Shown one piece after another: positions 1 to 64,000 of a stretch of DNA of 64,000 nt. Position 1 is the stretch's first letter. Each line of letters opens with the position of its first letter. The position numbers and the translations under genes were made by a program. Source of the stretch: Flavobacteriales bacterium (GTDB taxonomy: Bacteria > Bacteroidota > Bacteroidia > Flavobacteriales_D > Sanyastnellaceae); NCBI GenBank assembly GCA_018402085.1, contig JAGYJM010000002.1:992001-1056000 (forward strand). Reading direction: 5' to 3'. Under the pieces are notes generated by a model. It was given only the letters and a program-made list of their open reading frames with translations. It was not told the origin of the DNA and did no database searches.

Positions 1-533
1 GGGTACATGGAGCCCTCCGGAGATTCGGTCCAGAGGTTACGTCGAACGGTATCGCCTTCAAGCCACGCTCCGTATATCGCAAGGTTCGCATTGACTTCAA
101 AGCGCGCAGCAAAATGTGCCTCCCCGCTTTGTCCCATTCCGATAGGAAAAGACTCCGTCTCTTCGGCAAGGTCGTACCCGTTGCTGAGCTCAACGCTCAC
201 TGCAGGGAAGGGGGCAGGCATTTGTGTGTCAAGAATATGAAGACTATCTCCGTTTAAGTCATAGACGCGAATGAAACAGTCAAAAGACAAATCAGCATCA
301 AAATCGATTGAGTCAATACCAAAGCCGTAAAGATTCTGTTCATCCCACGTCATCTGAATTGACAATGGCGGATCAAACGTCTCCGATGAGAACTCCGAGC
401 CGATGAGTCCGACAAAAACAGGACTATCTTCAGCGGGTTCGTATTCAGGCTCGTTGTCTTCGGGAAGGCACGACCACATGAAGAAGGTCAGAACAAATGC
501 GGTGCTGAGGGTTCGGATATCCATATACTTCAT
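1..533 (-). CDS. Putative lipoprotein, 3' part cut off by window edge
   Basis: Open frame on the minus strand from ATG at 533 to the window edge, 177 codons seen with no stop. The N-terminus MKYMDIRTLSTAFVLTFF continues into MWSCLPEDNEP, a type II signal peptide with the lipidated Cys at about residue 22, followed by an acidic linker. The remainder has alternating hydrophobic and polar residues suggesting a beta-rich domain, which I do not recognise. It is probably anchored in a membrane and surface or periplasm exposed. It is transcribed in the same direction as the E1 gene, whose stop lies 44 bases upstream of this ATG, so cotranscription is possible. The reading frame and lipobox are seen directly; the function is unknown. 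Confidence 0.75.
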   Translation of the reverse strand, partial: MKYMDIRTLSTAFVLTFFMWSCLPEDNEPEYEPAEDSPVFVGLIGSEFSSETFDPPLSIQMTWDEQNLYGFGIDSIDFDADLSFDCFIRVYDLNGDSLHILDTQMPAPFPAVSVELSNGYDLAEETESFPIGMGQSGEAHFAARFEVNANLAIYGAWLEGDTVRRNLWTESPEGSMY

Positions 534-576
534 ACAGCAAGGTAGTCAAAGACCCCGCCTGACAAAATGATGATCA

Positions 577-2589
577 TCAGTAGTTCAGCAGTTCGTCAAC
601 GGCGTCATTGAGCTGCGCTGAAGCGAGAAATTGCTGTTCAAGCACTTCAGCGAAAGGTACAGGCGTATCAAGACTCGCACAGCGCTTCACCGGTGCATCG
701 AGCTCGCTGAAGCAGTTCTCTGTGATCAAAGCGCTCAGCTCGCCACCAATACCTCCGGTAAGGCAGTCTTCATGCAATACCAGGGCGCGACTGGTCTTGC
801 GCACACTAGTATAAATGGTCTCGGTATCGAGCGGGGCAAGGGTGCGCAAATCAATTACTTCGATCGATGCGTCATGCGTATCTGCCAATTTTATAGCCCA
901 ATGCACGCCCATACCATAGGTGACAATTGTCATATCCCTGCCTTCGCGCACCACATTTGCCTGACCAAAAGGAATGGAGTAATAACCTTGCGGCACTTCG
1001 CCGGTGATGCTTCGGTAGAGGGCTTTATGCTCGAAAAAGAGCACCGGATTCGGGTCTTCAAAAGCGCGAGTCAACAGACCCTTCGCATCTTCAGGAAAGG
1101 CAGGGTAGGCGATCTTCAATCCGGGTGTATGAAAGAACCAGGCTTCGTTGCTCTGGCTGTGGAACGGACCCGCTGCCACTCCTGCACCCGTTGGCATGCG
1201 CACTACCACGTCGGCATTTTGTCCCCAGCGATAATGTAGTTTTGCCAGGTTATTCACGATCTGGTTGAAGCCTACGGAGACGAAATCGGCGAATTGCATC
1301 TCCACCATGGCTTTCCAGCCTTTTATGGAGAGACCGAGCCCGGCCCCGATGATGGCACTCTCACAGAGCGGGGTGTTGCGCACGCGGTCTTTGCCAAATG
1401 CTTCCACAAAGCCTTCCGTTACTTTGAAAACGCCCCCGTATTCAGCGATGTCTTGTCCCATCAACACAAGTTTTTCGTGCTTGCGCATGGCTTCTTTCAA
1501 TCCGTCGCTGACAGCGTCTATGAAGCGCATTTCTTTTTTTTCCGCTGCGAAAGCAGCGGGATGCGTCGGTGGTAGATCCGTTCGGAAGATATCGTGTATT
1601 TCCTTATCCAGGTCAGGCTCAATGACCGGCAATGAAAGGGCTTCCTTCAGTGCGCGGTTGATGTCTTCTTTGATGCGGGCGCGGTTCGCATCCACCGCTT
1701 CTGCGGTGAGAATACCTTCAGCCAAAAGGTACCGCTCGAAATTATCAACAGGATCTTTTTTCTCCCATTGCTCGATCAGTCCGGCCGGATAATACTTCGT
1801 ACCCGAAGCCTCCTCGTGCCCGCGAATGCGGAAGGTCATGAATTCGATGAGTACCGGACGCGGATGTTTGCGAATCGACGCGGCGACGCGCTTCACCGTT
1901 TCGTAGACCTCCACGATGTTATTGCCGTCAATCTGGATGGCATCTTCCTGCGGGATACCGTAGCCGATGGCTTTATCAGTGAAACTCTCGCAGCGGAACT
2001 GCTCGTTTGAAGGGGTGGATAGACCCCACTGGTTGTTCTCAATACCGATGATCACCGGAAGCTGCCAGACCGCAGCCACGTTCACTGCCTCGTGAAAATC
2101 ACCTTCGCTCGCGCCACCGTCGCCGGTGAACACGAAGGTTGCTTTTTCTTCGCGGCCAATCTTGTTCGCCAGCGCGATACCGTCTGCGATGCCCAGCTGC
2201 GGACCCAAATGCGATATCATACCCACGATTCGGTGCTCAATGCTGCCGAAATGGAAGCTGCGGTCACGTCCGTTGGTGAAGCCTTCGGCCTTTCCCTGGA
2301 ACTGAGCAAACAAGCGTGTCAGCGGCACCTTTCGGGTGGTGAATATACCCAGGTTGCGGTGCATCGGCAGAATGAACTCGTCATCGTTCATGGCTGCGGC
2401 CACCCCCACAGAGATCGCTTCTTGTCCCATACCACTGAACCACTTTGAAATTTTACCCTGGCGCAGCTGACTCAGCATTTTTTCTTCAATCAGGCGAGGC
2501 AGCAGAACATGACCATAAAGGGCAAGAAGTTCATCTTCACTCAGACCTTTGGTCTCGTACTTCAACACGGGTAGTTCCAGTTCGGACAT
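577..2589 (-). CDS. 2-oxo acid dehydrogenase E1, fused alpha and beta subunits
   Basis: A 670-residue thiamine-diphosphate enzyme of the branched-chain 2-oxo acid or pyruvate dehydrogenase type, acting in the cytoplasm with E2/E3 partners not present here. The N-terminal half is E1-alpha, with the ThDP/Mg motif GDGGASEGDF and IENNQWGLST. The C-terminal half (from about residue 355, RFIDAVSDGLKEAM) is E1-beta, with GQDIAEYGGVFKVTEGF and a transketolase C-terminal domain. Fusion of both subunits into one chain is common in Bacteroidota. I place the start at ATG 2589. The longer TTG start at 2613 would overlap a -7 element (2611-2618). Two copies of the dispersed hairpin lie inside the gene, one in each orientation (1542-1568, 1684-1707). 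The substrate (branched-chain versus pyruvate) is not decided by sequence reading alone. Confidence 0.93.
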   Translation of the reverse strand: MSELELPVLKYETKGLSEDELLALYGHVLLPRLIEEKMLSQLRQGKISKWFSGMGQEAISVGVAAAMNDDEFILPMHRNLGIFTTRKVPLTRLFAQFQGKAEGFTNGRDRSFHFGSIEHRIVGMISHLGPQLGIADGIALANKIGREEKATFVFTGDGGASEGDFHEAVNVAAVWQLPVIIGIENNQWGLSTPSNEQFRCESFTDKAIGYGIPQEDAIQIDGNNIVEVYETVKRVAASIRKHPRPVLIEFMTFRIRGHEEASGTKYYPAGLIEQWEKKDPVDNFERYLLAEGILTAEAVDANRARIKEDINRALKEALSLPVIEPDLDKEIHDIFRTDLPPTHPAAFAAEKKEMRFIDAVSDGLKEAMRKHEKLVLMGQDIAEYGGVFKVTEGFVEAFGKDRVRNTPLCESAIIGAGLGLSIKGWKAMVEMQFADFVSVGFNQIVNNLAKLHYRWGQNADVVVRMPTGAGVAAGPFHSQSNEAWFFHTPGLKIAYPAFPEDAKGLLTRAFEDPNPVLFFEHKALYRSITGEVPQGYYSIPFGQANVVREGRDMTIVTYGMGVHWAIKLADTHDASIEVIDLRTLAPLDTETIYTSVRKTSRALVLHEDCLTGGIGGELSALITENCFSELDAPVKRCASLDTPVPFAEVLEQQFLASAQLNDAVDELLNY
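1542..1568 (+). repeat. Dispersed hairpin element, copy 1 (antisense in E1 gene)
   Basis: Stem CCGCTGC / GCAGCGG (7 bp) around a GAAA loop, then tail GATGCGTCG. It lies antisense to the E1 reading frame, in the alanine-rich linker between the alpha and beta halves. Confidence 0.65.
1684..1707 (-). repeat. Dispersed hairpin element, copy 2 (sense in E1 gene)
   Basis: On the minus strand: stem ACCGC / GCGGT, loop AGAA, tail GGATGCGAAC. In frame it encodes TAEAVDAN in a helical linker near the end of the alpha half. Confidence 0.7.
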
Positions 2590-2610
2590 TGTTTCGCGAT
2601 TTGACGATGA

Positions 2611-2618
2611 CAAAAGTA
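2611..2618 (-). promoter_or_regulatory. Candidate -7 element for E1 gene
   Basis: TACTTTTG on the minus strand fits the Bacteroidota -7 consensus TAnnTTTG and ends 21 bases before ATG 2589. No good -33 TTTG is seen at the usual distance. This element is the reason for rejecting the upstream TTG start. Confidence 0.5.
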
Positions 2619-2700
2619 GGGAGAATGTAAATGAGAATGAGAGTCAGAATGAGAGTGAGAGGGAGTGTAATTCTTGACGCCGCATCCTTGCGGCGCATCC

Positions 2701-2971
2701 GTATTCTGGTGGGAAATTGAGAGGGACGGCTCCCAGCCGTCCGTGAATCTTCGAATCACGACATATGGCGTTAAATCGACTAGTAAGCGCACACTGCCGT
2801 GTGCGCAGGAAATTGAAAATGAAAAGTGAAAAATGGAAAATCGGGGGCTTTCGCCGCATCCGTATTCTGGTGGGAAATTGAGAGGGACGGCTCCCAGCCG
2901 TCCGTGAATCTTCGAATCACGACATATGGCGTTAAATCGACTAGTAAGCGCACACTGCCGTGTGCGCAGGA
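2701..2971. repeat. 110-bp perfect direct repeat with two palindromes per copy
   Basis: Bases 2701-2810 recur without a mismatch at 2862-2971. Each copy holds two inverted repeats: GGACGGCT-CCC-AGCCGTCC, and GCGCACAC-TGCC-GTGTGCGC (2787-2806 and 2948-2967). The copies are separated by an A/G-rich stretch, and a similar A/G-rich run (2635-2671) precedes the first. The second copy ends on the base next to the SET gene stop codon. The 382-base gap between the E1 ATG and the SET stop holds only this repeat and the E1 promoter. A third relative of the 20-bp palindrome is at 3808-3827. Confidence 0.9.
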
Positions 2972-3583
2972 TCACGCCTCTTCAGGCTCCGCAGAAGACA
3001 GATCCTCGAAGTAATTCAGCAAAATACTTTCAGCCATCAATTCACCTGCAGCAATGCGCTGCAGCTTTTCAATGACCTGAGGTAACATAATTGCACGCAA
3101 GGGCTGATCCACTTTAAACATCAGCGGGTACACCGCTGCAAGCTGTTTGTCCCACTGCGCGAAGTATTTTTTCAGATCGTCAGGGTATACGATTTTACGA
3201 CGGGTGCCTTCGTTCTTGCCCCGGAAGGGTCGGGTGATGTTCAGGTAACCGTAATCGTCGGTCAATTCTTCACCCACTTCAATATCACGTATGGCAATTT
3301 CGCAGTCATAAGCCGTTGTGAGACAATTGGAGCGGAAACTGTGGTTCACAAACCGTGCATTGTCCCAGCAAAGCACAAAGTTGCCCTTGTTATTGCGAAA
3401 AGTGTAGGTCTCAAGGATGTCACGGTAAACCGGATCGAGATCCTGAATATCTCTTGGACGAAACTCGCGATCAAGACGGTCGAGCACCCAGGTGATGGTG
3501 CCTGCCGGAATGCGCTCGGTGGCGACAACGCCATAGCCGATTTCCGGACTGATGAATTTCAATTCTGTTTTTAGATGAATCAT
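2972..3583 (-). CDS. SET-domain protein, putative lysine methyltransferase
   Basis: 203 residues. The SET signature is present: an N-terminal GYGVVATERIPAGT strand, the S-adenosylmethionine and catalytic motif RFVNHSFRSNC, and GEELTDDYGY. The post-SET segment is short, followed by a helical C-terminal half (from about residue 135). Bacterial SET proteins of this size methylate lysines on unknown protein targets or are of unsettled activity. I prefer ATG 3583 over the longer TTG start at 3607. No signal peptide, so it is presumably cytoplasmic. The stop codon abuts the second copy of the 110-bp direct repeat, and its neighbours give no functional hint. Confidence 0.85.
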   Translation of the reverse strand: MIHLKTELKFISPEIGYGVVATERIPAGTITWVLDRLDREFRPRDIQDLDPVYRDILETYTFRNNKGNFVLCWDNARFVNHSFRSNCLTTAYDCEIAIRDIEVGEELTDDYGYLNITRPFRGKNEGTRRKIVYPDDLKKYFAQWDKQLAAVYPLMFKVDQPLRAIMLPQVIEKLQRIAAGELMAESILLNYFEDLSSAEPEEA

Positions 3584-3669
3584 AGCGAATGTATTACTGT
3601 TGAGCAATCGTTAATTCGCTTCAGAAACCCTGCAAACTCGGTCGTTACCGTGCCGTGGTTTAAAGCGAG

Positions 3670-3677
3670 CAAATGTA
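3670..3677 (-). promoter_or_regulatory. Candidate -7 element for SET gene
   Basis: TACATTTG on the minus strand, about 86 bases before ATG 3583. A second match, TACATTCG at 3586-3593, sits 2 bases from the ATG and is less plausible as the promoter. Confidence 0.4.
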
Positions 3678-3807
3678 GACGAAAAACGCTTCGTTTGGAG
3701 TTGACTCTTAAATTTTAAATACTTGAAATTGAGAGGTTTAGGTGATTCCTGTGTGATCGATTTAATTTTAGTCGGTATGAATCACCTTTCAATAGTTCGA
3801 CTTTACG

Positions 3808-3827
3808 GCGCACACTGCAGTGTGCGC
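3808..3827. repeat. 20-bp perfect palindrome related to the 110-bp repeat
   Basis: GCGCACACTGCAGTGTGCGC, differing by one base from the palindrome in the 110-bp repeats. It is followed by a pyrimidine run of TTTCCAT-type units up to about 3860, just as the earlier copies adjoin A/G-rich runs. The 296-base gap between the SET ATG and the symporter ATG holds only promoters and this element. Confidence 0.7.
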
Positions 3828-3865
3828 TTTCATTTCCATTTCCATTTCGATTTCTATTCTAACAG

Positions 3866-3873
3866 TATATTCG
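3866..3873 (+). promoter_or_regulatory. -7 element predicting a leaderless symporter message
   Basis: TATATTCG ends six bases before the symporter ATG at 3880. If transcription starts at the usual distance, the mRNA begins at or next to the start codon. Confidence 0.45.
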
Positions 3874-3879
3874 CTGACG

Positions 3880-5406
3880 ATGACACCAACCTCCATTGTG
3901 ATCCTGATTGCCGGCTATTTTGCCGTGCTCATGCTCATTGCTCGTCTGACTTCAAAAGGAGGCAGCAACGCAAACTTCTTTTTAGCGGGCAAGAGCGCGC
4001 CCTGGTTTTTGGTGGCTTTTGGTATGATCGGAGCCTCGCTCAGCGGGATTACTTTCATCAGTATCCCCGGTAAAGTAGGCATCGAAAATGCCGATGGCGA
4101 GCTCATTGACCAGTTTTCCTACATGCAGATGGTGCTCGGTTATTTCGTGGGCTACCTGTTCATAGCCTTCGTGCTGATGCCGGTGTACTACAGGCTCAAC
4201 GTGACTTCCATCTACACCTACCTTGAGCGTCGTTTCGGAGTGACAGCCTATAAGACAGGTGCGTTTTACTTCTTACTCTCTCGCACCACCGGAGCCTCCA
4301 TCCGCCTGCTGCTTGTTGCAAACGTGCTGCAGGAGTTTGTCTTCGCTCAATGGGGCGTGCCGTTTGAAGCAACCGTCGCGTTCTCGATTCTGCTGATCTG
4401 GATTTACACATACAGAGGAGGGATTGGTACGATTATCTGGACCGACACCCTGCAGACTTTATTTATGCTGCTTGCGCTGGGGATCAGCCTCTTTATGCTG
4501 CACGATGCACTGGGCATGGAAGGTGGCACACTCGTAAGTACGGTGGCAGAGAGTGACTACGGACAATGGTTTTTCTTCAACGATGCTGCCGGCAATCCTC
4601 ATTATTTCTGGAAGGAGTTCATTGGCGGCTTTTTCATCACCATCGGTATGACCGGCATGGATCAGGATATGATGCAGAAAAACCTCGCGTGCAAGAATAT
4701 CCGCGAAGCCCGGAAGAATATGCTCTCATTTGCGACCATCCTTATTGTGGTCAATGCCCTTTTTCTCGGCCTCGGTGTACTGCTCTACCTCTACGCGGCG
4801 AAATACGGCATCGATCTTCCGGTAAGTGACGGCGGTCGTGTGCGCACGGATCAGCTCTTCCCGGTGGTGGCGCTGCAGTCAGAGCTGTCAGGGGCACTGA
4901 GCATTTTTTTCCTGCTTGGTCTCATCGCTGCAGCTTATTCAAGCGCTGACAGTGCCTTAACCTCTCTAACTACCTCCGTTTGTATTGACTTTCTCGGTAT
5001 TGAAAGGCGTGAGGTTTCTTCGCAGCAAAAGCTGCGGATGCGGACGCATCGTTGGATGTCGGTGGTGCTTTTTATCGTTATTCTCTTGTTGCACTACTTT
5101 TTGGATCTGAGTGCCATCGGACAGTTGATTTTTCTCGCCGGCTTCACCTATGGACCACTTATTGGTTTATTCTTGTTTGGCTTGTCAACAAATCGGGTGC
5201 TTCCGCCCGGAGCCTTCGTAGGTATTGCCGTTGCCGCCCCGATACTCACATGGGTACTTACGAGTCACAGCATGGAGTGGTTCGGGTTCAATTTCGGAGC
5301 GCTCCACATTGCGTTGAACGCTGCGCTGACGTATGCCGGACTGTTTTTGACGAGCGCGCTGACGCCTGCAAAGCAGGATTCTGAACTGCGGCAGGTTCAA
5401 AGTTGA
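3880..5406 (+). CDS. Sodium:solute symporter (SSS family), first of three
   Basis: 508 residues with about 13 predicted membrane helices, a typical length for the SSS family (LeuT fold). Family marks include the N-terminal FFLAGKSAPWFLVAFGMIGA, the helix IYTYRGGIGTIIWTDTLQ, and GMDQDMMQKNLACKN in the loop after helix 6. It would import a small solute with Na+ across the inner membrane; the substrate is not readable. ATG 3880 is chosen because the -7 element lies at 3866-3873, inside the longer open frame. The stop overlaps the stop of the convergent hipA-like gene by 10 bases. A dispersed hairpin copy (5021-5045) falls in a cytoplasmic loop coding SQQKLRMRTHR. Confidence 0.9.
   Translation: MTPTSIVILIAGYFAVLMLIARLTSKGGSNANFFLAGKSAPWFLVAFGMIGASLSGITFISIPGKVGIENADGELIDQFSYMQMVLGYFVGYLFIAFVLMPVYYRLNVTSIYTYLERRFGVTAYKTGAFYFLLSRTTGASIRLLLVANVLQEFVFAQWGVPFEATVAFSILLIWIYTYRGGIGTIIWTDTLQTLFMLLALGISLFMLHDALGMEGGTLVSTVAESDYGQWFFFNDAAGNPHYFWKEFIGGFFITIGMTGMDQDMMQKNLACKNIREARKNMLSFATILIVVNALFLGLGVLLYLYAAKYGIDLPVSDGGRVRTDQLFPVVALQSELSGALSIFFLLGLIAAAYSSADSALTSLTTSVCIDFLGIERREVSSQQKLRMRTHRWMSVVLFIVILLLHYFLDLSAIGQLIFLAGFTYGPLIGLFLFGLSTNRVLPPGAFVGIAVAAPILTWVLTSHSMEWFGFNFGALHIALNAALTYAGLFLTSALTPAKQDSELRQVQS
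5021..5045 (+). repeat. Dispersed hairpin element, copy 3 (sense in symporter gene)
   Basis: Stem CGCAGC / GCTGCG, loop AAAA, tail GATGCGGAC. It is read in a different frame (CGG ATG CGG) from the copies that encode DAN. Confidence 0.75.
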
Positions 5407-6701
5407 AGGATGTGCGTAGCGGCAATCGTTTTTTCTAGATCATCCCGAACTCCGTATCGCCTGGCATAAGTAGGCCAGTTGGCTACAACTTCTCTGGTAG
5501 CATCAATGATTTCAGCGGCATTCTTGCAGCGGATGGCGTTGCCCAGGGTCAGGAGATCCTCACGCGTGATGTCGTCACGCTTGCCGTTGACGCTGAGGGC
5601 ATGTTTACTCACCCATGTGCTGTCAGGACGATAGGCGTGGCAGATATCATAAGCCGGCGCCAGCTCCCAGCGTCCGCCTTCTTTGAGCATAAAGGCAAAG
5701 TTCTTCGTATGGTCATCGCAGTTGCGGGCAATCACATTGAAGACCATCCGTCGAAACATCTGTTCTGCATCCCGGTAGTCGAGTTTCAGTTCACGCATGG
5801 TCTGAAAGAGCTGCTCGTAACTGAAGCTGCCAACGTAATTATAGTCGTAATGCTTCATGGCACAGAAGGTCTGCATGTGGTGCTTTGTTTCGGCACCTTC
5901 ACGGTCAAAGCGAAGGGTCATGAAGTGTGCGCGACCGTTTTCTTCCAGCAGTTTGCAGGGCATCATCTCAATACCACAATCGGTTGCCATGTCGTGGTAG
6001 GCCATTTCTACCCGTCCGTAGCCACTGCTTTCACCAAACTGCTCGTCACTGACACCATCGAGTTTCAGAAGCCAGTGCCGGAAGCCTCTGGGGGCGCGGG
6101 TCTGGCCTGAACGCACCTCACCGGTTTTTTCATTCCATGCTATGACCGCTTTCGGTCTTGCGCCGCCGGCAGAGGTGCCGATCTTCAGGATGTCGTTCAG
6201 TGCCTGCTCTTCGTTGGTTCCGAAATCTGTGGTGAAGTCTTTCTTACGGTGTAGGATGGCCGCTGCTGCTTTTACGAGGCTGTTGAGTTCTACATGGTCT
6301 GTGTGTTGGCTCTCTGTGCGAAGGGCAGGGGCGAACTCGAGCGCTCCCATGGCTCGCGAGCCGATGAAGCAAAGCAGTTCAACCGGGTTCATACTGTTGG
6401 GTGGACGTCCCTGCCGGGCCAGCCAGGCATTGATAAGCTGGTGACCATAGCGGTCAGGGAGGGCGTCGGCAAGCATTCCGGGAAGGCCTTTGAAGGTGTT
6501 CAGCGCACCTTCTTCGCGTGACCGCAATTCCGGAAAGGTATAAACTTCTCGTCTGCCGTTCACAGGCATCGTCAGTGGGGCGAGTTCGATTCCTTTTTTG
6601 CGGAATGAAGGGGCGTACTCGAAGAAGCCGTAGCCGCGTTCGGGATCCCACGCCACTGCTCCGGCGAGCTCGTTCCAGATGTAAACTTCAGCAACATCCA
6701 T
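5397..6701 (-). CDS. HipA-family Ser/Thr kinase toxin
   Basis: 434 residues, full length for HipA. It has an N-terminal couple_hipA region, then the Gly/Ser loop GTSAGGARPK (about 175-184) and the HipA kinase C-domain. Catalytic NVIARNCDDHTKNFAF has N327 and D329/D330, and the Mg-binding Asp lies in LAPAYDICHAY (D352). All key kinase residues are kept, so I expect it to be active. E. coli HipA phosphorylates glutamyl-tRNA synthetase and causes dormancy; the target here is unknown. The HTH antitoxin gene ends 3 bases upstream, so the two form an operon. The gene's own 3' end overlaps the convergent symporter stop. Confidence 0.92.
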   Translation of the reverse strand: MDVAEVYIWNELAGAVAWDPERGYGFFEYAPSFRKKGIELAPLTMPVNGRREVYTFPELRSREEGALNTFKGLPGMLADALPDRYGHQLINAWLARQGRPPNSMNPVELLCFIGSRAMGALEFAPALRTESQHTDHVELNSLVKAAAAILHRKKDFTTDFGTNEEQALNDILKIGTSAGGARPKAVIAWNEKTGEVRSGQTRAPRGFRHWLLKLDGVSDEQFGESSGYGRVEMAYHDMATDCGIEMMPCKLLEENGRAHFMTLRFDREGAETKHHMQTFCAMKHYDYNYVGSFSYEQLFQTMRELKLDYRDAEQMFRRMVFNVIARNCDDHTKNFAFMLKEGGRWELAPAYDICHAYRPDSTWVSKHALSVNGKRDDITREDLLTLGNAIRCKNAAEIIDATREVVANWPTYARRYGVRDDLEKTIAATHILQL

Positions 6702-6704
6702 AGG

Positions 6705-7043
6705 TTACCAGTCAGTATCGTCTTTGCCGGATCGCGAGGCGCGCTGTCGTTGATTGCGCTTTTGTTTCGCAAGTTCGAGCGGACTGATCATGGTATCGGT
6801 TCGGAAGTTGGTGAGAACATCCAAACGGTCAATCACACGAAGTACCTGGATCAGGGTGGCGAGGTTGACACTTTCGCCTCGTTCGAGTAGGCTCAGTGTT
6901 GATCGGCTGATACCGGCGGCATCGGCAATTTCTTGCTGGCTTCGGTTTTGTAACAGACGCTGTGCCTGAATGAATTCACCGAGTTTGCTCAGGATTGCAT
7001 CATCAGAGAGTGAAGACCACTTTATGTCTGAAATATCATTCAT
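6705..7043 (-). CDS. HipB-like HTH antitoxin and autorepressor
   Basis: 112 residues from ATG 7043. Contains an Xre/Cro helix-turn-helix: RSQQEIADAAGISRSTLSLL, then ERGESVNLATLIQVLRVIDRL, preceded by a helix with IQAQRLLQNR. The basic C-terminal tail (QKRNQRQRASRSGK) may contact HipA or DNA. It is expected to neutralise the HipA kinase and to repress its own operon. Longer starts at 7079 (ATG) and 7103 (TTG) are unlikely because a -7 element lies at 7081-7088, which would put transcription start near 7076. Three operator-like inverted repeats surround that promoter. Confidence 0.88.
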   Translation of the reverse strand: MNDISDIKWSSLSDDAILSKLGEFIQAQRLLQNRSQQEIADAAGISRSTLSLLERGESVNLATLIQVLRVIDRLDVLTNFRTDTMISPLELAKQKRNQRQRASRSGKDDTDW

Positions 7044-7062
7044 TATTGTTTTACATGCCTTT

Positions 7063-7175
7063 AATGAGTGAATAATCATACGAATATAACAATTCTGCTC
7101 CAACCTTCTGTGATTTTAAGTATGAAACATCATACATTAATTGTTCAAAAGCTAATTAATGAATGAGTAGTCATA
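7063..7175. promoter_or_regulatory. hipBA promoter with three operator-like inverted repeats
   Basis: The -7 element TATATTCG is at 7088-7081 on the minus strand. Site A (7063-7080) and site C (7158-7175) are both AATGA-N8-TCATA. Site B (7120-7135) is GTATGA-AACA-TCATAC, a perfect 6-bp inverted repeat with a shorter spacer. Site A lies just downstream of the -7 element, and B and C lie upstream. E. coli HipB binds TATCC-N8-GGATA sites with the same 8-base spacing, so these are good candidates for binding by this HipB. Confidence 0.65.
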
Positions 7176-7291
7176 CAATAAATAGGAGTAGAGACTTCTT
7201 CATATCCGCTCAAGTGCAGACCATCGGGAAGAGAGATTGCGGGATGGTAAAAGAATGGGGGCCTCACACTTGTGCCTGCAAGAAGGTGCGC

Positions 7292-7330
7292 GTTCGCATC
7301 CGCCGTTTTCACGGCGAAAAAAAACGCCGT
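7292..7330 (-). repeat. Dispersed hairpin copy 4 and overlapping alternative hairpin after cydB
   Basis: On the plus strand the arms run CGCCGT (7301-7306), ACGGCG (7311-7316) and CGCCGT (7325-7330). The middle arm can pair with either neighbour. The 7301-7316 pair plus GTTCGCATC is a standard copy of the dispersed element (minus strand: loop GAAA, tail GATGCGAAC). The other pair encloses eight A residues. It lies 19 bases downstream of the cydB stop, in the 3' region of the cydAB message. The rest of the 305-base gap holds only the hipBA control region. Confidence 0.65.
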
Positions 7331-7348
7331 AAAAGGATTGAAATGGGC

Positions 7349-8386
7349 TTAGTAGCTCATATCGTCGAGTTTCACCTTGCCGTAAAAGGTTTTGTAAACG
7401 ATGAAGAAGTAAATCAGCGTCAGGGGTCCGCCGATCGCCGTGATGATCAGCAGCAGCTTCAGGGTTTTGGCCGAACTTGCAGCATTGTGTACGGTGAGGT
7501 CATAGGCCGGATCGATGCTACTTGGCAGCAACACCGGAAACTGCTGCAGGAAGACCAGCATCAGCAGCAGGGCAGTTACCGAAGCACTCATCACGAAGGC
7601 CCAGCCGAAATTGCGTTTGCGCACGAGTCGCGGAATGTTTGCCAGTGCAAGCACGATCAAAACGGGCAGGGCGAAGAGCCACGGAGTCTCGCGCATGTGA
7701 TCCGTGAATTCGGGGAAGAAAATGAGCGTACTCACCGAAAGGAGTCCGAAGGTCACTAGAAAGAAAATCATGGTACCTCGCACAAGGAGCGACAGTTTTG
7801 CAAAGAGCCGGCCTTCAGTTTTCATCGTGAGGTAAAGGGCTCCGTGCATGGTGTAGAGCGCAACTACCGTTAACCCGGTCAGCAGGGCGTAAGGATTAAG
7901 AAAATCAAGGAATGAGCCGGTGTAGTCACCATTGACATCGATGGCGATGCCCTGAAGCACATTGCCGAGCGCGACGCCGAGCAGCAGGGAGATAACGAAG
8001 CTGGATAGGAAGTAGGAGGTATCCCAGAAGCGGCGCCACCACTTCATGGGTTCTTTACTTCTGAATTCGATTGAGATTGCACGACCGATGAGTGAGAAGA
8101 GCAACAGCATGAACGGTATGTAAAATGCCGAGAAAGCGCTTGCATACACATCCGGGAAACCCGCGAAGAGGGCACCGCCGGTAATGACGAGCCATACTTC
8201 ATTGCCATCCCACACCGGGCCAACGGCATTGAGTGCCATGCGCCGGCTCTGATCTTTTTTGAGGAACAAATGCAGCATACCTGCACCGAGGTCAAAGCCA
8301 TCGAGCACGGAGTATGCGGTAAAAGTGGCGCCAATTACGAGGTACCACCACACGGTCAGTTCTATTCCGAGAAGTGTATCCATCAT
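7349..8386 (-). CDS. cydB: Cytochrome bd quinol oxidase subunit II
   Basis: 345 residues, the usual CydB length, with about eight to nine membrane helices. Family marks are YSVLDGFDLGAGMLHLF near the N-terminus, WDGNEVWLVITGGALFAGFP, and the C-terminal GGPLTLIYFFIVYKTFYGKV. It partners CydA in the inner-membrane bd oxidase, which reduces O2 with quinol at high affinity. Its start overlaps the cydA stop by 4 bases, so translation is probably coupled. There is no CydX-like small ORF after it; the space downstream holds the overlapping hairpins. Confidence 0.96.
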   Translation of the reverse strand: MMDTLLGIELTVWWYLVIGATFTAYSVLDGFDLGAGMLHLFLKKDQSRRMALNAVGPVWDGNEVWLVITGGALFAGFPDVYASAFSAFYIPFMLLLFSLIGRAISIEFRSKEPMKWWRRFWDTSYFLSSFVISLLLGVALGNVLQGIAIDVNGDYTGSFLDFLNPYALLTGLTVVALYTMHGALYLTMKTEGRLFAKLSLLVRGTMIFFLVTFGLLSVSTLIFFPEFTDHMRETPWLFALPVLIVLALANIPRLVRKRNFGWAFVMSASVTALLLMLVFLQQFPVLLPSSIDPAYDLTVHNAASSAKTLKLLLIITAIGGPLTLIYFFIVYKTFYGKVKLDDMSY

Positions 8387-9768
8387 TTATTGTCGTTAAA
8401 GGTTGAGGCTACCTGCCTGAGATTGGGAGAGTGTGCGGTGACTTCAATGTCTTCGGGTCCGTGCTTGATTTTCTTATTCAGCAGGTAAATGAACAGGGCA
8501 AACAACACCACATAGATCAAAGTAAAGAGCACCAGACTGAAAATTACCTGATTTGCGGTCACTGCTTTGGATAGCGCATCAGAAGTGCGCAAAAGATTGT
8601 AGACTACCCATGGCTGTCTGCCCATTTCTGCGGCGAACCACCCGAACTGGTTGGCGAGTTGTGGTAAGAATACAGAGAAAACTGCCATCCAGAGCAGCCA
8701 CCGTTGCCTGAACAGCTTGCCACGGTAGTACTGCACAACAAGCAAGGTAGAGAAGGCGATCAGGAACATCCCGATGGCCACCATCAGGTGGTAGAACTGG
8801 AAAACAGCATTGACGTTATCCGGACGATCTTCCGGTGGCCATGCGTTGAGTCCTTTCACTTTCTGTTCACCTTTGAATCCGTCAAGCAACATTGAGAGTC
8901 CGCCCGGTACGGACAAGCCGGTCACCTCTTGCTGCTGATCATTGACCCAGCCGAAGATATAGAGGTCAGCAACAGCGAGTGTATCGTAGTGCCCTTCCAT
9001 CGCAGCGAGCTTCGCCGGCTGGTGCTCAGCTACAACCTCCGCAGAGGAGTGTCCGCTAATTAATTGTGCATAACTCGAAACCAGCGCAACGAACATGGCG
9101 ATTACAAACATTTTTTTAGCGATGGTTTCGTGGCGTTTTTTGAGGAGGTAGTATGCAGCAATACTTAACACAAAGAATGATCCCGCCAGAAAAGAGCCCA
9201 GCCAAACATGCGTGAGTCGGTCTATGCTACTGGGATTGAAAACCATGCCCCAGAAGTCCGTAATCTCGGCGCGTGCTTCCATTCCTTCGCCCACAATGTG
9301 GTATCCGGTGGGTGTTTGTTGCCAGCTGTTGGCGACAACGATCCAGATGGCCGAGAACATGGATCCGAGCCACACGCCGATGGCGGCGATGAAGTGCATG
9401 ACCTTGCTGACGCGATTCCAGCCGAAGAGGAGGATGCCGAGAAAGCCGCTCTCCAGCGCGAAGGCGAAGATGCCTTCTGCCGCCAGTGCAGAGCCGAAGA
9501 CATCACCTACGTAACGCGAATAAGTTGCCCAGTTGGTACCGAACTCAAACTCCATTACAATACCTGTCGCTACTCCAATCCCGAAGATCAGCGCAAAGAT
9601 CCGGATGAAGAACCGGGTCATATTCTCGTAGAGTTGATCTCCTGTGCGGAGGTACAACCCTTCTGAAATCACCAGAATGAGACCGAGGCCGATGCTGAGC
9701 GGCGGGTAGATGTAGTGAAAAGCAACGGTAAAAGCGAACTGTATGCGCGAGAGGATCTCTACGTCCAT
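8383..9768 (-). CDS. cydA: Cytochrome bd quinol oxidase subunit I
   Basis: 461 residues. The heme ligand helix near the N-terminus is VAFHYIYPPLSIG (H18). GHSSAEVVAEHQPAKLAAME is the segment leading to the quinol loop, and FGWFAAEMGRQPWVVYNLLR is the conserved GRQPW motif. The length suggests a short Q-loop type rather than the long E. coli type. It oxidises quinol and reduces O2 to water at the outer face of the inner membrane. A canonical promoter (TTTG-N19-TACCTTTG) lies 30 bases upstream. Together with cydB and the sulfide:quinone reductase beyond, it suggests life at low oxygen or with sulfide. Confidence 0.96.
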   Translation of the reverse strand: MDVEILSRIQFAFTVAFHYIYPPLSIGLGLILVISEGLYLRTGDQLYENMTRFFIRIFALIFGIGVATGIVMEFEFGTNWATYSRYVGDVFGSALAAEGIFAFALESGFLGILLFGWNRVSKVMHFIAAIGVWLGSMFSAIWIVVANSWQQTPTGYHIVGEGMEARAEITDFWGMVFNPSSIDRLTHVWLGSFLAGSFFVLSIAAYYLLKKRHETIAKKMFVIAMFVALVSSYAQLISGHSSAEVVAEHQPAKLAAMEGHYDTLAVADLYIFGWVNDQQQEVTGLSVPGGLSMLLDGFKGEQKVKGLNAWPPEDRPDNVNAVFQFYHLMVAIGMFLIAFSTLLVVQYYRGKLFRQRWLLWMAVFSVFLPQLANQFGWFAAEMGRQPWVVYNLLRTSDALSKAVTANQVIFSLVLFTLIYVVLFALFIYLLNKKIKHGPEDIEVTAHSPNLRQVASTFNDNK

Positions 9769-9798
9769 AAACCAGAAAGATTAGCACTGTTTCTTGAT

Positions 9799-9829
9799 CA
9801 AAGGTAACAGACACTTGAGAGGGGCCAAA
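9799..9829 (-). promoter_or_regulatory. Canonical Bacteroidota promoter of cydAB
   Basis: Minus strand: TTTG at 9829-9826, exactly 19 bases, then TACCTTTG at 9806-9799. This is the best match in the window to the -33/-7 consensus, with a predicted leader of about 25 bases before ATG 9768. Confidence 0.75.
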
Positions 9830-9983
9830 GTGACGAAAGGCACATAAGATGTTAAGGGCTCGTTAAGGACTCTTTTGGGACTTCCTTCGGGACTCTTGCA
9901 GGACAAACAAATCACTAAAAGGCTCCCCTAAGATGAGGGGTCTGAAGCGGCAGACCGCAGACCGCAGACGGAAGTCGGCCGAC

Positions 9984-10017
9984 AAAAAAAACGGGGAAGC
10001 GCCTTTACACTTCCCCG
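9984..10017 (-). terminator. Intrinsic terminator of sulfide:quinone reductase gene
   Basis: Minus strand: CGGGGAAG, a ten-base loop, CTTCCCCG, then eight T residues. It lies 27 bases beyond the stop at 10045. Confidence 0.85.
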
Positions 10018-10044
10018 CGTCACCAAAAACCAGATGCTGAGCAT

Positions 10045-11313
10045 TTACATCTTACCTTTCATCATACGATTCCAGTACAACCAGGGCAGGCCATACTTCT
10101 TGAGAACCCAGAGACTCCATTTTTCTTTAGAAGTATCCATAAATGTGCTCAGCAAAGGATCGCTGTCACGCACATTGTCGTATTTAAATTCAGCAAGTAC
10201 CATTTTGCCGTATCCTGTGACGAGCGGGCAGCTGCTGTAACCTTCGTATTGCTTTTGATCGAGTTGTCCGTCCTGCATCATATGGAGAATATTAGCCACC
10301 ACTACCGGTGCCTGCTTCCGGATGGCAGCTCCTGTTTTCGCTGTGGGTAAGGCGGCCACATCACCGAGGCCGAATACATTCTTATATGCATTGTGCTGAA
10401 GGGTGTTAATGTCGACGTTCATCCAGCCTTTGCTTGGGCCTTCCTGGTGGGCGAGCGGACTATTTTTTACAAAGTCAGGCGCTGATTGTGGCGGAGCGAG
10501 GTGCAACATGTCGTAAGGCACTACAAAAGTCATATCTCCTTCGAGTTCTTCGCCAAGCACATCGCTGTCTTCATTCAGCGTACATCCGCCTTCTTTTTGC
10601 TGCATGTAACGGAAGTGAACTTTCTTATTTTCCGAATCAATCTTCACCGGATTATAGAATGTCTTCAAGTGAATATTCTTCCGGCGTACGACTTCTTCCA
10701 TAGTAGCTTTGAACGGTTTTACTCCGAAAATTACGCTACCGGGTGTGGCATAGATCACCTCGGTTTTGTCACGTACCCCTGAGCGCTGAAAGTGTTCTTC
10801 GGCGAGGTACATGATCTTCTGAGGAGCACCACCGCACTTGATCGGGGTTGCGGGCTGTGTGAACAGTGCATTACCGCCTTTGAAGTTCTTGATAATGTCC
10901 CATGTTTTTTCCGGATCAAGGTAATTCGAGCAAACGCTGTCAGTCTCCAACGCTTCACGAAGTCCTTCAATACCGTCAAGATCCATCTGAAGTCCGGGAG
11001 CTACGATCAGATAGTCATAGGTGATAGCTCCCGAAAGCTCGGTTTTAACCGTATTCTGATCCGGGTCGAAGTTTAGGGCTTTGTCTTTGATCCAGGTCAC
11101 TCCATGGGGGATCAGTCCAGACATCCGACGAGCGGTATCGTCCATGTCATAGGTTCCTGCTCCTACAAGTGTCCAGGCTGGCTGGTAGTAATGAGTTTCA
11201 GCGGGTTCAATGATGGCGACATCCAGTTTGCTGTTCTCGCGTTTGAACTGCGCAGCAGACATTATTCCGGCGGTTCCTCCACCGATGATCAGTATTTGAT
11301 GATGCTTACTCAT
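10045..11313 (-). CDS. Sulfide:quinone oxidoreductase, SQOR-like
   Basis: 422-residue FAD enzyme of the two-dinucleotide-binding-domain superfamily. The FAD loop IIGGGTAGIMSA is at residues 9-20, and YLIVAPGLQMDL marks the second signature. The redox Cys pair looks conserved: C160 in TPIKCGGAPQKIMYLAEE and C362 in YSSCPLVTGYGKMVLAEF, both much like the animal-mitochondrial and bacterial type II SQR motifs. It would oxidise sulfide to sulfane sulfur and pass electrons to quinone at the inner membrane. The C-terminal WSLWVLKKYGLPWLYWNRMM helix fits membrane anchoring. It stands alone as a unit, with its own terminator. Degenerate repeats flank it on both sides. Confidence 0.9.
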   Translation of the reverse strand: MSKHHQILIIGGGTAGIMSAAQFKRENSKLDVAIIEPAETHYYQPAWTLVGAGTYDMDDTARRMSGLIPHGVTWIKDKALNFDPDQNTVKTELSGAITYDYLIVAPGLQMDLDGIEGLREALETDSVCSNYLDPEKTWDIIKNFKGGNALFTQPATPIKCGGAPQKIMYLAEEHFQRSGVRDKTEVIYATPGSVIFGVKPFKATMEEVVRRKNIHLKTFYNPVKIDSENKKVHFRYMQQKEGGCTLNEDSDVLGEELEGDMTFVVPYDMLHLAPPQSAPDFVKNSPLAHQEGPSKGWMNVDINTLQHNAYKNVFGLGDVAALPTAKTGAAIRKQAPVVVANILHMMQDGQLDQKQYEGYSSCPLVTGYGKMVLAEFKYDNVRDSDPLLSTFMDTSKEKWSLWVLKKYGLPWLYWNRMMKGKM

Positions 11314-11400
11314 AAGGCGTCTCGATAAAATTCAGATGCAACTTACAGTTGAAATGAGACGAACTGTGTGACCTCAGTCGCAGAGCGTATTGACATTTGT

Positions 11401-11560
11401 CAGGTCTGATTCGAGACTCTTTCAGGACTCCTTCGGGACGTGTAAATATTTGAAGGCTCCACTAATGGAGGGGAGCTCCGAAGCTCATGCTTCGCATGAA
11501 GCTTCGGTGAGGGGTCTTCGGGTCAGGGGTTAGGTGAGGGGTCTTTGCCACGCAGACGGC
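11401..11560. repeat. Degenerate intergenic repeat, related to 9860-9970
   Basis: The motif GACTCTTT..GGACT.CCTTCGGGAC followed by GGCTCC and GAGGGGTCT appears here and, diverged, at 9868-9943. It continues on both sides into GCAGACGG-type short repeats. A hairpin CCGAAGCTCATG / CATGAAGCTTCGG with a five-base loop spans 11478-11507. The sequence flanks the sulfide:quinone reductase gene on both sides in the same orientation. No gene is seen between 11314 and 11584. Confidence 0.5.
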
Positions 11561-11584
11561 TGACAGCAGACTGCTGACCGCCGA

Positions 11585-12370
11585 CTATTCCGCCAGGTAA
11601 ATCTTCGCTTTTCCTATGCGGAGATCCGTCTCGATGTATACCGCTTTGCGGTCGTCTCCACTCACGTATACCCGAATACGCTCACCTTCTCTGAAGATTG
11701 TTCCTTTAATGAGGTATGCAGAGAAGACGTCGCAATCGTAAGTTTTGTCTGTCCGAGGATCGACCCACCGTTCCTGTCCGAGATACCGCACGTAGGATTC
11801 ATAGTATTCACCGTCGAGCACAAAGAGGAGGGGAACGGTATCATCTGCGCTAACGTGTGTAAAGTCGAGGCTGCGGCAGTAGAACACTGCCGTGACAGGA
11901 TCCATGGCTCCCTGGCGTAGGGGCAATCCACCCCGTCTTTCTCGATCCGATCTCTTTTCAGGTTCGAGACGGTAGCGAATCGAATCGTTCTTGAAGGTGT
12001 ATTTCCGCTGGTAAACTGATGAGCCTTCCTGGCCAGTTCGCTCAAAGGTAAGCGGCTTAAAATTCCTTGTAGCAATTGAGGTATAGGTCGCATTGACTTC
12101 GTAGAACCAGTTCCAGTGGTCATAAGATTTACCGGCGCCTTGAAAGCGATAGTGTGTTTGACCGTCTATAAGGGTGTCTTCTACACTGAAAGTAGCCACG
12201 CCGGCATTGGCCCATATGAGCCCCCACTGATAAACCAGTTCGTAGGTGATTTTCTCTCCTGACTGAAAAGGAACTTGCGACTGGACATGCCCGGCAAGGG
12301 GGCCAGACAGCATCAAACAAAAAAGGCCCCGCAAGCGAGACCTTTTGAGGTATGACGATATTTTTTTCAA
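11585..12370 (-). CDS. DUF3108 family secreted protein
   Basis: About 261 residues. A basic N-terminus and hydrophobic stretch (LRGLFCLMLSGPLAGH), then VQSQVPFQSGEKITYELVYQ, mark a signal peptide followed by the DUF3108 beta-barrel-like domain. DUF3108 proteins are envelope proteins of unknown biochemical role. The start is uncertain. TTG 12370 gives a good signal peptide (MKKISSYLKRSRLRG) and lies one base after the DUF1573 stop; the first ATG is only at 12313. The beginning of the frame is overlapped by an intrinsic-terminator hairpin (12319-12346), so either read-through is needed or the gene starts downstream. Confidence 0.75.
   Translation of the reverse strand: MKKISSYLKRSRLRGLFCLMLSGPLAGHVQSQVPFQSGEKITYELVYQWGLIWANAGVATFSVEDTLIDGQTHYRFQGAGKSYDHWNWFYEVNATYTSIATRNFKPLTFERTGQEGSSVYQRKYTFKNDSIRYRLEPEKRSDRERRGGLPLRQGAMDPVTAVFYCRSLDFTHVSADDTVPLLFVLDGEYYESYVRYLGQERWVDPRTDKTYDCDVFSAYLIKGTIFREGERIRVYVSGDDRKAVYIETDLRIGKAKIYLAE
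12319..12346 (-). terminator. Intrinsic terminator inside the start of the DUF3108 frame
   Basis: Minus strand: AAAAGGTCTCGC / GCGGGGCCTTTT pair along their whole length with two G-U pairs, followed by TTTTTT and another T run. It lies 25 bases after the DUF1573 stop but within the predicted signal-peptide codons of the next gene, so it could attenuate expression of that gene. Confidence 0.8.
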
Positions 12371-12371
12371 A

Positions 12372-12923
12372 TCAGCCACCAATTTCCTCTTCAGGAGTAA
12401 CCTGAGCTCGAATAGTTAAAACAGTGCTCACAGGTTCTGTGTTCGCTGTAATGGTCACCTTTTTCGATTGTTTGTTCTTCTTACCTTTTGAGTTGAAGGC
12501 AACCTTAATCTCACCGCTTTCACCCGGTGCGATAGGCTCTTTCGGGCACTGAGGTACGGTGCAGCCACATGATCCTTTACATTTTTCGAGTACCAGAGGT
12601 TCGTTTCCGGTATTTGTGAATTTGAATATGTGCTCTACGCGATCGCCTTCATTGATGGTACCGAAATCCCACTCGTTTTCGACAAAAGAAATGCTGGTAG
12701 CGGGCAGGCTTGCTGAGCTGCTTGCGGTGTTGTTCTTTTGGGTAGCCTTGTCTTTCGAGGAGGTCAGCTGTGCGGTTTCAGAAGCACTTGCGCTGCTGTT
12801 TGAGGAAGTGGAGGCTTCACCATTCATTGGCTTGGATACCTGCTCTGAGCTTTCACTGCAACCAATAGCGGTAAATGCAAGGAAGAGTCCGGCAAGGATT
12901 CCTAGGTTGAGTACATTCTTCAT
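12372..12923 (-). CDS. DUF1573 lipoprotein
   Basis: 183 residues from ATG 12923. MKNVLNLGILAGLFLAFTAI then GCSES is a lipoprotein signal, followed by a low-complexity Ser/Ala/Thr linker (about 25-75). The DUF1573 beta-sandwich follows (EWDFGTINEGDRVEHIF, FTNTGNEPLVL, CKGSCGCTVPQCPKEPIAPG). DUF1573 is an Ig-like/ASH-related domain common in Bacteroidota envelope proteins, with a conserved Cys cluster of unknown function. It has its own -7 element and terminator, so it may be expressed separately from the DUF3108 gene that follows. Confidence 0.88.
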   Translation of the reverse strand: MKNVLNLGILAGLFLAFTAIGCSESSEQVSKPMNGEASTSSNSSASASETAQLTSSKDKATQKNNTASSSASLPATSISFVENEWDFGTINEGDRVEHIFKFTNTGNEPLVLEKCKGSCGCTVPQCPKEPIAPGESGEIKVAFNSKGKKNKQSKKVTITANTEPVSTVLTIRAQVTPEEEIGG

Positions 12924-12950
12924 CTTTCTCGTTTTTTGAATTTTATGGTA

Positions 12951-12958
12951 CAAAAATA
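12951..12958 (-). promoter_or_regulatory. -7 element of DUF1573 gene
   Basis: TATTTTTG on the minus strand fits TAnnTTTG and lies 27 bases before ATG 12923, supporting that start over the longer open frame. Confidence 0.5.
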
Positions 12959-13019
12959 GAAACACCCAGTGAACTCCGGAGGTTCACACCGAAGAAAAGC
13001 GTTAACGACTTGTTAATCT

Positions 13020-14630
13020 TTAAAAATCTGAGTGAGCAAGCTTTGCTTTTTCGAAGGTGCCGTCTCTTAAGACTTCAATAGCTCTAACGTATGTAGGGTT
13101 CAACTCATTGATGACTTGATAGAAAGTAGTGTAGTCGAAGAGATTTCGTCCGATAAGGGCTTTTAGGCGAATCGCGATGGCATTTTTCGACAATTCCCAA
13201 TCAGCTTCTTCAAATTTGATTTCTTGCTGTGCAGCGTAACCGATTAGTTCATCAGTGACTTCATCTGTAATTTCAAAATCGTTGAGATATGTCTCTGACA
13301 CAGGAAATCGAGCTTCCAGTTCGTCGCGGTTCCGATCAACGTACTCGAGTGCGAATTGGTTCATTGTCCCGCTTCTGAGCATTTGATTGAAGTACTCACT
13401 GCTCTGGGTGGTGTCAAGTGGAACAAAGATATCTGGTAAAATTCCGCCCCCACCATACACCGTTCGCTTTTTAATGTTCGTTTTGAACTTGAGCGAATCG
13501 GGCAAATCAAGTTTGTCAAGTGACATGAGCTCTCCATTCTCGAAACGCTCGAATTTTTCTCGACGATAGGCTTCAACACCTTCCTCATATGACTTCTGAA
13601 TGCAGCGGCCTGAGGGGGTATAGTACTTTTGCACGGTCAAACGGACCGCAGAACCGTCAGGTAACTGAACCGGCCGCTGAACAAGCCCTTTTCCAAAACT
13701 GCGCCTTCCGATGATCAAACCGCGATCCCAGTCTTGCACAGCACCGGAGACAATTTCACTGGCACTGGCAGACCCTTCGTTGATCAGAACGACCAATCGC
13801 CCCTTTTCAAACATACCCATTCTACGTGCATAGGTTTCGTCTTTCGGAAACGATCGCCCTTCTGTGTATACGATCAGTTTATCCTCACTGAGAAACTCAT
13901 CGGCCATATCAATGGCTGTGTTCAGCAAGCCTCCGCCGTTACCCTGAAGGTCCAGAACGAGGCTTTGCATACCGGCAGCCTTCAGTTTTGACAGAGCTTG
14001 CCTGAGCTCTCGCATGGTAGTCTTCGAAAAGCGGTTCACCTTGACGTAGCCGATTTCGTTGTCAATCATGTACGACGCGTCAACTGAGTAAATGGGGATC
14101 TTGTCTCGAATAATGTTGAAATCAAGGAGTTTCTTTGCTTCTGCACGTTTAATTCCGACGTCTACCTGTGTGCCTTTCGGACCTTTTAGCAGATCCATGA
14201 CATCCTGGTTTGTGATACCGATGCCGGCCACATTTTCGCCATCAACTGTGACAATTTTATCTCCGGCTTGAATGCCGAGTTTTTCAGAGGGACCGCCAGA
14301 GATTGGACTTACCACAAAAATGGTGTCTTTGAGAATATTGAACTGAATTCCAATACCCTCAAAGTTTCCATTGAGGGGTTCATTCGCCCTGGCGAGTTGC
14401 TCTTTGCTGATGTACACGCTGTGCGGATCAAGCTCTTCCAGCATTGACTGTATAGCTGTTTCAACGAGCTGTTCGCTGTGAACGGTATCCACATACATTT
14501 GCTCTATGTAGTACAGCAACGTATTGAATTTCTCCGTTGTAGCACTGTTATTGGTTTGAGCGTTGGCTGCAGACAAAATGAAAAGGGCCAGCGTTAGCAG
14601 CGTGCCGGCACGTAGGCTTCTGAATATCAT
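13020..14630 (-). CDS. S41 family C-terminal processing protease
   Basis: 536 residues with signal peptide (LRAGTLLTLALFILSAANAQ). It has an N-terminal helical segment, a PDZ domain (about 90-170; VSPISGGPSEKLGIQAGDKI) and the tail-specific protease fold. The catalytic Ser lies in NEGSASASEIVSGA and the catalytic Lys in GRRSFGKGLVQRP, so the Ser-Lys dyad is present. A C-terminal extension of about 150 residues is common in Bacteroidota CtpA-like proteins. It should act in the periplasm on envelope proteins or cell-wall enzymes. The next gene in the same direction starts well upstream (PBP1C), 104 bases away. Confidence 0.92.
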   Translation of the reverse strand: MIFRSLRAGTLLTLALFILSAANAQTNNSATTEKFNTLLYYIEQMYVDTVHSEQLVETAIQSMLEELDPHSVYISKEQLARANEPLNGNFEGIGIQFNILKDTIFVVSPISGGPSEKLGIQAGDKIVTVDGENVAGIGITNQDVMDLLKGPKGTQVDVGIKRAEAKKLLDFNIIRDKIPIYSVDASYMIDNEIGYVKVNRFSKTTMRELRQALSKLKAAGMQSLVLDLQGNGGGLLNTAIDMADEFLSEDKLIVYTEGRSFPKDETYARRMGMFEKGRLVVLINEGSASASEIVSGAVQDWDRGLIIGRRSFGKGLVQRPVQLPDGSAVRLTVQKYYTPSGRCIQKSYEEGVEAYRREKFERFENGELMSLDKLDLPDSLKFKTNIKKRTVYGGGGILPDIFVPLDTTQSSEYFNQMLRSGTMNQFALEYVDRNRDELEARFPVSETYLNDFEITDEVTDELIGYAAQQEIKFEEADWELSKNAIAIRLKALIGRNLFDYTTFYQVINELNPTYVRAIEVLRDGTFEKAKLAHSDF

Positions 14631-14734
14631 TCGGAGTGGAGGGTTTTGATCTGATTTTTAATCGAGTGCACAAGGTACGTCATGACCTTATACTGATGCA
14701 ACTTAAAAAAGTTTAAGACTTCATGGCCATGACC

Positions 14735-17083
14735 TTATTCTGCAATACTGAACTCAAACAAGGCTTGGTTTCCGTATTCGTCTATGACCATCAAGCGGTG
14801 CTCGCCCGCATCAGGGAAGAGCTCCATTTCATGAATAGACGAAGTTTTCCCGATGAACCGGTCGTTCAGATGCCAGAACAGTAAGCCCTCGCCCTTCAAC
14901 AAAGCAGCTTTCACTACAAGTGGCTCCCTTTCGCCGGCTAGACCCCGAACAAGCTCAAACCGCCGAGGTCCGTCAGGATCAGGTGAACGAATCGCAACAA
15001 GCTGGCGAGGAGCTTCTTCAGCACAGCCCGGTTTAATTGGAGGTAAGGGCAGGTATTCAGGATGAAATTGACGATAGTACCAGGCTTCGGCGGCAGGGAG
15101 CACAAACCAGGAGACCGTTTCTCCATCAGGGTCACACCGGCGGTTTGTGCGCTGACGCTTTTTCGCGGTCACAAAAACGGAGCGGTGAAAGCGGCAAACC
15201 GGTGCTTCCTGACAAGCTAGTGGAAGCCACAGCGTATCTGCTGATGAACAGTGCCTGGACGCGCGCATGCCACTCAATCGGCAGATCGCACCTTTAAAAA
15301 GATCGTCTGAAGGTTCTGGCCAGGCTCCTCTATGGGGAAGCATGCTGAACAGTTCAAAGAGAAGGGGGGCGCTGCTGCGTGAGCCAATGATCCCGGGCCG
15401 ACCTACGCCGTCTGCATTGCCCGTCCACACGGTGACGGTATACGCCGCATTCATACCTGTTGCCCAGGCATCTCTGAACCCGTAGCTGGTTCCGGTCTTC
15501 CAGGCAATATGACTGTTTTTACCGGATCGTTCCCAACCGCCCTCACTTTCAGGTCGGGCGACTTTTCTGAGCGCCTGTACGCAAGACCAGGCACTTCCGG
15601 CACTAAAGAAGCGCAGGTGATCCTGGGGGTCTTTTTCGGCTGTATCATCAGATTCTAAAAGATGAAGAGAAGGAACGCTGTGATCATATCGAGCATTCAG
15701 CTCCTGGTAATCGATGAGCAGGCTGCCGATTTTTCGGTACGCAGCGTTGAGCTCCCAAAGGGTGACTTCTGCGCCTCCGAGAATGAGAGAAAGCCCGTAA
15801 TGACTCGTCTTCCGGTGCATGTGATTGAACCCGAGAAGCTGTAATTTTCGGTGAAAAGGTACCGCGCCATAAGCGCGCAACTGTAAGACTGCGGGCACAT
15901 TGAGGGAGCGTGCCAGAGCAACATCAGCCTTCACTCTGCCCCGGTAGCGCTGGTCAAAATTCTCTGGCTGAAAGCCATTGAGGTTTACAGGCAGATCCCG
16001 TATCAGCGCCTGAGGCGTGAGTAGGCCCTCGTCAAGCATCTGCATATACAAGAAAGGTTTCAAAGTGCTGCCCGGACTGCGGGGAGCATGCATCATGTCA
16101 ACGTGCCCGCCCTTCTGATCGCGGCTACTGTTACCCACATAGGCTACTACCTTTCCGGTAGATGTTTCAGAAATGATGGCGGCAGCATTCTCAACCAGAT
16201 TTGCAGTTAACCGTCGGCTATGCTCGCGTACTGTCGCTTCCGCACGCTTTTGCGTGCGATAATCAAGTGTAGTCTCAAACAGATAGCGCTCAGGGTATTC
16301 ACTCCGCAAGTGCTCTAATGCGTGTAAAGCAAGTTGTGGCAAGGCTTTTGGAGCATCAGGCAGCGGCTCGTCAAGACTCAGGCTTAGAGTGAGACTGTCA
16401 ATGTAACCCGCGCGCTGCAGCCCTCTCAGTAAGCGGTTACGCTTGGCTTTAAGCATATTCACAGATTTACCTGGATAGAGCAGGGAAGGAGCGTTGGGCA
16501 AAACCGCCAGGGTTGCCGCTTCTGCCCAGCTTAACTGATGAGACGGACGACCAAAGTAGCGCCAGGAAGCGGTTTCAAGTCCAATAATATTCCCACCCAT
16601 TGGGGCGTGTGCTGCGTAAAAACGCAGGATGCGATCTTTGTCGAACCGCATCTCAAGACGGATGGCCCGAAAGATTTCAGCCGCCTTTTCAAGGTAGGTG
16701 CGCCGAGGATTTTGCCGACTCAACCGGATGACTTGCATGCTAACCGTGCTGCCGCCACGCACCACTCTGCCTGCTTGCAGGTTCTCCAGCATCGCCTGGG
16801 CCAGCGAAGGAAGATAAACACCAGGGTGATTATAAAAATGACGATCTTCAAAATGCAATAGCGCAGTTTTGAATTTGTAGGGCACACTGTCAGGCGCAGG
16901 AAACCTCCATTGACCGTCAGCAGCAACAATCGCCGAGAGCAGCTCACCTTCACGATCGAGCAAAACGGATGAATACGGACGTTCGAACAAGGTGTCAGGC
17001 AAGCAGAAAATGAACCAGCTGCCAAAAAGCAACAGTGCTGCGCCACATAGCCTCCCCAGCCATTTCTGCTTGAAAATTTTCAT
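14735..17083 (-). CDS. pbpC: Penicillin-binding protein 1C
   Basis: 782 residues, full length for PBP1C. An N-terminal membrane anchor is followed by the GT51 glycosyltransferase (FEDRHFYNHPGV with the catalytic Glu, RGGSTVSMQVIRL). The transpeptidase has the SPGSTLKPFLY motif (SxxK), ARSLNVPAV (SxN) and KTGTSYGFRDAW. The C-terminal BiPBP_C domain starts at about residue 690. It polymerises and crosslinks peptidoglycan at the outer face of the inner membrane. In many Bacteroidota pbpC sits beside an alpha-2-macroglobulin gene; none is seen here. It is divergent from hisS. A dispersed hairpin copy (16231-16257) encodes RTQKRAEAT in the linker before the transpeptidase. Confidence 0.95.
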   Translation of the reverse strand: MKIFKQKWLGRLCGAALLLFGSWFIFCLPDTLFERPYSSVLLDREGELLSAIVAADGQWRFPAPDSVPYKFKTALLHFEDRHFYNHPGVYLPSLAQAMLENLQAGRVVRGGSTVSMQVIRLSRQNPRRTYLEKAAEIFRAIRLEMRFDKDRILRFYAAHAPMGGNIIGLETASWRYFGRPSHQLSWAEAATLAVLPNAPSLLYPGKSVNMLKAKRNRLLRGLQRAGYIDSLTLSLSLDEPLPDAPKALPQLALHALEHLRSEYPERYLFETTLDYRTQKRAEATVREHSRRLTANLVENAAAIISETSTGKVVAYVGNSSRDQKGGHVDMMHAPRSPGSTLKPFLYMQMLDEGLLTPQALIRDLPVNLNGFQPENFDQRYRGRVKADVALARSLNVPAVLQLRAYGAVPFHRKLQLLGFNHMHRKTSHYGLSLILGGAEVTLWELNAAYRKIGSLLIDYQELNARYDHSVPSLHLLESDDTAEKDPQDHLRFFSAGSAWSCVQALRKVARPESEGGWERSGKNSHIAWKTGTSYGFRDAWATGMNAAYTVTVWTGNADGVGRPGIIGSRSSAPLLFELFSMLPHRGAWPEPSDDLFKGAICRLSGMRASRHCSSADTLWLPLACQEAPVCRFHRSVFVTAKKRQRTNRRCDPDGETVSWFVLPAAEAWYYRQFHPEYLPLPPIKPGCAEEAPRQLVAIRSPDPDGPRRFELVRGLAGEREPLVVKAALLKGEGLLFWHLNDRFIGKTSSIHEMELFPDAGEHRLMVIDEYGNQALFEFSIAE
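16231..16257 (-). repeat. Dispersed hairpin element, copy 5 (sense in pbpC)
   Basis: Minus strand: stem CGCACGC / GCGTGCG (7 bp), loop AAAA, tail GAAGCGACA, one of the more diverged tails. It codes RTQKRAEAT. Confidence 0.55.
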
Positions 17084-17184
17084 CCGATTAAGTTATATGG
17101 TTGTCTGCGATCATACCAATTGTACGCGCTTCGTGCTACCCTTCGGAAATGCTGCCTGACTCATCACAGTTCATTTGATGCCCC

Positions 17185-17192
17185 TATCTTTG
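17185..17192 (+). promoter_or_regulatory. -7 element of hisS
   Basis: TATCTTTG ends 18 bases before ATG 17211. It overlaps the alternative upstream start region, supporting ATG 17211. Confidence 0.55.
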
Positions 17193-17210
17193 CGGCCAAA
17201 TGCACACGCC

Positions 17211-18584
17211 ATGAGCAAACCGTCGATTCCCAAAGGTACCCGAGATTTCACCCCCGATGAAATGGCTCGCCGGAATTTCATTTTCGATACGATCAGAGGA
17301 GTGTTTCAATCGTTCGGCTTTGCTCAGATTGAAACACCTGCCATGGAGAACCTTGCAACGCTGACCGGAAAATACGGTGAAGAAGGGGATCAGCTCATTT
17401 TCAAGATTCTGAACAATGGCGACTTTCTTGCCAAGGCTGATCGTACGGCGTTAGAGGTCGGCGATTCGAAAAAAGCGAGCTTTTCGATCAGCAAAAAGGC
17501 ACTGCGCTACGACCTGACGGTGCCTTTTGCACGTTTTGTTGTGATGAATCAAAATGAACTTACTTTTCCTTTTCGCCGCTTTCAGATCCAGCCGGTATGG
17601 CGCGGTGATCGTCCCGGTAAAGGTCGGTATCAGGAGTTCTACCAATGCGACGTTGATATTGTAGGCTCCGACAGTTTATTGAGCGAAGTAGAGCTTGTTC
17701 AGATCTTTGATGAGGTGCTGCACCGCCTCCATATTCCGGGCTTTGAAATTGTGCTCAATAACCGCAAGGTACTGGCAGGAATTGCCGAGCTCGCAGGTGT
17801 CACCGATAAGCTTACAGAGATGACGGTAGCGATTGATAAACTTGATAAGATCGGACGAGAGAAAGTGGAGGAAGAGCTCAGCACCCGTGGATTCACAGAT
17901 GAACAGGTGAGTAAACTGGCACCTCTTTTTGAAATGGAGACTTCTCCGAAAGAGGCGATTTCGCAATTGCGCGATCACCTCAAAACTTCCGAAATGGGCA
18001 GCAAAGGAGTAGACGAACTCGAAACGGTGGTGAACTATGCACTCGATCTCGGTTTGCGATCAGGTAAGCTGCTTGTTGACCCGACCCTGGCTCGCGGACT
18101 GAATTATTACACGGGAGCTATATTCGAAGTGAAGGTTCCGGATGCACCTATTGGCAGCATTTGCGGTGGGGGGCGTTATGACGATCTCACCGGTATTTTC
18201 GGACTAAAAGGTCTTAGCGGGGTGGGTATTAGTTTCGGTGCGGATCGAATCTACGATGTGATGTCACATTTCGAGCTTTTTCCGGCAGGTGCATCACGAG
18301 GCACTGAGTTGTTGTTTGTGAATTTTGGCGCCGACGAAGAACGTCGTTGTATGCAACTGGCAACGGAGTTGCGTCGTGAGGGCATCCGTGTAGAAGTTTA
18401 TCCGGAGGCGACCAAGCTCAAAAAGCAGATGAAATACGCCAACGACAAATCGATTCCCTATGTTTCAATGATTGGTTCTGACGAGCTCACTTCCGGACAG
18501 GTGACAATTAAGGAGATGGAAAGTGGTGAGCAATTCACCATATCACTCAACGAGGTGATCGGGAAGATCCGTCAGGTACTTTAA
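17211..18584 (+). CDS. hisS: Histidyl-tRNA synthetase
   Basis: 457-residue class II aminoacyl-tRNA synthetase. It begins MSKPSIPKGTRDFTPDEMAR, the expected HisRS start. Motif 2 lies in VWRGDRPGKGRYQEFYQCDVD-like sequence, the HisRS-specific LARGLNYYTGAIFEV is present, and motif 3 is GVGISFGADRIYDV. The C-terminal anticodon-binding domain runs from about 365 to the end. It charges tRNA-His in the cytoplasm. The first start that avoids the promoter is ATG 17211. The stop overlaps the convergent meaB stop by 4 bases. Confidence 0.97.
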   Translation: MSKPSIPKGTRDFTPDEMARRNFIFDTIRGVFQSFGFAQIETPAMENLATLTGKYGEEGDQLIFKILNNGDFLAKADRTALEVGDSKKASFSISKKALRYDLTVPFARFVVMNQNELTFPFRRFQIQPVWRGDRPGKGRYQEFYQCDVDIVGSDSLLSEVELVQIFDEVLHRLHIPGFEIVLNNRKVLAGIAELAGVTDKLTEMTVAIDKLDKIGREKVEEELSTRGFTDEQVSKLAPLFEMETSPKEAISQLRDHLKTSEMGSKGVDELETVVNYALDLGLRSGKLLVDPTLARGLNYYTGAIFEVKVPDAPIGSICGGGRYDDLTGIFGLKGLSGVGISFGADRIYDVMSHFELFPAGASRGTELLFVNFGADEERRCMQLATELRREGIRVEVYPEATKLKKQMKYANDKSIPYVSMIGSDELTSGQVTIKEMESGEQFTISLNEVIGKIRQVL

Positions 18585-19618
18585 GAGACAAAGCCATCCG
18601 CCAGTTTTCTGGCGCCCACAAAAGGCGAAAGAATGCCATCACTCACATCTTGCCGTATGCGCTTCAGTCTGGCATACATTTCAGGATCATCATGCATGCG
18701 GCGCAGCCATTCGGTTTTTAGTGCTTCATCAAACCAGTCGAGCGCCTGCTTTTGACGATGCTTTGAGAGCCAGTTGTTTTCTTTTACCAGTTTAAAGTAC
18801 GCATCGAGCACATCGGTGAAGGCATCAAAACCGGTTCGGTCAAGGGCACTGCAGAGCTCAACCTCCGGAGCCCAGCCTTTTTCTGTTTCAGGGTAAAGGT
18901 GAAGAGCCGACTTGTACTGTCGCCTCGCCGCTTTTGCTGCGTTGATGTTATTTCCGTCGGCTTTGGTGATGAGGAGGGCATCAGCCATTTCCATAATTCC
19001 TCGTTTGATGCCCTGAAGTTCATCTCCTGCGCCACTGAGCATGAGTAAAAGGAAAAAATCAACCATGCCGTAAACGGTTGTCTCAGATTGACCAACTCCT
19101 ACCGTTTCAACAATGATGGTAGTGAAGCCGGCAGCTTCACACAGAATTATGCTTTCGCGGGTGGCACGCGCAACACCGCCGAGGGTTTCTGCGGCAGGAG
19201 ACGGCCGTATAAAAGCCTCCTGGCGCCGAGATAGTAGCTCCATGCGGGTTTTATCACCGAGGATACTGCCGCGAGAGCGGCGGCTCGAGGGGTCAACAGC
19301 CAGCACTGCTACGCGCTCACCTGTATCAATGAGCATGTTACCGAAGGTCTCAATGAAGGTACTCTTACCAACACCGGGCACACCGGTGATGCCAATGCGT
19401 CGCGAATGTCCAGACAACGGCATGCAACGTTCGAGCAACTCTGCGGCGCGGTCAAAATCTTCAGGCTTGTTACTTTCTACAAGCGTAATGGATTGAGCCA
19501 GTGCATTGCGATCTCCCTGGCGCAAAAGCCCAAAGAGCCTGGCCGGGTCAATGGTTTTACGGTTGCCGCGAATACGACTTACGGCAGCAGCGCGAAAATC
19601 TTTTTCTGACTTGCTCAT
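18581..19618 (-). CDS. meaB: MeaB-type GTPase, methylmalonyl-CoA mutase chaperone
   Basis: 345 residues, typical of the MeaB/ArgK G3E GTPases. The P-loop is GITGVPGVGKST, followed by LAVDPSSRRSRGSILGDKTR, ETVGVGQSE (switch II) and a TKAD guanine-specificity motif, with a C-terminal dimerisation helix. The family loads and protects adenosylcobalamin in methylmalonyl-CoA mutase; the mutase itself is not in the window. The presence of the chaperone implies a B12-dependent propionate/methylmalonyl pathway elsewhere in the genome. Confidence 0.95.
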   Translation of the reverse strand: MSKSEKDFRAAAVSRIRGNRKTIDPARLFGLLRQGDRNALAQSITLVESNKPEDFDRAAELLERCMPLSGHSRRIGITGVPGVGKSTFIETFGNMLIDTGERVAVLAVDPSSRRSRGSILGDKTRMELLSRRQEAFIRPSPAAETLGGVARATRESIILCEAAGFTTIIVETVGVGQSETTVYGMVDFFLLLMLSGAGDELQGIKRGIMEMADALLITKADGNNINAAKAARRQYKSALHLYPETEKGWAPEVELCSALDRTGFDAFTDVLDAYFKLVKENNWLSKHRQKQALDWFDEALKTEWLRRMHDDPEMYARLKRIRQDVSDGILSPFVGARKLADGFVS

Positions 19619-19654
19619 AGATCAAAGATCGGGGCTTCGGTTGAATTCGCAAGT

Positions 19655-20233
19655 TTAATGGTATCGCGTCTGCCAGGCGGGATCGTTGAGGGCTTGCAGC
19701 AACAGCCACATGTGTTCGCCGGCACAAAAGTCATTGAGCCGCTCAATTCCGAACGGGCGCAAGAGCGATAGCTGAGCGTCATCCGGTGCGCCTCCTTTAC
19801 GGGCCCAGCCGCCAGGTTCACGGGTTCTGGGATTTTGTTGATAGCGCAGTTTCCACAGTTGATTGAGCGTGCTGCAGTAAGACTTGCTTGTGTTAAAGAT
19901 CGTGTCAAACTCTACGGCACAATCAGGAATGCCATGCGCTGTGAAGAAATCTGTTTGATTTGGGTTGTAGCGGTGAGACATCGCTCCTGTATAAATGCGG
20001 ATGAAGGTATCAGCAGAGTGGTGATCAACATCAATGATTTCTCCTTCGTAAATCGTCACCGTTGCAAAGGTCACCGGTTCACTCCAGTTGGGCATTAGTT
20101 GTACCGCCGGCACCTTGGTGGCAAACTTCAGGTCAACGTCTGTTTCTGAAAAGACAGATGCTGCTGATGCTGCAAAAAGCAACGCCAGCAAGGATGTTAG
20201 CATTACATTACGATGCTGAATTTTCAACCACAT
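19655..20233 (-). CDS. Hypothetical secreted protein
   Basis: 192 residues with an N-terminal signal peptide (VMLTSLLALLFAASAASVFS). The mature part contains three Cys, two HH/YH pairs and several Trp (NWSEPVTFATVTIYEGEIID, DVDHHSADTFIRIYTGAMSH, GWARKGG). I do not recognise the family. It follows meaB's upstream end by 36 bases in the same direction and is divergent from the lipoprotein at 20312, with both starts within an 80-base intergenic region. Function unknown. Confidence 0.65.
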   Translation of the reverse strand: MWLKIQHRNVMLTSLLALLFAASAASVFSETDVDLKFATKVPAVQLMPNWSEPVTFATVTIYEGEIIDVDHHSADTFIRIYTGAMSHRYNPNQTDFFTAHGIPDCAVEFDTIFNTSKSYCSTLNQLWKLRYQQNPRTREPGGWARKGGAPDDAQLSLLRPFGIERLNDFCAGEHMWLLLQALNDPAWQTRYH

Positions 20234-20275
20234 AAAACTATTAACGAAAGTTTATGCAGCTTCGTTACGTTATCA

Positions 20276-20307
20276 TTGCCTGCGCTAAGCGCATATTCTT
20301 AATTTTG
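20276..20307 (+). promoter_or_regulatory. Promoter of lipoprotein gene 20312
   Basis: TTG at 20276-20278, 21 bases, then TAATTTTG at 20300-20307. The distal element ends 4 bases before ATG 20312 and 10 bases before the alternative ATG 20318, predicting a leaderless or very short leader. Confidence 0.5.
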
Positions 20308-20311
20308 ACGG

Positions 20312-20815
20312 ATGTTCATGAAGCATTATTCATACGTATTCATCGGTGTCGCCATCTTCGCGACTTCTTGCACTGATTCCTCGCCTGTAAGCGCTGAAGC
20401 GAAGCAATTTCCGCTTGAAGCCCTCGTGGGGAAATGGGAAGACGTGAACCGTGCGAATAAGTTCTATGAAGAGTGGGAGAAGGTGGGTGAACGCCATTTG
20501 CGCGGAAGAGGTTACGTGCTTTCGGGTGATTCGCTGCAGGCTGATACGGTGTTCATTGAGCAGCTTGAGATATTGCCTGAAGAAGGTTCCCTTTTTTACG
20601 TGGTAAGCCTTAGCGGTTCGCAGACCTCTGAAAAGGTTCGTTTTAAAATGACCCAGGCAGACGATGGCGTGATTACCTTTGAGAATCCTGAACACGATTT
20701 CCCAAAGAAGATCAACTATAAACTCTTGTCGAACGTGCAAATGGAAGTCTACTTGAATGGGCTTGAGAATGGCAAGTTCGGTGAGACCCGTTTTTCTTTT
20801 ATCCGTCAGAAATGA
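20312..20815 (+). CDS. Lipoprotein, DUF6265-like
   Basis: 167 residues. MKHYSYVFIGVAIFATSCTD is a lipoprotein signal with the Cys at residue 20 of the longer form. The mature domain (LEALVGKWEDVNRANKFYEE, ending in the FENPEHDFPKKINYKLL motif) resembles the DUF6265 lipocalin-like family found in Bacteroidota. No enzymatic role is known. It is a single gene followed by a separate promoter for the next gene. The ATG at 20318 is an equally good start. Confidence 0.7.
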   Translation: MFMKHYSYVFIGVAIFATSCTDSSPVSAEAKQFPLEALVGKWEDVNRANKFYEEWEKVGERHLRGRGYVLSGDSLQADTVFIEQLEILPEEGSLFYVVSLSGSQTSEKVRFKMTQADDGVITFENPEHDFPKKINYKLLSNVQMEVYLNGLENGKFGETRFSFIRQK

Positions 20816-20906
20816 CGGGATGCTTCGGTCTGTGTGTAAGCCATAGTTTCGTTTTATTTTAACCAAGATTGTCAGAAATCACCATCTTTTGAATGGATCT
20901 GCCAAC

Positions 20907-20914
20907 TATATTCG
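20907..20914 (+). promoter_or_regulatory. -7 element predicting leaderless message for 20920 gene
   Basis: TATATTCG ends five bases before ATG 20920. The longer ATG at 20893 would lie upstream of the transcription start. Confidence 0.5.
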
Positions 20915-20919
20915 CACCG

Positions 20920-21684
20920 ATGCCGGTACGTTTCTCATTTTTCGTTTTGCTTGCAGGCCTGTCCTCCGGACTTTACGGACAGTTCGACTGCGATTCAACG
21001 GTGTTCATCAGCGGTAAGGTGCTCAACGAGCAGAGGCAGCCGCTTTTTGATGCAATGGTCGTTAATCGTTCGCGTTCAGTCGGACAATTCTGCGAAAGTG
21101 ACGGTAGCTATCTCGTTCGCGCCTGCATCACTGATACATTGCAATTTGCTGCTACCGGATACGCCAGTCTGCGAGTGTCATTTGCAGATTCAGCCTGGCG
21201 AACGCAATACACTTACAATGCTAACATGAAAAAGCTACGCATCAGCGTGCCTGAAGTGGAAGTGCTCGCACCCCGGGATCTGGAGCAGATCTATGACGAC
21301 ATCGCAGAACTGGGGTACGATGAGAAAGAATACCGCGTATCAGATATCAATGCATTCGAAAGTCCGATTACCTTTTTGTATCAAACATTCAGCAAACGCG
21401 AACAGTCAAAGCGGCTCGCCATTGAATTGCGTAATCGTGATCGCCGCCGTGAACTGCTGAAAGAGTTGTTTGCCAAGTATGCAGAATACGAGATCCTGAC
21501 TCTGGAAGATGAAGAGTTTGAAGATTTTATTGAGTTCATGGATCCCGGAGACGAAAGGCTTCAGTCATTCTCTCAATATGGCTTCATACTTTATGTGAAA
21601 GATCGCTTTGAAGCCTATAAGAAATACGGAAGAAGCCGGGAACTTGAACCGGCAGATCATCAATATCACCTTGACGACGATTGA
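20920..21684 (+). CDS. Secreted protein with CarboxypepD_reg-like domain
   Basis: 254 residues. Signal peptide VRFSFFVLLAGLSSGLYG, then one carboxypeptidase regulatory-like beta-sandwich (about 28-105; VFISGKVLNEQRQPLFDAMV, ESDGSYLVRA). A charged helical C-terminal region (EYRVSDINAFESPITFLYQ, SKREQSKRLAIELRNRDRRR) follows. This layout occurs in Bacteroidota proteins of unknown function related to the TonB-system N-terminal domains. ATG 20920 is favoured over 20893 because of the -7 element at 20907-20914. The gene ends exactly where the convergent 118-aa gene ends. Confidence 0.75.
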   Translation: MPVRFSFFVLLAGLSSGLYGQFDCDSTVFISGKVLNEQRQPLFDAMVVNRSRSVGQFCESDGSYLVRACITDTLQFAATGYASLRVSFADSAWRTQYTYNANMKKLRISVPEVEVLAPRDLEQIYDDIAELGYDEKEYRVSDINAFESPITFLYQTFSKREQSKRLAIELRNRDRRRELLKELFAKYAEYEILTLEDEEFEDFIEFMDPGDERLQSFSQYGFILYVKDRFEAYKKYGRSRELEPADHQYHLDDD

Positions 21685-22041
21685 TCAGGCAAGGGCTGAA
21701 TCAAGGTAGTTCATAAATATTTTCAGGAAAAAAGCCATAGCCAGTATCGCGATAAGAATCACGCGCAGGCGGAGCTTCAATGCACTTTCGGCCTGGAGCT
21801 TGTCATAGCGACCGATGACGTCAACGAATACAGATGCCACCCCCAGAATTTCAAGTATGGTAAGAAAACCAACGGATTCCTGTATACCCAAGTAGACCGG
21901 CACTATAAAAGCGCTGACGATATCCGGAAGGAATTTACCCCAGAAAAAAACGAGGTTGTACGTCGAAAGCAATATTAGAGCCAACTTTACCAGCCTGGCA
22001 TCTTTTGATTCTTCAGCCATGTACGCTTGTTTCTCCGCCAT
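21685..22041 (-). CDS. Hypothetical small membrane protein
   Basis: 118 residues with a charged N-terminus (MAEKQAYMAEESKDARLVK) and three to four predicted membrane helices (KLALILLSTYNLVFFWGKFL, SAFIVPVYLGIQESVGFL, LRVILIAILAMAFFLKIFM). No family recognised. Its stop abuts the stop of the convergent gene with no intervening base. Upstream, 34 bases separate it from the PorP gene stop, so it could belong to the same transcript as the PorP/T9SS pair, though a link to secretion is only a guess. Confidence 0.6.
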   Translation of the reverse strand: MAEKQAYMAEESKDARLVKLALILLSTYNLVFFWGKFLPDIVSAFIVPVYLGIQESVGFLTILEILGVASVFVDVIGRYDKLQAESALKLRLRVILIAILAMAFFLKIFMNYLDSALA

Positions 22042-22075
22042 AATAAGTGAACCGCCTTAATGGAATAAAGTTCGG

Positions 22076-23080
22076 TCAAAGGTAATCAGGACAGAGGCGG
22101 CGACGAATTACCGGGGGCTCGAATTTTCGGAGAATATAGACAATACTCAATTCAAGCCCTCCACGACCGGCACTTGCCGGACGTAGGTCACTGGTATTGA
22201 TGTCATAACTTACACCTACCCGCCAGTCATCGTAATGTACACCTGCCAGGATATAACCGGCATCACGTGTGCGCCAATAGATTCCTCCAAAAACTGCCCG
22301 AAACAGCCCCCGTGACTCATTCATGACATACCGGGCTCCGGCTCCTGGAATGAACTCTGTATAGGTTCCTTGTCGTGAGAGCAAAAGCCCGCCCATCGCA
22401 TCCCATTCTTCGTTGATCTGACGAACACCGAATGCAGTAAGAGAAAAACGCATGTCGAGATTGATCGATGGGTCATCGAAGAAGCTTTGTTCCGGACGGT
22501 TCAGGTGGTGAAGGCTGATTCCCGCAGTAAGTTCATTTCGGCGATCTTCCCGGTAATGCCAGGCAAAGCCTACATTCAGGTTTACGTGCGCACGCGCCTC
22601 ACGGGTGTATTGTTCGTTGGGATCCGTGTTGGGGTCAAAGGCAAAGCCGTTCCATTGATTGTCATAATTGAGGTCGCTGTAATCAATGGCCCTGTGGGTA
22701 ACTCCCATCTGTAAGCCCGCAAAAAACGAATGCGCCGAATCTGCAGAAGCCGCTATACGGTATGAGGCTGCAAGATCTGCCCTGAATGTATTCAATCGGG
22801 AGTCTCCGGCGCGGTCTTGATAAAGCGACAGCGCCGCGCCGAGCGCATCACGCTCAAGCGCACCGTTGACGTCTGCACTAAAACCTATAGTGGAGTACGG
22901 AATGGTGACTGACCGCCATTGTGTGCGCTGGTTTGCGATGAAACGAGCGTCGCCGTCAAACACCCCGGCGAGTGCAGGGTTGTAAACCATTGGCGCAACC
23001 TCGAATTGTGAAAAATGGATGTCTTGCGCAACGAGTATGGTCGTCCAGAATACGCCGATGATGGTGAAAACGCCTTTCAT
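22076..23080 (-). CDS. PorP/SprF family T9SS-associated outer-membrane protein
   Basis: 334 residues. Signal peptide (FTIIGVFWTTILVAQ) then the family N-terminus DIHFSQFEVAPMVYNPALAG. NQRTQWRSVTIPYSTIGFSA and many amphipathic strands support an outer-membrane barrel of the PorP/SprF family. Its start overlaps by 4 bases the stop of the large protein with a gliding-motility-type C-terminal domain. That coupling is typical: the barrel is thought to anchor the partner or help its export through type IX secretion. Confidence 0.92.
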   Translation of the reverse strand: MKGVFTIIGVFWTTILVAQDIHFSQFEVAPMVYNPALAGVFDGDARFIANQRTQWRSVTIPYSTIGFSADVNGALERDALGAALSLYQDRAGDSRLNTFRADLAASYRIAASADSAHSFFAGLQMGVTHRAIDYSDLNYDNQWNGFAFDPNTDPNEQYTREARAHVNLNVGFAWHYREDRRNELTAGISLHHLNRPEQSFFDDPSINLDMRFSLTAFGVRQINEEWDAMGGLLLSRQGTYTEFIPGAGARYVMNESRGLFRAVFGGIYWRTRDAGYILAGVHYDDWRVGVSYDINTSDLRPASAGRGGLELSIVYILRKFEPPVIRRRLCPDYL

Positions 23081-26000
23081 CGGATGAGTGTGATGTTACC
23101 TTTTTCAAAATAGGTATCACCTCCTTCGCAGAACGCTTCGAGGTAGTACACGAAAACCGCAGGGTCGGCCGGGCGACCCTTGTAAGTACCATCCCAACCA
23201 ACAACTAAGCTGTTGGTCTCAAATACTTTTTCACCCCAACGATTGTATATGACAAAGTTCAGATCGGTGATATTGTTTCCTCTCACATAGAGCTTGTCAT
23301 TGTTATCATTGCCGTCAGGAGTAAAGGCATTTGGTACGTAAATACTCGGCGGGCCGCAGACAAAATCGAATACCCGCACCTGAACAGAATCTGTGTACAG
23401 GCATTCTCCGTCAGCAACGGTGAGGTAGAAAGTGGTTGTTTGCTGCGGATTTGCCTCGGTTTCGGCGAGGTTGGGATCTTCTACAGAATCGTCAGGAAAC
23501 CAAGTGTAATCATAGCCCTCCGGTGTAGCGGTCAAGGTAGTGAAATCACCTGCGGTGATGATGTCAGGATCGGCGCTTGCGGTGACCGATGCAGGGTCAA
23601 TTCCGCTGGCTGAAACAAAAATGCTGCCTTCAATGACGCAGTCTTCTCCGTCAGAAGCAATCAGGCTGATTTCAACGTCTTCAGTGACAATAGCTTGAAT
23701 AGAGGGGGTACCTTGTCCATTGATGATCAGATCTGTTGGAGACCACACAAGGTCAAAATTTGGCAGGTTATTCTGCAGGGTCACCGTAACCGTATCTCCT
23801 GCGCATACTACAAGGTCTTCTCCAAGATCGAGCGCACCAAGTGAAAAGCTGACGGAGATAACTTCTATAAGAGTGCATCCATTGGCTGCCGCTTGCACGT
23901 AGTAGTTACCTTCTTCTTCAATAAGTACCTGTACACTCGTAGCGTCATCACCTGAAGCAATCACATTGGTAAAGTCAGGGTCGTCAGACCAGGTGAATTC
24001 TGCGGCATCATTTTCAGAGGATGCCTGCAGGGTAACGGTTTCTCCAGGACCACAAAGAACGATGTCATCAGAAGCTGTGAGACTGAGGTTGGTGACTTCA
24101 ATCGTCTGAATAAGAGTGTCAACGCAAGCACCGCCTTCAATAAGCAGGGTATAGGTGGTGTTCTCTTCAGGCGAAACTGAAACTATCGGGTTCTGGTTGT
24201 CAGGGGCAGATAGCGGCGGTAACCACTCGTAGGTGAAGCCAGGCACGATCTGCTCGGGGCCGATTTCGATGCTGTCACCAGCGCACAATTCTGCCAAAGC
24301 TGCCGTTTGAGTTACCGGAATCTGAACGTCAATAGTGCGGAAGAGGGTATCAGTGAAATTACAGGTTTCAGGATTGTTGGCTACAAGCATTATCTCGTAT
24401 GTGCCGGGCGCATCATAGGTGTGCACCGGATTTGTAAGGCTAGTGGTAGTGCCGTCGCCAAAATCCCAGAAGAAATCCTGAGAAGTGGTACTGTTGTTCT
24501 GGAACTGAATCGGACTGTTAATGCAGGCTTCTGGTTCAGCGAAGAAGTCAGCAACCGTAATGGGCAGCTGAAAGTCAAACTTGAAAACACCGTTGTTACA
24601 ACTGCTGTTGTTGACCGGTCCAACAGCGTCAGCAGGGAAGATCGGAAAGTCGTCGTTTCCTCCACAGCCGGCGCAGACTGACTGGTAGATCTGCCCTTTT
24701 CGGTTGAACCTACTGGTACCGCCATCAACATGTTCACTGCTTTGGTTCCCCCCGAAGAACGATCCAAAAACAATGTCGCTGGCATCGTCTTCAATCACCA
24801 GCAAATAGAAATCAGAGCCATCTGTACTAGACTGGTAAGCATCAGGAGTGGTGTCCATACCCGTCGTGAATCCTGTGTCAAAACTTGCATTGGTATTGCC
24901 ACCCCAGCCCGAGAGATAAATCTTACCACAAACATCTACAAGAAAGGCGGTAGGAGAGAGGTTGCAGGTGCCGTCACCGGTACCGAACCGGGTTGACCAT
25001 GCCACACCTGAGAGGCCGCCAGTGAACTTGGTAATGAGCATTCCGCTGTTCGGGGAGGCGTAGTCGGCATTGAGAATAAACTCATTGCTTCCGGCGAGAG
25101 TTTGTCCATAAGCATGTGCAACATCCGCATCGTCTACATCTACGAAATAAAACTGATCGTAATCGTTTGAGCCGAAATAGGTACCCTCCAGTATGGTGCT
25201 GCCGTTTGCGGTCAGCCTTGCCAGGAAACCGTCAGCGTCGCCGCCACCGAATGCTTGCTGAAAGCCATCATTCCCCAGTGGCATGCCGCCGGCATTCGTG
25301 CCGCCGCAGATGTAAATATCGTCATCTGACCGCACTGCAAGACTGTAAACTCCCTGGTCACCGGGAGCGCCGAAGTAAGTGCTGTAGATCAGTCCGTCAA
25401 GGTCTGGTGTCAGCTTCGTGATCACACCGTCTAATCCACCGGCAATTGCCGGCTGCAGCGCGTTTTCTGTAGGGTAGTCATTGCTGAAGGTACAGCTCGC
25501 GATATAAATATTGTCTTCATCGTCGATTTCAACTTCGCCCCTGAACTCATCAGCATAGTTGAAGCGCAGGTCAGCGACACTGTTGACACCGTCATTGGCT
25601 GAACCTCCCAGAAAGGTTGATGCGGCCAGTGCGCCGCCGTCGGCGGTGAATTTGGTAACAATCAGGTCTGCCCCGTTGACATACTCAACCCCTACACCGG
25701 AAGGCGCCACATTACTTCCTCCGGAAAAAGATGCGGAGAATGCCCCGGCTGTAACCGGAAAGTCAGGTGAACTTGTGGTACCCATGACGATCAACTCTCC
25801 GGCTGAGTTAACGATTAAGGAGTGTGGAAGCTCATCGTTGCTGCCACCGAGATAGGTCGAGTAGACGCGATCTGTGCCGTCAAGGGTGTATTTAGTCAGG
25901 GTGATGTCAGTACCTACAAGGCCGCCCTGGCCATCTCCGCCGGCCCATTCCTGCTGGTAGGCCCCTACTGAAGTCGGGTAACCGTCTCCGAAGGAGATGC

Positions 26001-26817
26001 TACCGGCATAAAGAAAACCTTCGTCGTCATAGGTGGCCGTAAAGCCGAAGTTGTTGGCAGTGCTTCCTGAATAGGTAGAGAAGAGCAATACCGGGTCAAT
26101 GGTCAATGCGTATGCAGGGTCATATCCGTCAGGAAAAAAGAATTGCACGCTGTTTCCGTTCAGGAAATACTGACATTCTACCCGCTCTCTGCTACCGTTG
26201 ATGTTTTGCCATGCAATAGGCGCCTGCTCAGTGACTTCGCCTACACTGGTGTATACCACAAGCCTCCCGTTGCGTAGTTTGAGTGAATCTGCACCTTCAT
26301 AGTGAAGTTGAATTACCGAGGCATCTGCACCAGCTTCTACCAACAGGTCATACTTCAATGCATGGTCGCTGAAATAGACATCCATGTCTACGCCGGGATA
26401 AAGCTCGTTATAGCTCACTTTTTGCCACTCCTGAACCGATGATCGCCATTTTTCGGGGGCATTGCCGAGGTAGAAGTTGTGACGAAGCGGTTCAGGTTCT
26501 TCAAAATGTACTTCAGCATTCTCCGAAGCGCCCGTAAAGTGGGTTCGAAAGACATGTCCGCGAAGGCGGGTCGCTCCTGCTACCGGTGCTTCATCGGTGC
26601 CGTGCATCGCTACAATCGGCGAAAGGTCGGTCATGTGGTAGGTGAAGCGGTTTTTTTCCAGCCAGAAATGGCTGGATGCTACAGTTGTTCGCCCAACCAC
26701 ATGGTCAGGCCACTGTCCGGCATTCTCAATGATGCCTGCAGTTTTCTGCGCACTTGCCGGTACACACGCAATGGCGTACAGGCTAATGAGCATTCCTATG
26801 GATTTAATTCGATGCAC
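23077..26817 (-). CDS. T9SS type B cargo with SBBP propeller and PKD domains
   Basis: 1246-residue exported surface protein. Signal peptide MLISLYAIACVPASA follows a short N-region. The domains run as follows: an N-terminal domain found in Bacteroidota SBBP proteins (GIIENAGQWPDHVVGR), SBBP-type beta-propeller repeats (about 240-720), a PKD domain (about 775-850; FFWDFGDGTTTSLTNPVHTY), and several Ig-like segments. The C-terminal gliding-motility-associated domain (about 1165-1246; YVPNAFTPDGNDNNDKLYV, FVIYNRWGEKVFETN) is the type B sorting signal. The start is GTG 26817, or ATG 26793 for a minimal signal peptide. TAAATTGC four bases before GTG is a possible -7 variant. It is coupled to the downstream PorP gene. 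Confidence 0.93.
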   Translation of the reverse strand: MHRIKSIGMLISLYAIACVPASAQKTAGIIENAGQWPDHVVGRTTVASSHFWLEKNRFTYHMTDLSPIVAMHGTDEAPVAGATRLRGHVFRTHFTGASENAEVHFEEPEPLRHNFYLGNAPEKWRSSVQEWQKVSYNELYPGVDMDVYFSDHALKYDLLVEAGADASVIQLHYEGADSLKLRNGRLVVYTSVGEVTEQAPIAWQNINGSRERVECQYFLNGNSVQFFFPDGYDPAYALTIDPVLLFSTYSGSTANNFGFTATYDDEGFLYAGSISFGDGYPTSVGAYQQEWAGGDGQGGLVGTDITLTKYTLDGTDRVYSTYLGGSNDELPHSLIVNSAGELIVMGTTSSPDFPVTAGAFSASFSGGSNVAPSGVGVEYVNGADLIVTKFTADGGALAASTFLGGSANDGVNSVADLRFNYADEFRGEVEIDDEDNIYIASCTFSNDYPTENALQPAIAGGLDGVITKLTPDLDGLIYSTYFGAPGDQGVYSLAVRSDDDIYICGGTNAGGMPLGNDGFQQAFGGGDADGFLARLTANGSTILEGTYFGSNDYDQFYFVDVDDADVAHAYGQTLAGSNEFILNADYASPNSGMLITKFTGGLSGVAWSTRFGTGDGTCNLSPTAFLVDVCGKIYLSGWGGNTNASFDTGFTTGMDTTPDAYQSSTDGSDFYLLVIEDDASDIVFGSFFGGNQSSEHVDGGTSRFNRKGQIYQSVCAGCGGNDDFPIFPADAVGPVNNSSCNNGVFKFDFQLPITVADFFAEPEACINSPIQFQNNSTTSQDFFWDFGDGTTTSLTNPVHTYDAPGTYEIMLVANNPETCNFTDTLFRTIDVQIPVTQTAALAELCAGDSIEIGPEQIVPGFTYEWLPPLSAPDNQNPIVSVSPEENTTYTLLIEGGACVDTLIQTIEVTNLSLTASDDIVLCGPGETVTLQASSENDAAEFTWSDDPDFTNVIASGDDATSVQVLIEEEGNYYVQAAANGCTLIEVISVSFSLGALDLGEDLVVCAGDTVTVTLQNNLPNFDLVWSPTDLIINGQGTPSIQAIVTEDVEISLIASDGEDCVIEGSIFVSASGIDPASVTASADPDIITAGDFTTLTATPEGYDYTWFPDDSVEDPNLAETEANPQQTTTFYLTVADGECLYTDSVQVRVFDFVCGPPSIYVPNAFTPDGNDNNDKLYVRGNNITDLNFVIYNRWGEKVFETNSLVVGWDGTYKGRPADPAVFVYYLEAFCEGGDTYFEKGNITLIR

Positions 26818-27291
26818 CTCCGCAATTTACGAATCGGAACCAAACTGCATAACAGCGTTTTCTGTTGCATTATGGTACGGTTAAATCCTGCACCCTTTCG
26901 TGACAAACGGTACCCTTCTTTGGCTTTTGGTTGAGGCTTCGGGAGGTATGATTCTTTTCGATTGCCGCATAATCCCAAAACTGGAGCGTGGCTTCTGCAG
27001 CGTATCGTTTGAGACGATTTTCATGGTTTTTCGGTACACCGGCACCGCTGTGGTACTTCACTGAACTTGTTCGCATCCGGCGTTTTATCGCCGTAAATCA
27101 ACAACGGTTCAGAATGTGAATGCGCACGGCAGCTTAAGCACCCCATCAGACTGCAGGGCCACACCTTCAAACATAAGAAGCAAGACTTATACCTCTGCGT
27201 GAAAGAAGTGTGTGTAACCCTTTGGTTCAAAAGAACGTATTTGAGAATTACTTGCATTGATTACTTCTTAAACGCATTAAAATTTCAGGCT
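26818..27291. other. 474-base gap; one hairpin copy, otherwise no supported gene
   Basis: Short open frames occur on both strands (for example one ending near 26870 on the minus strand with KNHENRLKRYAAEATLQFWD). None has a convincing start, family or signal, and they do not resemble an intact transposase. The only clear structure is a copy of the dispersed hairpin at 27069-27093. Confidence 0.5.
27069..27093 (-). repeat. Dispersed hairpin element, copy 6 (intergenic)
   Basis: Minus strand: stem CGGCG / CGCCG, loop ATAAAA, tail GATGCGAAC. One of the intergenic copies, so it is not explained by protein conservation. Confidence 0.75.
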
Positions 27292-27384
27292 ATGTACAAA
27301 CGTAGTTCACTTCCTTTAGCTGCCCGAAGATTGATATTGACCGCACTTACGGCGTTGAGTATCTTCCTCTTTCTGGCCGGTTGA
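27292..27384 (+). CDS. Possible 30-residue membrane peptide
   Basis: MYKRSSLPLAARRLILTALT followed by ALSIFLFLAG and a stop: a basic head and a single hydrophobic helix, as in small membrane proteins. No relatives can be named. It lies 103 bases before the 57-aa lipoprotein gene in the same direction. It could equally be chance; the positive-inside layout is the only support. Confidence 0.3.
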   Translation: MYKRSSLPLAARRLILTALTALSIFLFLAG

Positions 27385-27487
27385 CCCAGGTTTTTTACAA
27401 TATCTGCCGTATATTGTCGTTCCCTTTTGAAACCAAAATCAACGACAAGCGTATCAGGATACAAAACCTGATCTGACTAAATCGCAA

Positions 27488-27661
27488 ATGATGAATCCTG
27501 TAGAAGAACTGTACCACACCGTCCTGCAAAAATTGATCATCCTGACATTAGGGTTGATGACTGTAGGGGTATTATTGAGTTCGTGCACCGCACCAAATAA
27601 AGCATGCTCTGCATACAATGAGATCGAGCTCAACGAAGAAATTCCGGAACCCCAGAATTGA
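27488..27661 (+). CDS. 57-residue lipoprotein
   Basis: Starts MMNPVEELYHTVLQKLIILT and continues LGLMTVGVLLSSCTAPNKAC, then an acidic tail ending in EIELNEEIPEPQN. The lipobox LLSSC gives a mature lipoprotein of only about 23 residues, with a second Cys. It has a strong intrinsic terminator 20 bases downstream and therefore looks like a true independent transcript. Its small size means many gene finders would miss it. ATG 27491 is an alternative start. Function unknown. Confidence 0.65.
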   Translation: MMNPVEELYHTVLQKLIILTLGLMTVGVLLSSCTAPNKACSAYNEIELNEEIPEPQN

Positions 27662-27681
27662 CGGGGCTCCAATAAACTTAC

Positions 27682-27712
27682 AAGGCACTCTGCGCAACAG
27701 GGTGCCTTTTTT
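27682..27712 (+). terminator. Intrinsic terminator of the 57-aa lipoprotein gene
   Basis: AAGGCACTCTG / CAGGGTGCCTTTTTT: an 8-bp stem with one bulge and a T run of six, between the lipoprotein stop and the M20 start. Confidence 0.85.
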
Positions 27713-27757
27713 ATTGCCTTCGCAGGCGCCTTCATTACCTTGCACAAAAGCACTCCA

Positions 27758-28927
27758 ATGGACGACCTCATTGCCCTTCGTCGGCATCTTCATGCTCATC
27801 CTGAACTATCAAATGAAGAACACGAAACAGCGAACGAACTCCGCATGCGTTTGCAAGCGCTCCCGCATCCTCCTGAGCTGATTTCACTGGGAGGCACGGG
27901 CTTTGCAGCGGTGTTTCGGTCGTCAGAATCTCCAAAATCTGATCAGGTTGATGCGCTAAGGGCCGGTGCGAAGAAAATCTTACTGCGCTGTGAACTTGAC
28001 GCATTGCCCATTGCAGAGGTCAATTCTATCAGTTATGCTTCTGTGAGGGATGCGGTGAGCCATAAGTGCGGACATGATGGGCACATGACGATTCTGTTCG
28101 GTGTAGCATGCTGGCTTTCAAGTCATTTGCCGCTAGAAGGTGAAGCGATTCTTCTCTTTCAGTCAGCCGAAGAGACCGGTGACGGTGCGAAAGAGGCGAT
28201 TGAACATCCGAATTTTAGCCTGATCAAGCCTGACAGCGTTTTTGCGCTGCACAACCTGCCCGGACGTCCGATGCACCATGTGTTTCTCCGCAACGGTACT
28301 ATCACACCCAGCGTCAAAAGTCTAATTCTCCGTTTCAAAGGAAAAACCAGCCATGCTGCAGAGCCTGAGAATGGATATAATCCCGCGCAGGCGATGGCGT
28401 TTGCCATTACCGAAGGCGAAAGGGTCACACTCAATGACCCAGCAAGCGATGATTTTTTTCTGGTGACACCGGTTTACCAGGAAATGGGCGACAAAGCCTA
28501 CGGAATATCAGCCGGCTACGGTGAGGTTCATCTGACCATCCGATCTTGGTCTGAACCACTGTTTAACGAAAAATGCGATGCATACCTTGAAGCTGTTCGG
28601 GCGAAATGCCACGATTTTAACCTCGAACTGGAAACGGAATGGTGCTATGAATTTCAGTCTAACGTGAATGACAACGATGCCACGGATGTGGTGAGGGAGG
28701 CCGCAAAAGCGGCCGGATGTAAAATGCATGAGCTCAAAGAACCTTTCAAGTTCGGAGAAGACTTTGGCATTTTCACGCAGGAGTTTCCGGGTACGATGTT
28801 CGGGTTGGGTTCAGGAGAGGATACACCTGCACTGCACAATCCGGATTATGATTTTCCGGATGAACTGATTGCGACGGGAATTGCTTTATTTACTGAAATC
28901 CTGAAAAACCAACTGACTTTTGTTTGA
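27758..28927 (+). CDS. M20 family amidohydrolase (N-acyl-amino-acid hydrolase)
   Basis: 389 residues starting MDDLIALRRHLHAHPELSNE, a hallmark of the M20D amidohydrolases (hippurate/IAA-amino acid hydrolase type). Metal ligands are seen in KCGHDGHM and QSAEETGDGA, and the dimerisation-domain His lies in GKTSHAAEPENGYNPAQ. No signal peptide, so it is a cytoplasmic, two-metal hydrolase of N-acylated amino acids or peptides. The ATG at 27758 is preferred over the upstream TTG. Its last 8 bases overlap the start of the alanine racemase gene, suggesting coupling. A dispersed hairpin copy (28699-28724) encodes EAAKAAGCKM. Confidence 0.9.
   Translation: MDDLIALRRHLHAHPELSNEEHETANELRMRLQALPHPPELISLGGTGFAAVFRSSESPKSDQVDALRAGAKKILLRCELDALPIAEVNSISYASVRDAVSHKCGHDGHMTILFGVACWLSSHLPLEGEAILLFQSAEETGDGAKEAIEHPNFSLIKPDSVFALHNLPGRPMHHVFLRNGTITPSVKSLILRFKGKTSHAAEPENGYNPAQAMAFAITEGERVTLNDPASDDFFLVTPVYQEMGDKAYGISAGYGEVHLTIRSWSEPLFNEKCDAYLEAVRAKCHDFNLELETEWCYEFQSNVNDNDATDVVREAAKAAGCKMHELKEPFKFGEDFGIFTQEFPGTMFGLGSGEDTPALHNPDYDFPDELIATGIALFTEILKNQLTFV
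28699..28724 (+). repeat. Dispersed hairpin element, copy 7 (sense in M20 gene)
   Basis: Stem GGCCGC / GCGGCC, loop AAAA, tail GGATGTAAAA. Read here as GGA TGT AAA, a third reading frame for the family. Confidence 0.7.
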
Positions 28928-30068
28928 CGACTCCTACATTGAGCTTTCGAAAGACGCCTTGAGCAACAATCTTCAATTTATACAGAGTTTGCTGCCTGAA
29001 GGGTGCAAGTTTTCTTCTGTGGTTAAGGGCAATGCATACGGACATGGCGTTGAGTTATTCGTGCCACTGGCAGAAGAGTGCGGGATAGATCATTTTGCTG
29101 TTTTCAGTGCAGATGAAGCCTGGGATGTTCACCAGATGAAAGAAGAGAGTTCAGACCTCATGGTTATGGGCATGATTGAAGGAGATGCGCTGGAATGGGC
29201 GGTGATGAACGGCGTGGAGGTCTGGATATTTGAGCCACATCGGCTGCACGAAGTGGTGCGCATCACAGGTAAATACAAGCGTACAGCGAGGATACACCTT
29301 GAGATTGAAACGGGTATGCACCGAAACGGACTCGAGGAGGAGGCATTTGACGAGGTGATAGATCTACTTTTAAAGAATGCTCGTTACATTGAGGTAGCCG
29401 GGTTTTGCACGCATTTTGCGGGAGCGGAATCGATCTCCAATCACTATCGTATTGAACAGCAGAAGCTGTCATATGACAGGGCATTACGGTATTTCACGGC
29501 TGCGGGCGTACAGGTAGAACGGCGCCACCAGGCATGCTCTGCAGGTGTGATTCGCTACCCTGAAACATGCTTAGACATGGCTCGTGTAGGGATTATGCAA
29601 TATGGCTTTTTTCCGAACCGCGAGATCCGCATACAGTATACAGCTTTGAACATGGATAACATGAACCCACTCAGTCGCATTATCAGCTGGAAGAGCAGCG
29701 TGATGGCCGTAAAACAAGTTGAAAGGGGAGAGTTTGTGGGGTATGGCAATTCATTTCAGGCAGGTGAAGCCATGGTGATCGCCACTGTTCCCGTAGGTTA
29801 CTGGCACGGTTACAGTCGGTCTATGAGTAACTTAGGCAAGGTGCTCATCCGCGGGCATCGGGCGCAGGTCACAGGTGTTGTAAACATGAACATGCTCAGT
29901 GTGGATGTGACGCATATTCAGAACATCCAAAAGGGAGATGAAGTGGTGCTCATCGGCAATCAGGATGAGGAAGAGATCACCGTAGGTTCCTTTTCAGACT
30001 ATTCTGATCAGGTCAACTATGAGCTACTTACCCGACTTCCGGGAAATATTCCACGTGTATTGGTCTAG
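28920..30068 (+). CDS. alr: Alanine racemase (PLP)
   Basis: 382 residues. The PLP lysine lies in SSVVKGNAYGHG near residue 37, and the substrate-side motif is IETGMHRNG. The C-terminal catalytic Tyr region (VGYGNSFQAGEAMVIATVPV) and YELLTRLPGNIPRV, the usual C-terminal signature, are present. It interconverts L- and D-alanine for peptidoglycan. It starts with TTG inside the last codons of the M20 gene; no in-frame ATG lies near. Many Bacteroidota have alr fused to a MurF domain; this one is free-standing. Its 3' end overlaps the convergent symporter gene by 45 bases. Confidence 0.93.
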   Translation: MFDDSYIELSKDALSNNLQFIQSLLPEGCKFSSVVKGNAYGHGVELFVPLAEECGIDHFAVFSADEAWDVHQMKEESSDLMVMGMIEGDALEWAVMNGVEVWIFEPHRLHEVVRITGKYKRTARIHLEIETGMHRNGLEEEAFDEVIDLLLKNARYIEVAGFCTHFAGAESISNHYRIEQQKLSYDRALRYFTAAGVQVERRHQACSAGVIRYPETCLDMARVGIMQYGFFPNREIRIQYTALNMDNMNPLSRIISWKSSVMAVKQVERGEFVGYGNSFQAGEAMVIATVPVGYWHGYSRSMSNLGKVLIRGHRAQVTGVVNMNMLSVDVTHIQNIQKGDEVVLIGNQDEEEITVGSFSDYSDQVNYELLTRLPGNIPRVLV

Positions 30069-31505
30069 ATTTCTTCCTTTCAGTGGGTCTGACGGTTGAC
30101 TATAGCTGATCAGAATAAAGAGTGTCAGGCTGAAGAGGATACCATAGAGGTTGGCATCCACCCCCCAGAGCTGGCCATGACCTGAGAGTGTCAACAGCAG
30201 TGTGGCAGAACCGCCGCCCAGCATGGCCCAGAAGGCTGCCTGTGGGGTGCTGCGCTTCCAATAAAGACCGCCAAGAATAGGCACGAACAATCCGCTCACC
30301 ATAAAGGCGTATGAGTAGAGCATCAGTTCGAGTACTTCTTCCATCATTGTAGCAATCAGAATTGCCACCGCTCCGATGGCAAGGGTAAGCCACTGCCCCA
30401 ATCGAATGACCGATTTCTCTTGGTGGTCTTTTCGAAGAATATCGGTGAGAATGTTTCCGGAGCAAGCCATTAGACAAGAGTCAGCAGTGCTCATGATGGC
30501 CGAGAAGTATGCTGACATCATGAGTCCCATGAGCCCGACCGGTAAGATCGTACGAAGCAGCGCCGGGAGCCCCATTTCACTGTCCATTTCTTCGCCGTTC
30601 GGGACGAAGCCGAGTGGTTCGAGGAGCCCTTGTTCATAACCGACTTTTGCGAAAAGGCCGAGCACCACTCCCATGAAGGCCATCACAGGCCATTCAAAGA
30701 GTCCGGCTGCAAACCATGCCCTCTTTGCTTCTTTTGGGCCCTTGCAGGCGTAAATACGCTGGTACAAGGTCATACCAACAAACCAAATAGGTATGATGGT
30801 GATGGCCCAGTTGAAGAACTGTTTCCAGCTCAGGTTGTTGAGGTGCATCATCTCGGGGTCTACCGTGTCACGGATTCCTTCGATACCCCCAACAGCTTTA
30901 TAGCCCATCGGAATCCCGATGAAGATCAGTCCGGCCATCAATATGATCCATTGCACCGTATCTGTATAAATGACGGCCTTGATGCCACCCATCACCGTAT
31001 ACACTACGGCAATGACACCCATTAGAATCAGTGCATAATCGAGTTTTAATCCTTGAAAACTAGCAGCAGCGAGTTTGGCACCTGCCAGAATCTGCGAACT
31101 GGTAAAACCGAGGTATCCAATGGCCGAAATGATTCCTGCCAGCAGAGCGGTGCGTTTGTCAAAGAAGTGACCGTAAAGTTGAGGGAGTGTAAGAAAGTTA
31201 TGCTTGCGTGCAAGGTCAGAAACTTTAGGGATCAGAAAAGCGGCTGCGAGCCACGCCCCTATAAGCCCGGTAAAAAGCATCCATGATCCTGAAATACCCA
31301 TGGTGAATCCAAGTCCGCCGAGACCTATAGAAAAGCCTCCTCCTACATCTGTTGCGACCACACTCAAGCCTACATGTAGCGATCCCATTGACCTGCCTCC
31401 AACGTAGTAGTCGTCAGCGTTGGCATTTTTGCGCATGAAGTAGTAGCCTACAGCAAGCATAGCGACCATGTAAAGCACGAAGATCGCTATGTCAATGTAG
31501 TGCAT
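30024..31505 (-). CDS. Sodium:solute symporter (SSS family), second of three
   Basis: 493 residues, 13 predicted helices. Family marks are DDYYVGGRSMGSLHVGLSVV, the VMGGIKAVIYTDTVQWIIL segment of the central repeat, and ACKGPKEAKRAWFAAGL. It would be an Na+-coupled importer of an unknown organic solute in the inner membrane. The sequence differs clearly from the two other SSS proteins in the window. The last 45 bases overlap the convergent alr gene, placing both C-termini on the same DNA. Confidence 0.9.
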   Translation of the reverse strand: MHYIDIAIFVLYMVAMLAVGYYFMRKNANADDYYVGGRSMGSLHVGLSVVATDVGGGFSIGLGGLGFTMGISGSWMLFTGLIGAWLAAAFLIPKVSDLARKHNFLTLPQLYGHFFDKRTALLAGIISAIGYLGFTSSQILAGAKLAAASFQGLKLDYALILMGVIAVVYTVMGGIKAVIYTDTVQWIILMAGLIFIGIPMGYKAVGGIEGIRDTVDPEMMHLNNLSWKQFFNWAITIIPIWFVGMTLYQRIYACKGPKEAKRAWFAAGLFEWPVMAFMGVVLGLFAKVGYEQGLLEPLGFVPNGEEMDSEMGLPALLRTILPVGLMGLMMSAYFSAIMSTADSCLMACSGNILTDILRKDHQEKSVIRLGQWLTLAIGAVAILIATMMEEVLELMLYSYAFMVSGLFVPILGGLYWKRSTPQAAFWAMLGGGSATLLLTLSGHGQLWGVDANLYGILFSLTLFILISYSQPSDPLKGRNLDQYTWNISRKSGK

Positions 31506-31570
31506 CTGGATAGCAGAAAGGTCTTTTGAGGTTTAACGCAAGTTAGCAGATGCTGAGAACCCTGCCAAAC

Positions 31571-33286
31571 TTAGAACTGGAAGTAGATGAACGGTTGCAA
31601 GTCAGCGCTGAGAATCTGGTACATGATCACAACAGCTATGACAACGGTAAACATTTGAAGAGCCAGTGGCGCACCAGCGAATTTCTCCCGATACCATGCT
31701 TTCCAGGAAGAAGGAAGCCAGTGAACGATGAAGCCAAAGAGCATCACAGCGAAGACGGGGGCAAATCCGACGATGACTTCAGGTGCAATCGAGAAGTCAA
31801 TGTTACCAAGCTGTTTAAGCATGGTATTTGCAGTGAACCACTCTTCAAGGATGTTATGCTTTTCATTCAGATTCGCCCATGTGTTTGAAGAACCGCTTCG
31901 GAACCATATCCGAGTGAACGAGATAAAGTTGAAGGTCAGGAAAATGGCCCAGACACGGTTGTACCATTTTGACTTGTCACCCCACGGACTGACTTTGCTC
32001 CACAATTTATAAATCACAATGCCCAATCCGTTCAGGCCGCCCCACAGTACAAAGTTCCAGCTTGCCCCATGCCACAAACCGCCCAGTAACATGGTCATCA
32101 TCAGGTTGATGTTGGTGGTATACCATTGATTGAGTCCTTTAAAAAACTGAGCGAGGATGATGGCTACCACGATTCCACCCGCGAACCAGGTGAGGGTGAG
32201 GTATGAGCCGCTCAATAAGAAAACAAAGAAGGCAACGAAACCAAGAGATATGTAAGTGAAAAGTGAACCGCCCCGGTTGCCTCCCATAGGAATATAGAGG
32301 TAGTCTTTAAGCCAGGTCGAGAGTGAGATGTGCCAGCGTTTCCAGAAATTTCCACAGCTATCGGCTTTGTATGGTGAATTGAAGTTGGTGGGCAGCGTGA
32401 AGCCCAGCAATAAGGCAACACCGATGGCAATATCAGTATAACCGCTGAAGTCTGCATACACCTGAAGAGAGTATCCATAGAGCGCCATGAGGTTCTCAAA
32501 GCCAGTATAACTGCCGGGGTTTGCAAAAATGCGATCTACAAAGTTGACCGCGATGTAGTCTGCGAGCAAGACCTTCTTTAGTAGTCCGTTGAGTATCCAG
32601 AATAGGGCCAGACCGAATTGAGCACGTGTAAGATTATAGGGCTGATACAGCTGCGGAATAAAGTCAGCGGCGCGAACAATCGGGCCTGCAACGAGCTGCG
32701 GAAAGAACGATACATAGAAGCCAAAATCCAGGATGTTTCTCACCGGTTTGATATGTCCGCGGTATACATCTATGGCGTATGACATGGTTTGAAAGGTGAA
32801 GAAGGAGATCCCGACAGGAAGCAGAATTCTATCAGCCCTAAAAGAAGCGCCAAATGCTTCATTAAAGAAACCTGCAAAATGATTAACCGGGTGCCATTCG
32901 GTTCCGATCAGGTTATTGAAAGAATCGGCGAAGAAGTATGCGTACTTGAAGTAAAACAGCACCAGCAGGTTGATGGTGATGCTCACTGCCAGCCACCCTT
33001 GCTTTTTGGCACCCTTAGGTGCCTTGTCTATGGCAAAGCCAATCAGGTAATCGGTAAGGGTTGAGAATAAGAGAATAGAAAAGAAGAAACCACTCGTTTT
33101 GTAATAAAAAAACAAGCTTACCAGAAAGAGAAAGGCATTTCGCAGCGCCCGCTTTCTGAAGATCGCAGAGTAAATGAGCAAGACGATGCCGAAGAAGCCC
33201 CAGAAATACAGCCGGGTAAAGATCAGCGGCGCATCTTCACGATAGAGTAAAATCTCACTCCAGGAGGGCAGATCAATCTCATTCAT
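31571..33286 (-). CDS. MBOAT family O-acyltransferase (AlgI/PatA-like)
   Basis: 571 residues, about 11-12 membrane helices, typical of the AlgI/DltB/PatA branch. Marks are the helix YADFSGYTDIAIGVALLLG, FNSPYKADSCGNFWKRWHIS, LSTWLKDYLYIPMGGNRGG, and the catalytic His in LLGGLWHGASWNFVLWGG. Such proteins pass acetyl groups across the inner membrane to an SGNH partner that modifies a polymer. ATG 33286 overlaps the stop of the preceding SGNH gene by 8 bases (TATGAATGA), indicating coupling. It is the last gene of a four-gene operon with two SGNH proteins and a LysM protein. Confidence 0.93.
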   Translation of the reverse strand: MNEIDLPSWSEILLYREDAPLIFTRLYFWGFFGIVLLIYSAIFRKRALRNAFLFLVSLFFYYKTSGFFFSILLFSTLTDYLIGFAIDKAPKGAKKQGWLAVSITINLLVLFYFKYAYFFADSFNNLIGTEWHPVNHFAGFFNEAFGASFRADRILLPVGISFFTFQTMSYAIDVYRGHIKPVRNILDFGFYVSFFPQLVAGPIVRAADFIPQLYQPYNLTRAQFGLALFWILNGLLKKVLLADYIAVNFVDRIFANPGSYTGFENLMALYGYSLQVYADFSGYTDIAIGVALLLGFTLPTNFNSPYKADSCGNFWKRWHISLSTWLKDYLYIPMGGNRGGSLFTYISLGFVAFFVFLLSGSYLTLTWFAGGIVVAIILAQFFKGLNQWYTTNINLMMTMLLGGLWHGASWNFVLWGGLNGLGIVIYKLWSKVSPWGDKSKWYNRVWAIFLTFNFISFTRIWFRSGSSNTWANLNEKHNILEEWFTANTMLKQLGNIDFSIAPEVIVGFAPVFAVMLFGFIVHWLPSSWKAWYREKFAGAPLALQMFTVVIAVVIMYQILSADLQPFIYFQF

Positions 33287-34637
33287 AACCTTCGGTAGCA
33301 GGCGTTTCTTGATTTCTTGCGTCACTCAAATCACGCGAATGCAATGCAAGCCAGTTGCCGTAGTCGTTCATCAAAGCGGCATACATTAATTCAGCTTGCA
33401 GGTAATAGCCGCTGCGGGTGAAGTGGATGCGATCATTTTTTGCTAATCCGGCACGGTCCCAGTCATCAATAGATCTGTAACCACCCATTACCTCGAAAAG
33501 ATCCCATACGGCAGCGTTTTCGCGATCCGCTAATTCCATCATTGCTTCCTGAACGATTTTGCCATTCGGATTGGGCCTGCGTTTACGGTACCACGAGTCA
33601 TTGTTGGTCAGGAAAAGGAAAGCCGTATTCGGATTGGCTGAGGAAAACCGTTGCATCAGGCTGTCGTAGCGGTCTTTGAATGCTTCTTTGTCGAATCTTC
33701 CGGCAGATGTATAGGCGTCGTTGATGCCTATACCGAATACGACCAGGTCTGCATTCAGACTTTTTAGCTGGGCCTCCATGTCATCGCAACGGAGGTAGCT
33801 TCGGGTGCTGGCTCCATTCACACCGATTTCGTTGTAGGTAACCGACGGCAGGTCTCTGCCCAGATAGATGCCTTGAACGGTGGCGCTTGCGGCCAGGCTG
33901 TCTTTTTTCACAAATCGCCAGGCCAAGGTGTCTACCGAGGCTCTGAAGCGCCATTCATAATACCCCTCTGTGGTGTTGCGCCACACTGAATCAATTTCTG
34001 CGCTGTCAATCCACTCCGGGGTAAAATGACGTTCAGTCATATCTGTGTACAGACGCACAAAATCGCTTCTGAATAAACTACTGTCGCTTCTCAGGGCTAC
34101 AAAATCAAGTCTTGCTGAATCGGTTTGCGTGCGCACAGACATTCCGCTCATGCCCCAGTTGCATTCGTGGCGGTTGTGGGCGCATCTACAGCCTTCCCAA
34201 TCTCCTGTACCTTCACTGCTCGTGTAAATGGTACTGTTGGTGCCGGCAACCCTGAACGGGAAGCATAGTCCACGCTCTTCCGTAACTCCCCAGGCGAGCC
34301 CTTCGAACAATTCACGCATACGATGTCCAATCGCACCTGCCTGTACATGTGAACCACCAATATGAACGATATTTACCTTGCCATGACCTTGAAACAAGAG
34401 GCGTTGCATTTTGCGGTAAAGACTGTGAAAAGCCGCTGAATCTCCCGGGTATTTGATTTCGTTTTCGTCAAGCTTGAGAAAGGGATATTGCTCATGTAAC
34501 TCATTCAGTGCGAGAAATGAAGCTGGTTGAAAGCTCACGCGCTCAGAACTTAAGCGCGCAGGAGGGAGGCCGGCCAACACCATCATCATCAATACGCCCG
34601 CAAGTTGAACCCCCTTATTCTTCACGCTCCCTTTCAT
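33279..34637 (-). CDS. SGNH/GDSL-type exported esterase or acetyltransferase, B
   Basis: 452 residues from ATG 34637, with signal peptide (VQLAGVLMMMVLAGLPPA). The SGNH blocks are IVHIGGSHVQAGAIGHRM (nucleophile S96), GVNGASTRSYL, VVFGIGINDAY (block III Asn) and NDRIHFTRSGYYLQAE (Asp-x-x-His). The catalytic set appears complete. With the MBOAT protein next door it could receive acetyl groups and transfer them to a sugar polymer, as PatB or AlgX/J do, or act as a deacetylase. The start overlaps the preceding SGNH gene by 23 bases. Confidence 0.85.
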   Translation of the reverse strand: MKGSVKNKGVQLAGVLMMMVLAGLPPARLSSERVSFQPASFLALNELHEQYPFLKLDENEIKYPGDSAAFHSLYRKMQRLLFQGHGKVNIVHIGGSHVQAGAIGHRMRELFEGLAWGVTEERGLCFPFRVAGTNSTIYTSSEGTGDWEGCRCAHNRHECNWGMSGMSVRTQTDSARLDFVALRSDSSLFRSDFVRLYTDMTERHFTPEWIDSAEIDSVWRNTTEGYYEWRFRASVDTLAWRFVKKDSLAASATVQGIYLGRDLPSVTYNEIGVNGASTRSYLRCDDMEAQLKSLNADLVVFGIGINDAYTSAGRFDKEAFKDRYDSLMQRFSSANPNTAFLFLTNNDSWYRKRRPNPNGKIVQEAMMELADRENAAVWDLFEVMGGYRSIDDWDRAGLAKNDRIHFTRSGYYLQAELMYAALMNDYGNWLALHSRDLSDARNQETPATEGYE

Positions 34638-36072
34638 CCAATAATGCTTTCGTAAACAGTTCTGCAATCCGGCGCGCACCTTTGGGTGTAAAATGCACGT
34701 AGTCTTTTCCTGCCAACGGTGGATCGGCTTTTACCCATGCACTCATCGAATTGGCACCCCCCATAACTTCATAAATATCCCAGAAGCCGCAAGACGTTTC
34801 GAATGCCGCCTTCTTTAATTCATTTCGTACGACTTCGAGGTAGGGGTAGGTTACAAAGTTCTCCCCTTCTTTGTATGCCATATCTGAGGGGCCGATCAGG
34901 ATAAAGGCCGCTTCTGGCATCAGGGCTTTCAGGTAAAGAATCTGACTTTGCATCCAGCGCCCGTAGTTCTCGGCTTTGGTTGAGTCAGAGATATAGGGTA
35001 CAGTGTTTCCGCCATATTGCAGTAAAACAAGACCGGGGTTGAGTTCACGGTACTGCTTTCGCAGTTGGTCACGACTGATACGCTTGAAAATCGTTCCTGA
35101 ACTGCCTCGCATGGGGATGTTGTCTACCTGCACACCAGAAGGGCCTTCAAGGGCTATTCCATAGCTTTCAATTGACCCGCTGAACGAGAAGCGCAGTTCC
35201 TCAGGAGTGCCGGGCAAGGTTAGTGACCATGCCCGGTATCCGGAGCTGTCTTGCAGTAATAATCGGTCTATGAGGCTGTCATTGTAGTAGCACTCGGCAA
35301 TAAGGGAGTCAGAAAAGTGTCCGAGAAAAAGCTTTGCTGTCGACCATGTCTTTGACAATTTGTAGGTGCGCGGAGACGGACGAAAGATCAGGTTACCTCC
35401 GGTAGAATCAGCTTCTGCGAAAGTGCCCATCAAACCGTAACGCTCATGCTTGATGGTGGTATCTCGCTTTCCGTAAACGGTGTAGCGCTGCCAGTTTTCG
35501 TCAGCCTCCTGTTCAATGGCAATAGATGGAACCACTTCAACAGGTGGAATCAAACCTGGTCCATTTCCACCATAACGTTTCTGGAGTTCATTGCGCAGGT
35601 AGCCTGTGATACGGTCACCCTCAATTTGTGAATCGCCGTAATGAAGCACCCGCAGTTTCTGATTTTGCGATTTCGCACTTTCAAGGCCCTCAAAAAATAC
35701 CTGAAGATTTTCGATGCCGTTTGCGCCTTGTTGTATTTCAAGCAGTTGTCTTCGGCGCTCAAGCTCTGCCTCGCGAAGGCTGTCTTGCAATGCTTTTTCT
35801 ACTTCAGCGTTCGCAGCCGAAGTATCAGTAGGCGATGCTGCACTGTCTTCTTGCAGAATGGCATCGTAGCCTTTCAGAAAATCGTCAGCATCCGCAATTC
35901 CCTCCGGCTCGTTGGCAACGAGCTCATCGAGGGTGACAAATGATAAGGTGGTACCTGCCATGCTGATTCCTTCTTCGGGCCAGACAAAGGAGAGCAGCAC
36001 ACAGGCAACTCCGGTAATGAGCAGCGCCATCAGGGTGCGCATTGGATGTTGCGGACGTTGGTCAGCGTTCAC
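34615..36072 (-). CDS. SGNH/GDSL-type exported esterase or acetyltransferase, A
   Basis: 485 residues. An N-terminal membrane anchor (about 12-30; LMALLITGVACVLLSFVW) is followed by a coiled-coil-like helix (about 85-115). The SGNH domain has VLHYGDSQIEGDR (Ser 148), NIPMRGSSGTIF, LVLLQYGGNTV and GKDYVHFTPKGARR (D457, H460). Catalytic residues appear intact. It starts with GTG overlapping the LysM gene stop by 4 bases. It shares the VMGG and DxxHFT features with the second SGNH protein, so the pair probably arose by an old duplication. Whether it is a transferase or esterase is open. Confidence 0.85.
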   Translation of the reverse strand: MNADQRPQHPMRTLMALLITGVACVLLSFVWPEEGISMAGTTLSFVTLDELVANEPEGIADADDFLKGYDAILQEDSAASPTDTSAANAEVEKALQDSLREAELERRRQLLEIQQGANGIENLQVFFEGLESAKSQNQKLRVLHYGDSQIEGDRITGYLRNELQKRYGGNGPGLIPPVEVVPSIAIEQEADENWQRYTVYGKRDTTIKHERYGLMGTFAEADSTGGNLIFRPSPRTYKLSKTWSTAKLFLGHFSDSLIAECYYNDSLIDRLLLQDSSGYRAWSLTLPGTPEELRFSFSGSIESYGIALEGPSGVQVDNIPMRGSSGTIFKRISRDQLRKQYRELNPGLVLLQYGGNTVPYISDSTKAENYGRWMQSQILYLKALMPEAAFILIGPSDMAYKEGENFVTYPYLEVVRNELKKAAFETSCGFWDIYEVMGGANSMSAWVKADPPLAGKDYVHFTPKGARRIAELFTKALLDEREREE

Positions 36073-37487
36073 GGCTTATAAATCTTCAGTTGTTGTCCAG
36101 GGCGAATGTCTTCTGTTATTCCGTTCCATTTCATGATGTTGTCAGCGCTTACCCCGGGAAATTTTCGTGCGATCAGCCAGAGTGATTCTCCTGATTGAAC
36201 GGTGTACATGCGATATTCTCCGGGAGGTGCTTGTGCAGTGACTTCGTTTTTTTGCTTCTCTTGATTTTTGGGTTGACGGTTCTTTTCTGCATTCGGTACA
36301 CCCGAATCATTCGAGACGGGGGTTGCGCCGTAAATCAACAGCTCCTGGCCAGCGTAAATACGGTCGCCACGAAGATTATTCCAGTTGCGCAGGTCGCTGA
36401 CCCTCACACCATGACGTTCAGCAATTAAGCCGAGAACATCACCGCTGCGCACCTTGTAGATTCGGGTTTCACCTTCCGGTTCGCGGCGTTTTCCGGCTTC
36501 ATTCATGGCCGTCATGGTTTGCTCATCCGGTTTGTAGCAGTAGAGGCTGTCTTCATTTGAAAGGTAAACCGGTACCTGCTCAGCAGGAATTAGAAAAGGT
36601 ACATTTCGGTGCTGCGCCGGGATGCGATCACCGTGGTACGCAGGGTTTATACCGCGCAAAAGCGCGGGATGCAAGTCTAGTTGAGACTCAAGCGCCCCGT
36701 AATAAAGAGGTTCATTCACGGGAACAGCGTCGTATTTATTGAGGATGCGAAGCCAGGTGATAAGGTGATGGTTGGCCTCTGTATGTTTGAACAAGCGAAT
36801 GCTTACGTGCATCATGGTCATGCGGTGAACCAGATCAGTATCTCCGGGCTGGTCAATATTGAAGCGGTCTGCAAAAGGAACGCCTCTGAGAAAGGCCACG
36901 ATCACACGAAGGTGATCACCTTCATAGCGTTCATGGTATGTTTTCAGGAGCTTACATGCCGCCTGTGTAGCAAGATCCGGTGATTTACGCTCGTCTACAA
37001 ACTTGTCAACGCGGAGGCCCAATGCTCGTGCCCTCGGTAAATCCATCGCCCATAAACCGGCCTTGTTGGCACCATCGTCATACGCGCTGTTCAGTCCTGA
37101 CAAGATCAGGGGCAGAAATTTGTAATCTGTTGCTAAGCCTGTATCTGCCAGATGGCGTTCAAATAAGGGGAAGTAAAGGTCGCTCAGGAGTCGCATCGCA
37201 TAGAGCAGTTCGCAGTCTTGCCTGAAGTAATCATTGATGCAGGCCGACTCTTTTGACTTATCTCGTCCGAATGGGTGCAGGGCTTCATCTACCACAGAGG
37301 GTTCCGGAATCTCTTCGAGAAGTTCGGGCGGACAATTCAGCTGAATTTCATCCGGGCCTGCCTGATCCAGAAAATGCTGTACGAGCCATTGCTCTGCACC
37401 GGTTTCAAGTACGCGGGTGAAGTTCGCATCCTGCGCTTTTGCGCAGAATGAAAAAAGCAGCATTACCGATATGAACACGCGACGCAT
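36069..37487 (-). CDS. LysM protein with degenerate lytic-transglycosylase domain
   Basis: 472 residues with signal peptide (FISVMLLFSFCAKA). Residues about 104-210 follow the MltD pattern (FPLFERHLADTGLATDYKFL, GLWAMDLPRARALGL, VDKFVDERKSPDLATQAA). The catalytic Glu position of the usual LPIVESAF motif is L129 in FLPLILSGLNS, and the AAYNAG motif reads VAFLRG. The enzyme site therefore looks lost. Two LysM domains follow, at 343-387 and 427-471, which bind peptidoglycan. As first gene of an operon with two SGNH proteins and an MBOAT, it may be a wall-targeting subunit. Dispersed hairpin copies lie at 36653-36675 and in the signal peptide (37422-37446). Confidence 0.88.
   Translation of the reverse strand: MRRVFISVMLLFSFCAKAQDANFTRVLETGAEQWLVQHFLDQAGPDEIQLNCPPELLEEIPEPSVVDEALHPFGRDKSKESACINDYFRQDCELLYAMRLLSDLYFPLFERHLADTGLATDYKFLPLILSGLNSAYDDGANKAGLWAMDLPRARALGLRVDKFVDERKSPDLATQAACKLLKTYHERYEGDHLRVIVAFLRGVPFADRFNIDQPGDTDLVHRMTMMHVSIRLFKHTEANHHLITWLRILNKYDAVPVNEPLYYGALESQLDLHPALLRGINPAYHGDRIPAQHRNVPFLIPAEQVPVYLSNEDSLYCYKPDEQTMTAMNEAGKRREPEGETRIYKVRSGDVLGLIAERHGVRVSDLRNWNNLRGDRIYAGQELLIYGATPVSNDSGVPNAEKNRQPKNQEKQKNEVTAQAPPGEYRMYTVQSGESLWLIARKFPGVSADNIMKWNGITEDIRPGQQLKIYKP
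36653..36675 (+). repeat. Dispersed hairpin element, copy 8 (antisense in LysM gene)
   Basis: Stem CGCGC / GCGCG, loop AAAA, tail GGATGCAAG, antisense to the LysM gene. Confidence 0.65.
37422..37446 (-). repeat. Dispersed hairpin element, copy 9 (encodes signal-peptidase site)
   Basis: Minus strand: stem CTGCGC / GCGCAG, loop AAAA, tail GATGCGAAC. It encodes CAKAQDAN, which contains the AKA cleavage site of the LysM protein. Nearly the same DNA recurs at 57635-57659. Confidence 0.8.
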
Positions 37488-37492
37488 GTTTG

Positions 37493-37500
37493 CGAAATTA
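37493..37500 (-). promoter_or_regulatory. -7 element predicting leaderless LysM operon message
   Basis: TAATTTCG ends five bases before ATG 37487 on the minus strand. Confidence 0.45.
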
Positions 37501-37692
37501 AAAGCTTAAAAAGGGAGGTGGAACCCTGCAGTCTGGAAGTTATGAACGTGTGCCGGTGCTAAAAACTGTTCAGGCAACAATGATCATGATGCGATGTTGC
37601 CGACATTGACAGTGAAATCCTACAAGTCATTTCGGGGATGTGCCTTACAAACCACTCGTCGATGAATTGCGTAAGCAGGAGGTGAGAACGTC

Positions 37693-37700
37693 TATTTTCG
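37693..37700 (+). promoter_or_regulatory. -7 element of response-regulator gene
   Basis: TATTTTCG, 24 bases before ATG 37725. It argues against a longer TTG start at 37701. Confidence 0.4.
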
Positions 37701-37724
37701 TTGTCGAAAAGTGACTTATTGGCA

Positions 37725-38441
37725 ATGAAAGGGAAGAAATCAAATAGAATGAACTGTCTTATTGTTGAAGACGACCGGATGTCGCGCGAGATGCTTAGCG
37801 ATCTCTGTGCGAAGATTGAAGGCTTAGATGTGCGGTCTGTTGATACCGCACTGAATGCCATTGCAGACCTTGAGGGCAAAAGGTATGACCTGGTCTTTCT
37901 GGACATTGAAATGCCGGATATGAGCGGTATTGATCTCATGCGCACGCAAGAGAAAATGCCTCCGGTGATCATAACCTCGGCAAAGAAAGAGTACGCTTAC
38001 GACGCCTTTGAATTCGACGTGGTTGATTACCTGCAGAAGCCGGTATCATTGCCTCGCCTTATTAAGGCGGTTCAAAAAGTGCGCAAGCGCACAATAGCTG
38101 AACCCGAAGAGAAGCAGACAAAAGCTACGGATCACATGTTCATCAAGGTTGATGGAAAGCATATTCGGCTTGAACTCAATGAAATACTTGCGATTACGAG
38201 TATGCGTGACTACGTGATCTTTCAGCTTGAAAGTGAGCGTCATATTGTGCACAGCACCTTGAAAAGCATTGAAGAGAAGCTGGAGAGTGATAAGCGGTTC
38301 TACAAAGTACATCGCAGCTACATGATCAATGTCAATCACATCGTTGATATGGATGAACGCTCTGTAGTGGTCGGCAAGCAAGTAATACCTATTTCAAGAT
38401 CCAACCGTCAGGCATTTATGGAGTACCTGAATATGCTCTGA
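37725..38441 (+). CDS. LytTR-family response regulator
   Basis: 238 residues. An N-terminal receiver domain (NCLIVEDDRMSREMLSDLC with the acidic pair; phosphoacceptor Asp in YDLVFLDIEMPDMSGIDLM; Lys in DVVDYLQKPVSLPRLIKAV) is followed by a LytTR DNA-binding domain (about 130-238; LNEILAITSMRDYVIFQ, FYKVHRSYMINVNHIVDMD). Typical of LytR/AlgR regulators in Bacteroidota, which pair with a 7TM or 5TM-LytS type sensor kinase. No kinase is adjacent, so it is an orphan here. ATG 37749 is an alternative start. Targets unknown; the O-acetylation operon is divergent and could be one. Confidence 0.92.
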   Translation: MKGKKSNRMNCLIVEDDRMSREMLSDLCAKIEGLDVRSVDTALNAIADLEGKRYDLVFLDIEMPDMSGIDLMRTQEKMPPVIITSAKKEYAYDAFEFDVVDYLQKPVSLPRLIKAVQKVRKRTIAEPEEKQTKATDHMFIKVDGKHIRLELNEILAITSMRDYVIFQLESERHIVHSTLKSIEEKLESDKRFYKVHRSYMINVNHIVDMDERSVVVGKQVIPISRSNRQAFMEYLNML

Positions 38442-38790
38442 TCGAGTTTCGTGGATGAACCGTTCGTCGAAGATTAATTACCGTTAGTCTATTTTATTCA
38501 TCCGCGGATGTCCGCCAAATCAGACTCATTTATTGAGTAAATGCCTTCTGTATTTTCTTCTCCAGGAGATACAAATCAGCGCACTGAGAAGCATTGGTGA
38601 AACTTGAAGCAGTTGGCGTAGTTTTGATGCTTGCAAATCTTGTCATTTTGAAACGACATTCGCAAAATCCGTTCAGCGAAGAATGAACGAATAGATTTTG
38701 CAGTTACGTTAATTTTGTATTCTATAAAGAGCTCGCCAGAATGAGTGTAGGCGAGAAAGGGCGAGCTGTTTAAGTACAAGTAATTAGCAC
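38442..38790. other. Gap after response regulator, no supported gene
   Basis: About 350 bases. A frame on the minus strand (38576-38779) starts only with TTG and has no family or signal. I see a weak inverted motif CATCCGCGGATG near 38500 and nothing else before the rhodopsin terminator. Confidence 0.4.
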
Positions 38791-38822
38791 AAAAAAAGCG
38801 AGACAGATGTCTCGCTTTTTTT
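38791..38822 (-). terminator. Bidirectional terminator after rhodopsin gene
   Basis: AAAAAAA-GCGAGAC-AGAT-GTCTCGC-TTTTTTT. It is symmetrical, so it works for the rhodopsin gene on the minus strand and could also stop read-through from the plus-strand regulator gene. Confidence 0.9.
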
Positions 38823-38847
38823 ATACTTCACAAGTTAGCAGTGCACC

Positions 38848-39636
38848 TTATGCTGTTGCGCCTTCTTGCGGTTTACTGCTGCTAATGGCGATGCTGTAAA
38901 CAACCAGACCGAAGCCGATCTTGTTAACGGCATCCGCAATGTTGTAGAAGAGGTCTACATTCGATGACTCCCATCCGAGACCTACATTCAGCCATCCTCC
39001 TGGCATGCACATGTAACCGATCGGGTAGATCGCCCATCCTACAAGTACGAACCATGCTAGGGTGCGAACACCTCTCTTTACCTGAGGGTTGTCGCTCTTT
39101 TCAGATAGCTTGCGAACTTCACCGAACCATGCGGTGTAGAGTACATAAAGGTACCCGAGGGTAGACAATGCTCCCCAGATGAATGAGTGCATGGTGGCTC
39201 CGTCAGCCGGTGATCCGTCAGCGTTCAATGGCACAAAAGCCTCGCCGAAGTAACCGGTAACGAGCATGAAGGCAGAAGCAATGATCAGCTTCCACATCAG
39301 GCCGATTTTCGCCCCGGCTGCGCGAGTTAAGAGGTAGAACTCTACACACATCAACGGCACGGTGAGCGTCCAGTCAATGTAGCGCAGAGCGGTCGGGTTG
39401 CTACCGGTTGCTGCGTAATAATCACGCATGTAATAGTAGTGTACCGCCGCGATACCGGTAATAAGACCAGAAACGAGGAGAGACGTTTTCCATTTGTCGC
39501 TCACTCTACTGCGCTCAAAAAAGAAGAAAATTGAAGAGGCGAACATCGCCATGTAGCCTGTAAAGAATGTAAAGGCTACCGGATCATCCTGTTTGATTTC
39601 AACCAGGTTGAGGATAAAGGAAGGTATAAAGTCCAT
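38848..39636 (-). CDS. Proteorhodopsin-type light-driven proton pump
   Basis: 262 residues, seven helices. Helix C reads RYIDWTLTVPLMCVEFYLL, with D88 (proton acceptor), T92 and E99 (donor): the DTE motif of outward H+ pumps. Met96 sits at the spectral-tuning position and predicts green absorption, as in other flavobacterial forms. H66 in AAVHYYYM matches the conserved His partner of the acceptor. The Schiff-base Lys is K239 in NIADAVNKIGFG, with D235 as counter-ion. It would generate proton-motive force in light at the inner membrane. No retinal or carotenoid synthesis gene is adjacent. It is monocistronic, with a strong terminator. Confidence 0.96.
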   Translation of the reverse strand: MDFIPSFILNLVEIKQDDPVAFTFFTGYMAMFASSIFFFFERSRVSDKWKTSLLVSGLITGIAAVHYYYMRDYYAATGSNPTALRYIDWTLTVPLMCVEFYLLTRAAGAKIGLMWKLIIASAFMLVTGYFGEAFVPLNADGSPADGATMHSFIWGALSTLGYLYVLYTAWFGEVRKLSEKSDNPQVKRGVRTLAWFVLVGWAIYPIGYMCMPGGWLNVGLGWESSNVDLFYNIADAVNKIGFGLVVYSIAISSSKPQEGATA

Positions 39637-39793
39637 AATTAAAAGGTTTTGTGGTTTATTAACAGAACAAAAACCTTCACGTCACGTTTCTTTTCAGCTA
39701 ATTTAGCATCTACTTTCTTTGATCGAAGAGTGTAAGATTCAATATTCGGGTATAAGTTGCGTTTATTCAGTAACGGGTATTGATATTTGAACA

Positions 39794-40480
39794 TTAATGA
39801 CTTCTGTGTTTTCGTTGGCCGAGTGGCCGGTCACCCAAAAGGAAGATATACATGAAAATGGCATGGCAGGCAATAGCGCCAAAGGTATGCCACAAAAAGT
39901 GCGTACCCATAGGAAGCCAGCCCTCAGCATCATAGATGCGAAAGAACAACGCAAGACAGAATGAGACCAGCGCCATAACCACCCAAATGCTGTATTTACC
40001 GTCGCTCTTGAAAATAACGAGCATAACCGGCAGCAAGATCAGTAGTGCCATAATGGTGTAGCCTATATTGGTGGAGAGAGAGGGAGGTATGAGGGCATAT
40101 AAGCTAAACTGCAATGCGAGTCCACCTGACAGAAAAACCAGTCCGACCCACCACCGTCGCGAAACGAGGTACACAAAATGATAGCTCCCCATGAGGGTGA
40201 GAATCAGTATCGGGAGCCAATCCATAAGGAGAAACACCTGAGAAACGCGAAAGGCATGGTATAAGGTGCCACCAATGCCGCCAATCGCCAGAATAGGAAC
40301 AGCAATGCTTAAAAGCTTATACCTCCTGAAACGGCCTTTCAGTTTCATGTACCACCAGGCCACAATGATCAGGAACAGAAAAGCTGAAGCCGCATTCCAC
40401 GGCTCAGCAATCACATGATCGAGGTTGGTTTCAAAGTACTTGGGTCCGCCATCCGGCAAGCGAGTTACCAGCTCATTCAT
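39794..40480 (-). CDS. Ceramidase-like (CREST superfamily) membrane hydrolase
   Basis: 228 residues, about seven membrane helices. EPWNAASAFLFLIIV, GGTLYHAFRVSQVFLLMDW and the C-terminal MGTHFLWHTFGAIACH carry the Glu/Asn, Asp and His residues in the positions expected for zinc-dependent alkaline ceramidase/PAQR-like hydrolases. Substrate unknown; it may act on lipids in the inner membrane. It starts 8 bases after the stop of the SRPBCC gene, and the two with YkuK form a likely operon. Assignment to the superfamily rests on motif reading, not a search. Confidence 0.65.
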   Translation of the reverse strand: MNELVTRLPDGGPKYFETNLDHVIAEPWNAASAFLFLIIVAWWYMKLKGRFRRYKLLSIAVPILAIGGIGGTLYHAFRVSQVFLLMDWLPILILTLMGSYHFVYLVSRRWWVGLVFLSGGLALQFSLYALIPPSLSTNIGYTIMALLILLPVMLVIFKSDGKYSIWVVMALVSFCLALFFRIYDAEGWLPMGTHFLWHTFGAIACHAIFMYIFLLGDRPLGQRKHRSH

Positions 40481-40488
40481 ACCTTCTG

Positions 40489-40962
40489 CTAAGCCGGTAC
40501 CTTAGCACCGGGAAAGATGCGTGACAGTTTCTCTTCGCGGTATGTAAAAACGCCTTTCACTTTTTTGTGAACCATCGCGCCTCCTAACATCTCGCCAAAC
40601 GCACCTCCGGGAAGCGCATAATGCAATACATCTTCCATCAGCACGCCGCCATCTTGCTCTTTAAAACGATGCAGGTGATGCCAAAAGCGGTAAGGACCAA
40701 ATCGCTGCTCATCGATGAAATAGTGATGATCAACACACTGGGTAATCTCTGTGACCCATTTCATCGGGATGTTCAGAACCGGACGAATGCGGTAAGAAAT
40801 GATTTGTCCGGCATAAGTACGCTCGCCATCTCCGGAGAGGATTTCAAAGCTCATATCATCGGGAGTGATGCGATCCAGGTTTTCCGGTATCGAGAAGAAA
40901 CCCCAGGCTTCTTCAATACTTAATGGCAACCATTGTTGAGTTGTGAGTCTATGCATTTTCAT
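40489..40962 (-). CDS. SRPBCC-fold protein
   Basis: 157 residues from ATG 40962. Begins with a typical SRPBCC opening (LTTQQWLPLSIEEAWGFFSI, PENLDRITPDDMSF), then IIPYRI-like strands, WVTEITQCVDHHYFIDEQRF and LMEDVLHYALPGGAFGEML, as in cyclase/dehydrase-like ligand-binding proteins of about 150 residues. These bind hydrophobic ligands or lipids in the cytoplasm. It lies between YkuK and a ceramidase-like enzyme in one operon; a lipid role would fit both neighbours but is inference. Confidence 0.85.
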   Translation of the reverse strand: MKMHRLTTQQWLPLSIEEAWGFFSIPENLDRITPDDMSFEILSGDGERTYAGQIISYRIRPVLNIPMKWVTEITQCVDHHYFIDEQRFGPYRFWHHLHRFKEQDGGVLMEDVLHYALPGGAFGEMLGGAMVHKKVKGVFTYREEKLSRIFPGAKVPA

Positions 40963-40997
40963 GACCAATAAACCGCCGAGGCAGCCATTGAGTTCAT

Positions 40998-41465
40998 TTA
41001 ATGACACAAGACATTGGCCGCCCATGCCGCCATGAGTAATCCGGGTTTTGCTTTCGCTTTGAAGCCCATGCTGCTGATGTAACCGGCACTCGCGTTCAGT
41101 ACTTTATTCGACGGATATGCCGGGTCGGTATTGAAATCCAGATCGATCTGTTTAATGTTGGCTCCCGTTTCATTCCGTATCAATTCAGCTGTCTCTACGG
41201 AGCGCTCCGTCTCACCCCACAGCTTGGTCCATAAATCTCCTATACGCGGCACTCGCTCTTTGCGGTAGATCACATGAGCACCGTTATCAGGAAACCTGAA
41301 GACCACAGTGGTTACATAAACGGTATACGAACGGTAGTTCTGGCTGTCACATCCGACGTAGAGCTCGCACTTCGGATACAACTCGAGAAATTCGCAGACG
41401 TAAGACGCCAGTTCAACCCTACGCCGACCACCCATAATCTGAAATATTCGACCTCTCTCTTCCAC
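40998..41465 (-). CDS. YkuK/DUF458 RNase H-like protein
   Basis: 155 residues. LYVGCDSQNYRSYTVYVTTV carries the first acidic residue of an RNase H-like fold, followed by IDLDFNTDPAYPSNKVLNAS, matching the DUF458 (YkuK) family. The biochemical activity of the family is unproved; a nuclease-type role is assumed from fold. GTG 41465 is used; ATG 41435 is possible. The SRPBCC gene follows 35 bases later on the same strand. No signal peptide. Confidence 0.8.
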   Translation of the reverse strand: MEERGRIFQIMGGRRRVELASYVCEFLELYPKCELYVGCDSQNYRSYTVYVTTVVFRFPDNGAHVIYRKERVPRIGDLWTKLWGETERSVETAELIRNETGANIKQIDLDFNTDPAYPSNKVLNASAGYISSMGFKAKAKPGLLMAAWAANVLCH

Positions 41466-41592
41466 GAAATGGTATAACTGCCTCTAAGGTAGTGAACGAT
41501 AACGATCAGCCAATTTGTTGAGTATGAAGAATACTTTAAGTGGTATGGAGTTCTCAACAAGTTATAAACGCGGGTTTTCCGACCTTCGTCTC

Positions 41593-42144
41593 ATGCGAAC
41601 ACTTCTCTTCTTACTGGTCTTTGTGGGTGGTACAGCTGCAGGACAAGAAACAAGGCTTTTCTGCGCACAGCTCATAGCAGAAGGCGAACCGGCTGCTTTA
41701 CTTGAAGCGCAAGATGGCCTGTTTTCAACGGTGGGTGATTTCGGGCCGGGCAGCTCTTATTTTTTTGAGGTAAGCGCATTTGCGTCTGGTGAATACTATT
41801 TGATCACAGAAGACTCAAATGGGCGTATCAAGGTTAGCCGGGCAAAAGAGGTTAAGGTACCTGATGAAAGGATGATGCTGCGTTTGCCCGGTACTGATCA
41901 ATGTGTGGTTGATGATTCGGGCAATCGTGATGAGGTGGCTGTTTTTTTCTCTGCCACGCCGCAAAAGCGGCGGATGCTAAAACGGTCGCTGCGTCGTGCA
42001 TCGGGTAATTTTACCAATAAAGTGCGTTCAACTCTTTTGAATGAAGGTGTGACTTTTGCCTATGAAGGCTGCATTACGGTAAAGATGGATGCGGAAATCA
42101 CCGAAGCCTCCGCTGTAATGATTGTCAGCATCGACAAAAAGTAA
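41593..42144 (+). CDS. Hypothetical secreted protein
   Basis: 183 residues from ATG 41593: MRTLLFLLVFVGGTAAGQE is a clean signal peptide. The mature part has a beta-rich stretch (about 35-100) and a basic helix (PQKRRMLKRSLRRASGNFTN) before a C-terminal strand ending in VSIDKK, with four Cys. Family not recognised. The longer frame from 41515 lacks an obvious signal. A dispersed hairpin copy (41957-41983) encodes the PQKRRMLKR stretch, so this basic helix may derive from the repeat. It has its own terminator. Confidence 0.7.
   Translation: MRTLLFLLVFVGGTAAGQETRLFCAQLIAEGEPAALLEAQDGLFSTVGDFGPGSSYFFEVSAFASGEYYLITEDSNGRIKVSRAKEVKVPDERMMLRLPGTDQCVVDDSGNRDEVAVFFSATPQKRRMLKRSLRRASGNFTNKVRSTLLNEGVTFAYEGCITVKMDAEITEASAVMIVSIDKK
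41957..41983 (+). repeat. Dispersed hairpin element, copy 10 (sense)
   Basis: Stem CGCCGC / GCGGCG, loop AAAA, tail GATGCTAAAAC. Read as CGG ATG CTA, the same frame as in the first symporter. Confidence 0.75.
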
Positions 42145-42171
42145 AAAGCCGCCCGGTATGAGGGCGGCTTT
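42145..42171 (+). terminator. Intrinsic terminator of gene 41593
   Basis: AAAGCCGCCC / GGGCGGCTTT, 10-bp stem with a seven-base loop directly after the stop codon. The T run is short. Confidence 0.7.
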
Positions 42172-42190
42172 AGGTAATGCAGAAAGTTGT

Positions 42191-42219
42191 GTCATCCGGC
42201 GCTTCCCGATAAATCGAGA
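42191..42219 (-). repeat. Truncated long-form hairpin element
   Basis: Minus strand: CTCGATTTATCGGGAAGCGCCGGATGAC. It matches the inner hairpin and tail of the long copy inside the 3-hydroxyacyl-CoA dehydrogenase gene (60343-60382) but lacks the outer 5' arm. Intergenic. Confidence 0.4.
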
Positions 42220-42238
42220 CAAGTTTTGCGCAGAAAAA

Positions 42239-44842
42239 CTACTTAGCGGCGAGTGCCAGTTCAATCAACTTCCGGATGTGGTTACGATGTGCGCGGGTCA
42301 TGGTGTCTGGCGATGAAGCGCTGCGCATTAAGCGGTCTATGCGCTCCAATTCGAAAAGCGCCATGCTTTGAACAGGTATGGCGTGACGCGACTTTTCACC
42401 GATTGCGCCGATCAGTTGCTTGGTGTACATAACCTGTAGGTTCTGGCGAACGGCGTTCACTTTCCCACGAAGGTCTGCTTCAAAGATGGCATCAGTAAGA
42501 TCGGTCATCATCTCATCCAGGGTGTAGGTGTTGCCATACATTTGACTGTCGACAATTCGCTTGGTGGTGCTTGGGTTCATCAGGTGCATGAGGCACATCA
42601 TTTGAGCGAAACGAGCACGATCCTGAATTTGTGGGTCTTCGTTCTGACCGAAATGATTGAAGCCCCTCCGCTGGCTCATCAGGTAATTCAAGAGCTGATC
42701 AGGAGCATCGAAAGCGTCAGGAGCAAAGGCGTACTTCGCCAGCGCAGTCATGGCTGCGCGCTGACGCTCTTCGCTGACCGGTGTAAAGGGTACTACTTCG
42801 TCTTCAGTTTGTCCGGGAAGCGCACGATCAATGTGAACCCCACCGATTTGACGCGTCATGATACTGATCTGCGTGGAGTACTCCCCGGTAAGTGCGTAGT
42901 AGGCGGTGAGCAACTCCTGGGTAGTTTCTCCTGCTTTCAGGTAGCGGTCTTTAATGCCGGGCATCAGCTCACGCACGAGTTCACAACGCTCAGAGGCATA
43001 AGCCACCGGGTCATTGCTTAGGTCGTAAATATTGATGTCAGGGTCAATACCACGGCCGGGTGAACGCATATCATCAGCATCATTGCCGAAGGCTAGCTCG
43101 TGCCGTGAAGATTTTGCAAGAATCGATTCAAGTCGCTCCTCCTCGGCCTTAGAGTCTGGGAGTCCGGGCGAATAACCATAGTCGATGACCCAGAAGTCGT
43201 AAGGCCCAGGTGAATCGTCGTAGAAGAGGGTTTGTTCTTCAGGATTGGCGGCAAAGTTGATAGCCGGATATTCCATGACGGAGTTGCAAAGGCCTTTATC
43301 AGCCACCACGTCAGCATCTTTAATTTCTTCGGGAGAGAGCAGCGTAGAGGCGCGCATATTATGGCTCAAACCGAGGGTGTGGCCTACTTCGTGCAGTACC
43401 AGTCGGTAAAGTGTCTGTTTCACAAAGTCTTTCTCGGCCACCTCTGACATGTTCATAGCGCGCATGGCAGCCATGCCGAAGAGGGTGTTACGCTGCATTA
43501 CGCCGCCCATATCGCAGCGGTGCATATCAGCGATGATGTCTTCTTTAGTAAGGTCTGCTTCTGCGCCTTGCATGCCAGCTTCGCTAAAGACTTCCTGACG
43601 GAAAAGTCTTCCGCGGATGGCTGCAAACTCCAGCATGATGTCGGCACCGAGAATCTCTCCCGTACGAGGGTTTACGAAGCTGGGACCATAGCCGCCAAAT
43701 GGCGGACGAGGAGAAGAGGTCCATCGAAGCACGTTGTAGCGAATATCCCCGGCATCCCAGCTCGCCGTGTCGGGTTGTACTTTCACTACCACGGCATTTT
43801 TCCAGCCGGCCGCTTCAAAGGCTTCATTCCAGCGTTCAACGCCGGCTTTTATGATGGGGCGAAACTCTTCAGGGGTGGTGTTTTCGATCCACCAGGTGAT
43901 GGGTTTTACAGGTTCAGACACGGCTGCCCCGGGATCTTTCTTTTCGAGGTTCCAGCGGTGAATCATGTCACGGTAAGGAGCTGCTTCGAAGCTGGTCATA
44001 TCATTCACCTGTGTCATGAAATAACCGATGCGTGGGTCATCCCGACGCGGACGAAAGTCATTTTGCGGCATTTCAATCAGGCTATGCTGATAGTAAACGG
44101 TAATGTAGCGGGTGTCTGTAACCGCTGTGCTTCCACCTCTCCGCGGTGCCGGGTTGTCATAAACATAGGCCACTGAGACATCCGTATTTTCGGGGTAGCT
44201 TCGAATGCCTTCAATTTTCGTTTTTGATTTGCTGAGGCTGCCCAGCATTCCCGGTATTTTCGGGTTGCCCGGCGGTTTGATCATCTGAAACTGCTCCGAT
44301 AGAAAAATATTGTCTCCGTCAATAAGGAAAACCCCAGTTGAGTCGCTTTTGCCCTCAATTTTCTCGCTGGCGATAATAGGGGTGTTGATGTTGGCACTTT
44401 TGGCCTTGCTCAACGCGTTGTTCTCGTCAAAATAATATGAGGTATTCTGGTGTTTGATCTCAATCCGGTCAAAGTAGCGTTCAAATGTGATCACCTTTGA
44501 GCCACGATATGACCCCCTGAAGTAACCCGCATCAAGCACGCCGTCTTGCACGAAGCTGAAGTAAATGAACTCTTTACCAAGTTGCTCTTCTTTGATTTCG
44601 AGCCAGGTTTTTCCGGAGGTGGTATCTTGGTGTACCGTAAACAAACCTTCGTAACTGATGCAGTTTTTTGTCAGTTCAGAAGGGTCTTTAAAGTCGTCTT
44701 TTGCCTTCTTTTCAGTCTTTTCTTCTGACTTGTTTTTCTCCTTTTTTCCGAAGAATTGCGCTTCTGCCGGATGGCTAGAAAAAGCGAATAGGGCTGTCAT
44801 GAGCAGGCTCAGTGCCCACAGCATTTTCTTCCTCATTTTCAT
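42239..44842 (-). CDS. Zinc metalloprotease, DUF5117/DUF5118 type
   Basis: 867 residues. Signal peptide (LWALSLLMTALFAFSSHPAEA), then a Lys/Glu-rich linker (FFGKKEKNKSEEKTEKKAKD), a DUF5118/DUF5117 region (about 60-330) and a metzincin-like domain with LHEVGHTLGLSHNMRAS (HExxHxxGxxH). A DUF4953-type C-terminal region completes the usual length for this Bacteroidota family. It is exported, probably to the periplasm or cell surface, and degrades proteins or peptides. A TACATTCG element lies 24 bases before ATG 44842. It is divergent from the GT87 gene. Confidence 0.92.
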   Translation of the reverse strand: MKMRKKMLWALSLLMTALFAFSSHPAEAQFFGKKEKNKSEEKTEKKAKDDFKDPSELTKNCISYEGLFTVHQDTTSGKTWLEIKEEQLGKEFIYFSFVQDGVLDAGYFRGSYRGSKVITFERYFDRIEIKHQNTSYYFDENNALSKAKSANINTPIIASEKIEGKSDSTGVFLIDGDNIFLSEQFQMIKPPGNPKIPGMLGSLSKSKTKIEGIRSYPENTDVSVAYVYDNPAPRRGGSTAVTDTRYITVYYQHSLIEMPQNDFRPRRDDPRIGYFMTQVNDMTSFEAAPYRDMIHRWNLEKKDPGAAVSEPVKPITWWIENTTPEEFRPIIKAGVERWNEAFEAAGWKNAVVVKVQPDTASWDAGDIRYNVLRWTSSPRPPFGGYGPSFVNPRTGEILGADIMLEFAAIRGRLFRQEVFSEAGMQGAEADLTKEDIIADMHRCDMGGVMQRNTLFGMAAMRAMNMSEVAEKDFVKQTLYRLVLHEVGHTLGLSHNMRASTLLSPEEIKDADVVADKGLCNSVMEYPAINFAANPEEQTLFYDDSPGPYDFWVIDYGYSPGLPDSKAEEERLESILAKSSRHELAFGNDADDMRSPGRGIDPDINIYDLSNDPVAYASERCELVRELMPGIKDRYLKAGETTQELLTAYYALTGEYSTQISIMTRQIGGVHIDRALPGQTEDEVVPFTPVSEERQRAAMTALAKYAFAPDAFDAPDQLLNYLMSQRRGFNHFGQNEDPQIQDRARFAQMMCLMHLMNPSTTKRIVDSQMYGNTYTLDEMMTDLTDAIFEADLRGKVNAVRQNLQVMYTKQLIGAIGEKSRHAIPVQSMALFELERIDRLMRSASSPDTMTRAHRNHIRKLIELALAAK

Positions 44843-44866
44843 TGACTTTTAGGTGTAAAGAGGTAA

Positions 44867-44874
44867 CGAATGTA
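44867..44874 (-). promoter_or_regulatory. -7 element of metalloprotease gene
   Basis: TACATTCG on the minus strand, 24 bases before ATG 44842. Confidence 0.4.
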
Positions 44875-44950
44875 AGTCTTTTCATGGCGAAATGTTCGCT
44901 GAGTGCAGCAACGAGCTTTGGTTGAGCATCATCCAATGCCCTGAAAACGG

Positions 44951-44958
44951 TACTTTCG
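44951..44958 (+). promoter_or_regulatory. -7 element of GT87 gene
   Basis: TACTTTCG ends four bases before GTG 44963. Either the message is leaderless with a GTG start, or the true start is ATG 44993. Confidence 0.4.
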
Positions 44959-44962
44959 CGAT

Positions 44963-46204
44963 GTGAGCAAAACACAAGTCATTTGGCCGGCAATGGGCAT
45001 CATTCTGCTGATCTGCTTCGCTTTTGGTGCCCTAAATATGTACAATGGGCGCTTCGAAATGCGAGACCTTCAGGTGTATTACGATGCCGCCGGAAAATTA
45101 TTGGATGGGGAGAGTCCGTATAGACAAGCTTTTGGTCTTTCAAGTGGGTTTTACAAATATTCAGCTTCAGCCGCGGTTGTATTCATGCCTTTTCATGCTT
45201 TGGGCTGGTGGGCCACACGCATAGTGTTTTTCACCATTATCAGTGCGTCTGTAGCGTGGTTCTTACCAGACTTTACCTCCCGGTTCAGGCGAGAGTTGGG
45301 CTTTGATAACAAACATACAAGCGCCGTTGTGCTCTTCACTGGTATCGCACTTGCCGGACATATCAGCCGGGAGTTATTACTTGGAAATGTTAATTGGTTG
45401 CTATTCTTACTGGTCTTTGCAGCTTTCTTTCAATTGCGCCGTAATGAATGGTTGGCGGGCATTTTACTCGCGTTGGCGTTGACCTTCAAACCGCATTTTG
45501 CGGTGGTGCTTCCGTGGTTGATACTACGTAGCCATTTTAAGGCATTCACAGCCCTTATCGTTGCGTTTTTCGTGTTTCTGATGCTGCCGGCTGCGGGCTG
45601 GGGTATTGAACATACCGCGGCTCTCATACGTGAGTGGATGGAGGCAATGCAGGCGCACAATACCGGGCTTGCGGAAAGTCCGAATACCTTTTACGGATTG
45701 TTTTCACTAGTGACAGGTGCAGAGGCTTCATGGGTGGTGCTTTTTTTTCTCGGCCTAACGGCCGGATGTGTTTTGGTATGGATGTTGTCACATTTTCGAA
45801 TTGAACGCAAAGCACTGGCGCAACAAGCATTGCATCAACCTTCATTTACCGATCAACCGGGGCAGCTTTTAAGCAGTAACCGACTGCTCGAGTTCTCCGT
45901 CCTGCTTGCCTTAGTACCCAATTTAGTGCACACGGATACAGAACATTTCATGTGGACTTTCCCATTGATTGTTGCGGCAGGATCTTCCTGGTTTTCGGTA
46001 TCACCAAGACCGCTTGTGCCCGCGTTATTCATCGCACTGGCCCTAATCCCCTACACCTTGAACACTCCGGATCTATGGGGGCAAAACGCTGCAGAGTTTT
46101 TTGATAAAAGTGGTGTGCTCGGGCTTGCTAACGCAGCACTGATAGCCGCCGGACTCTGGCTATACAGCCGCTATCGTTCAGACAGAATGCTTTCGACTGA
46201 CTGA
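44963..46204 (+). CDS. GT87 (DUF2029) membrane mannosyltransferase-like protein
   Basis: 413 residues, about ten membrane helices. The N-terminal EMRDLQVYYDAAGKLLDGES, with the acidic residue after the first helix, SPYRQAFGL, and the GNVNWLLFLLVFAAF and LTFKPHFAVVLPWL segments are typical of the polyprenyl-phosphate-dependent glycosyltransferase family 87. It would transfer a sugar on the outer face of the inner membrane; acceptor unknown. The GTG start lies four bases after a -7 element; ATG 44993 is an alternative start. A weak hairpin-element candidate lies at 45751-45773. Confidence 0.82.
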   Translation: MSKTQVIWPAMGIILLICFAFGALNMYNGRFEMRDLQVYYDAAGKLLDGESPYRQAFGLSSGFYKYSASAAVVFMPFHALGWWATRIVFFTIISASVAWFLPDFTSRFRRELGFDNKHTSAVVLFTGIALAGHISRELLLGNVNWLLFLLVFAAFFQLRRNEWLAGILLALALTFKPHFAVVLPWLILRSHFKAFTALIVAFFVFLMLPAAGWGIEHTAALIREWMEAMQAHNTGLAESPNTFYGLFSLVTGAEASWVVLFFLGLTAGCVLVWMLSHFRIERKALAQQALHQPSFTDQPGQLLSSNRLLEFSVLLALVPNLVHTDTEHFMWTFPLIVAAGSSWFSVSPRPLVPALFIALALIPYTLNTPDLWGQNAAEFFDKSGVLGLANAALIAAGLWLYSRYRSDRMLSTD

Positions 46205-46233
46205 CTTGAGCCTGATCTGCACGGGTGAATCAT

Positions 46234-46241
46234 TACCTTTG
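46234..46241 (+). promoter_or_regulatory. -7 element of thiolase gene
   Basis: TACCTTTG, 29 bases before ATG 46271. It argues for that ATG over GTG 46244. Confidence 0.5.
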
Positions 46242-46270
46242 AGGTGAATTTTGAAAACTCAACCAATCTC

Positions 46271-47446
46271 ATGAAAGAAGTAGTTATTGTTGGCGCTGCA
46301 CGAACACCGATGGGTAAATTTCTGGGCGGACTCAGCTCTGTGCCCGCACCAAAGCTCGGTGCAGTGGCGATTCAGGGTGCTCTTGCAAAATCGGGTGTAA
46401 GCGCTGACCAGGTACAGGAGGTCTTTATGGGCAACGTACTACAAGCCGGTATCGGACAGGCTCCTGCGCGTCAGGCCGCTATGTTTGCCAACATACCTGA
46501 AAGCGTTCCCTGCACCACCATAAATAAAGTATGTGCGAGCGGAATGAAGGCGGTAAGCCTTGCTGCACAGAGTATCATGACCGGAGACAACGACATTGTG
46601 ATCGCCGGAGGTATGGAAAATATGAGCGCTGTTCCGCATTACTACCAGGCGCGAAACGCACAGAAGTTTGGCGACGTCAGGATGATTGACGGGATGTTAA
46701 AAGACGGGCTCACTGATGTGTACAACCGCGTACATATGGGAAATTGTGCTGAACTGTGTGCCAAAGAGAACAACATCAGCCGCGAAGAACAAGACGCTTT
46801 TGCTATTGAGTCATACAACCGTGCAGCCAAGGCCTGGAAAGAAGGCCGATTTGCGGAGGAAGTTGTTCCTGTTGAAGTTCCACAGCGTAAAGGTGATCCG
46901 ATTGTGATCAGCGAAGATGAAGAATACACCAACGTAAAGATGGAGAAAATCCCTTCACTGCGTCCGGCGTTCGATAAAGAAGGCACCGTGACAGCAGCGA
47001 ACGCCTCTACATTGAATGACGGGGCGTCAGCATTGGTGCTTATGAGCAAAGAGAAAGCCGAAGAACTCGGACTGAATCCGATTGCACGTATCGTGAGCTT
47101 TGCTGATGCCGCTCAAGCACCTGAGTGGTTTACAACGGCTCCATCTAAAGCACTACCGAAGGCCTTGGATAAGGCAGGCTTAAAGAATTCAGATATTGAT
47201 TTCTGGGAGTTGAACGAAGCATTTGCGGTAGTTGGCCTTGCGAATATTGCAGAACTCGGACTTGATGCGTCAAAGGTTGACGTAAACGGCGGAGCAGTGG
47301 CCCTTGGCCATCCGCTCGGTAGTTCAGGTTCGCGTATTCTGGTCACACTGATCAATGTGCTGAAGCAGAACAAGGGTCGCTACGGTGCAGCCGGTATCTG
47401 CAACGGTGGCGGCGGCGCATCAGCTATGGTGATCGAAGCGCTGTAA
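46271..47446 (+). CDS. Acetyl-CoA C-acyltransferase (thiolase)
   Basis: 391 residues, normal length. Begins [20 protein letters not shown]. The acyl-enzyme Cys is C88 in [19 protein letters not shown], the His motifs are WELNEAFAV and [19 protein letters not shown], and the second catalytic Cys lies in [17 protein letters not shown]. It condenses or cleaves acyl-CoA with acetyl-CoA in the cytoplasm. Together with the 3-hydroxyacyl-CoA dehydrogenase at 60055 it fits fatty acid or ketone-body metabolism, although the two genes are far apart. Which direction dominates is not readable. Confidence 0.96.
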
Positions 47447-47471
47447 GCTTCAAAACAAGTTTAGAAAATGC

Positions 47472-47500
47472 AAAAGCCCTCCGGAAGAGAGGGCTTTTTT
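47472..47500 (+). terminator. Intrinsic terminator of thiolase gene
   Basis: AAAAGCCCTC-CGGAAGA-GAGGGCTTTTTT: eight or more paired bases and a T run of six, 25 bases after the stop. Confidence 0.88.
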
Positions 47501-47539
47501 AGTGCCGAGTATTCTGAAAGGTAATTATTTAGAACAGTG

Positions 47540-47714
47540 ATGCGCTGTACCCCCAACGCCGGGCTCCCGACTCCCGACACCCGACACCGTCAACAATGCA
47601 TCATTCTCCAATTAACCGGCGGCAATAGCCGCCGCCACACATCGATGGCCATCTAACCCGAAGCAGCGCAAGTATGCGCTGTACCCCCACCGCCGGGCTC
47701 CCGACTCCCGACAC
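47540..47714. repeat. Near-identical 41-bp direct repeats in a gene-free stretch
   Basis: 47540-47580 and 47674-47714 differ at one position. Both are rich in CTCCCGA units and run on into further CCGACAC-type repeats. A hairpin CGGCGGC-AATA-GCCGCCG lies between them. The 357-base gap between the thiolase and the giant gene holds only these repeats and two terminators. Confidence 0.75.
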
Positions 47715-47745
47715 CGAACTCCCAACGCGCACGCGATTCATAAAC

Positions 47746-47776
47746 AAAAAGGGCTACCCAATGGGTAGCCCTTTTT
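47746..47776 (-). terminator. Strong bidirectional terminator of the giant HYR gene
   Basis: AAAAAGGGCTACCC-AAT-GGGTAGCCCTTTTT, a perfect 9-bp GC-rich core with A5/T5 flanks, 28 bases beyond the stop on the minus strand. Confidence 0.9.
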
Positions 47777-47803
47777 CCGTTATCACAAGTACGCTTTGCG
47801 AAC

Positions 47804-50800
47804 TTATTTCTTGATGATGAGGCGATCGGTGATCACTTCATACTCAGTCGTCAAGCGGTAGAGGTAAACACCGGCCGGCAGCTCAACAGTGCTGTACTCG
47901 AAGCGGTAAGCTTCGTTTGCTTGCGCGTCAGCGTGGAAGAGCTCTGCAACCTTCTGACCGTTCAGTCCGAAGATCTCAACCTTCGCCAATCCGTTTTCAG
48001 CAATGCTGAACTCGATGAAGGTCTTGTTGATGGCAGGGTTAGGGTAAGCACGGAGCTTAGACACCTGGTCACCTTTCGATACCATCTCAACTGCTTCTTC
48101 AGTTTCGATATCGATACCCGGAACGTCCCCGCCGAGGTCAGCGAAGCTGATCACCTGAGTGAAGCAGGTTTCGTTGCCTACGCAGTCAGTTGCACACCAT
48201 GTACGAACGATCTCGTACTGTGGACAACAATCGTGATCGAAGGCGAAGTCACCTGAACCGTTCACCTCGTCGCCGAGGAAGATACCGTCATAAGTGAACC
48301 AGCCGCCGCCGCCGTAGTTGGCGTTCACGTTGTTCGCAGCAACACCTACCTGGTAACCATAGTAGAGGTTAGATGGAGCGTGGCTCAAGTTCAGTACAGA
48401 ACCTTCGTAATCACCCCAACCGGTGAGGGTTGCACCTTCAGACATGATGTAGTACATCCAGTCGAGGTACTCGTCACCTGCGATGTCACAGTCGTCTTTG
48501 AAGCTGGTTGGGAAGCCTTGTGTTGACCACATGTCCCAATCCATACCGTTCTCGAATTCTACAGCGATCTCCCATCCTGCGTCAGGATTGTTGTTCGCTG
48601 AAACCGTTCCGGTCAGAACCGCTGACCCATCAGGGAACTCCGTCCAGCTCGCATCGATCGTGCTGTAGTAAGAAGCTGCTTCGCCCGCGAAGTTGAAGAG
48701 TACGACACTCCAGATTTCAGTACCTGCACAAGTCTCACCATCTTCGAATGCTTCAGGAGTCATCGCGTTACAGAACGCGCTGCTACCTTCCGGTGGAAGT
48801 TCCCCTATCAGCTCCTCAGTGAAGCTTACTTCTACATCACCTTCACAGTTGTCAAACGCAGTTACATCAGCAACCGCAGGTACGTCGTCTTCACAGTCGA
48901 TCACCAGCTCTGCCTCAGGAAGACCTGAAAGCTCAGGAGCAGTAGTGTCAACTACCGTGATGATCTGTACAGCAGTAGTGGCGTTTCCACACTCGTCAGT
49001 AGCTGTGTACGTACGGGTCAGGGTGTATTCAGTAGCACACTCTGTCTCTTCGATTACGTCTTCATTGGTGATGCTTACTTCACCGCAGTTGTCAGTGGCA
49101 GATGCCATTGGTGCAGGAAGCTCAACATCACATTCGATGGTTACGTCATCGGCAACCATGTCGAATACCGGAGCAGTAGTATCTTGTACAGTGATGTTCT
49201 GTGACTGAACGGTTTCGTTACCGCAGTCGTCAGAAGCAACCCATGTGCGTACGATAGTGTACGAATCAGCACACTCACCTTCAATGATTTCTTCACCGAG
49301 GTACTCGATGGTTACATCCTCATCGCAGTTGTCGAATGCAGCAGCACCTGTCGCAACTTCAGGGATCATGTCACACTCTACCGTCTCGTCTTCTGGGAAG
49401 ATCTCGAACTCAGGTGCGGTAGTATCAACTACAGTGATCGTCTGAGACTGCTCTGTGATGTTGTCACAGTTGTCTTCAGCAGCCCATGTGCGGATGATGG
49501 TGTATGACTGCGGACAGTCACCTTCAACGATTTCCTCGCCGAGGTATTCAACCATTACTTCGTCGTCACAGTTGTCTGTTGCAAAGACCTCTTCAGCGGC
49601 AGCAGGTACGTTGTCGCATTCTACGGTTGCATCTTCAGGGAATTCAACAAACTCCGGAGCAACTTCGTCGATGAGGTGAATGATCTGCTGCGCAGTCGAA
49701 ACGTTACCACATTCGTCAGTTGCAGTGTAGTCACGGATGATCGTGCCTTCACAACCACCTGATACGAAGGTATCTTCGAAATCGATGGTTACTTCACCAC
49801 AGTTATCGGTAGCTGTGAGCGTCGCAACGTCGATGCTGTCACAAGGAACGTCGATCTCAACAGGGTACTCGTCGAATACTGGAGCAGTAGTATCTACTAC
49901 GTTGATGATCTGCTCAGCAGTAGTAGAGTTACCACACTCATCCGTTGCAGTGAACGTACGAACGATCGTCTCATTTTGCGGACATCCTTCACAGTCACCA
50001 GGGAAGGTGAAGTTCGAGATCTCGAGCACAGCTGCACCCATTGAGCCGTCTGTAGCATCGATGCCAAATCCGATGAGATCACCTTCATTTGCCTCAAACG
50101 TTACCACACCGTTCTGAGTGAACCCGGCATCATCTGCAGTGAGGTCAAAACGCTCACCGTTGATGTAGTAAGCAATGTCGAATGACGGACCGTCTACATC
50201 AAAGGTCTGATAATCCCAGCTGAAGCTGTATTCACCTGTTCCGGATGCTGTGATCGTTGCTTCCGTGCTGATGCCAAAGAACTCGTTGTTGTTACCTGTA
50301 ATTGTCAGTACACCGTCAACAACGTCGATAGAACCGTCGCCGTCATTGGTGTTGAGGCTCCAGTTTGACGGGTCGTAGTAACCTGCGAAACCTTCACACT
50401 CGCCTTCGTTCTGAAGAACCTCATCTGCAAAAGTGATTTCCACCTCACCGCAGTTGTCAGAAGCCTCAGCATTTGCAGCAGGAAGCTCTTCGTCACATTC
50501 GATGGTCATGTTTTCAGGTACGAAGTCGAAATCAGGTGCTGTAGTATCAACAACGGTGATGATTTGTTCAGCCGTGTTGCTGTTGCCACACTCATCAGTA
50601 GCAGTGTAGATACGAGTTACAACGAACTCTTGTGCACACTCGCCTTCTTCGATGAGGTCTTCGCTGGTGATGGTTACTTCACCGCAGTTGTCTGTCGCAG
50701 ATGCGTCAGGTGCCGGAAGCTCCTGATCACACTCTACAGTGACATCCTCAGCAACGAAGTCAAACTCAGGAGCAGTAGTATCCTCTACTATAATGGTCTG

Positions 50801-53800
50801 CGACTGCTCAGTGATGTTGTCACAGTTGTCTTCGGCAGCCCATGTGCGGATGATGGTGTATGACTGCGGACAGTCACCTTCGATGATTTCCTCACCGAGG
50901 TACTCGATTTCTACCTCTTCATCACAGTTATCGGTAGCAAAGAGACCTTCAGCAACAGCTGGTACAGCGTCACATTCAACTGTCTCATCTGCAGGGAATT
51001 CAACGAACTCCGGAGCCACTTCGTCAAAGAGGTGAATGATCTGTTGTGCTTCTGCAACGTTACCACATTCGTCAGTAGCGAAGTAGTCACGAATGATTGT
51101 ACCCTCACAGCCACCTGATACGAAGGTGTCTTCCCATGTGATTTCAACATCGCCACAGTTATCCTGAGCTGTCAGGATCTCTGCATCAATGTTGTCACAA
51201 GGAACGTCGATCTCAACAGGGTACTCATCGAACACAGGAGCAGTAGTATCAACTACAAATATGTTCTGTGATACCGGCTCACTCACGTTTCCACATTCAT
51301 CAATAGCGGTGTAAGTATAAACAAGCGTATACTCATTGGCACACTCGCCCTCAATGATGCTATCTTCAACACTGATCTCAGCCTCACCACAGTTGTCTGT
51401 CGCTGTAGCTGATGGAGCAGGGAGATCCTGATCACATTCTACAGTTACGTCATCTGCAGGTGTTACAACCGGAGCAGTGGTGTCAACAACAGAGATGGTT
51501 TGAACGTACATCGCTTCGTTACCACAGTTATCGAATGCGCGGTACATGCGCTGGATGGTGAATTCGTTAGGACAATCGCCTGCGATTTCCTGGTCTTCAC
51601 ACTCAATAGTTACTTCTACATCACAGTTGTCTTCAGCAATTACCAACGAAGGGTCGCAAGCAGGGATTTCTTCATCGCACTCGTAAGTGATGTCTTCAGG
51701 AACTTGCACAAATACAGGGTCAGTTGTATCCTGCACTGTTACAATTGTTGAAGCCTCGCTTACGTTTTCGCAATAATCCGTTGCTACCCAAGTCCAAACA
51801 ATCTGATAGTTATTCTCACAGTCACCCTCAACGATCTCTTCACTGAATTCTACCGTCACTTCGTCAGAAGTTGCGAAGAATTCGCAGTTGTCAAAGATGT
51901 TGATTCCGTCAGCACCCGGTGCCTCAGGAATTTCACTACACTCAACTGTGAAATCTTCCGGGGTCTCAATTACCGGAGGAGTGGTGTCTTCAACCGTGAT
52001 AAACTGCTCTGCAGTGCTTTCATTACCACACTCATCAACAGCGGTGTATACACGGTAGATGACACCGAGACATCCACCTGACTGAATCACGTCTTCGAAA
52101 GTGAGGGTCACTTCACCACAATTGTCGCTAACATTCACCGTAACGTTTTCAACTTCAGTACACTCAACAGCAATTTCAACATCATAGTCGAATACAGGAG
52201 CGGTAGTGTCAACCACATTGATGGTCTGTTCTGCAGTCGCTATGTTACCACATCCATCATCAAGTGTATGTGTACGGATGATGGTGTACTCTTGCGGACA
52301 CTCGCCTTCAATGATTTCGTCTTCAAAGGAGGCTGTCACCTCGTGGCAGTTATCAACTCCTTCAGCCATATCAGTAGGTACTTCCTGGTCACATTCAACG
52401 GTGACATCCTCAGGAATTACAGTGAACTCGGGGGCTATGGTATCAGAAACTGTGATCGTCTGAACGTATTCAGCACGGTTATTACAACAGTCAATGGCTT
52501 CCCAGATGCGTTGAAGTTGATATGAACACTCATTGTCACCTTCAATAAAGATTTCACCGAGGTAGTTGAGTTCTTCAACACCGCACTCGCAGTTGTCTTC
52601 AGCTTCAACACCTTCAAATAATTCAGGAACATCGCATTGAACGGTTACGTCTTCAGGTACCACCGTAAATTCAGGAGCAATTTCATCATTCACTTCGATG
52701 ATTTGCTCGAGAATACTCGCGTTACCACATGCGTCTTCAGCGCGGTAGAGGTAGGTAAATTCGTCTGTGTTCGGACAATCGTCAGGGTTATCAACCGGTG
52801 TGCATTCTTTGTCGACGTTCACGTCTCCGTGTCCTTCGATGTATTCACCTGATACCTGACCGGAGAAGGTGAACCAACCACTCATACCGAAGTTAGCATT
52901 GCGGTCATTCGCCGCTTCACCGCATTGGAATCCGTGATAGAAGTTCGCAGGCATGTGCTCCAGGTAAAGAACGCTGCCAGCCAGTGCGTCAGCACCAGTA
53001 AGTACTGAAAAGCCATTAACAAGCTCGTAGAAGTTCCAGGTAGTCCAGAGATCACCACCAGCCTCAGCGAAGCCGAAGCTGTCTTTGTATGAACGACCAA
53101 GGCCTGACCACTCATCCCAATCACGCTGATTCTCGAGCCAGATGCTCACTTCCCACTTCTGCGAAGCGTCAGTATTGTTTTCAACAAGACCGAAGAGGTG
53201 CGCAGTACCGTCAGCGTATACTTCAAACGTGAGTCCGTCGCCTGAAGGAACGAAATCATCGGTAGCAGTAAGACCGAGAACCTCGAGGGTTGGCAACCAT
53301 ACCGCCCAGTCATCACCAGGTGCAAAAGATGTAGTCGCTACACAAGTCTCAACGAGCTGACCGGTGTTTGACTCGAATGTCTCAACCTCAACAAGCTCAT
53401 CAGAACACTCGTCGTAAGCTTCTGCCATTACGGGGCCAGGTACCTCTTCAATGCAAGAAACTTCGATCAGTGGCTCAACGCCTTCAATGATCGGAGCAGT
53501 AGTATCTTCAATCGTAATGGTCAGTGTCTGCGAAGCAGCGTTACCACATTCGTCAGTAGCAACAATTGTTTTCGTGCAAACTGCGATCACCGGACAATCA
53601 AGGCCTTCGTTCTGCAGTTCAACAATTGTTTCAGTGGTGAAGTTGTTACAGTCTTCGATGGTCGGGAACGGTACATTCTCGTCAAGGTAAGCAAGTACGT
53701 CTTCTGCGGTCTGACCTTCTTCGCAGCCAATGGTCATATCTTCAGGGAAGATCACGAAAACAGGAGCCTGCGTATCTTCAACCGTGATGGTCTGCGTGCA

Positions 53801-55174
53801 GAGCTCAGTAACAGTGCCATCCGTAGCCATCCAGGTACGAGCGATAACAGTCGGACAATTGTCATCAGAGATGACATCGTCCATGTATGTTACCTCTACT
53901 TCTGCGGTACATTCTGACGTTTCGATTGACGGGAAGCCGAGCGCTTCAGGTGAGTCTTCTGACCCACACTCGATAGTCGCGTCAGCAGGACATTCAATAG
54001 CAATCGATGGCTCACAGCACTGGTCTACAATGACAGTAAGCGTAGTAGAAGAAGACGCTGAAGGTACACCGTTATCGGTAGCTACAAAAGTATATGAGTA
54101 CTCTCCGGCCTCAAGATCTTCGAAGGAGATCTCTACAGTTGCAGGATTACCTGAGTTGTTCGCGATCAGGTTGAACGGATCTTCTGTTTCGATCTCAACT
54201 TCTACTGTCTGGTTCTCTTCCGGTCCTGAGAAGTTCAGGTTAAGGAAAGGAACATCACTGTCGCACGTTACATTCAGTGTGTTTCCGCCCGGGAAGTTAG
54301 AAGCGATCGGTGGGAAATTGTCAGCGTCACTTACGTTGAACTGAATACACTGATCTTCAAGCCAGTTTACACCGTCAAACGCACCAAATGGTCCGTCGTA
54401 GTTATCGGTATCTTCAATGAAACGGCCAAGCTGAATGAAATCAGCACCGTTTCCTGAATTCACACCCACCGTTGCAGGTGAACCACCGAAACCAAGATTA
54501 CCATCCGAAGCATCTCCGGTGGTCCAACCCATGTCAAGGTAGTTGAACGCGATGTTGTTACCCGGCTCAAGTGCGGGATCTGTACCATCAGTGATGATCA
54601 CCTGAAAAGTACTGACAAGGCCATCAAGGCTTGGGTTGTTGGCACTGTAAGGACCAACTTCTACCCAGTTCACGTAGAGCGCATTGCCTTCAATCGTGTA
54701 CCATACTTCACCCCGATCGCCATTTCGGGTATCCACATCACCCCAGAAAGGCGCCACCATTGGCGTAGAAATAGGGAAACCGTCAGGCGTGTAACTAGAG
54801 AACGGTTCGTTAAAGGTAAGATTACCATTGTTATTGATGTACAGACTAGTGTAAGTCGTACCATAGAGATCAAAAGAAAATGGTAGGTTGATCAGGTCAG
54901 TTGAACCATCATCGTTAGACGGGAAGTTCGTCCAGGTATTCGGATCATGCTCAACGAAGCAATCGCTGCGGTTTGCAGCGTCAGAAAGAATGTTGTGATC
55001 CAGAAAGGGGAGCGGCCCTTCCGGAGCAATCGACAAGCTGGTCTGTGGCAGTGTGCCCGCGTCTTTCAGCGCAGCGTATTCATCTGTGCCGGCCGCAGGC
55101 GTTTGCGCCACAAGGCCGATTGATGCAAACACTGCAATGAAGAGCGCTGCACCTTTTGAGAGTTGACGTGCCAT
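47804..55174 (-). CDS. Giant HYR-repeat T9SS type A surface protein
   Basis: About 2456 residues. Signal peptide ALFIAVFASIGLVAQ, then a nidogen-like domain (LINLPFSFDLYGTTYTSLYI, MVAPFWGDVDTRNGDRGEVW), then an Ig/cadherin-like segment. About 17-18 HYR-like beta modules follow (typical phrase VVDTTAPVFDEYP...VPCD, IIRDY.ATDECGN). Two related ~180-residue inserts (copy 1 near 52800-53350, copy 2 near 48220-48790) and a third, different insert (49990-50400) interrupt the array. The C-terminal KLRAYPNPAINKTFIEFSIA domain is the type A sorting signal. It is expected to be secreted by T9SS and attached to the surface, probably for adhesion. Composition is very acidic. ATG 55222 is an alternative start; 55174 gives the cleaner signal peptide. 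Confidence 0.93.
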   Translation of the reverse strand: MARQLSKGAALFIAVFASIGLVAQTPAAGTDEYAALKDAGTLPQTSLSIAPEGPLPFLDHNILSDAANRSDCFVEHDPNTWTNFPSNDDGSTDLINLPFSFDLYGTTYTSLYINNNGNLTFNEPFSSYTPDGFPISTPMVAPFWGDVDTRNGDRGEVWYTIEGNALYVNWVEVGPYSANNPSLDGLVSTFQVIITDGTDPALEPGNNIAFNYLDMGWTTGDASDGNLGFGGSPATVGVNSGNGADFIQLGRFIEDTDNYDGPFGAFDGVNWLEDQCIQFNVSDADNFPPIASNFPGGNTLNVTCDSDVPFLNLNFSGPEENQTVEVEIETEDPFNLIANNSGNPATVEISFEDLEAGEYSYTFVATDNGVPSASSSTTLTVIVDQCCEPSIAIECPADATIECGSEDSPEALGFPSIETSECTAEVEVTYMDDVISDDNCPTVIARTWMATDGTVTELCTQTITVEDTQAPVFVIFPEDMTIGCEEGQTAEDVLAYLDENVPFPTIEDCNNFTTETIVELQNEGLDCPVIAVCTKTIVATDECGNAASQTLTITIEDTTAPIIEGVEPLIEVSCIEEVPGPVMAEAYDECSDELVEVETFESNTGQLVETCVATTSFAPGDDWAVWLPTLEVLGLTATDDFVPSGDGLTFEVYADGTAHLFGLVENNTDASQKWEVSIWLENQRDWDEWSGLGRSYKDSFGFAEAGGDLWTTWNFYELVNGFSVLTGADALAGSVLYLEHMPANFYHGFQCGEAANDRNANFGMSGWFTFSGQVSGEYIEGHGDVNVDKECTPVDNPDDCPNTDEFTYLYRAEDACGNASILEQIIEVNDEIAPEFTVVPEDVTVQCDVPELFEGVEAEDNCECGVEELNYLGEIFIEGDNECSYQLQRIWEAIDCCNNRAEYVQTITVSDTIAPEFTVIPEDVTVECDQEVPTDMAEGVDNCHEVTASFEDEIIEGECPQEYTIIRTHTLDDGCGNIATAEQTINVVDTTAPVFDYDVEIAVECTEVENVTVNVSDNCGEVTLTFEDVIQSGGCLGVIYRVYTAVDECGNESTAEQFITVEDTTPPVIETPEDFTVECSEIPEAPGADGINIFDNCEFFATSDEVTVEFSEEIVEGDCENNYQIVWTWVATDYCENVSEASTIVTVQDTTDPVFVQVPEDITYECDEEIPACDPSLVIAEDNCDVEVTIECEDQEIAGDCPNEFTIQRMYRAFDNCGNEAMYVQTISVVDTTAPVVTPADDVTVECDQDLPAPSATATDNCGEAEISVEDSIIEGECANEYTLVYTYTAIDECGNVSEPVSQNIFVVDTTAPVFDEYPVEIDVPCDNIDAEILTAQDNCGDVEITWEDTFVSGGCEGTIIRDYFATDECGNVAEAQQIIHLFDEVAPEFVEFPADETVECDAVPAVAEGLFATDNCDEEVEIEYLGEEIIEGDCPQSYTIIRTWAAEDNCDNITEQSQTIIVEDTTAPEFDFVAEDVTVECDQELPAPDASATDNCGEVTITSEDLIEEGECAQEFVVTRIYTATDECGNSNTAEQIITVVDTTAPDFDFVPENMTIECDEELPAANAEASDNCGEVEITFADEVLQNEGECEGFAGYYDPSNWSLNTNDGDGSIDVVDGVLTITGNNNEFFGISTEATITASGTGEYSFSWDYQTFDVDGPSFDIAYYINGERFDLTADDAGFTQNGVVTFEANEGDLIGFGIDATDGSMGAAVLEISNFTFPGDCEGCPQNETIVRTFTATDECGNSTTAEQIINVVDTTAPVFDEYPVEIDVPCDSIDVATLTATDNCGEVTIDFEDTFVSGGCEGTIIRDYTATDECGNVSTAQQIIHLIDEVAPEFVEFPEDATVECDNVPAAAEEVFATDNCDDEVMVEYLGEEIVEGDCPQSYTIIRTWAAEDNCDNITEQSQTITVVDTTAPEFEIFPEDETVECDMIPEVATGAAAFDNCDEDVTIEYLGEEIIEGECADSYTIVRTWVASDDCGNETVQSQNITVQDTTAPVFDMVADDVTIECDVELPAPMASATDNCGEVSITNEDVIEETECATEYTLTRTYTATDECGNATTAVQIITVVDTTAPELSGLPEAELVIDCEDDVPAVADVTAFDNCEGDVEVSFTEELIGELPPEGSSAFCNAMTPEAFEDGETCAGTEIWSVVLFNFAGEAASYYSTIDASWTEFPDGSAVLTGTVSANNNPDAGWEIAVEFENGMDWDMWSTQGFPTSFKDDCDIAGDEYLDWMYYIMSEGATLTGWGDYEGSVLNLSHAPSNLYYGYQVGVAANNVNANYGGGGWFTYDGIFLGDEVNGSGDFAFDHDCCPQYEIVRTWCATDCVGNETCFTQVISFADLGGDVPGIDIETEEAVEMVSKGDQVSKLRAYPNPAINKTFIEFSIAENGLAKVEIFGLNGQKVAELFHADAQANEAYRFEYSTVELPAGVYLYRLTTEYEVITDRLIIKK

Positions 55175-55190
55175 GTACTTTGAAAGTACA
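55174..55190. promoter_or_regulatory. 17-bp perfect palindrome at the giant gene start
   Basis: TGTACTTT-G-AAAGTACA, 8-bp arms around one base, overlapping the first base of ATG 55174 and lying in the predicted leader. It could be a protein-binding site or a hairpin that hides the start codon. Confidence 0.5.
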
Positions 55191-55340
55191 CAACAGTAAG
55201 CATCTTGCGTAAAATGTGTCATTGGTACGAGATTTAATTAAACAATCAGTTAAAAAACAACAAGTAATTAAGCACGTAAGAAGTCATGCCGGAGATAGAA
55301 GTGATCTTTGAAATCAGAGATAGCTTTTAGTTTTCGATGA

Positions 55341-55373
55341 CAAAGATATGATTATATCGACGTAAATACCAAA
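55341..55373 (-). promoter_or_regulatory. Promoter of the giant HYR gene
   Basis: Minus strand: TTTG (55373-55370), 21 bases, TATCTTTG (55348-55341). It predicts an unusually long, AT-rich leader of about 110-160 bases before the start codon. Confidence 0.65.
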
Positions 55374-55435
55374 TTCATCGATAAAAAATTAAATTACGTC
55401 GACTAATCCAGATCCTCCGAGAGTGCTGAAAAGCT

Positions 55436-55443
55436 TAAATTCG
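55436..55443 (+). promoter_or_regulatory. -7 element predicting leaderless C40 peptidase message
   Basis: TAAATTCG ends four bases before ATG 55448. Confidence 0.45.
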
Positions 55444-55447
55444 CCCT

Positions 55448-56161
55448 ATGATTCAACGAGTTAACGTACCAGCGGCACCGGTGCGCCGGTCGCCGGCTGA
55501 TCAGGCAGAAATGGTGACCCAGTTTCTCTATGGTGAAGAAGTTGAGGTGCTTGAGCAAAAGAATCAGTGGCGTAAGTGTCGGTCGCTGGCAGATGACTAT
55601 GAAGGCTGGTGTGATGAGAAGATGCTTGGCGCCGCAGAAGCGGCGGATGCGAACACGCTCCTTATACAGCCTGTTACTCCCGTGCACATCACATCGAAGA
55701 CACTGTACCTACCGGCGGGAGCAATCGTAGAAACGGATCAGCTTCCAGATCAACCTCCATTCAGCAACATCGTTGACGCAGCGAGGCAGTTTATGGGAGC
55801 TCCCTATCTGTGGGGAGGAAAGACCATCTTCGGGATCGATTGCTCCGGACTCATCCAGATTGCCGCCTGCATCACAGGCACTGCGCTGCCCAGGGATGCA
55901 TGGCAACAAGCAGAAGTTGGTGAAACCGTTCCCTTTGCATCAACCGCTCAGGATGGTGATATCGCTTTCTTTGATAATGAAGAAGGGAAGATCATCCATG
56001 TTGGAATCATCACGCAGGACGAAGACCATGATGGTCTGTCAATCATTCACGCGGCAGGGGAGGTCAGACTCGACCGTTTTGACCATCAGGGCATCTTTCG
56101 CGAAGACCGACAGACCTATACCCATGCCTTGAGGGTGATAAAGCGGTTACCGAACCACTAA
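55448..56161 (+). CDS. SH3-NlpC/P60 (C40) peptidase
   Basis: 237 residues. An N-terminal bacterial SH3-like domain (about 1-60; MVTQFLYGEEVEVLEQKNQW) is followed by a linker made partly of a dispersed hairpin copy (GAAEAADANT). A second SH3-like segment (about 70-100) precedes the NlpC/P60 domain, with nucleophile C132 in GIDCSGLIQIAA, H184 in IIHVGII and a third polar residue near H201. Such enzymes cut gamma-D-Glu-diamino acid bonds in cell-wall peptides. No signal peptide is seen, as in many Bacteroidota homologues, so it may recycle wall peptides in the cytoplasm. Its stop overlaps the convergent monooxygenase by 15 bases. Confidence 0.9.
   Translation: MIQRVNVPAAPVRRSPADQAEMVTQFLYGEEVEVLEQKNQWRKCRSLADDYEGWCDEKMLGAAEAADANTLLIQPVTPVHITSKTLYLPAGAIVETDQLPDQPPFSNIVDAARQFMGAPYLWGGKTIFGIDCSGLIQIAACITGTALPRDAWQQAEVGETVPFASTAQDGDIAFFDNEEGKIIHVGIITQDEDHDGLSIIHAAGEVRLDRFDHQGIFREDRQTYTHALRVIKRLPNH
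55630..55654 (+). repeat. Dispersed hairpin element, copy 11 (interdomain linker)
   Basis: Stem CGCCGC / GCGGCG, loop AGAA, tail GATGCGAAC. Encodes AAEAADAN between the SH3 and catalytic parts of the C40 peptidase. Confidence 0.8.
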
Positions 56162-57703
56162 GCTCTTTACCGAGCGCCCACCTTCGTGTGACAGCACAAT
56201 CGTATATCGCCCCGGAGCAAGTTGGCTGACATTGAAGGTTCGGCGATGGTGCCCCATGGGTAGCATGAAGGTATCAGTTCCAACAGGGGTTAACTGACCT
56301 TTCACATCTAAGACTTCTAAGCTTACTGTACCCGGCTGGGCCAGCGAAAATGCGACAGTGACCTGATCATCTGCAGGGTTCGGGTAGGCACTGTAAATTC
56401 TGTTTTCTATAGGTTGAATGCCTTGCAGATTCTCATTCAGTGATAGTACGGTATCTTCATCGCCGGGCTGATAAGGGATCAACGAGAGATACACCAGGTA
56501 CATTTCGTCTTCGGTGCCTTCTCCCCAGGATGACCACTGCGGCGGGTCACTCGGATTGAATGGGTTAGAAGCAGTGTTGTCGTACGTCGCAATAGCGTGA
56601 ACCGTATAGCCTGCCGGTATGTGCTGTATTTGCTCGTAGGTGTAGAAACCCTGCCAGTTGAAATCCCAGTCAGGGATGCTAATCAGGGGGATGGTATCGT
56701 TCAGATCCGGACTCGTCGCATAGACCTCCCAGCTTTTTCCCAACAGGTGGCAGTGCGGTGCAATACCGAGCAATGAAATATCAGTTGGTACCTCGATCTG
56801 GCCGTGAAAGGTGCTGACTTCATTCGGCGGAAGCACAAAGGGCTCATCGAGGTCAAACGGATTGATCGGGAAGGTTTGCACATATCGGTCAACCGGCTCA
56901 TCTGCGAAAAAAATATTGACGGTGGTCTGGTCGCTTTCATCAATAGAAGTGGGTCCGTAGTGCATCTGCACCAGCAGATCGGAGCCTGCTAATAGCTGCT
57001 TTCCAATGGTGTTGGGGTAGATGACAGGAGCTGCCCCCGGCACCCACGCTCCCAGAAACGGATCGACCGGGTTGAATCCGAATCCGCCGAAACTCTCATA
57101 GCCATAATCTTCATCTTCCGCTGCTAACGCCGCCGCCTGTCCGGAATTGTCAACACCCAGTATGGCATGGTGTGCTATGGCGTTATTACCCGGGCGAACT
57201 TCAATGGCTTTAATGTCGCGGTCTTCCGTCAAGCCGGTCTCAAGTACGAATACCTGGTACTGGTCTGTGAGATCACCTTCATGGGTATAAGCTTCATCCA
57301 TTGTGAGGATCAGATCGGGGACTCCCACCTGAGAGCCTTCAGGAAACTCCGGCATCGGAGGTTGGAGCGCGAGGTCACCTTGAGGCATGCCTGCGTCTAC
57401 CCAATCCGAAATCAGTTGCTTTTCTTCACTGCTTAAGATGCGCTCTCCGGCCAGTTCACCATATCCGGGTTCCGGCGACCACGGAGGCATGTAACCTGAT
57501 GAGGTTACGAATTCAATGAGCGAGCCGTATCCGGCTACCTCTCCGTAGTTTGTGAAGGGCATCGGTCCGATCTCACCTTGGCGGTGGCACTCCGTGCACT
57601 TGTTGAAAATGATCGGAGCGATGTCTTCAGACCAGTTTACATCCTGCGCTTTTGCGCAGAAAGAAAAAAGAAGCATCGCAAAAAGAATACAGAAATTTCG
57701 CAT
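56147..57703 (-). CDS. Cytochrome c / copper monooxygenase fusion, T9SS type A cargo
   Basis: 518 residues. Signal peptide (ILFAMLLFSFCAKA), a mono-heme cytochrome c-like domain (CTECH at 36-40), then a PHM/DBH-type copper monooxygenase. The probable Cu ligands are H178-H179 in AIAHHAILG, H248 in LLVQMHYGP, H317/H319 in APHCHLLGKSW and M401 in EDEMYLVYLSL. The C-terminal YSAYPNPADDQVTVAFSLAQ is a T9SS type A signal. It would be an exported, heme-coupled hydroxylase of unknown substrate. It lies directly downstream of a thioredoxin-like gene (9-base gap), so the pair form an operon. The signal peptide is coded by a dispersed hairpin copy. Confidence 0.88.
   Translation of the reverse strand: MRNFCILFAMLLFSFCAKAQDVNWSEDIAPIIFNKCTECHRQGEIGPMPFTNYGEVAGYGSLIEFVTSSGYMPPWSPEPGYGELAGERILSSEEKQLISDWVDAGMPQGDLALQPPMPEFPEGSQVGVPDLILTMDEAYTHEGDLTDQYQVFVLETGLTEDRDIKAIEVRPGNNAIAHHAILGVDNSGQAAALAAEDEDYGYESFGGFGFNPVDPFLGAWVPGAAPVIYPNTIGKQLLAGSDLLVQMHYGPTSIDESDQTTVNIFFADEPVDRYVQTFPINPFDLDEPFVLPPNEVSTFHGQIEVPTDISLLGIAPHCHLLGKSWEVYATSPDLNDTIPLISIPDWDFNWQGFYTYEQIQHIPAGYTVHAIATYDNTASNPFNPSDPPQWSSWGEGTEDEMYLVYLSLIPYQPGDEDTVLSLNENLQGIQPIENRIYSAYPNPADDQVTVAFSLAQPGTVSLEVLDVKGQLTPVGTDTFMLPMGHHRRTFNVSQLAPGRYTIVLSHEGGRSVKSLVVR
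57635..57659 (-). repeat. Dispersed hairpin element, copy 12 (encodes signal-peptidase site)
   Basis: Minus strand: stem CTGCGC / GCGCAG, loop AAAA, tail GATGTAAAC, encoding CAKAQDVN. The stem and loop are identical to copy 9 in the LysM gene, and the similarity extends upstream into the signal-peptide core. Confidence 0.8.
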
Positions 57704-57712
57704 GGCAGTAAG

Positions 57713-58225
57713 TTAAGGGTATTCTATTATACATCCGACGGCTTCTGTAGCGTTGGGGTGCGGATTTGTGCCTTGAGTTAATTGTTCGAGGGCCTTTTGC
57801 AGGCTATGCTCTGTCACCTTCGTACGCCGCTTACCCAGGGCGAAAAAACGATTGTCAATTCTTCCGCTGTACAGAATTTCACCATCATCATTGATGAGGA
57901 AAACCTCAGGCGTGAGCGTAGCACCGAGCTGTTTGGCAAGATCGAGGCCACCGGGGTGTGCTTCAAAATTCAAGGCGTATCGATCTGCAAAAGCGATGAC
58001 ATCATCTTCAGAAGTATGGGCATTCGGAAAGTAAGCCACAAAACTCACCTTATTTCCAAATGTTTGATTCAGTTCATTCAAGACAGCGGTGTAGTCCTGG
58101 CAGATCGGACATTTGGGCGCCATGAAGACCACGAGCTCATAAGCCCTTTCATTTTGAGCGACCGCGTCACTCGCAGATGCGAGTCTGAAGATGGCCAGTA
58201 AAATGAGAAGCTGGGTTTTGAACAT
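57713..58225 (-). CDS. Periplasmic thioredoxin-like/AhpC-type redox protein
   Basis: 170 residues. Signal peptide (FKTQLLILLAIFRLASASDA) then a thioredoxin fold: VVFMAPKCPICQDY with the C39-x-x-C42 pair, LGATLTPEVFLINDDGEILY with the cis-Pro, and GRIDNRF. It belongs to the redoxin type often found next to or fused with copper monooxygenases. It probably keeps Cys or copper sites of the monooxygenase reduced, or delivers copper. Operon with the downstream monooxygenase. A weak palindrome in the signal-peptide DNA (near 58161-58185) resembles the dispersed hairpin but is too diverged to count. Confidence 0.85.
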   Translation of the reverse strand: MFKTQLLILLAIFRLASASDAVAQNERAYELVVFMAPKCPICQDYTAVLNELNQTFGNKVSFVAYFPNAHTSEDDVIAFADRYALNFEAHPGGLDLAKQLGATLTPEVFLINDDGEILYSGRIDNRFFALGKRRTKVTEHSLQKALEQLTQGTNPHPNATEAVGCIIEYP

Positions 58226-58303
58226 AGTTCACGTATGACGCTCAGTAACCGAGTAAGTTTAAAGGTCGTCAAAGATTTTTAGCTTTCCCGAAAAAATAAA
58301 GAA

Positions 58304-60064
58304 GTGCAACTGACCACCCTTGACTGGATCATCATCGCGGCCTTTTTCGCCGTTTCGCTGCTTATTGGCATTTTGAGTGCCCGGAAATCGGGTAAGAGCG
58401 CTAAAGAGTTTTTCTTATCGGGTCGGAACATGCCCTGGTGGTTGCTTGGTATATCGATGGTCGCCACGACCTTCTCTGCGGATACGCCAAACCTTGTCAC
58501 GCAGTTCGTGCGTGAAGACGGAGTGGCGGCCAACTGGCAGTGGTGGGCTTTTCTGTTGACGGGCATGCTGACCGTTTTTGTATACGCTCGCCTATGGCGC
58601 AGATCAGGTGTACTCACAGATATCGAGTTCTACGAACTGCGCTACAGCGGCAAACCTGCAGCTTTTCTACGCGGATTTCGGGCGCTCTACCTCGGAGTGT
58701 TCTTTAATATCGTAATCATGGCAACAGTCTGCGTGGCCGCCATCAAGCTCGGCGGCATCCTGCTCGGCGTTCCTGCCTGGCAGACCTTGACGATGGTATC
58801 GGTGGTTACGGTGGCGTACAGTGCTTTGGGCGGACTTCGAGGGGTGATCATTACCGACTTCGTGCAGTTTGCCCTTGCGATGGTCGGTTCGGTGGCAGCA
58901 GCTATTTACCTGATCGATCTGCCCGAGGTAGGCGGACTCACTGCTCTGATCAGCGCGCCTGAGGTGAGCGACAAGCTGAGGCTCATTCCTGACGTTGATA
59001 ATATCGATCTCTTCGTTGCCGTATTCCTCATACCGATTGCCGTGCAGTGGTGGAGCGTCTGGTACCCGGGCGCTGAGCCCGGTGGGGGAGGCTACATCGC
59101 TCAGCGTATGCTCTCGGCTAAGAACGAAAACCATGCTGTAGGCGCCACACTGCTCTTCAACCTTGCCCACTACGCTTTGCGTCCGTGGCCTTGGATCCTC
59201 ATTGCTCTCGCATCGCTCATTGTCTTCCCGGATGTTGCCAGCCTCGAGGCGGCGTTCTCAGCCCAGGAGGGGGTGAAGATAGACAACGACCTTGCGTACC
59301 CGGCTATGCTGAGTTACCTGCCTGCCGGATTGCTCGGACTTGTGGTAGCATCTTTGATCGCCGCACTGATGAGTACCCTGTCAACCCATTTGAACTGGGG
59401 GTCAAGCTATGTAGTGAATGATTTTTACCTGCGATTCATCAAGCCCGATGCAAGCGAACGCCGACAGGTTGCCGTAGGCAGAATCTCGACTGTGCTGCTG
59501 ATGGTGATCGCTGCCATCCTGTCTTTGTTTATTGAGTCTGCGGGAGACGGTTTTCAGGCACTGCTGCAAATCGGTGCGGGAACAGGATTGATCTTCATTC
59601 TTCGCTGGTTCTGGTGGCGCATCAATGCCTACACAGAGCTCGCGGGTATGATGGTGAGCTTTATTTACGCGATTGCTGTGCTGCTCATCGAGCCCGAATG
59701 GCCGAAATGGATGACCCTCTTGATTGGTGTGGGCGTCACCACTGCAGGTTGGCTGATCGTGACCTTTGTGACACCCTCTACAGATATTGAGAGACTGCGC
59801 GACTTCTACATGAAGATTCGTCCGTCAGGAAAAGGATGGAAGCGCAAACTCGGCGCAGATATTCCACCGGCTCAAGACGGACTTCCTGAACAACTGCTCT
59901 TTTTCTTTTTCGGTACGATCATCGTCTATGCGGCACTGTTCGGCACCGGAGCTTTGCTCTATGGTCAGCATCTTACAGCCCTTTCTTTGTGGATTGCTGC
60001 GATCGGACTGACGTTGCTGCTCTTCGTGCGCTGGAAGAACCGAAAGACCGCGGATCAGTCGTAG
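58304..60064 (+). CDS. Sodium:solute symporter (SSS family), third of three
   Basis: 586 residues, longer than the other two, with about 14-15 helices. FFLSGRNMPWWLLGISMVAT and TFSADTPNLVTQFVREDGVA resemble Na+/proline- and galactose-type symporters of Bacteroidota, and YSALGGLRGVIITDFVQFAL is the central family motif. The C-terminal extension (IRPSGKGWKRKLGADIPPA, then two more helices) is common in this subgroup. The start is GTG 58304, with no closer ATG. The stop overlaps the convergent 3-hydroxyacyl-CoA dehydrogenase by 10 bases. Substrate unknown. Confidence 0.9.
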   Translation: MQLTTLDWIIIAAFFAVSLLIGILSARKSGKSAKEFFLSGRNMPWWLLGISMVATTFSADTPNLVTQFVREDGVAANWQWWAFLLTGMLTVFVYARLWRRSGVLTDIEFYELRYSGKPAAFLRGFRALYLGVFFNIVIMATVCVAAIKLGGILLGVPAWQTLTMVSVVTVAYSALGGLRGVIITDFVQFALAMVGSVAAAIYLIDLPEVGGLTALISAPEVSDKLRLIPDVDNIDLFVAVFLIPIAVQWWSVWYPGAEPGGGGYIAQRMLSAKNENHAVGATLLFNLAHYALRPWPWILIALASLIVFPDVASLEAAFSAQEGVKIDNDLAYPAMLSYLPAGLLGLVVASLIAALMSTLSTHLNWGSSYVVNDFYLRFIKPDASERRQVAVGRISTVLLMVIAAILSLFIESAGDGFQALLQIGAGTGLIFILRWFWWRINAYTELAGMMVSFIYAIAVLLIEPEWPKWMTLLIGVGVTTAGWLIVTFVTPSTDIERLRDFYMKIRPSGKGWKRKLGADIPPAQDGLPEQLLFFFFGTIIVYAALFGTGALLYGQHLTALSLWIAAIGLTLLLFVRWKNRKTADQS

Positions 60065-61230
60065 AATTTACGTCCTTCGCGCGCCATCTTGCGCAGTAGC
60101 GGACTGCAGCGATAGCGATCTTCGCGGTATTCGTCGTAGAGGCGATCCATCGTTTCAACGCAGTTGACGATGCCGGCTTCGTCTGCCCATTGTAGGAGGC
60201 CTTTCGGGTAATTCACCCCTTTGGTCATGGCCAGATCGATATCTTCGCGTGAAGCGATGTTCATGTACAAGGCATCCGCGGCTTCGTTGATGAGCATCAC
60301 GACGATGCGCCAGCAGATATCCCCGGCGAGTTTTGGGTCTTTGTTCGCATCCGGCGCTTCCGATAGCAATCGGGATGCGCCGTCAGTATAATCATAGTAG
60401 CCACGACCAGATTTCCGACCCAGCCAACCTGCTTCGGCATGCCGTTTTTGCGTGAACGAAGGCTTGTAGCGCGGATCGTAGTAAAAGGCTGCAAATACGC
60501 TTTCGGTTACTGCGTAATTCACATCGTTGCCAATGAAATCCATAAGTTCGAACGGGCCCATTTTGAAACCTCCTTCTTTCTTCATGGCGTGATCAATGGT
60601 GGCGAAATCAGCTACTCCTTCTTCGTAGAGGCGAAGCGCCTCGCCGTAGAACGGACGAGCGACGCGGTTCACGATGAAGCCGGGAGTATCTTTCGCAATG
60701 ACGGGCACTTTTTTCCATCTTTCGATGAGTTCGCGCATCTTACCCGTGAGGTCATCAGCCGTCTGAACGGCCGGAACGATCTCCACGAGGGGCATCAGCG
60801 GTGCCGGGTTGAAGAAATGGATGCCGATTACGCGCTTGCTTTCACTCACGGAAGCGGCTATCGCAGCAACCGACAGCGAAGAAGTGTTGGTCGCCAGCAC
60901 ACATTCAGGCGAAACGATGCCCTCGAGCTGGCGGAAAAGCGCCCGCTTCACCCCGAGGTCTTCAATGATCGCCTCGATTACCAATCCACACCCGCTGAAA
61001 TCATCCAGGACTGTTGTATAGGAAATGCGATTTTGAATGGCGTTCGCATCCGCTTCTTCAAGACGGCCTTTTTCAACGAGGCGACTCATTACCTTGGCGA
61101 GCTTTGATTTACTTCGCTCCAGTGCAGCATCACTGGTATCTGAAAGTACGACCTGATGTCCGTTCTGCGCAGCTACCTGCGCAATTCCTGAGCCCATAGC
61201 ACCGGCTCCAACCACTCCGACTTGCATCAT
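60055..61230 (-). CDS. 3-hydroxyacyl-CoA dehydrogenase
   Basis: 391 residues. N-terminal Rossmann fold (VGVVGAGAMGSGIAQVAAQ), catalytic His and partner in IGIHFFNPAPLMPLVEIVP, then two C-terminal 3HCDH domains (about 185-285 and 305-390), the PaaH/Hbd double-domain layout. It oxidises 3-hydroxyacyl-CoA with NAD+ in the cytoplasm. The linker between the two C-terminal domains (RLLSEAPDANKDPK) is coded by the long copy of the dispersed hairpin. A second DAN-coding stretch (61040-61060) lacks a hairpin. Overlaps the stop of the third symporter by 10 bases. A thiolase gene 13 kb away could serve the same pathway. Confidence 0.93.
   Translation of the reverse strand: MMQVGVVGAGAMGSGIAQVAAQNGHQVVLSDTSDAALERSKSKLAKVMSRLVEKGRLEEADANAIQNRISYTTVLDDFSGCGLVIEAIIEDLGVKRALFRQLEGIVSPECVLATNTSSLSVAAIAASVSESKRVIGIHFFNPAPLMPLVEIVPAVQTADDLTGKMRELIERWKKVPVIAKDTPGFIVNRVARPFYGEALRLYEEGVADFATIDHAMKKEGGFKMGPFELMDFIGNDVNYAVTESVFAAFYYDPRYKPSFTQKRHAEAGWLGRKSGRGYYDYTDGASRLLSEAPDANKDPKLAGDICWRIVVMLINEAADALYMNIASREDIDLAMTKGVNYPKGLLQWADEAGIVNCVETMDRLYDEYREDRYRCSPLLRKMAREGRKFYD
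60343..60382 (-). repeat. Dispersed hairpin element, copy 13 (long form)
   Basis: Minus strand: outer stem CGGCGC / GCGCCG encloses a second hairpin CCGAT-TGCT-ATCGG, followed by tail GATGCGAAC. Encodes SEAPDANK in the linker of the dehydrogenase. Confidence 0.7.
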
Positions 61231-61330
61231 TTTTCTGCTTTTGTTGCGAATTTGGCAGAATTTTTGGGGCTGAAGGGAGAAAAGAGGTTAAAGTTGATGT
61301 TTTCGTGAATCTTTCACCGAAACAGCCGCT

Positions 61331-61338
61331 TACCTTCG
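61331..61338 (+). promoter_or_regulatory. -7 element of the DUF547 operon
   Basis: TACCTTCG, 15 bases before ATG 61354. Confidence 0.45.
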
Positions 61339-61353
61339 CTGAAAACGAAATCT

Positions 61354-62091
61354 ATGAAACTGTTGAAGTACACCTTATTATTAGGTATGATTGTGACCAC
61401 CGCCTTCACCGCACTGAACGCGGCGTCAGAATTGCCGAGTCAAACCTATGATACCTGGGATGAGGTACTGAAAGCGCATGTAAACCGAAATGGAATGGTT
61501 GATTATGAGGCACTGAAAGATGACCCTGAATTTGCGGAGGTCATTGAAAAGCTATCATCGATGCATCCTGATGCCTCATGGTCGCGTGAGGAACAGATGG
61601 CTTTCTGGATCAACGTGTATAATGCGTTTACGATTCAGCTCATCCTTGACAACTGGCCGGTTGCTTCGATCAATGACATCAAAGAGCCCTGGGATCAGAA
61701 GTTCATAAAGCTTCAGGGTAAAACATACAGCCTCAATCAGATTGAACACGAGATATTACGTCCTACGTTCAATGATCCACGCGTGCACTTCGCGATCAAC
61801 TGCGCCAGTTATAGCTGTCCGCTATTACCTGCCGAAGCCGCTGACCCGTCAAGGCTCGACGAGCAGTTGGAGCAGTTTACGAAAGCCTTCATCAATGACC
61901 CGCGCCGCAACACGGTGGTACCGGGCAAGCTGGAGGTTTCGAAAATCTTCGAATGGTTTGCCGAAGACTTTGAGGGTGCCGGCGGAGTGCGTAACTTCAT
62001 TTCGAAATACAGCAATACGGATATTGGCGACAGTGTTCCGGTCAATTACAAGACCTATGACTGGTCGTTGAACAACGAGAAAAAGAGGTAA
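61354..62091 (+). CDS. DUF547 secreted protein
   Basis: 245 residues. Signal peptide (YTLLLGMIVTTAFTALNAAS) then the DUF547 domain: MAFWINVYNAFTIQLILDNW, PRVHFAINCASYSCPLL and a C-terminal FISKYSNTDIG stretch. The conserved Cys pair and Asn/His hint at a transglutaminase/papain-like fold, but the activity of the family is unknown. First gene of an operon; one base separates its stop from the ATG of the rhodanese-like lipoprotein, followed by overlapping glycosyltransferase and PNP genes. Confidence 0.9.
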   Translation: MKLLKYTLLLGMIVTTAFTALNAASELPSQTYDTWDEVLKAHVNRNGMVDYEALKDDPEFAEVIEKLSSMHPDASWSREEQMAFWINVYNAFTIQLILDNWPVASINDIKEPWDQKFIKLQGKTYSLNQIEHEILRPTFNDPRVHFAINCASYSCPLLPAEAADPSRLDEQLEQFTKAFINDPRRNTVVPGKLEVSKIFEWFAEDFEGAGGVRNFISKYSNTDIGDSVPVNYKTYDWSLNNEKKR

Positions 62092-62092
62092 G

Positions 62093-62587
62093 ATGAAAGG
62101 ACTCTGGAAGAAGCTCCTTTTCGGATCAATGACCCTGTTTATGAGTGAGGGCTGCGCACAAGAGGAGAGTTTTGACCGCATGTTCAAGCGCCTGACCAGT
62201 GGCGATGTGCCTGTGGTGATGCCCGCTGAGATTGATTCGGTGAATGTGTTGCTGCTTGATGCTCGCGAGCCTGATGAGTTTAGCGTCTCACACCTGCCGG
62301 GTGCACGACTTGTGGGGTATGATAACTTCGATATAAGCACTGTGGATGATGTATCCAAAGAGACTCCGATTGTGGTTTATTGTTCAGTGGGTTATCGCAG
62401 CGAGAAGGTGGGCGAAAAGCTGCAAGACGCCGGATTTACGAATGTCATGAACCTCTACGGTGGCATTTTTCACTGGGTGAATGAGGGCAACCGTGTGGTC
62501 AATGACACCGGCGAGACCGAGAAAGTGCATGCCTACAACCAGCGTTGGGGGAAATGGTTGAATCGTGGCGAAAAGGTCTATGAGTAA
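62093..62587 (+). CDS. Rhodanese-domain lipoprotein
   Basis: 164 residues. Lipoprotein signal ending FMSEGC (C21), then one rhodanese domain (about 45-135; LLLDAREPDEFSVSHLPGAR) with the active Cys in VVYCSVGYRSEK (C97), so it is potentially active. It would transfer sulfane sulfur or act in redox sensing in the periplasm. In the operon after DUF547; its stop overlaps the start of the TIGR04282 gene by 8 bases. A sulfide:quinone reductase is also present in the window (10045-11313), but no direct link is shown. Confidence 0.9.
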   Translation: MKGLWKKLLFGSMTLFMSEGCAQEESFDRMFKRLTSGDVPVVMPAEIDSVNVLLLDAREPDEFSVSHLPGARLVGYDNFDISTVDDVSKETPIVVYCSVGYRSEKVGEKLQDAGFTNVMNLYGGIFHWVNEGNRVVNDTGETEKVHAYNQRWGKWLNRGEKVYE

Positions 62588-63200
62588 AAAGATCGGCATC
62601 CTCTTTGCGAAACGTCCGGCCGCTGGCAAGGTGAAGACACGTCTGGCAAATTCAATTGGCGACAAACGGGCACTTGACATCTATCGTGACTTGCTGCATC
62701 GATCCTTCAGTGCTTTGCAGGAGGCCGCAGATGAGGTACTCATTGCCTGGTCAGGCGAAGGTGAGCAACTCTTCAGTGAGACCCTGTTTTTTGAGCAGGA
62801 GGGAGTTGACCTCGGTGCTCGTATGTTGCATGCGATAAGTGAGGCGCTGAAACGTTTTCCGGGCAGCCATGCCGTGCTGATCGGTGCTGATATTCCATTA
62901 ATTTCTTATGTGCCGGTTGAAGATGCTTTTTTCGCGCTGAAAAGCGCGGATGTTACGGTTGGCCCTACGAGTGATGGTGGTTACTACCTCATAGGCATGA
63001 ATAAGCCTCAGCCGTATGTATTTCACGACATCGCGTGGAGTACTTCGGGCGTGTTGAAAGCGACCTATGAGCGGTGCATTGCTGCAGAGCTTTCTTTTGA
63101 AACCGTCACCCGTCTTGCGGATCTCGACGATATAAAAGACCTGGAGTCTTCTCCTTTTTACGACTTTCGTACCGGTCAACTTAAAAGCCGCCGCACATGA
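62580..63200 (+). CDS. TIGR04282-type glycosyltransferase/nucleotidyltransferase
   Basis: 206 residues from ATG 62580. MSKKIGILFAKRPAAGKVKT followed by RLANSIG is the nucleotide-binding start of the DUF2064/TIGR04282 family, and GPTSDGGYYLIGMNKPQPYV is the metal-binding core. Family members are linked to arsenosugar or other small sugar-conjugate synthesis; the substrate here is unknown. It overlaps both neighbours (8 bases at the start, 4 at the stop). A dispersed hairpin copy (62933-62957) encodes ALKSADVTV just before the core motif. Confidence 0.88.
   Translation: MSKKIGILFAKRPAAGKVKTRLANSIGDKRALDIYRDLLHRSFSALQEAADEVLIAWSGEGEQLFSETLFFEQEGVDLGARMLHAISEALKRFPGSHAVLIGADIPLISYVPVEDAFFALKSADVTVGPTSDGGYYLIGMNKPQPYVFHDIAWSTSGVLKATYERCIAAELSFETVTRLADLDDIKDLESSPFYDFRTGQLKSRRT
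62933..62957 (+). repeat. Dispersed hairpin element, copy 14 (sense)
   Basis: Stem CGCGCT / AGCGCG, loop GAAA, tail GATGTTACG. Encodes ALKSADVT in the TIGR04282 protein. Confidence 0.65.
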
Positions 63201-64000
63201 GTCCGATGAACATCTTGAACGAAACAGTTGATTTCCTCACAAAACGGGGCATCGGACGGGTAGACCTGGGCATTGTGTTGGGCACAGGGCTGGGCAATCT
63301 GGTCAATCGCATCGAAGTGATTCAGGAGTTCAGCTACAATGTCATTCCCAACTTTCCGATAGCCACGGTAGAGTACCATTTCGGCAAGCTGATTTACGGG
63401 AAGATCGGTGATCGTTACGTGATAGCCATGCAAGGTCGCTTTCACTATTACGAAGGCTATACCATGGAACAGATTGTGCTTCCGGTGCGTGTCATGAAGT
63501 TGCTCGGTGCAGGATACATCCTGTTGTCGAATGCCGCCGGTGCGATCAATCCCGATTTCAGCAAAGGCAACCTTATGCTGATCGATGACCACATCAATTT
63601 ACAAAGCGAGAACCCATTGCGCGGACCAAACATTGATGAGTTGGGATCGCGTTTTCCGGATATGAGCAGGCCGTATGCGCCTTCACTAAACGCTAAGCTC
63701 AGAGCATTGGCTGATATGCAGGGGCTTAAATTGCACGAGGGCGTCTACGCTTCTGTGCAAGGTCCCAACCTGGAGACCCGTGCGGAGTATCGCTATCTCC
63801 GCATCATAGGAGCCGATGCCGTAGGGATGTCAACCGTTCCAGAGGTGATTGCCTGTAACCACATGGGAGTGCCCTGTGCAGCGGTAAGTGTATTGACGGA
63901 TGAGTGTGATCCTGATAACCTGGCACCCGTTGATATTCAGGATATCATTGAAACGGCTGGAAAAGCTGAGATCAAGCTTACTGAGCTCTTTGAAGCGTTG
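63197..64000 (+). CDS. Purine-nucleoside phosphorylase, 3' end beyond the window
   Basis: 268 codons visible, no stop before the edge; the family is about 270-275 residues, so nearly all of it is here. Motifs of the trimeric PNP-I class are seen: GIVLGTGLGNLV (phosphate loop), MQGRFHYYEGYTMEQIV, LSNAAGAINPDFSKGN, GPNLETRAEYRYLRIIGADA and GMSTVPEVIACNHMG (ribose/base site). It splits purine nucleosides with phosphate in salvage. It begins with ATGA overlapping the preceding stop, so it is translated in the same operon as the TIGR04282 gene. Confidence 0.93.
   Translation, partial: MSPMNILNETVDFLTKRGIGRVDLGIVLGTGLGNLVNRIEVIQEFSYNVIPNFPIATVEYHFGKLIYGKIGDRYVIAMQGRFHYYEGYTMEQIVLPVRVMKLLGAGYILLSNAAGAINPDFSKGNLMLIDDHINLQSENPLRGPNIDELGSRFPDMSRPYAPSLNAKLRALADMQGLKLHEGVYASVQGPNLETRAEYRYLRIIGADAVGMSTVPEVIACNHMGVPCAAVSVLTDECDPDNLAPVDIQDIIETAGKAEIKLTELFEAL

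Follow-up and report, generated by a model that had tools for sequence, protein, structure and literature searches.

The closest described relatives of the locus analysed here are the OAP clusters of Bacteroides and Porphyromonas, arranged as ape1b-ape1c-pat (Weadge et al. 2005, PMC1199599). In that paper, peptidoglycan O-acetylation was measured at 69.4% and 27.0% in Bacteroides, with no gene-level proof for this genus; the Bacteroides clusters are preceded upstream by a cation-efflux transporter, and the Zymomonas cluster has a cell wall hydrolase nearby. For Bacteroidota, a 2024 review lists enzymes of the Oat type and not Pat (PMC11382707). In Neisseria and Campylobacter, the PatA/PatB/Ape1 system combines an MBOAT protein ending in FxYxxF, an acyl-Tyr shuttle motif (PMC12148441), with SGNH proteins. 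Ape1 has a CBM35-like part thought to keep it on peptidoglycan (PMC6174289), and LtgA of N. meningitidis, an active lytic transglycosylase (LT), binds Ape1 and stimulates it even when the substrate is not one used by LtgA itself (PMC7083599).

The window (the whole stretch of 64,000 nucleotides that was analysed) carries four minus-strand ORFs at 31571-37487, every one overlapping its successor. The features of the locus are as follows.

36069..37487, minus strand: pseudo-MltD, 472 aa (ORF list, Pfam, AlphaFold model)
37101..37103, minus strand: codon of Leu129, replacing the catalytic Glu (alignment with LT paralogues)
36333..36458, minus strand: first LysM domain, residues 344-385 (Pfam)
36081..36200, minus strand: second LysM domain, residues ~430-469 (Pfam)
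34615..36072, minus strand: SG1, Ape1-like SGNH protein with the motif GDSQ, 485 aa (Pfam, profile matches)
35629..35631, minus strand: nucleophile Ser148 of SG1, conserved in 21/21
33279..34679, minus strand: SG2, Ape1-like SGNH protein with a CBM35-like insert and the motif GGSH, 466 aa (Pfam, profiles, structure match)
34350..34352, minus strand: nucleophile Ser110 of SG2, conserved in 18/18
31571..33325, minus strand: PatA-like MBOAT acyltransferase, 584 aa (Pfam)
32069..32071, minus strand: conserved His419 of the MBOAT protein, 23/23
31574..31591, minus strand: C-terminal FIYFQF of the MBOAT protein, an FxYxxF motif (23/23 end in FxYxxF)
37701..38441, plus strand: divergent LytTR response regulator (Pfam)

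The ORFs and Pfam thus bore out the composition proposed in a first-pass annotation, namely a LysM protein, two SGNH proteins and an MBOAT protein encoded by overlapping genes. No signs of an artefact were found for the four-gene operon, and the two longer overlaps hinge on the choice of start codons. A scan for promoters and terminators gave nothing exceeding shuffled sequences. Pfam detected a LytTR response regulator close to the operon, both in the window and at all four related loci tested, and it may regulate the operon. In one locus (L064), the regulator adjoins a PAS histidine kinase.

By sequence and fold, the locus contains the MBOAT gene and at least one Ape-type esterase gene that define an OAP cluster. 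As in the Bacteroides clusters described by Weadge et al., two Ape1-type SGNH genes are followed by the MBOAT gene in the identical order, and the three non-head genes are, as judged from their sequences, a variant of the Bacteroidota ape1b-ape1c-pat cluster. Differences were found in the SGNH proteins and at the head of the operon. Whereas Ape1c lacks a segment of ~100 aa after motif I, SG2 keeps an insert, with 180 residues from GGSH to NGA; the corresponding stretch has 32 residues in a Bacteroides locus (L134). Motif I, GDS(H/F) in Ape proteins, reads GDSF and GDSH in that Bacteroides locus, but GDSQ in SG1 and GGSH in SG2. The OAP cluster, as far as that account goes, has no LysM head, whereas the operon presented here adds an MltD-like head with LysM domains. 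No paper describing a dead LysM-bearing LT combined with an O-acetylation module was found among the papers listed by searches of the open-access PMC literature.

The head protein, pseudo-MltD, is a conserved pseudoenzyme. It begins with an apparent signal peptide, as read from the sequence, and contains LysM (E 1.3e-28, two stretches) and SLT (E 2.6e-6) matches in Pfam. Its AlphaFold model (pLDDT 84.7) matched MltD of P. aeruginosa (8rhe) with Z 19.5 over 243 residues and an rmsd of 4.1. It shares the fold and the two LysM domains with that enzyme (8rhe, 8rhf), but the catalytic Glu of the (V/I)ES motif is replaced by Leu129 and the AYNxG motif reads AFLRG. At the position of Leu129, the two LT paralogues encoded in this genome (L002, L003) have Glu. 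The first-pass description of an MltD-like protein with Leu129 for Glu, a lost AYNAG motif and two intact LysM domains was therefore accurate. The conserved Glu that would have refuted it was absent from all 16 LT genes beside the cluster in the window's order, including that of G003, whose contig stops there.

The Glu is missing from 30 of the 86 readable LT proteins in a set comprising 82 matches reduced to 67 distinct ones and 21 further rows, among which L269 and one piece of L270 have no readable catalytic column. In 28 Glu-less proteins, the Asn of the AYN motif was never retained (0/28), while Gly, Asp and Arg were always kept (28/28). Eleven positions of the first LysM domain were conserved at 84-100% among 25-26 proteins, and dN/dS of pseudo-MltD equalled 0.066 for one species pair (G001 vs G002). 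The SLT-like domain of the pseudo family evolves fast and forms long branches, so the placement of pseudo-MltD in the tree is unsure. As to a possible descent of pseudo-MltD from the active cluster MltD, the tree, built from an alignment with the catalytic column kept in, separates the two, but grouping both was not rejected (AU p 0.348).

The MBOAT protein (Pfam E 7e-24) combines the conserved His and the C-terminal FxYxxF of PatA, and its sequence used as a query has one match in the genome at E 0.001. In two loci (L126, L128), SG1 and MBOAT are fused. Both SGNH proteins have intact triads and match GDSL_2 in Pfam, SG2 with E 1e-15 and SG1 with E 1.2e-6 (29.6 bits, under the curated cut-off of 32.9); SG1 has an N-terminal hydrophobic stretch. 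Profile searches matched Ape1 (4k3u) to SG1 with E 4.8e-30 and to SG2 with E 1.1e-32, whereas PatB (8tlb) matched SG1 with E 0.2 and was absent from the 37 matches that SG2 gave down to a limit of E 1. The SG2 model aligned with Ape1 (8gld, E 3.1e-22, TMt 0.77; 4k3u, E 4.0e-21, TMt 0.82) and with PatB at E 1.2e-3. The SGNH fold, the inserted CBM35-like domain and the Ser/Asp/His residues of Ape1 are all present in SG2, a putative esterase acting on O-acetylpeptidoglycan; the alignment spans the full length, and the residues are invariant.

An MBOAT protein with an FxYxxF tail and an Ape1-like SGNH protein are common to this operon and the Neisseria/Campylobacter system, but here no DUF459 (PatB) protein exceeded the cut-off in the own genome, the sole weak match being SG2, and two Ape1-like proteins occur instead. 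The block II Gly typical of hydrolases, replaced in PatB, is kept in SG1 (20/21) and SG2 (18/18). The identification of SG1 or SG2 as PatB was rejected on these two grounds. Because no PatB was found in the genome, one of the two Ape1-like proteins is probably a transferase, and SG1 may take the PatB-like role, although the Gly kept in both proteins does not single out either as the transferase. AlgJ/AlgX identity was also rejected due to the linear block order of both proteins (Ser, Gly, Asn, Asp/His), in contrast to the circularly permuted SGNH domains, and to the Ape1 similarity. Of the PatA/PatB or AlgI/J/X layout suggested initially, peptidoglycan as the likely target was upheld, whereas the assignment of the SGNH pair to PatB or AlgJ/AlgX was not.

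Among 37 genomes of the same family, pseudo-MltD and SG2 were both present in 24 and both missing in 11, with pseudo-MltD alone in one and SG2 alone in one (Fisher p 1.6e-7, not corrected for kinship). The line for SG2 presence (1e-100) was set after the results had been seen, and G005, G021 and G024, whose SG2-like matches were weaker (E 1e-53 to 1e-58), were scored as lacking SG2. In 10 genomes, pseudo-MltD co-occurs with SG2 though located away from SG1 and SG2. Pseudo-MltD thus tracks SG2, not the MBOAT-SG1 pair, therefore SG2, possibly an esterase, is the better guess for its partner than the acetyltransferases named earlier. One genome (G031) encodes pseudo-MltD but, at the thresholds used, neither SG1 nor SG2 nor a full-length orthologue of the MBOAT protein; the reverse applies to G014, a genome 79% complete whose contig stops there. 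Within the combination taken as new in the first-pass annotation, the MBOAT-SGNH trio is known already from Weadge et al. (2005); new here is the tracking of SG2, the second Ape1-like protein, by pseudo-MltD.

The cluster also occurs with other heads or none. An active MltD heads it in six named loci, and 19 of the 51 named MBOAT loci have SG1 and SG2 without an LT head or LysM within 6 kb on the same strand (a few headless contigs end at SG1; L156-L182 were left out of the counts). The same holds for G044, G045 and G055 of the same order. In 10 loci, SG2 itself harbours a LysM domain, placed between its blocks I and II; in L094 and L228, LysM lies behind SG2. The neighbour scan covered 91 of 97 genes, omitting five genes from L070 and an overlapping ORF from L086, and revealed no glycosyltransferase among the families listed (25 of 39 and 25 of 69).

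On balance, the operon probably represents a Bacteroidota module for peptidoglycan O-acetylation and de-O-acetylation, in which pseudo-MltD holds the wall and positions or activates SG2. The MBOAT protein would move an acetyl group from acetyl-CoA to the Tyr of its FIYFQF tail, the N-terminally anchored SG1 would accept it and transfer it onto peptidoglycan, and SG2 would take off or edit acetyl groups. Secreted pseudo-MltD would dock to the wall through its two LysM domains, perhaps also through the dead groove, and by a putative contact position or activate SG2, leaving the glycan uncut. The sequence of a dead wall-cutter with its wall-binding parts kept suggests such a scaffold. By analogy with LtgA and Ape1, also a lytic transglycosylase partnered with Ape1, pseudo-MltD may be a non-catalytic anchor or activator of an Ape1-like enzyme; LtgA differs in type and is catalytically active, whereas pseudo-MltD is MltD-like, dead and operon-linked. 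This reading is favoured by the Ape1 similarity of SG1 and SG2, the missing DUF459 protein, the His and tail of the MBOAT protein, the gene order shared with Bacteroides, the co-occurrence of pseudo-MltD with SG2, the LysM domains in or behind SG2, the active MltD heads, the SG1-MBOAT fusions and the action of LtgA on Ape1. Weighing against it are the clusters with neither LT head nor LysM, the exceptions G031 and G014, the Gly kept in both SGNH proteins, and the literature on Bacteroidota with its missing gene-level proof and its Oat-type enzymes. Since Ape1 carries the CBM35-like part, it is also not evident why a further anchor would be required.

Other explanations were considered. The recurrent LytTR regulator, with the PAS kinase beside it in L064, would fit an ordinary O-acetylation module in which pseudo-MltD senses glycan fragments or the wall and reports to this regulator, not to SG1/SG2; we regard this as unlikely, as Pfam detects no signalling domain in pseudo-MltD and the protein accompanies SG2 in 10 genomes despite its separate location. 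A scheme like alginate O-acetylation, in which an exopolysaccharide or another surface polymer would accept the acyl group and the LysM protein would be incidental, is improbable. An MBOAT protein with two SGNH proteins does resemble AlgI/J/X in gene count, and relatives carry other, less similar MBOATs, but the linear, Ape1-like SG1 and SG2, on which the AlgI/J/X reading of the operon was rejected, the lack of listed glycosyltransferase families among the 91 neighbours and the repeated presence of LysM, MltD or (L141) glucosaminidase beside the cluster in relatives argue against it.

Two further explanations concern the head protein itself. Catalysis through another acid is very improbable: an Asp after GLWxL is common in the pseudo family (17/28), but it is not universal, and none of the 28 Glu-less proteins kept the AYN Asn. 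A decaying gene retained in the operon by chance, which the fast evolution and long branches of the SLT-like domain might indicate, would be most surprising given the low dN/dS, the invariant Gly, Asp and Arg, the conserved first LysM domain and the retention of pseudo-MltD in 10 genomes away from the cluster.

The sites at which lytic transglycosylases and lysozyme cut the wall are set by O-acetylation. Through its link to Ape1-like enzymes, this naturally inactive LT offers a test case for whether LTs act as scaffolds independently of cutting, as the work on LtgA and Ape1 led one to ask. Tentatively, and with somewhat less confidence than in the module itself, we propose that the conserved pseudo-LT of Bacteroidota may serve Ape1-like SGNH enzymes as a dedicated partner without catalysis of its own, and that it would clamp peptidoglycan and switch on or place de-O-acetylation or O-acetylation; the scaffold role of LtgA would then have been split off into a pseudoenzyme, with LysM within SG2 as an alternative solution.

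The first-pass annotation had described four overlapping genes for a LysM protein, two SGNH proteins and an MBOAT acyltransferase, and this layout was confirmed at 31571-37487 of the window, on the minus strand. Each gene overlapped the next (LT and SG1 by 4 bases), and their order from the 5' end, preceded by the divergent neighbor, was as follows:

37701-38441, divergent from the operon: LytTR response regulator
36069-37487, minus strand: LT, MltD-like protein with two LysM domains
34615-36072, minus strand: SG1, SGNH protein
33279-34679, minus strand: SG2, SGNH protein
31571-33325, minus strand: MBOAT, acyltransferase

A sodium:solute symporter gene was located downstream of the operon. Consensus promoter and terminator scans did not outperform shuffled sequence. 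Elsewhere in the window, a bacteriorhodopsin-like protein (38848-39636; PF01036, E 4.5e-43) was encoded next to a membrane protein-like product with no Pfam match at E 0.001 (39794-40480), and a DUF7948/PKD protein bearing a CHU_C type IX secretion signal was encoded at 23077-26817.

The head of the operon is a pseudoenzyme. The alignment bore out the claim that the catalytic Glu of MltD was replaced by Leu129 in LT, and the residue was kept in two LT paralogues of the same genome (L002 and L003). Relatives and named loci supplied 67 distinct LT proteins, of which 39 kept Glu and 28 had lost it (20 Leu, 5 Ala and one each of Met, Ile and Thr); a further 20 stretches contributed 2 proteins without and 17 with Glu (two rows were unreadable), giving 30 Glu-less proteins among 86 readable ones. 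The loss of the AYN-type motif was equally upheld, its Asn being absent from all 28 Glu-less proteins, and 28/28 retained the GLW Gly and both the Asp and the Arg of DxR. In the first LysM domain, 11 positions were conserved in 84-100% of 25-26 Glu-less proteins. The dN/dS values from our own Nei-Gojobori script for one genome pair (G001/G002) were 0.066 for LT, 0.015 for SG1, 0.037 for SG2 and 0.030 for MBOAT. The AlphaFold model of LT (pLDDT 84.7) matched P. aeruginosa MltD best (Foldseek E 1.1e-12; Z 19.5 over 243 residues, rmsd 4.1), with the next family at Z 13.4.

Within the window's family (37 genomes, G000-G036; SG2 threshold E up to 1e-100), Glu-less LT and SG2 were each found in 25. 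They occurred together in 24 and singly in G031 (LT) and G014 (SG2), and 11 genomes had neither (Fisher p 1.6e-7, uncorrected for kinship); these 11 and G014 had a single LT match at E 1e-20, with Glu kept. In 10 of the 24 (G008, G009, G010, G013, G018, G020, G027, G028, G029 and G032), LT was located far from SG1/SG2 or on another contig. G015 and G033 carried SG1 and MBOAT and lacked both SG2 and pseudo-MltD, and another LysM protein adjoined SG1 there (L091 and L088, the latter checked by Pfam). These counts and the pattern of the two genomes show that pseudo-MltD follows SG2 in this family. Three genomes of the same order (G044, G045 and G055), with SG1, SG2 and MBOAT and no LysM partner found within 6 kb, count against a simple rule.

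The distribution of the gene set was surveyed with the MBOAT profile as bait in loci L103-L155 (L156-L182 were left out), same-strand neighbors being accepted up to 6 kb upstream. MBOAT exceeded 450 bits in 51 of the 53 loci, 30 of which had SG1 and SG2, 9 only SG1, 2 only SG2 and 10 neither. Of the 30, five were headed by an LT, four carried LysM within SG2 and two had a different LysM protein, leaving 19 with none of these; among the 9 were three LT heads and two SG1-MBOAT fusions. SG1 was detected in 48/247 genomes of the phylum sample (E up to 1e-20) and 154/249 of the window's order (E up to 1e-60), samples baited with SG1 and so unusable for comparing SG1 alone with SG2 alone. Fifty stretches from the SG1-bearing phylum genomes included one LT head (L183, Glu lost), 6 with LysM inside SG2 and 14 without MBOAT above the cut. 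Among relatives, all four genes lay within 6 kb in 13 of 34 stretches (L063-L096), and G011 had one more such cluster by profile coordinates. LysM was placed between blocks I and II of SG2 in 10 loci (L131, L132, L133 and L150 of Flavobacterium; L210-L213, L215 and L216); two LysM followed its SGNH domain in L094 and L228. The alternative order SG1-MBOAT-SG2, instead of SG1-SG2-MBOAT, was seen in L219, L221, L223, L225, L226 and L227.

In six named loci (L103, L120, L126, L128, L129 and L130), SG1 was preceded by the gene of an MltD that retained both Glu and AYN. Behind this active MltD, L126 (from 4596) and L128 (from 8339) encoded SG1-MBOAT fusions of 1021 and 1055 aa. A scan of 40 neighbors of eight loci revealed ParB and DUF5683 four times each, and in L130 (3317-5625) parA, parB and DUF5683 immediately preceded the active MltD. 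The tree placed the 28 Glu-less proteins on one side of a branch (support 96/89) and the six active heads in a separate group (97/96); a joint clade of the two was not rejected (p 0.348), and the loss may have had a single origin. Glu-less heads also occurred in L142 and L155, both of Bacteroidales, and in L183 from the same class; the pseudo form thus extends beyond the window's order, a conclusion tempered by the length of these branches.

The SG1 and SG2 profiles matched 4k3u, annotated as peptidoglycan O-acetylesterase in the structure-match listing and which we take to be Ape1 of N. meningitidis, at E 4.8e-30 (two ends of the chain) and E 1.1e-32 (nearly the entire chain), respectively. 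PatB (8tlb) was matched by SG1 at E 0.2, and the 37 matches that SG2 gave at E 1 or better did not include it. The model of SG2 (pLDDT 84.1) resembled Campylobacter Ape1 (8gld, E 3.1e-22) and 4k3u (E 4.0e-21), with PatB at E 1.2e-3. The nucleophile Ser was conserved in both proteins (SG1 21/21, SG2 18/18). We chose SG1 as the putative transferase because it occurred without SG2 in nine named loci versus two for the reverse, and because of its fusions to MBOAT in L126 and L128; block II was of no help, since its Gly was kept in both (SG1 20/21, SG2 18/18). In MBOAT, the His and the C-terminal FxYxxF, the site of PatA acetylation (PMC12148441), were conserved in 23/23. In L190 and L191, SG1 was followed by MBOAT in two tandem copies. 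MBOAT copies closely similar to those of Bacteroidota, on contigs labelled Fibrobacter (L116) and Thalassobius (L118), may reflect either transfer or mis-binned MAG contigs.

The combination had been considered new, which did not hold for the SG1-SG2-MBOAT trio. This is of a known kind, as clusters ordered ape1b-ape1c-pat were described in Bacteroides and Porphyromonas by Weadge et al. 2005 (PMC1199599), equated here with the present ones by order, motifs and lengths, not by the sequences of that study. Their measurements gave 69.4% peptidoglycan O-acetylation for B. fragilis and 27.0% for B. thetaiotaomicron, and they place proof of the genes' role in the future. A 2024 review (PMC11382707) gives 56-66% for three Bacteroides species, and its passage on Bacteroidota members names Oat-type enzymes, not Pat. 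The named Bacteroides locus L134 encoded SG1, a short SG2 (302 aa) and MBOAT, in that order, with motifs GDSF and GDSH. The window's SG2 is not an Ape1c as defined by Weadge et al., because its insert is retained and its motif reads GGSH.

What appears new is the conserved dead head tracking an Ape1-like protein, of which the searches of open-access papers yielded no description. In Neisseria, LtgA and Ape1 are reported to form a complex, in which LtgA increases Ape1 activity on p-nitrophenyl acetate, no substrate of LtgA (PMC7083599), that is, a non-catalytic effect of a lytic transglycosylase on an enzyme of the SG1/SG2 type. By analogy with this precedent, we propose that pseudo-MltD would be a partner of SG2 held at the wall.
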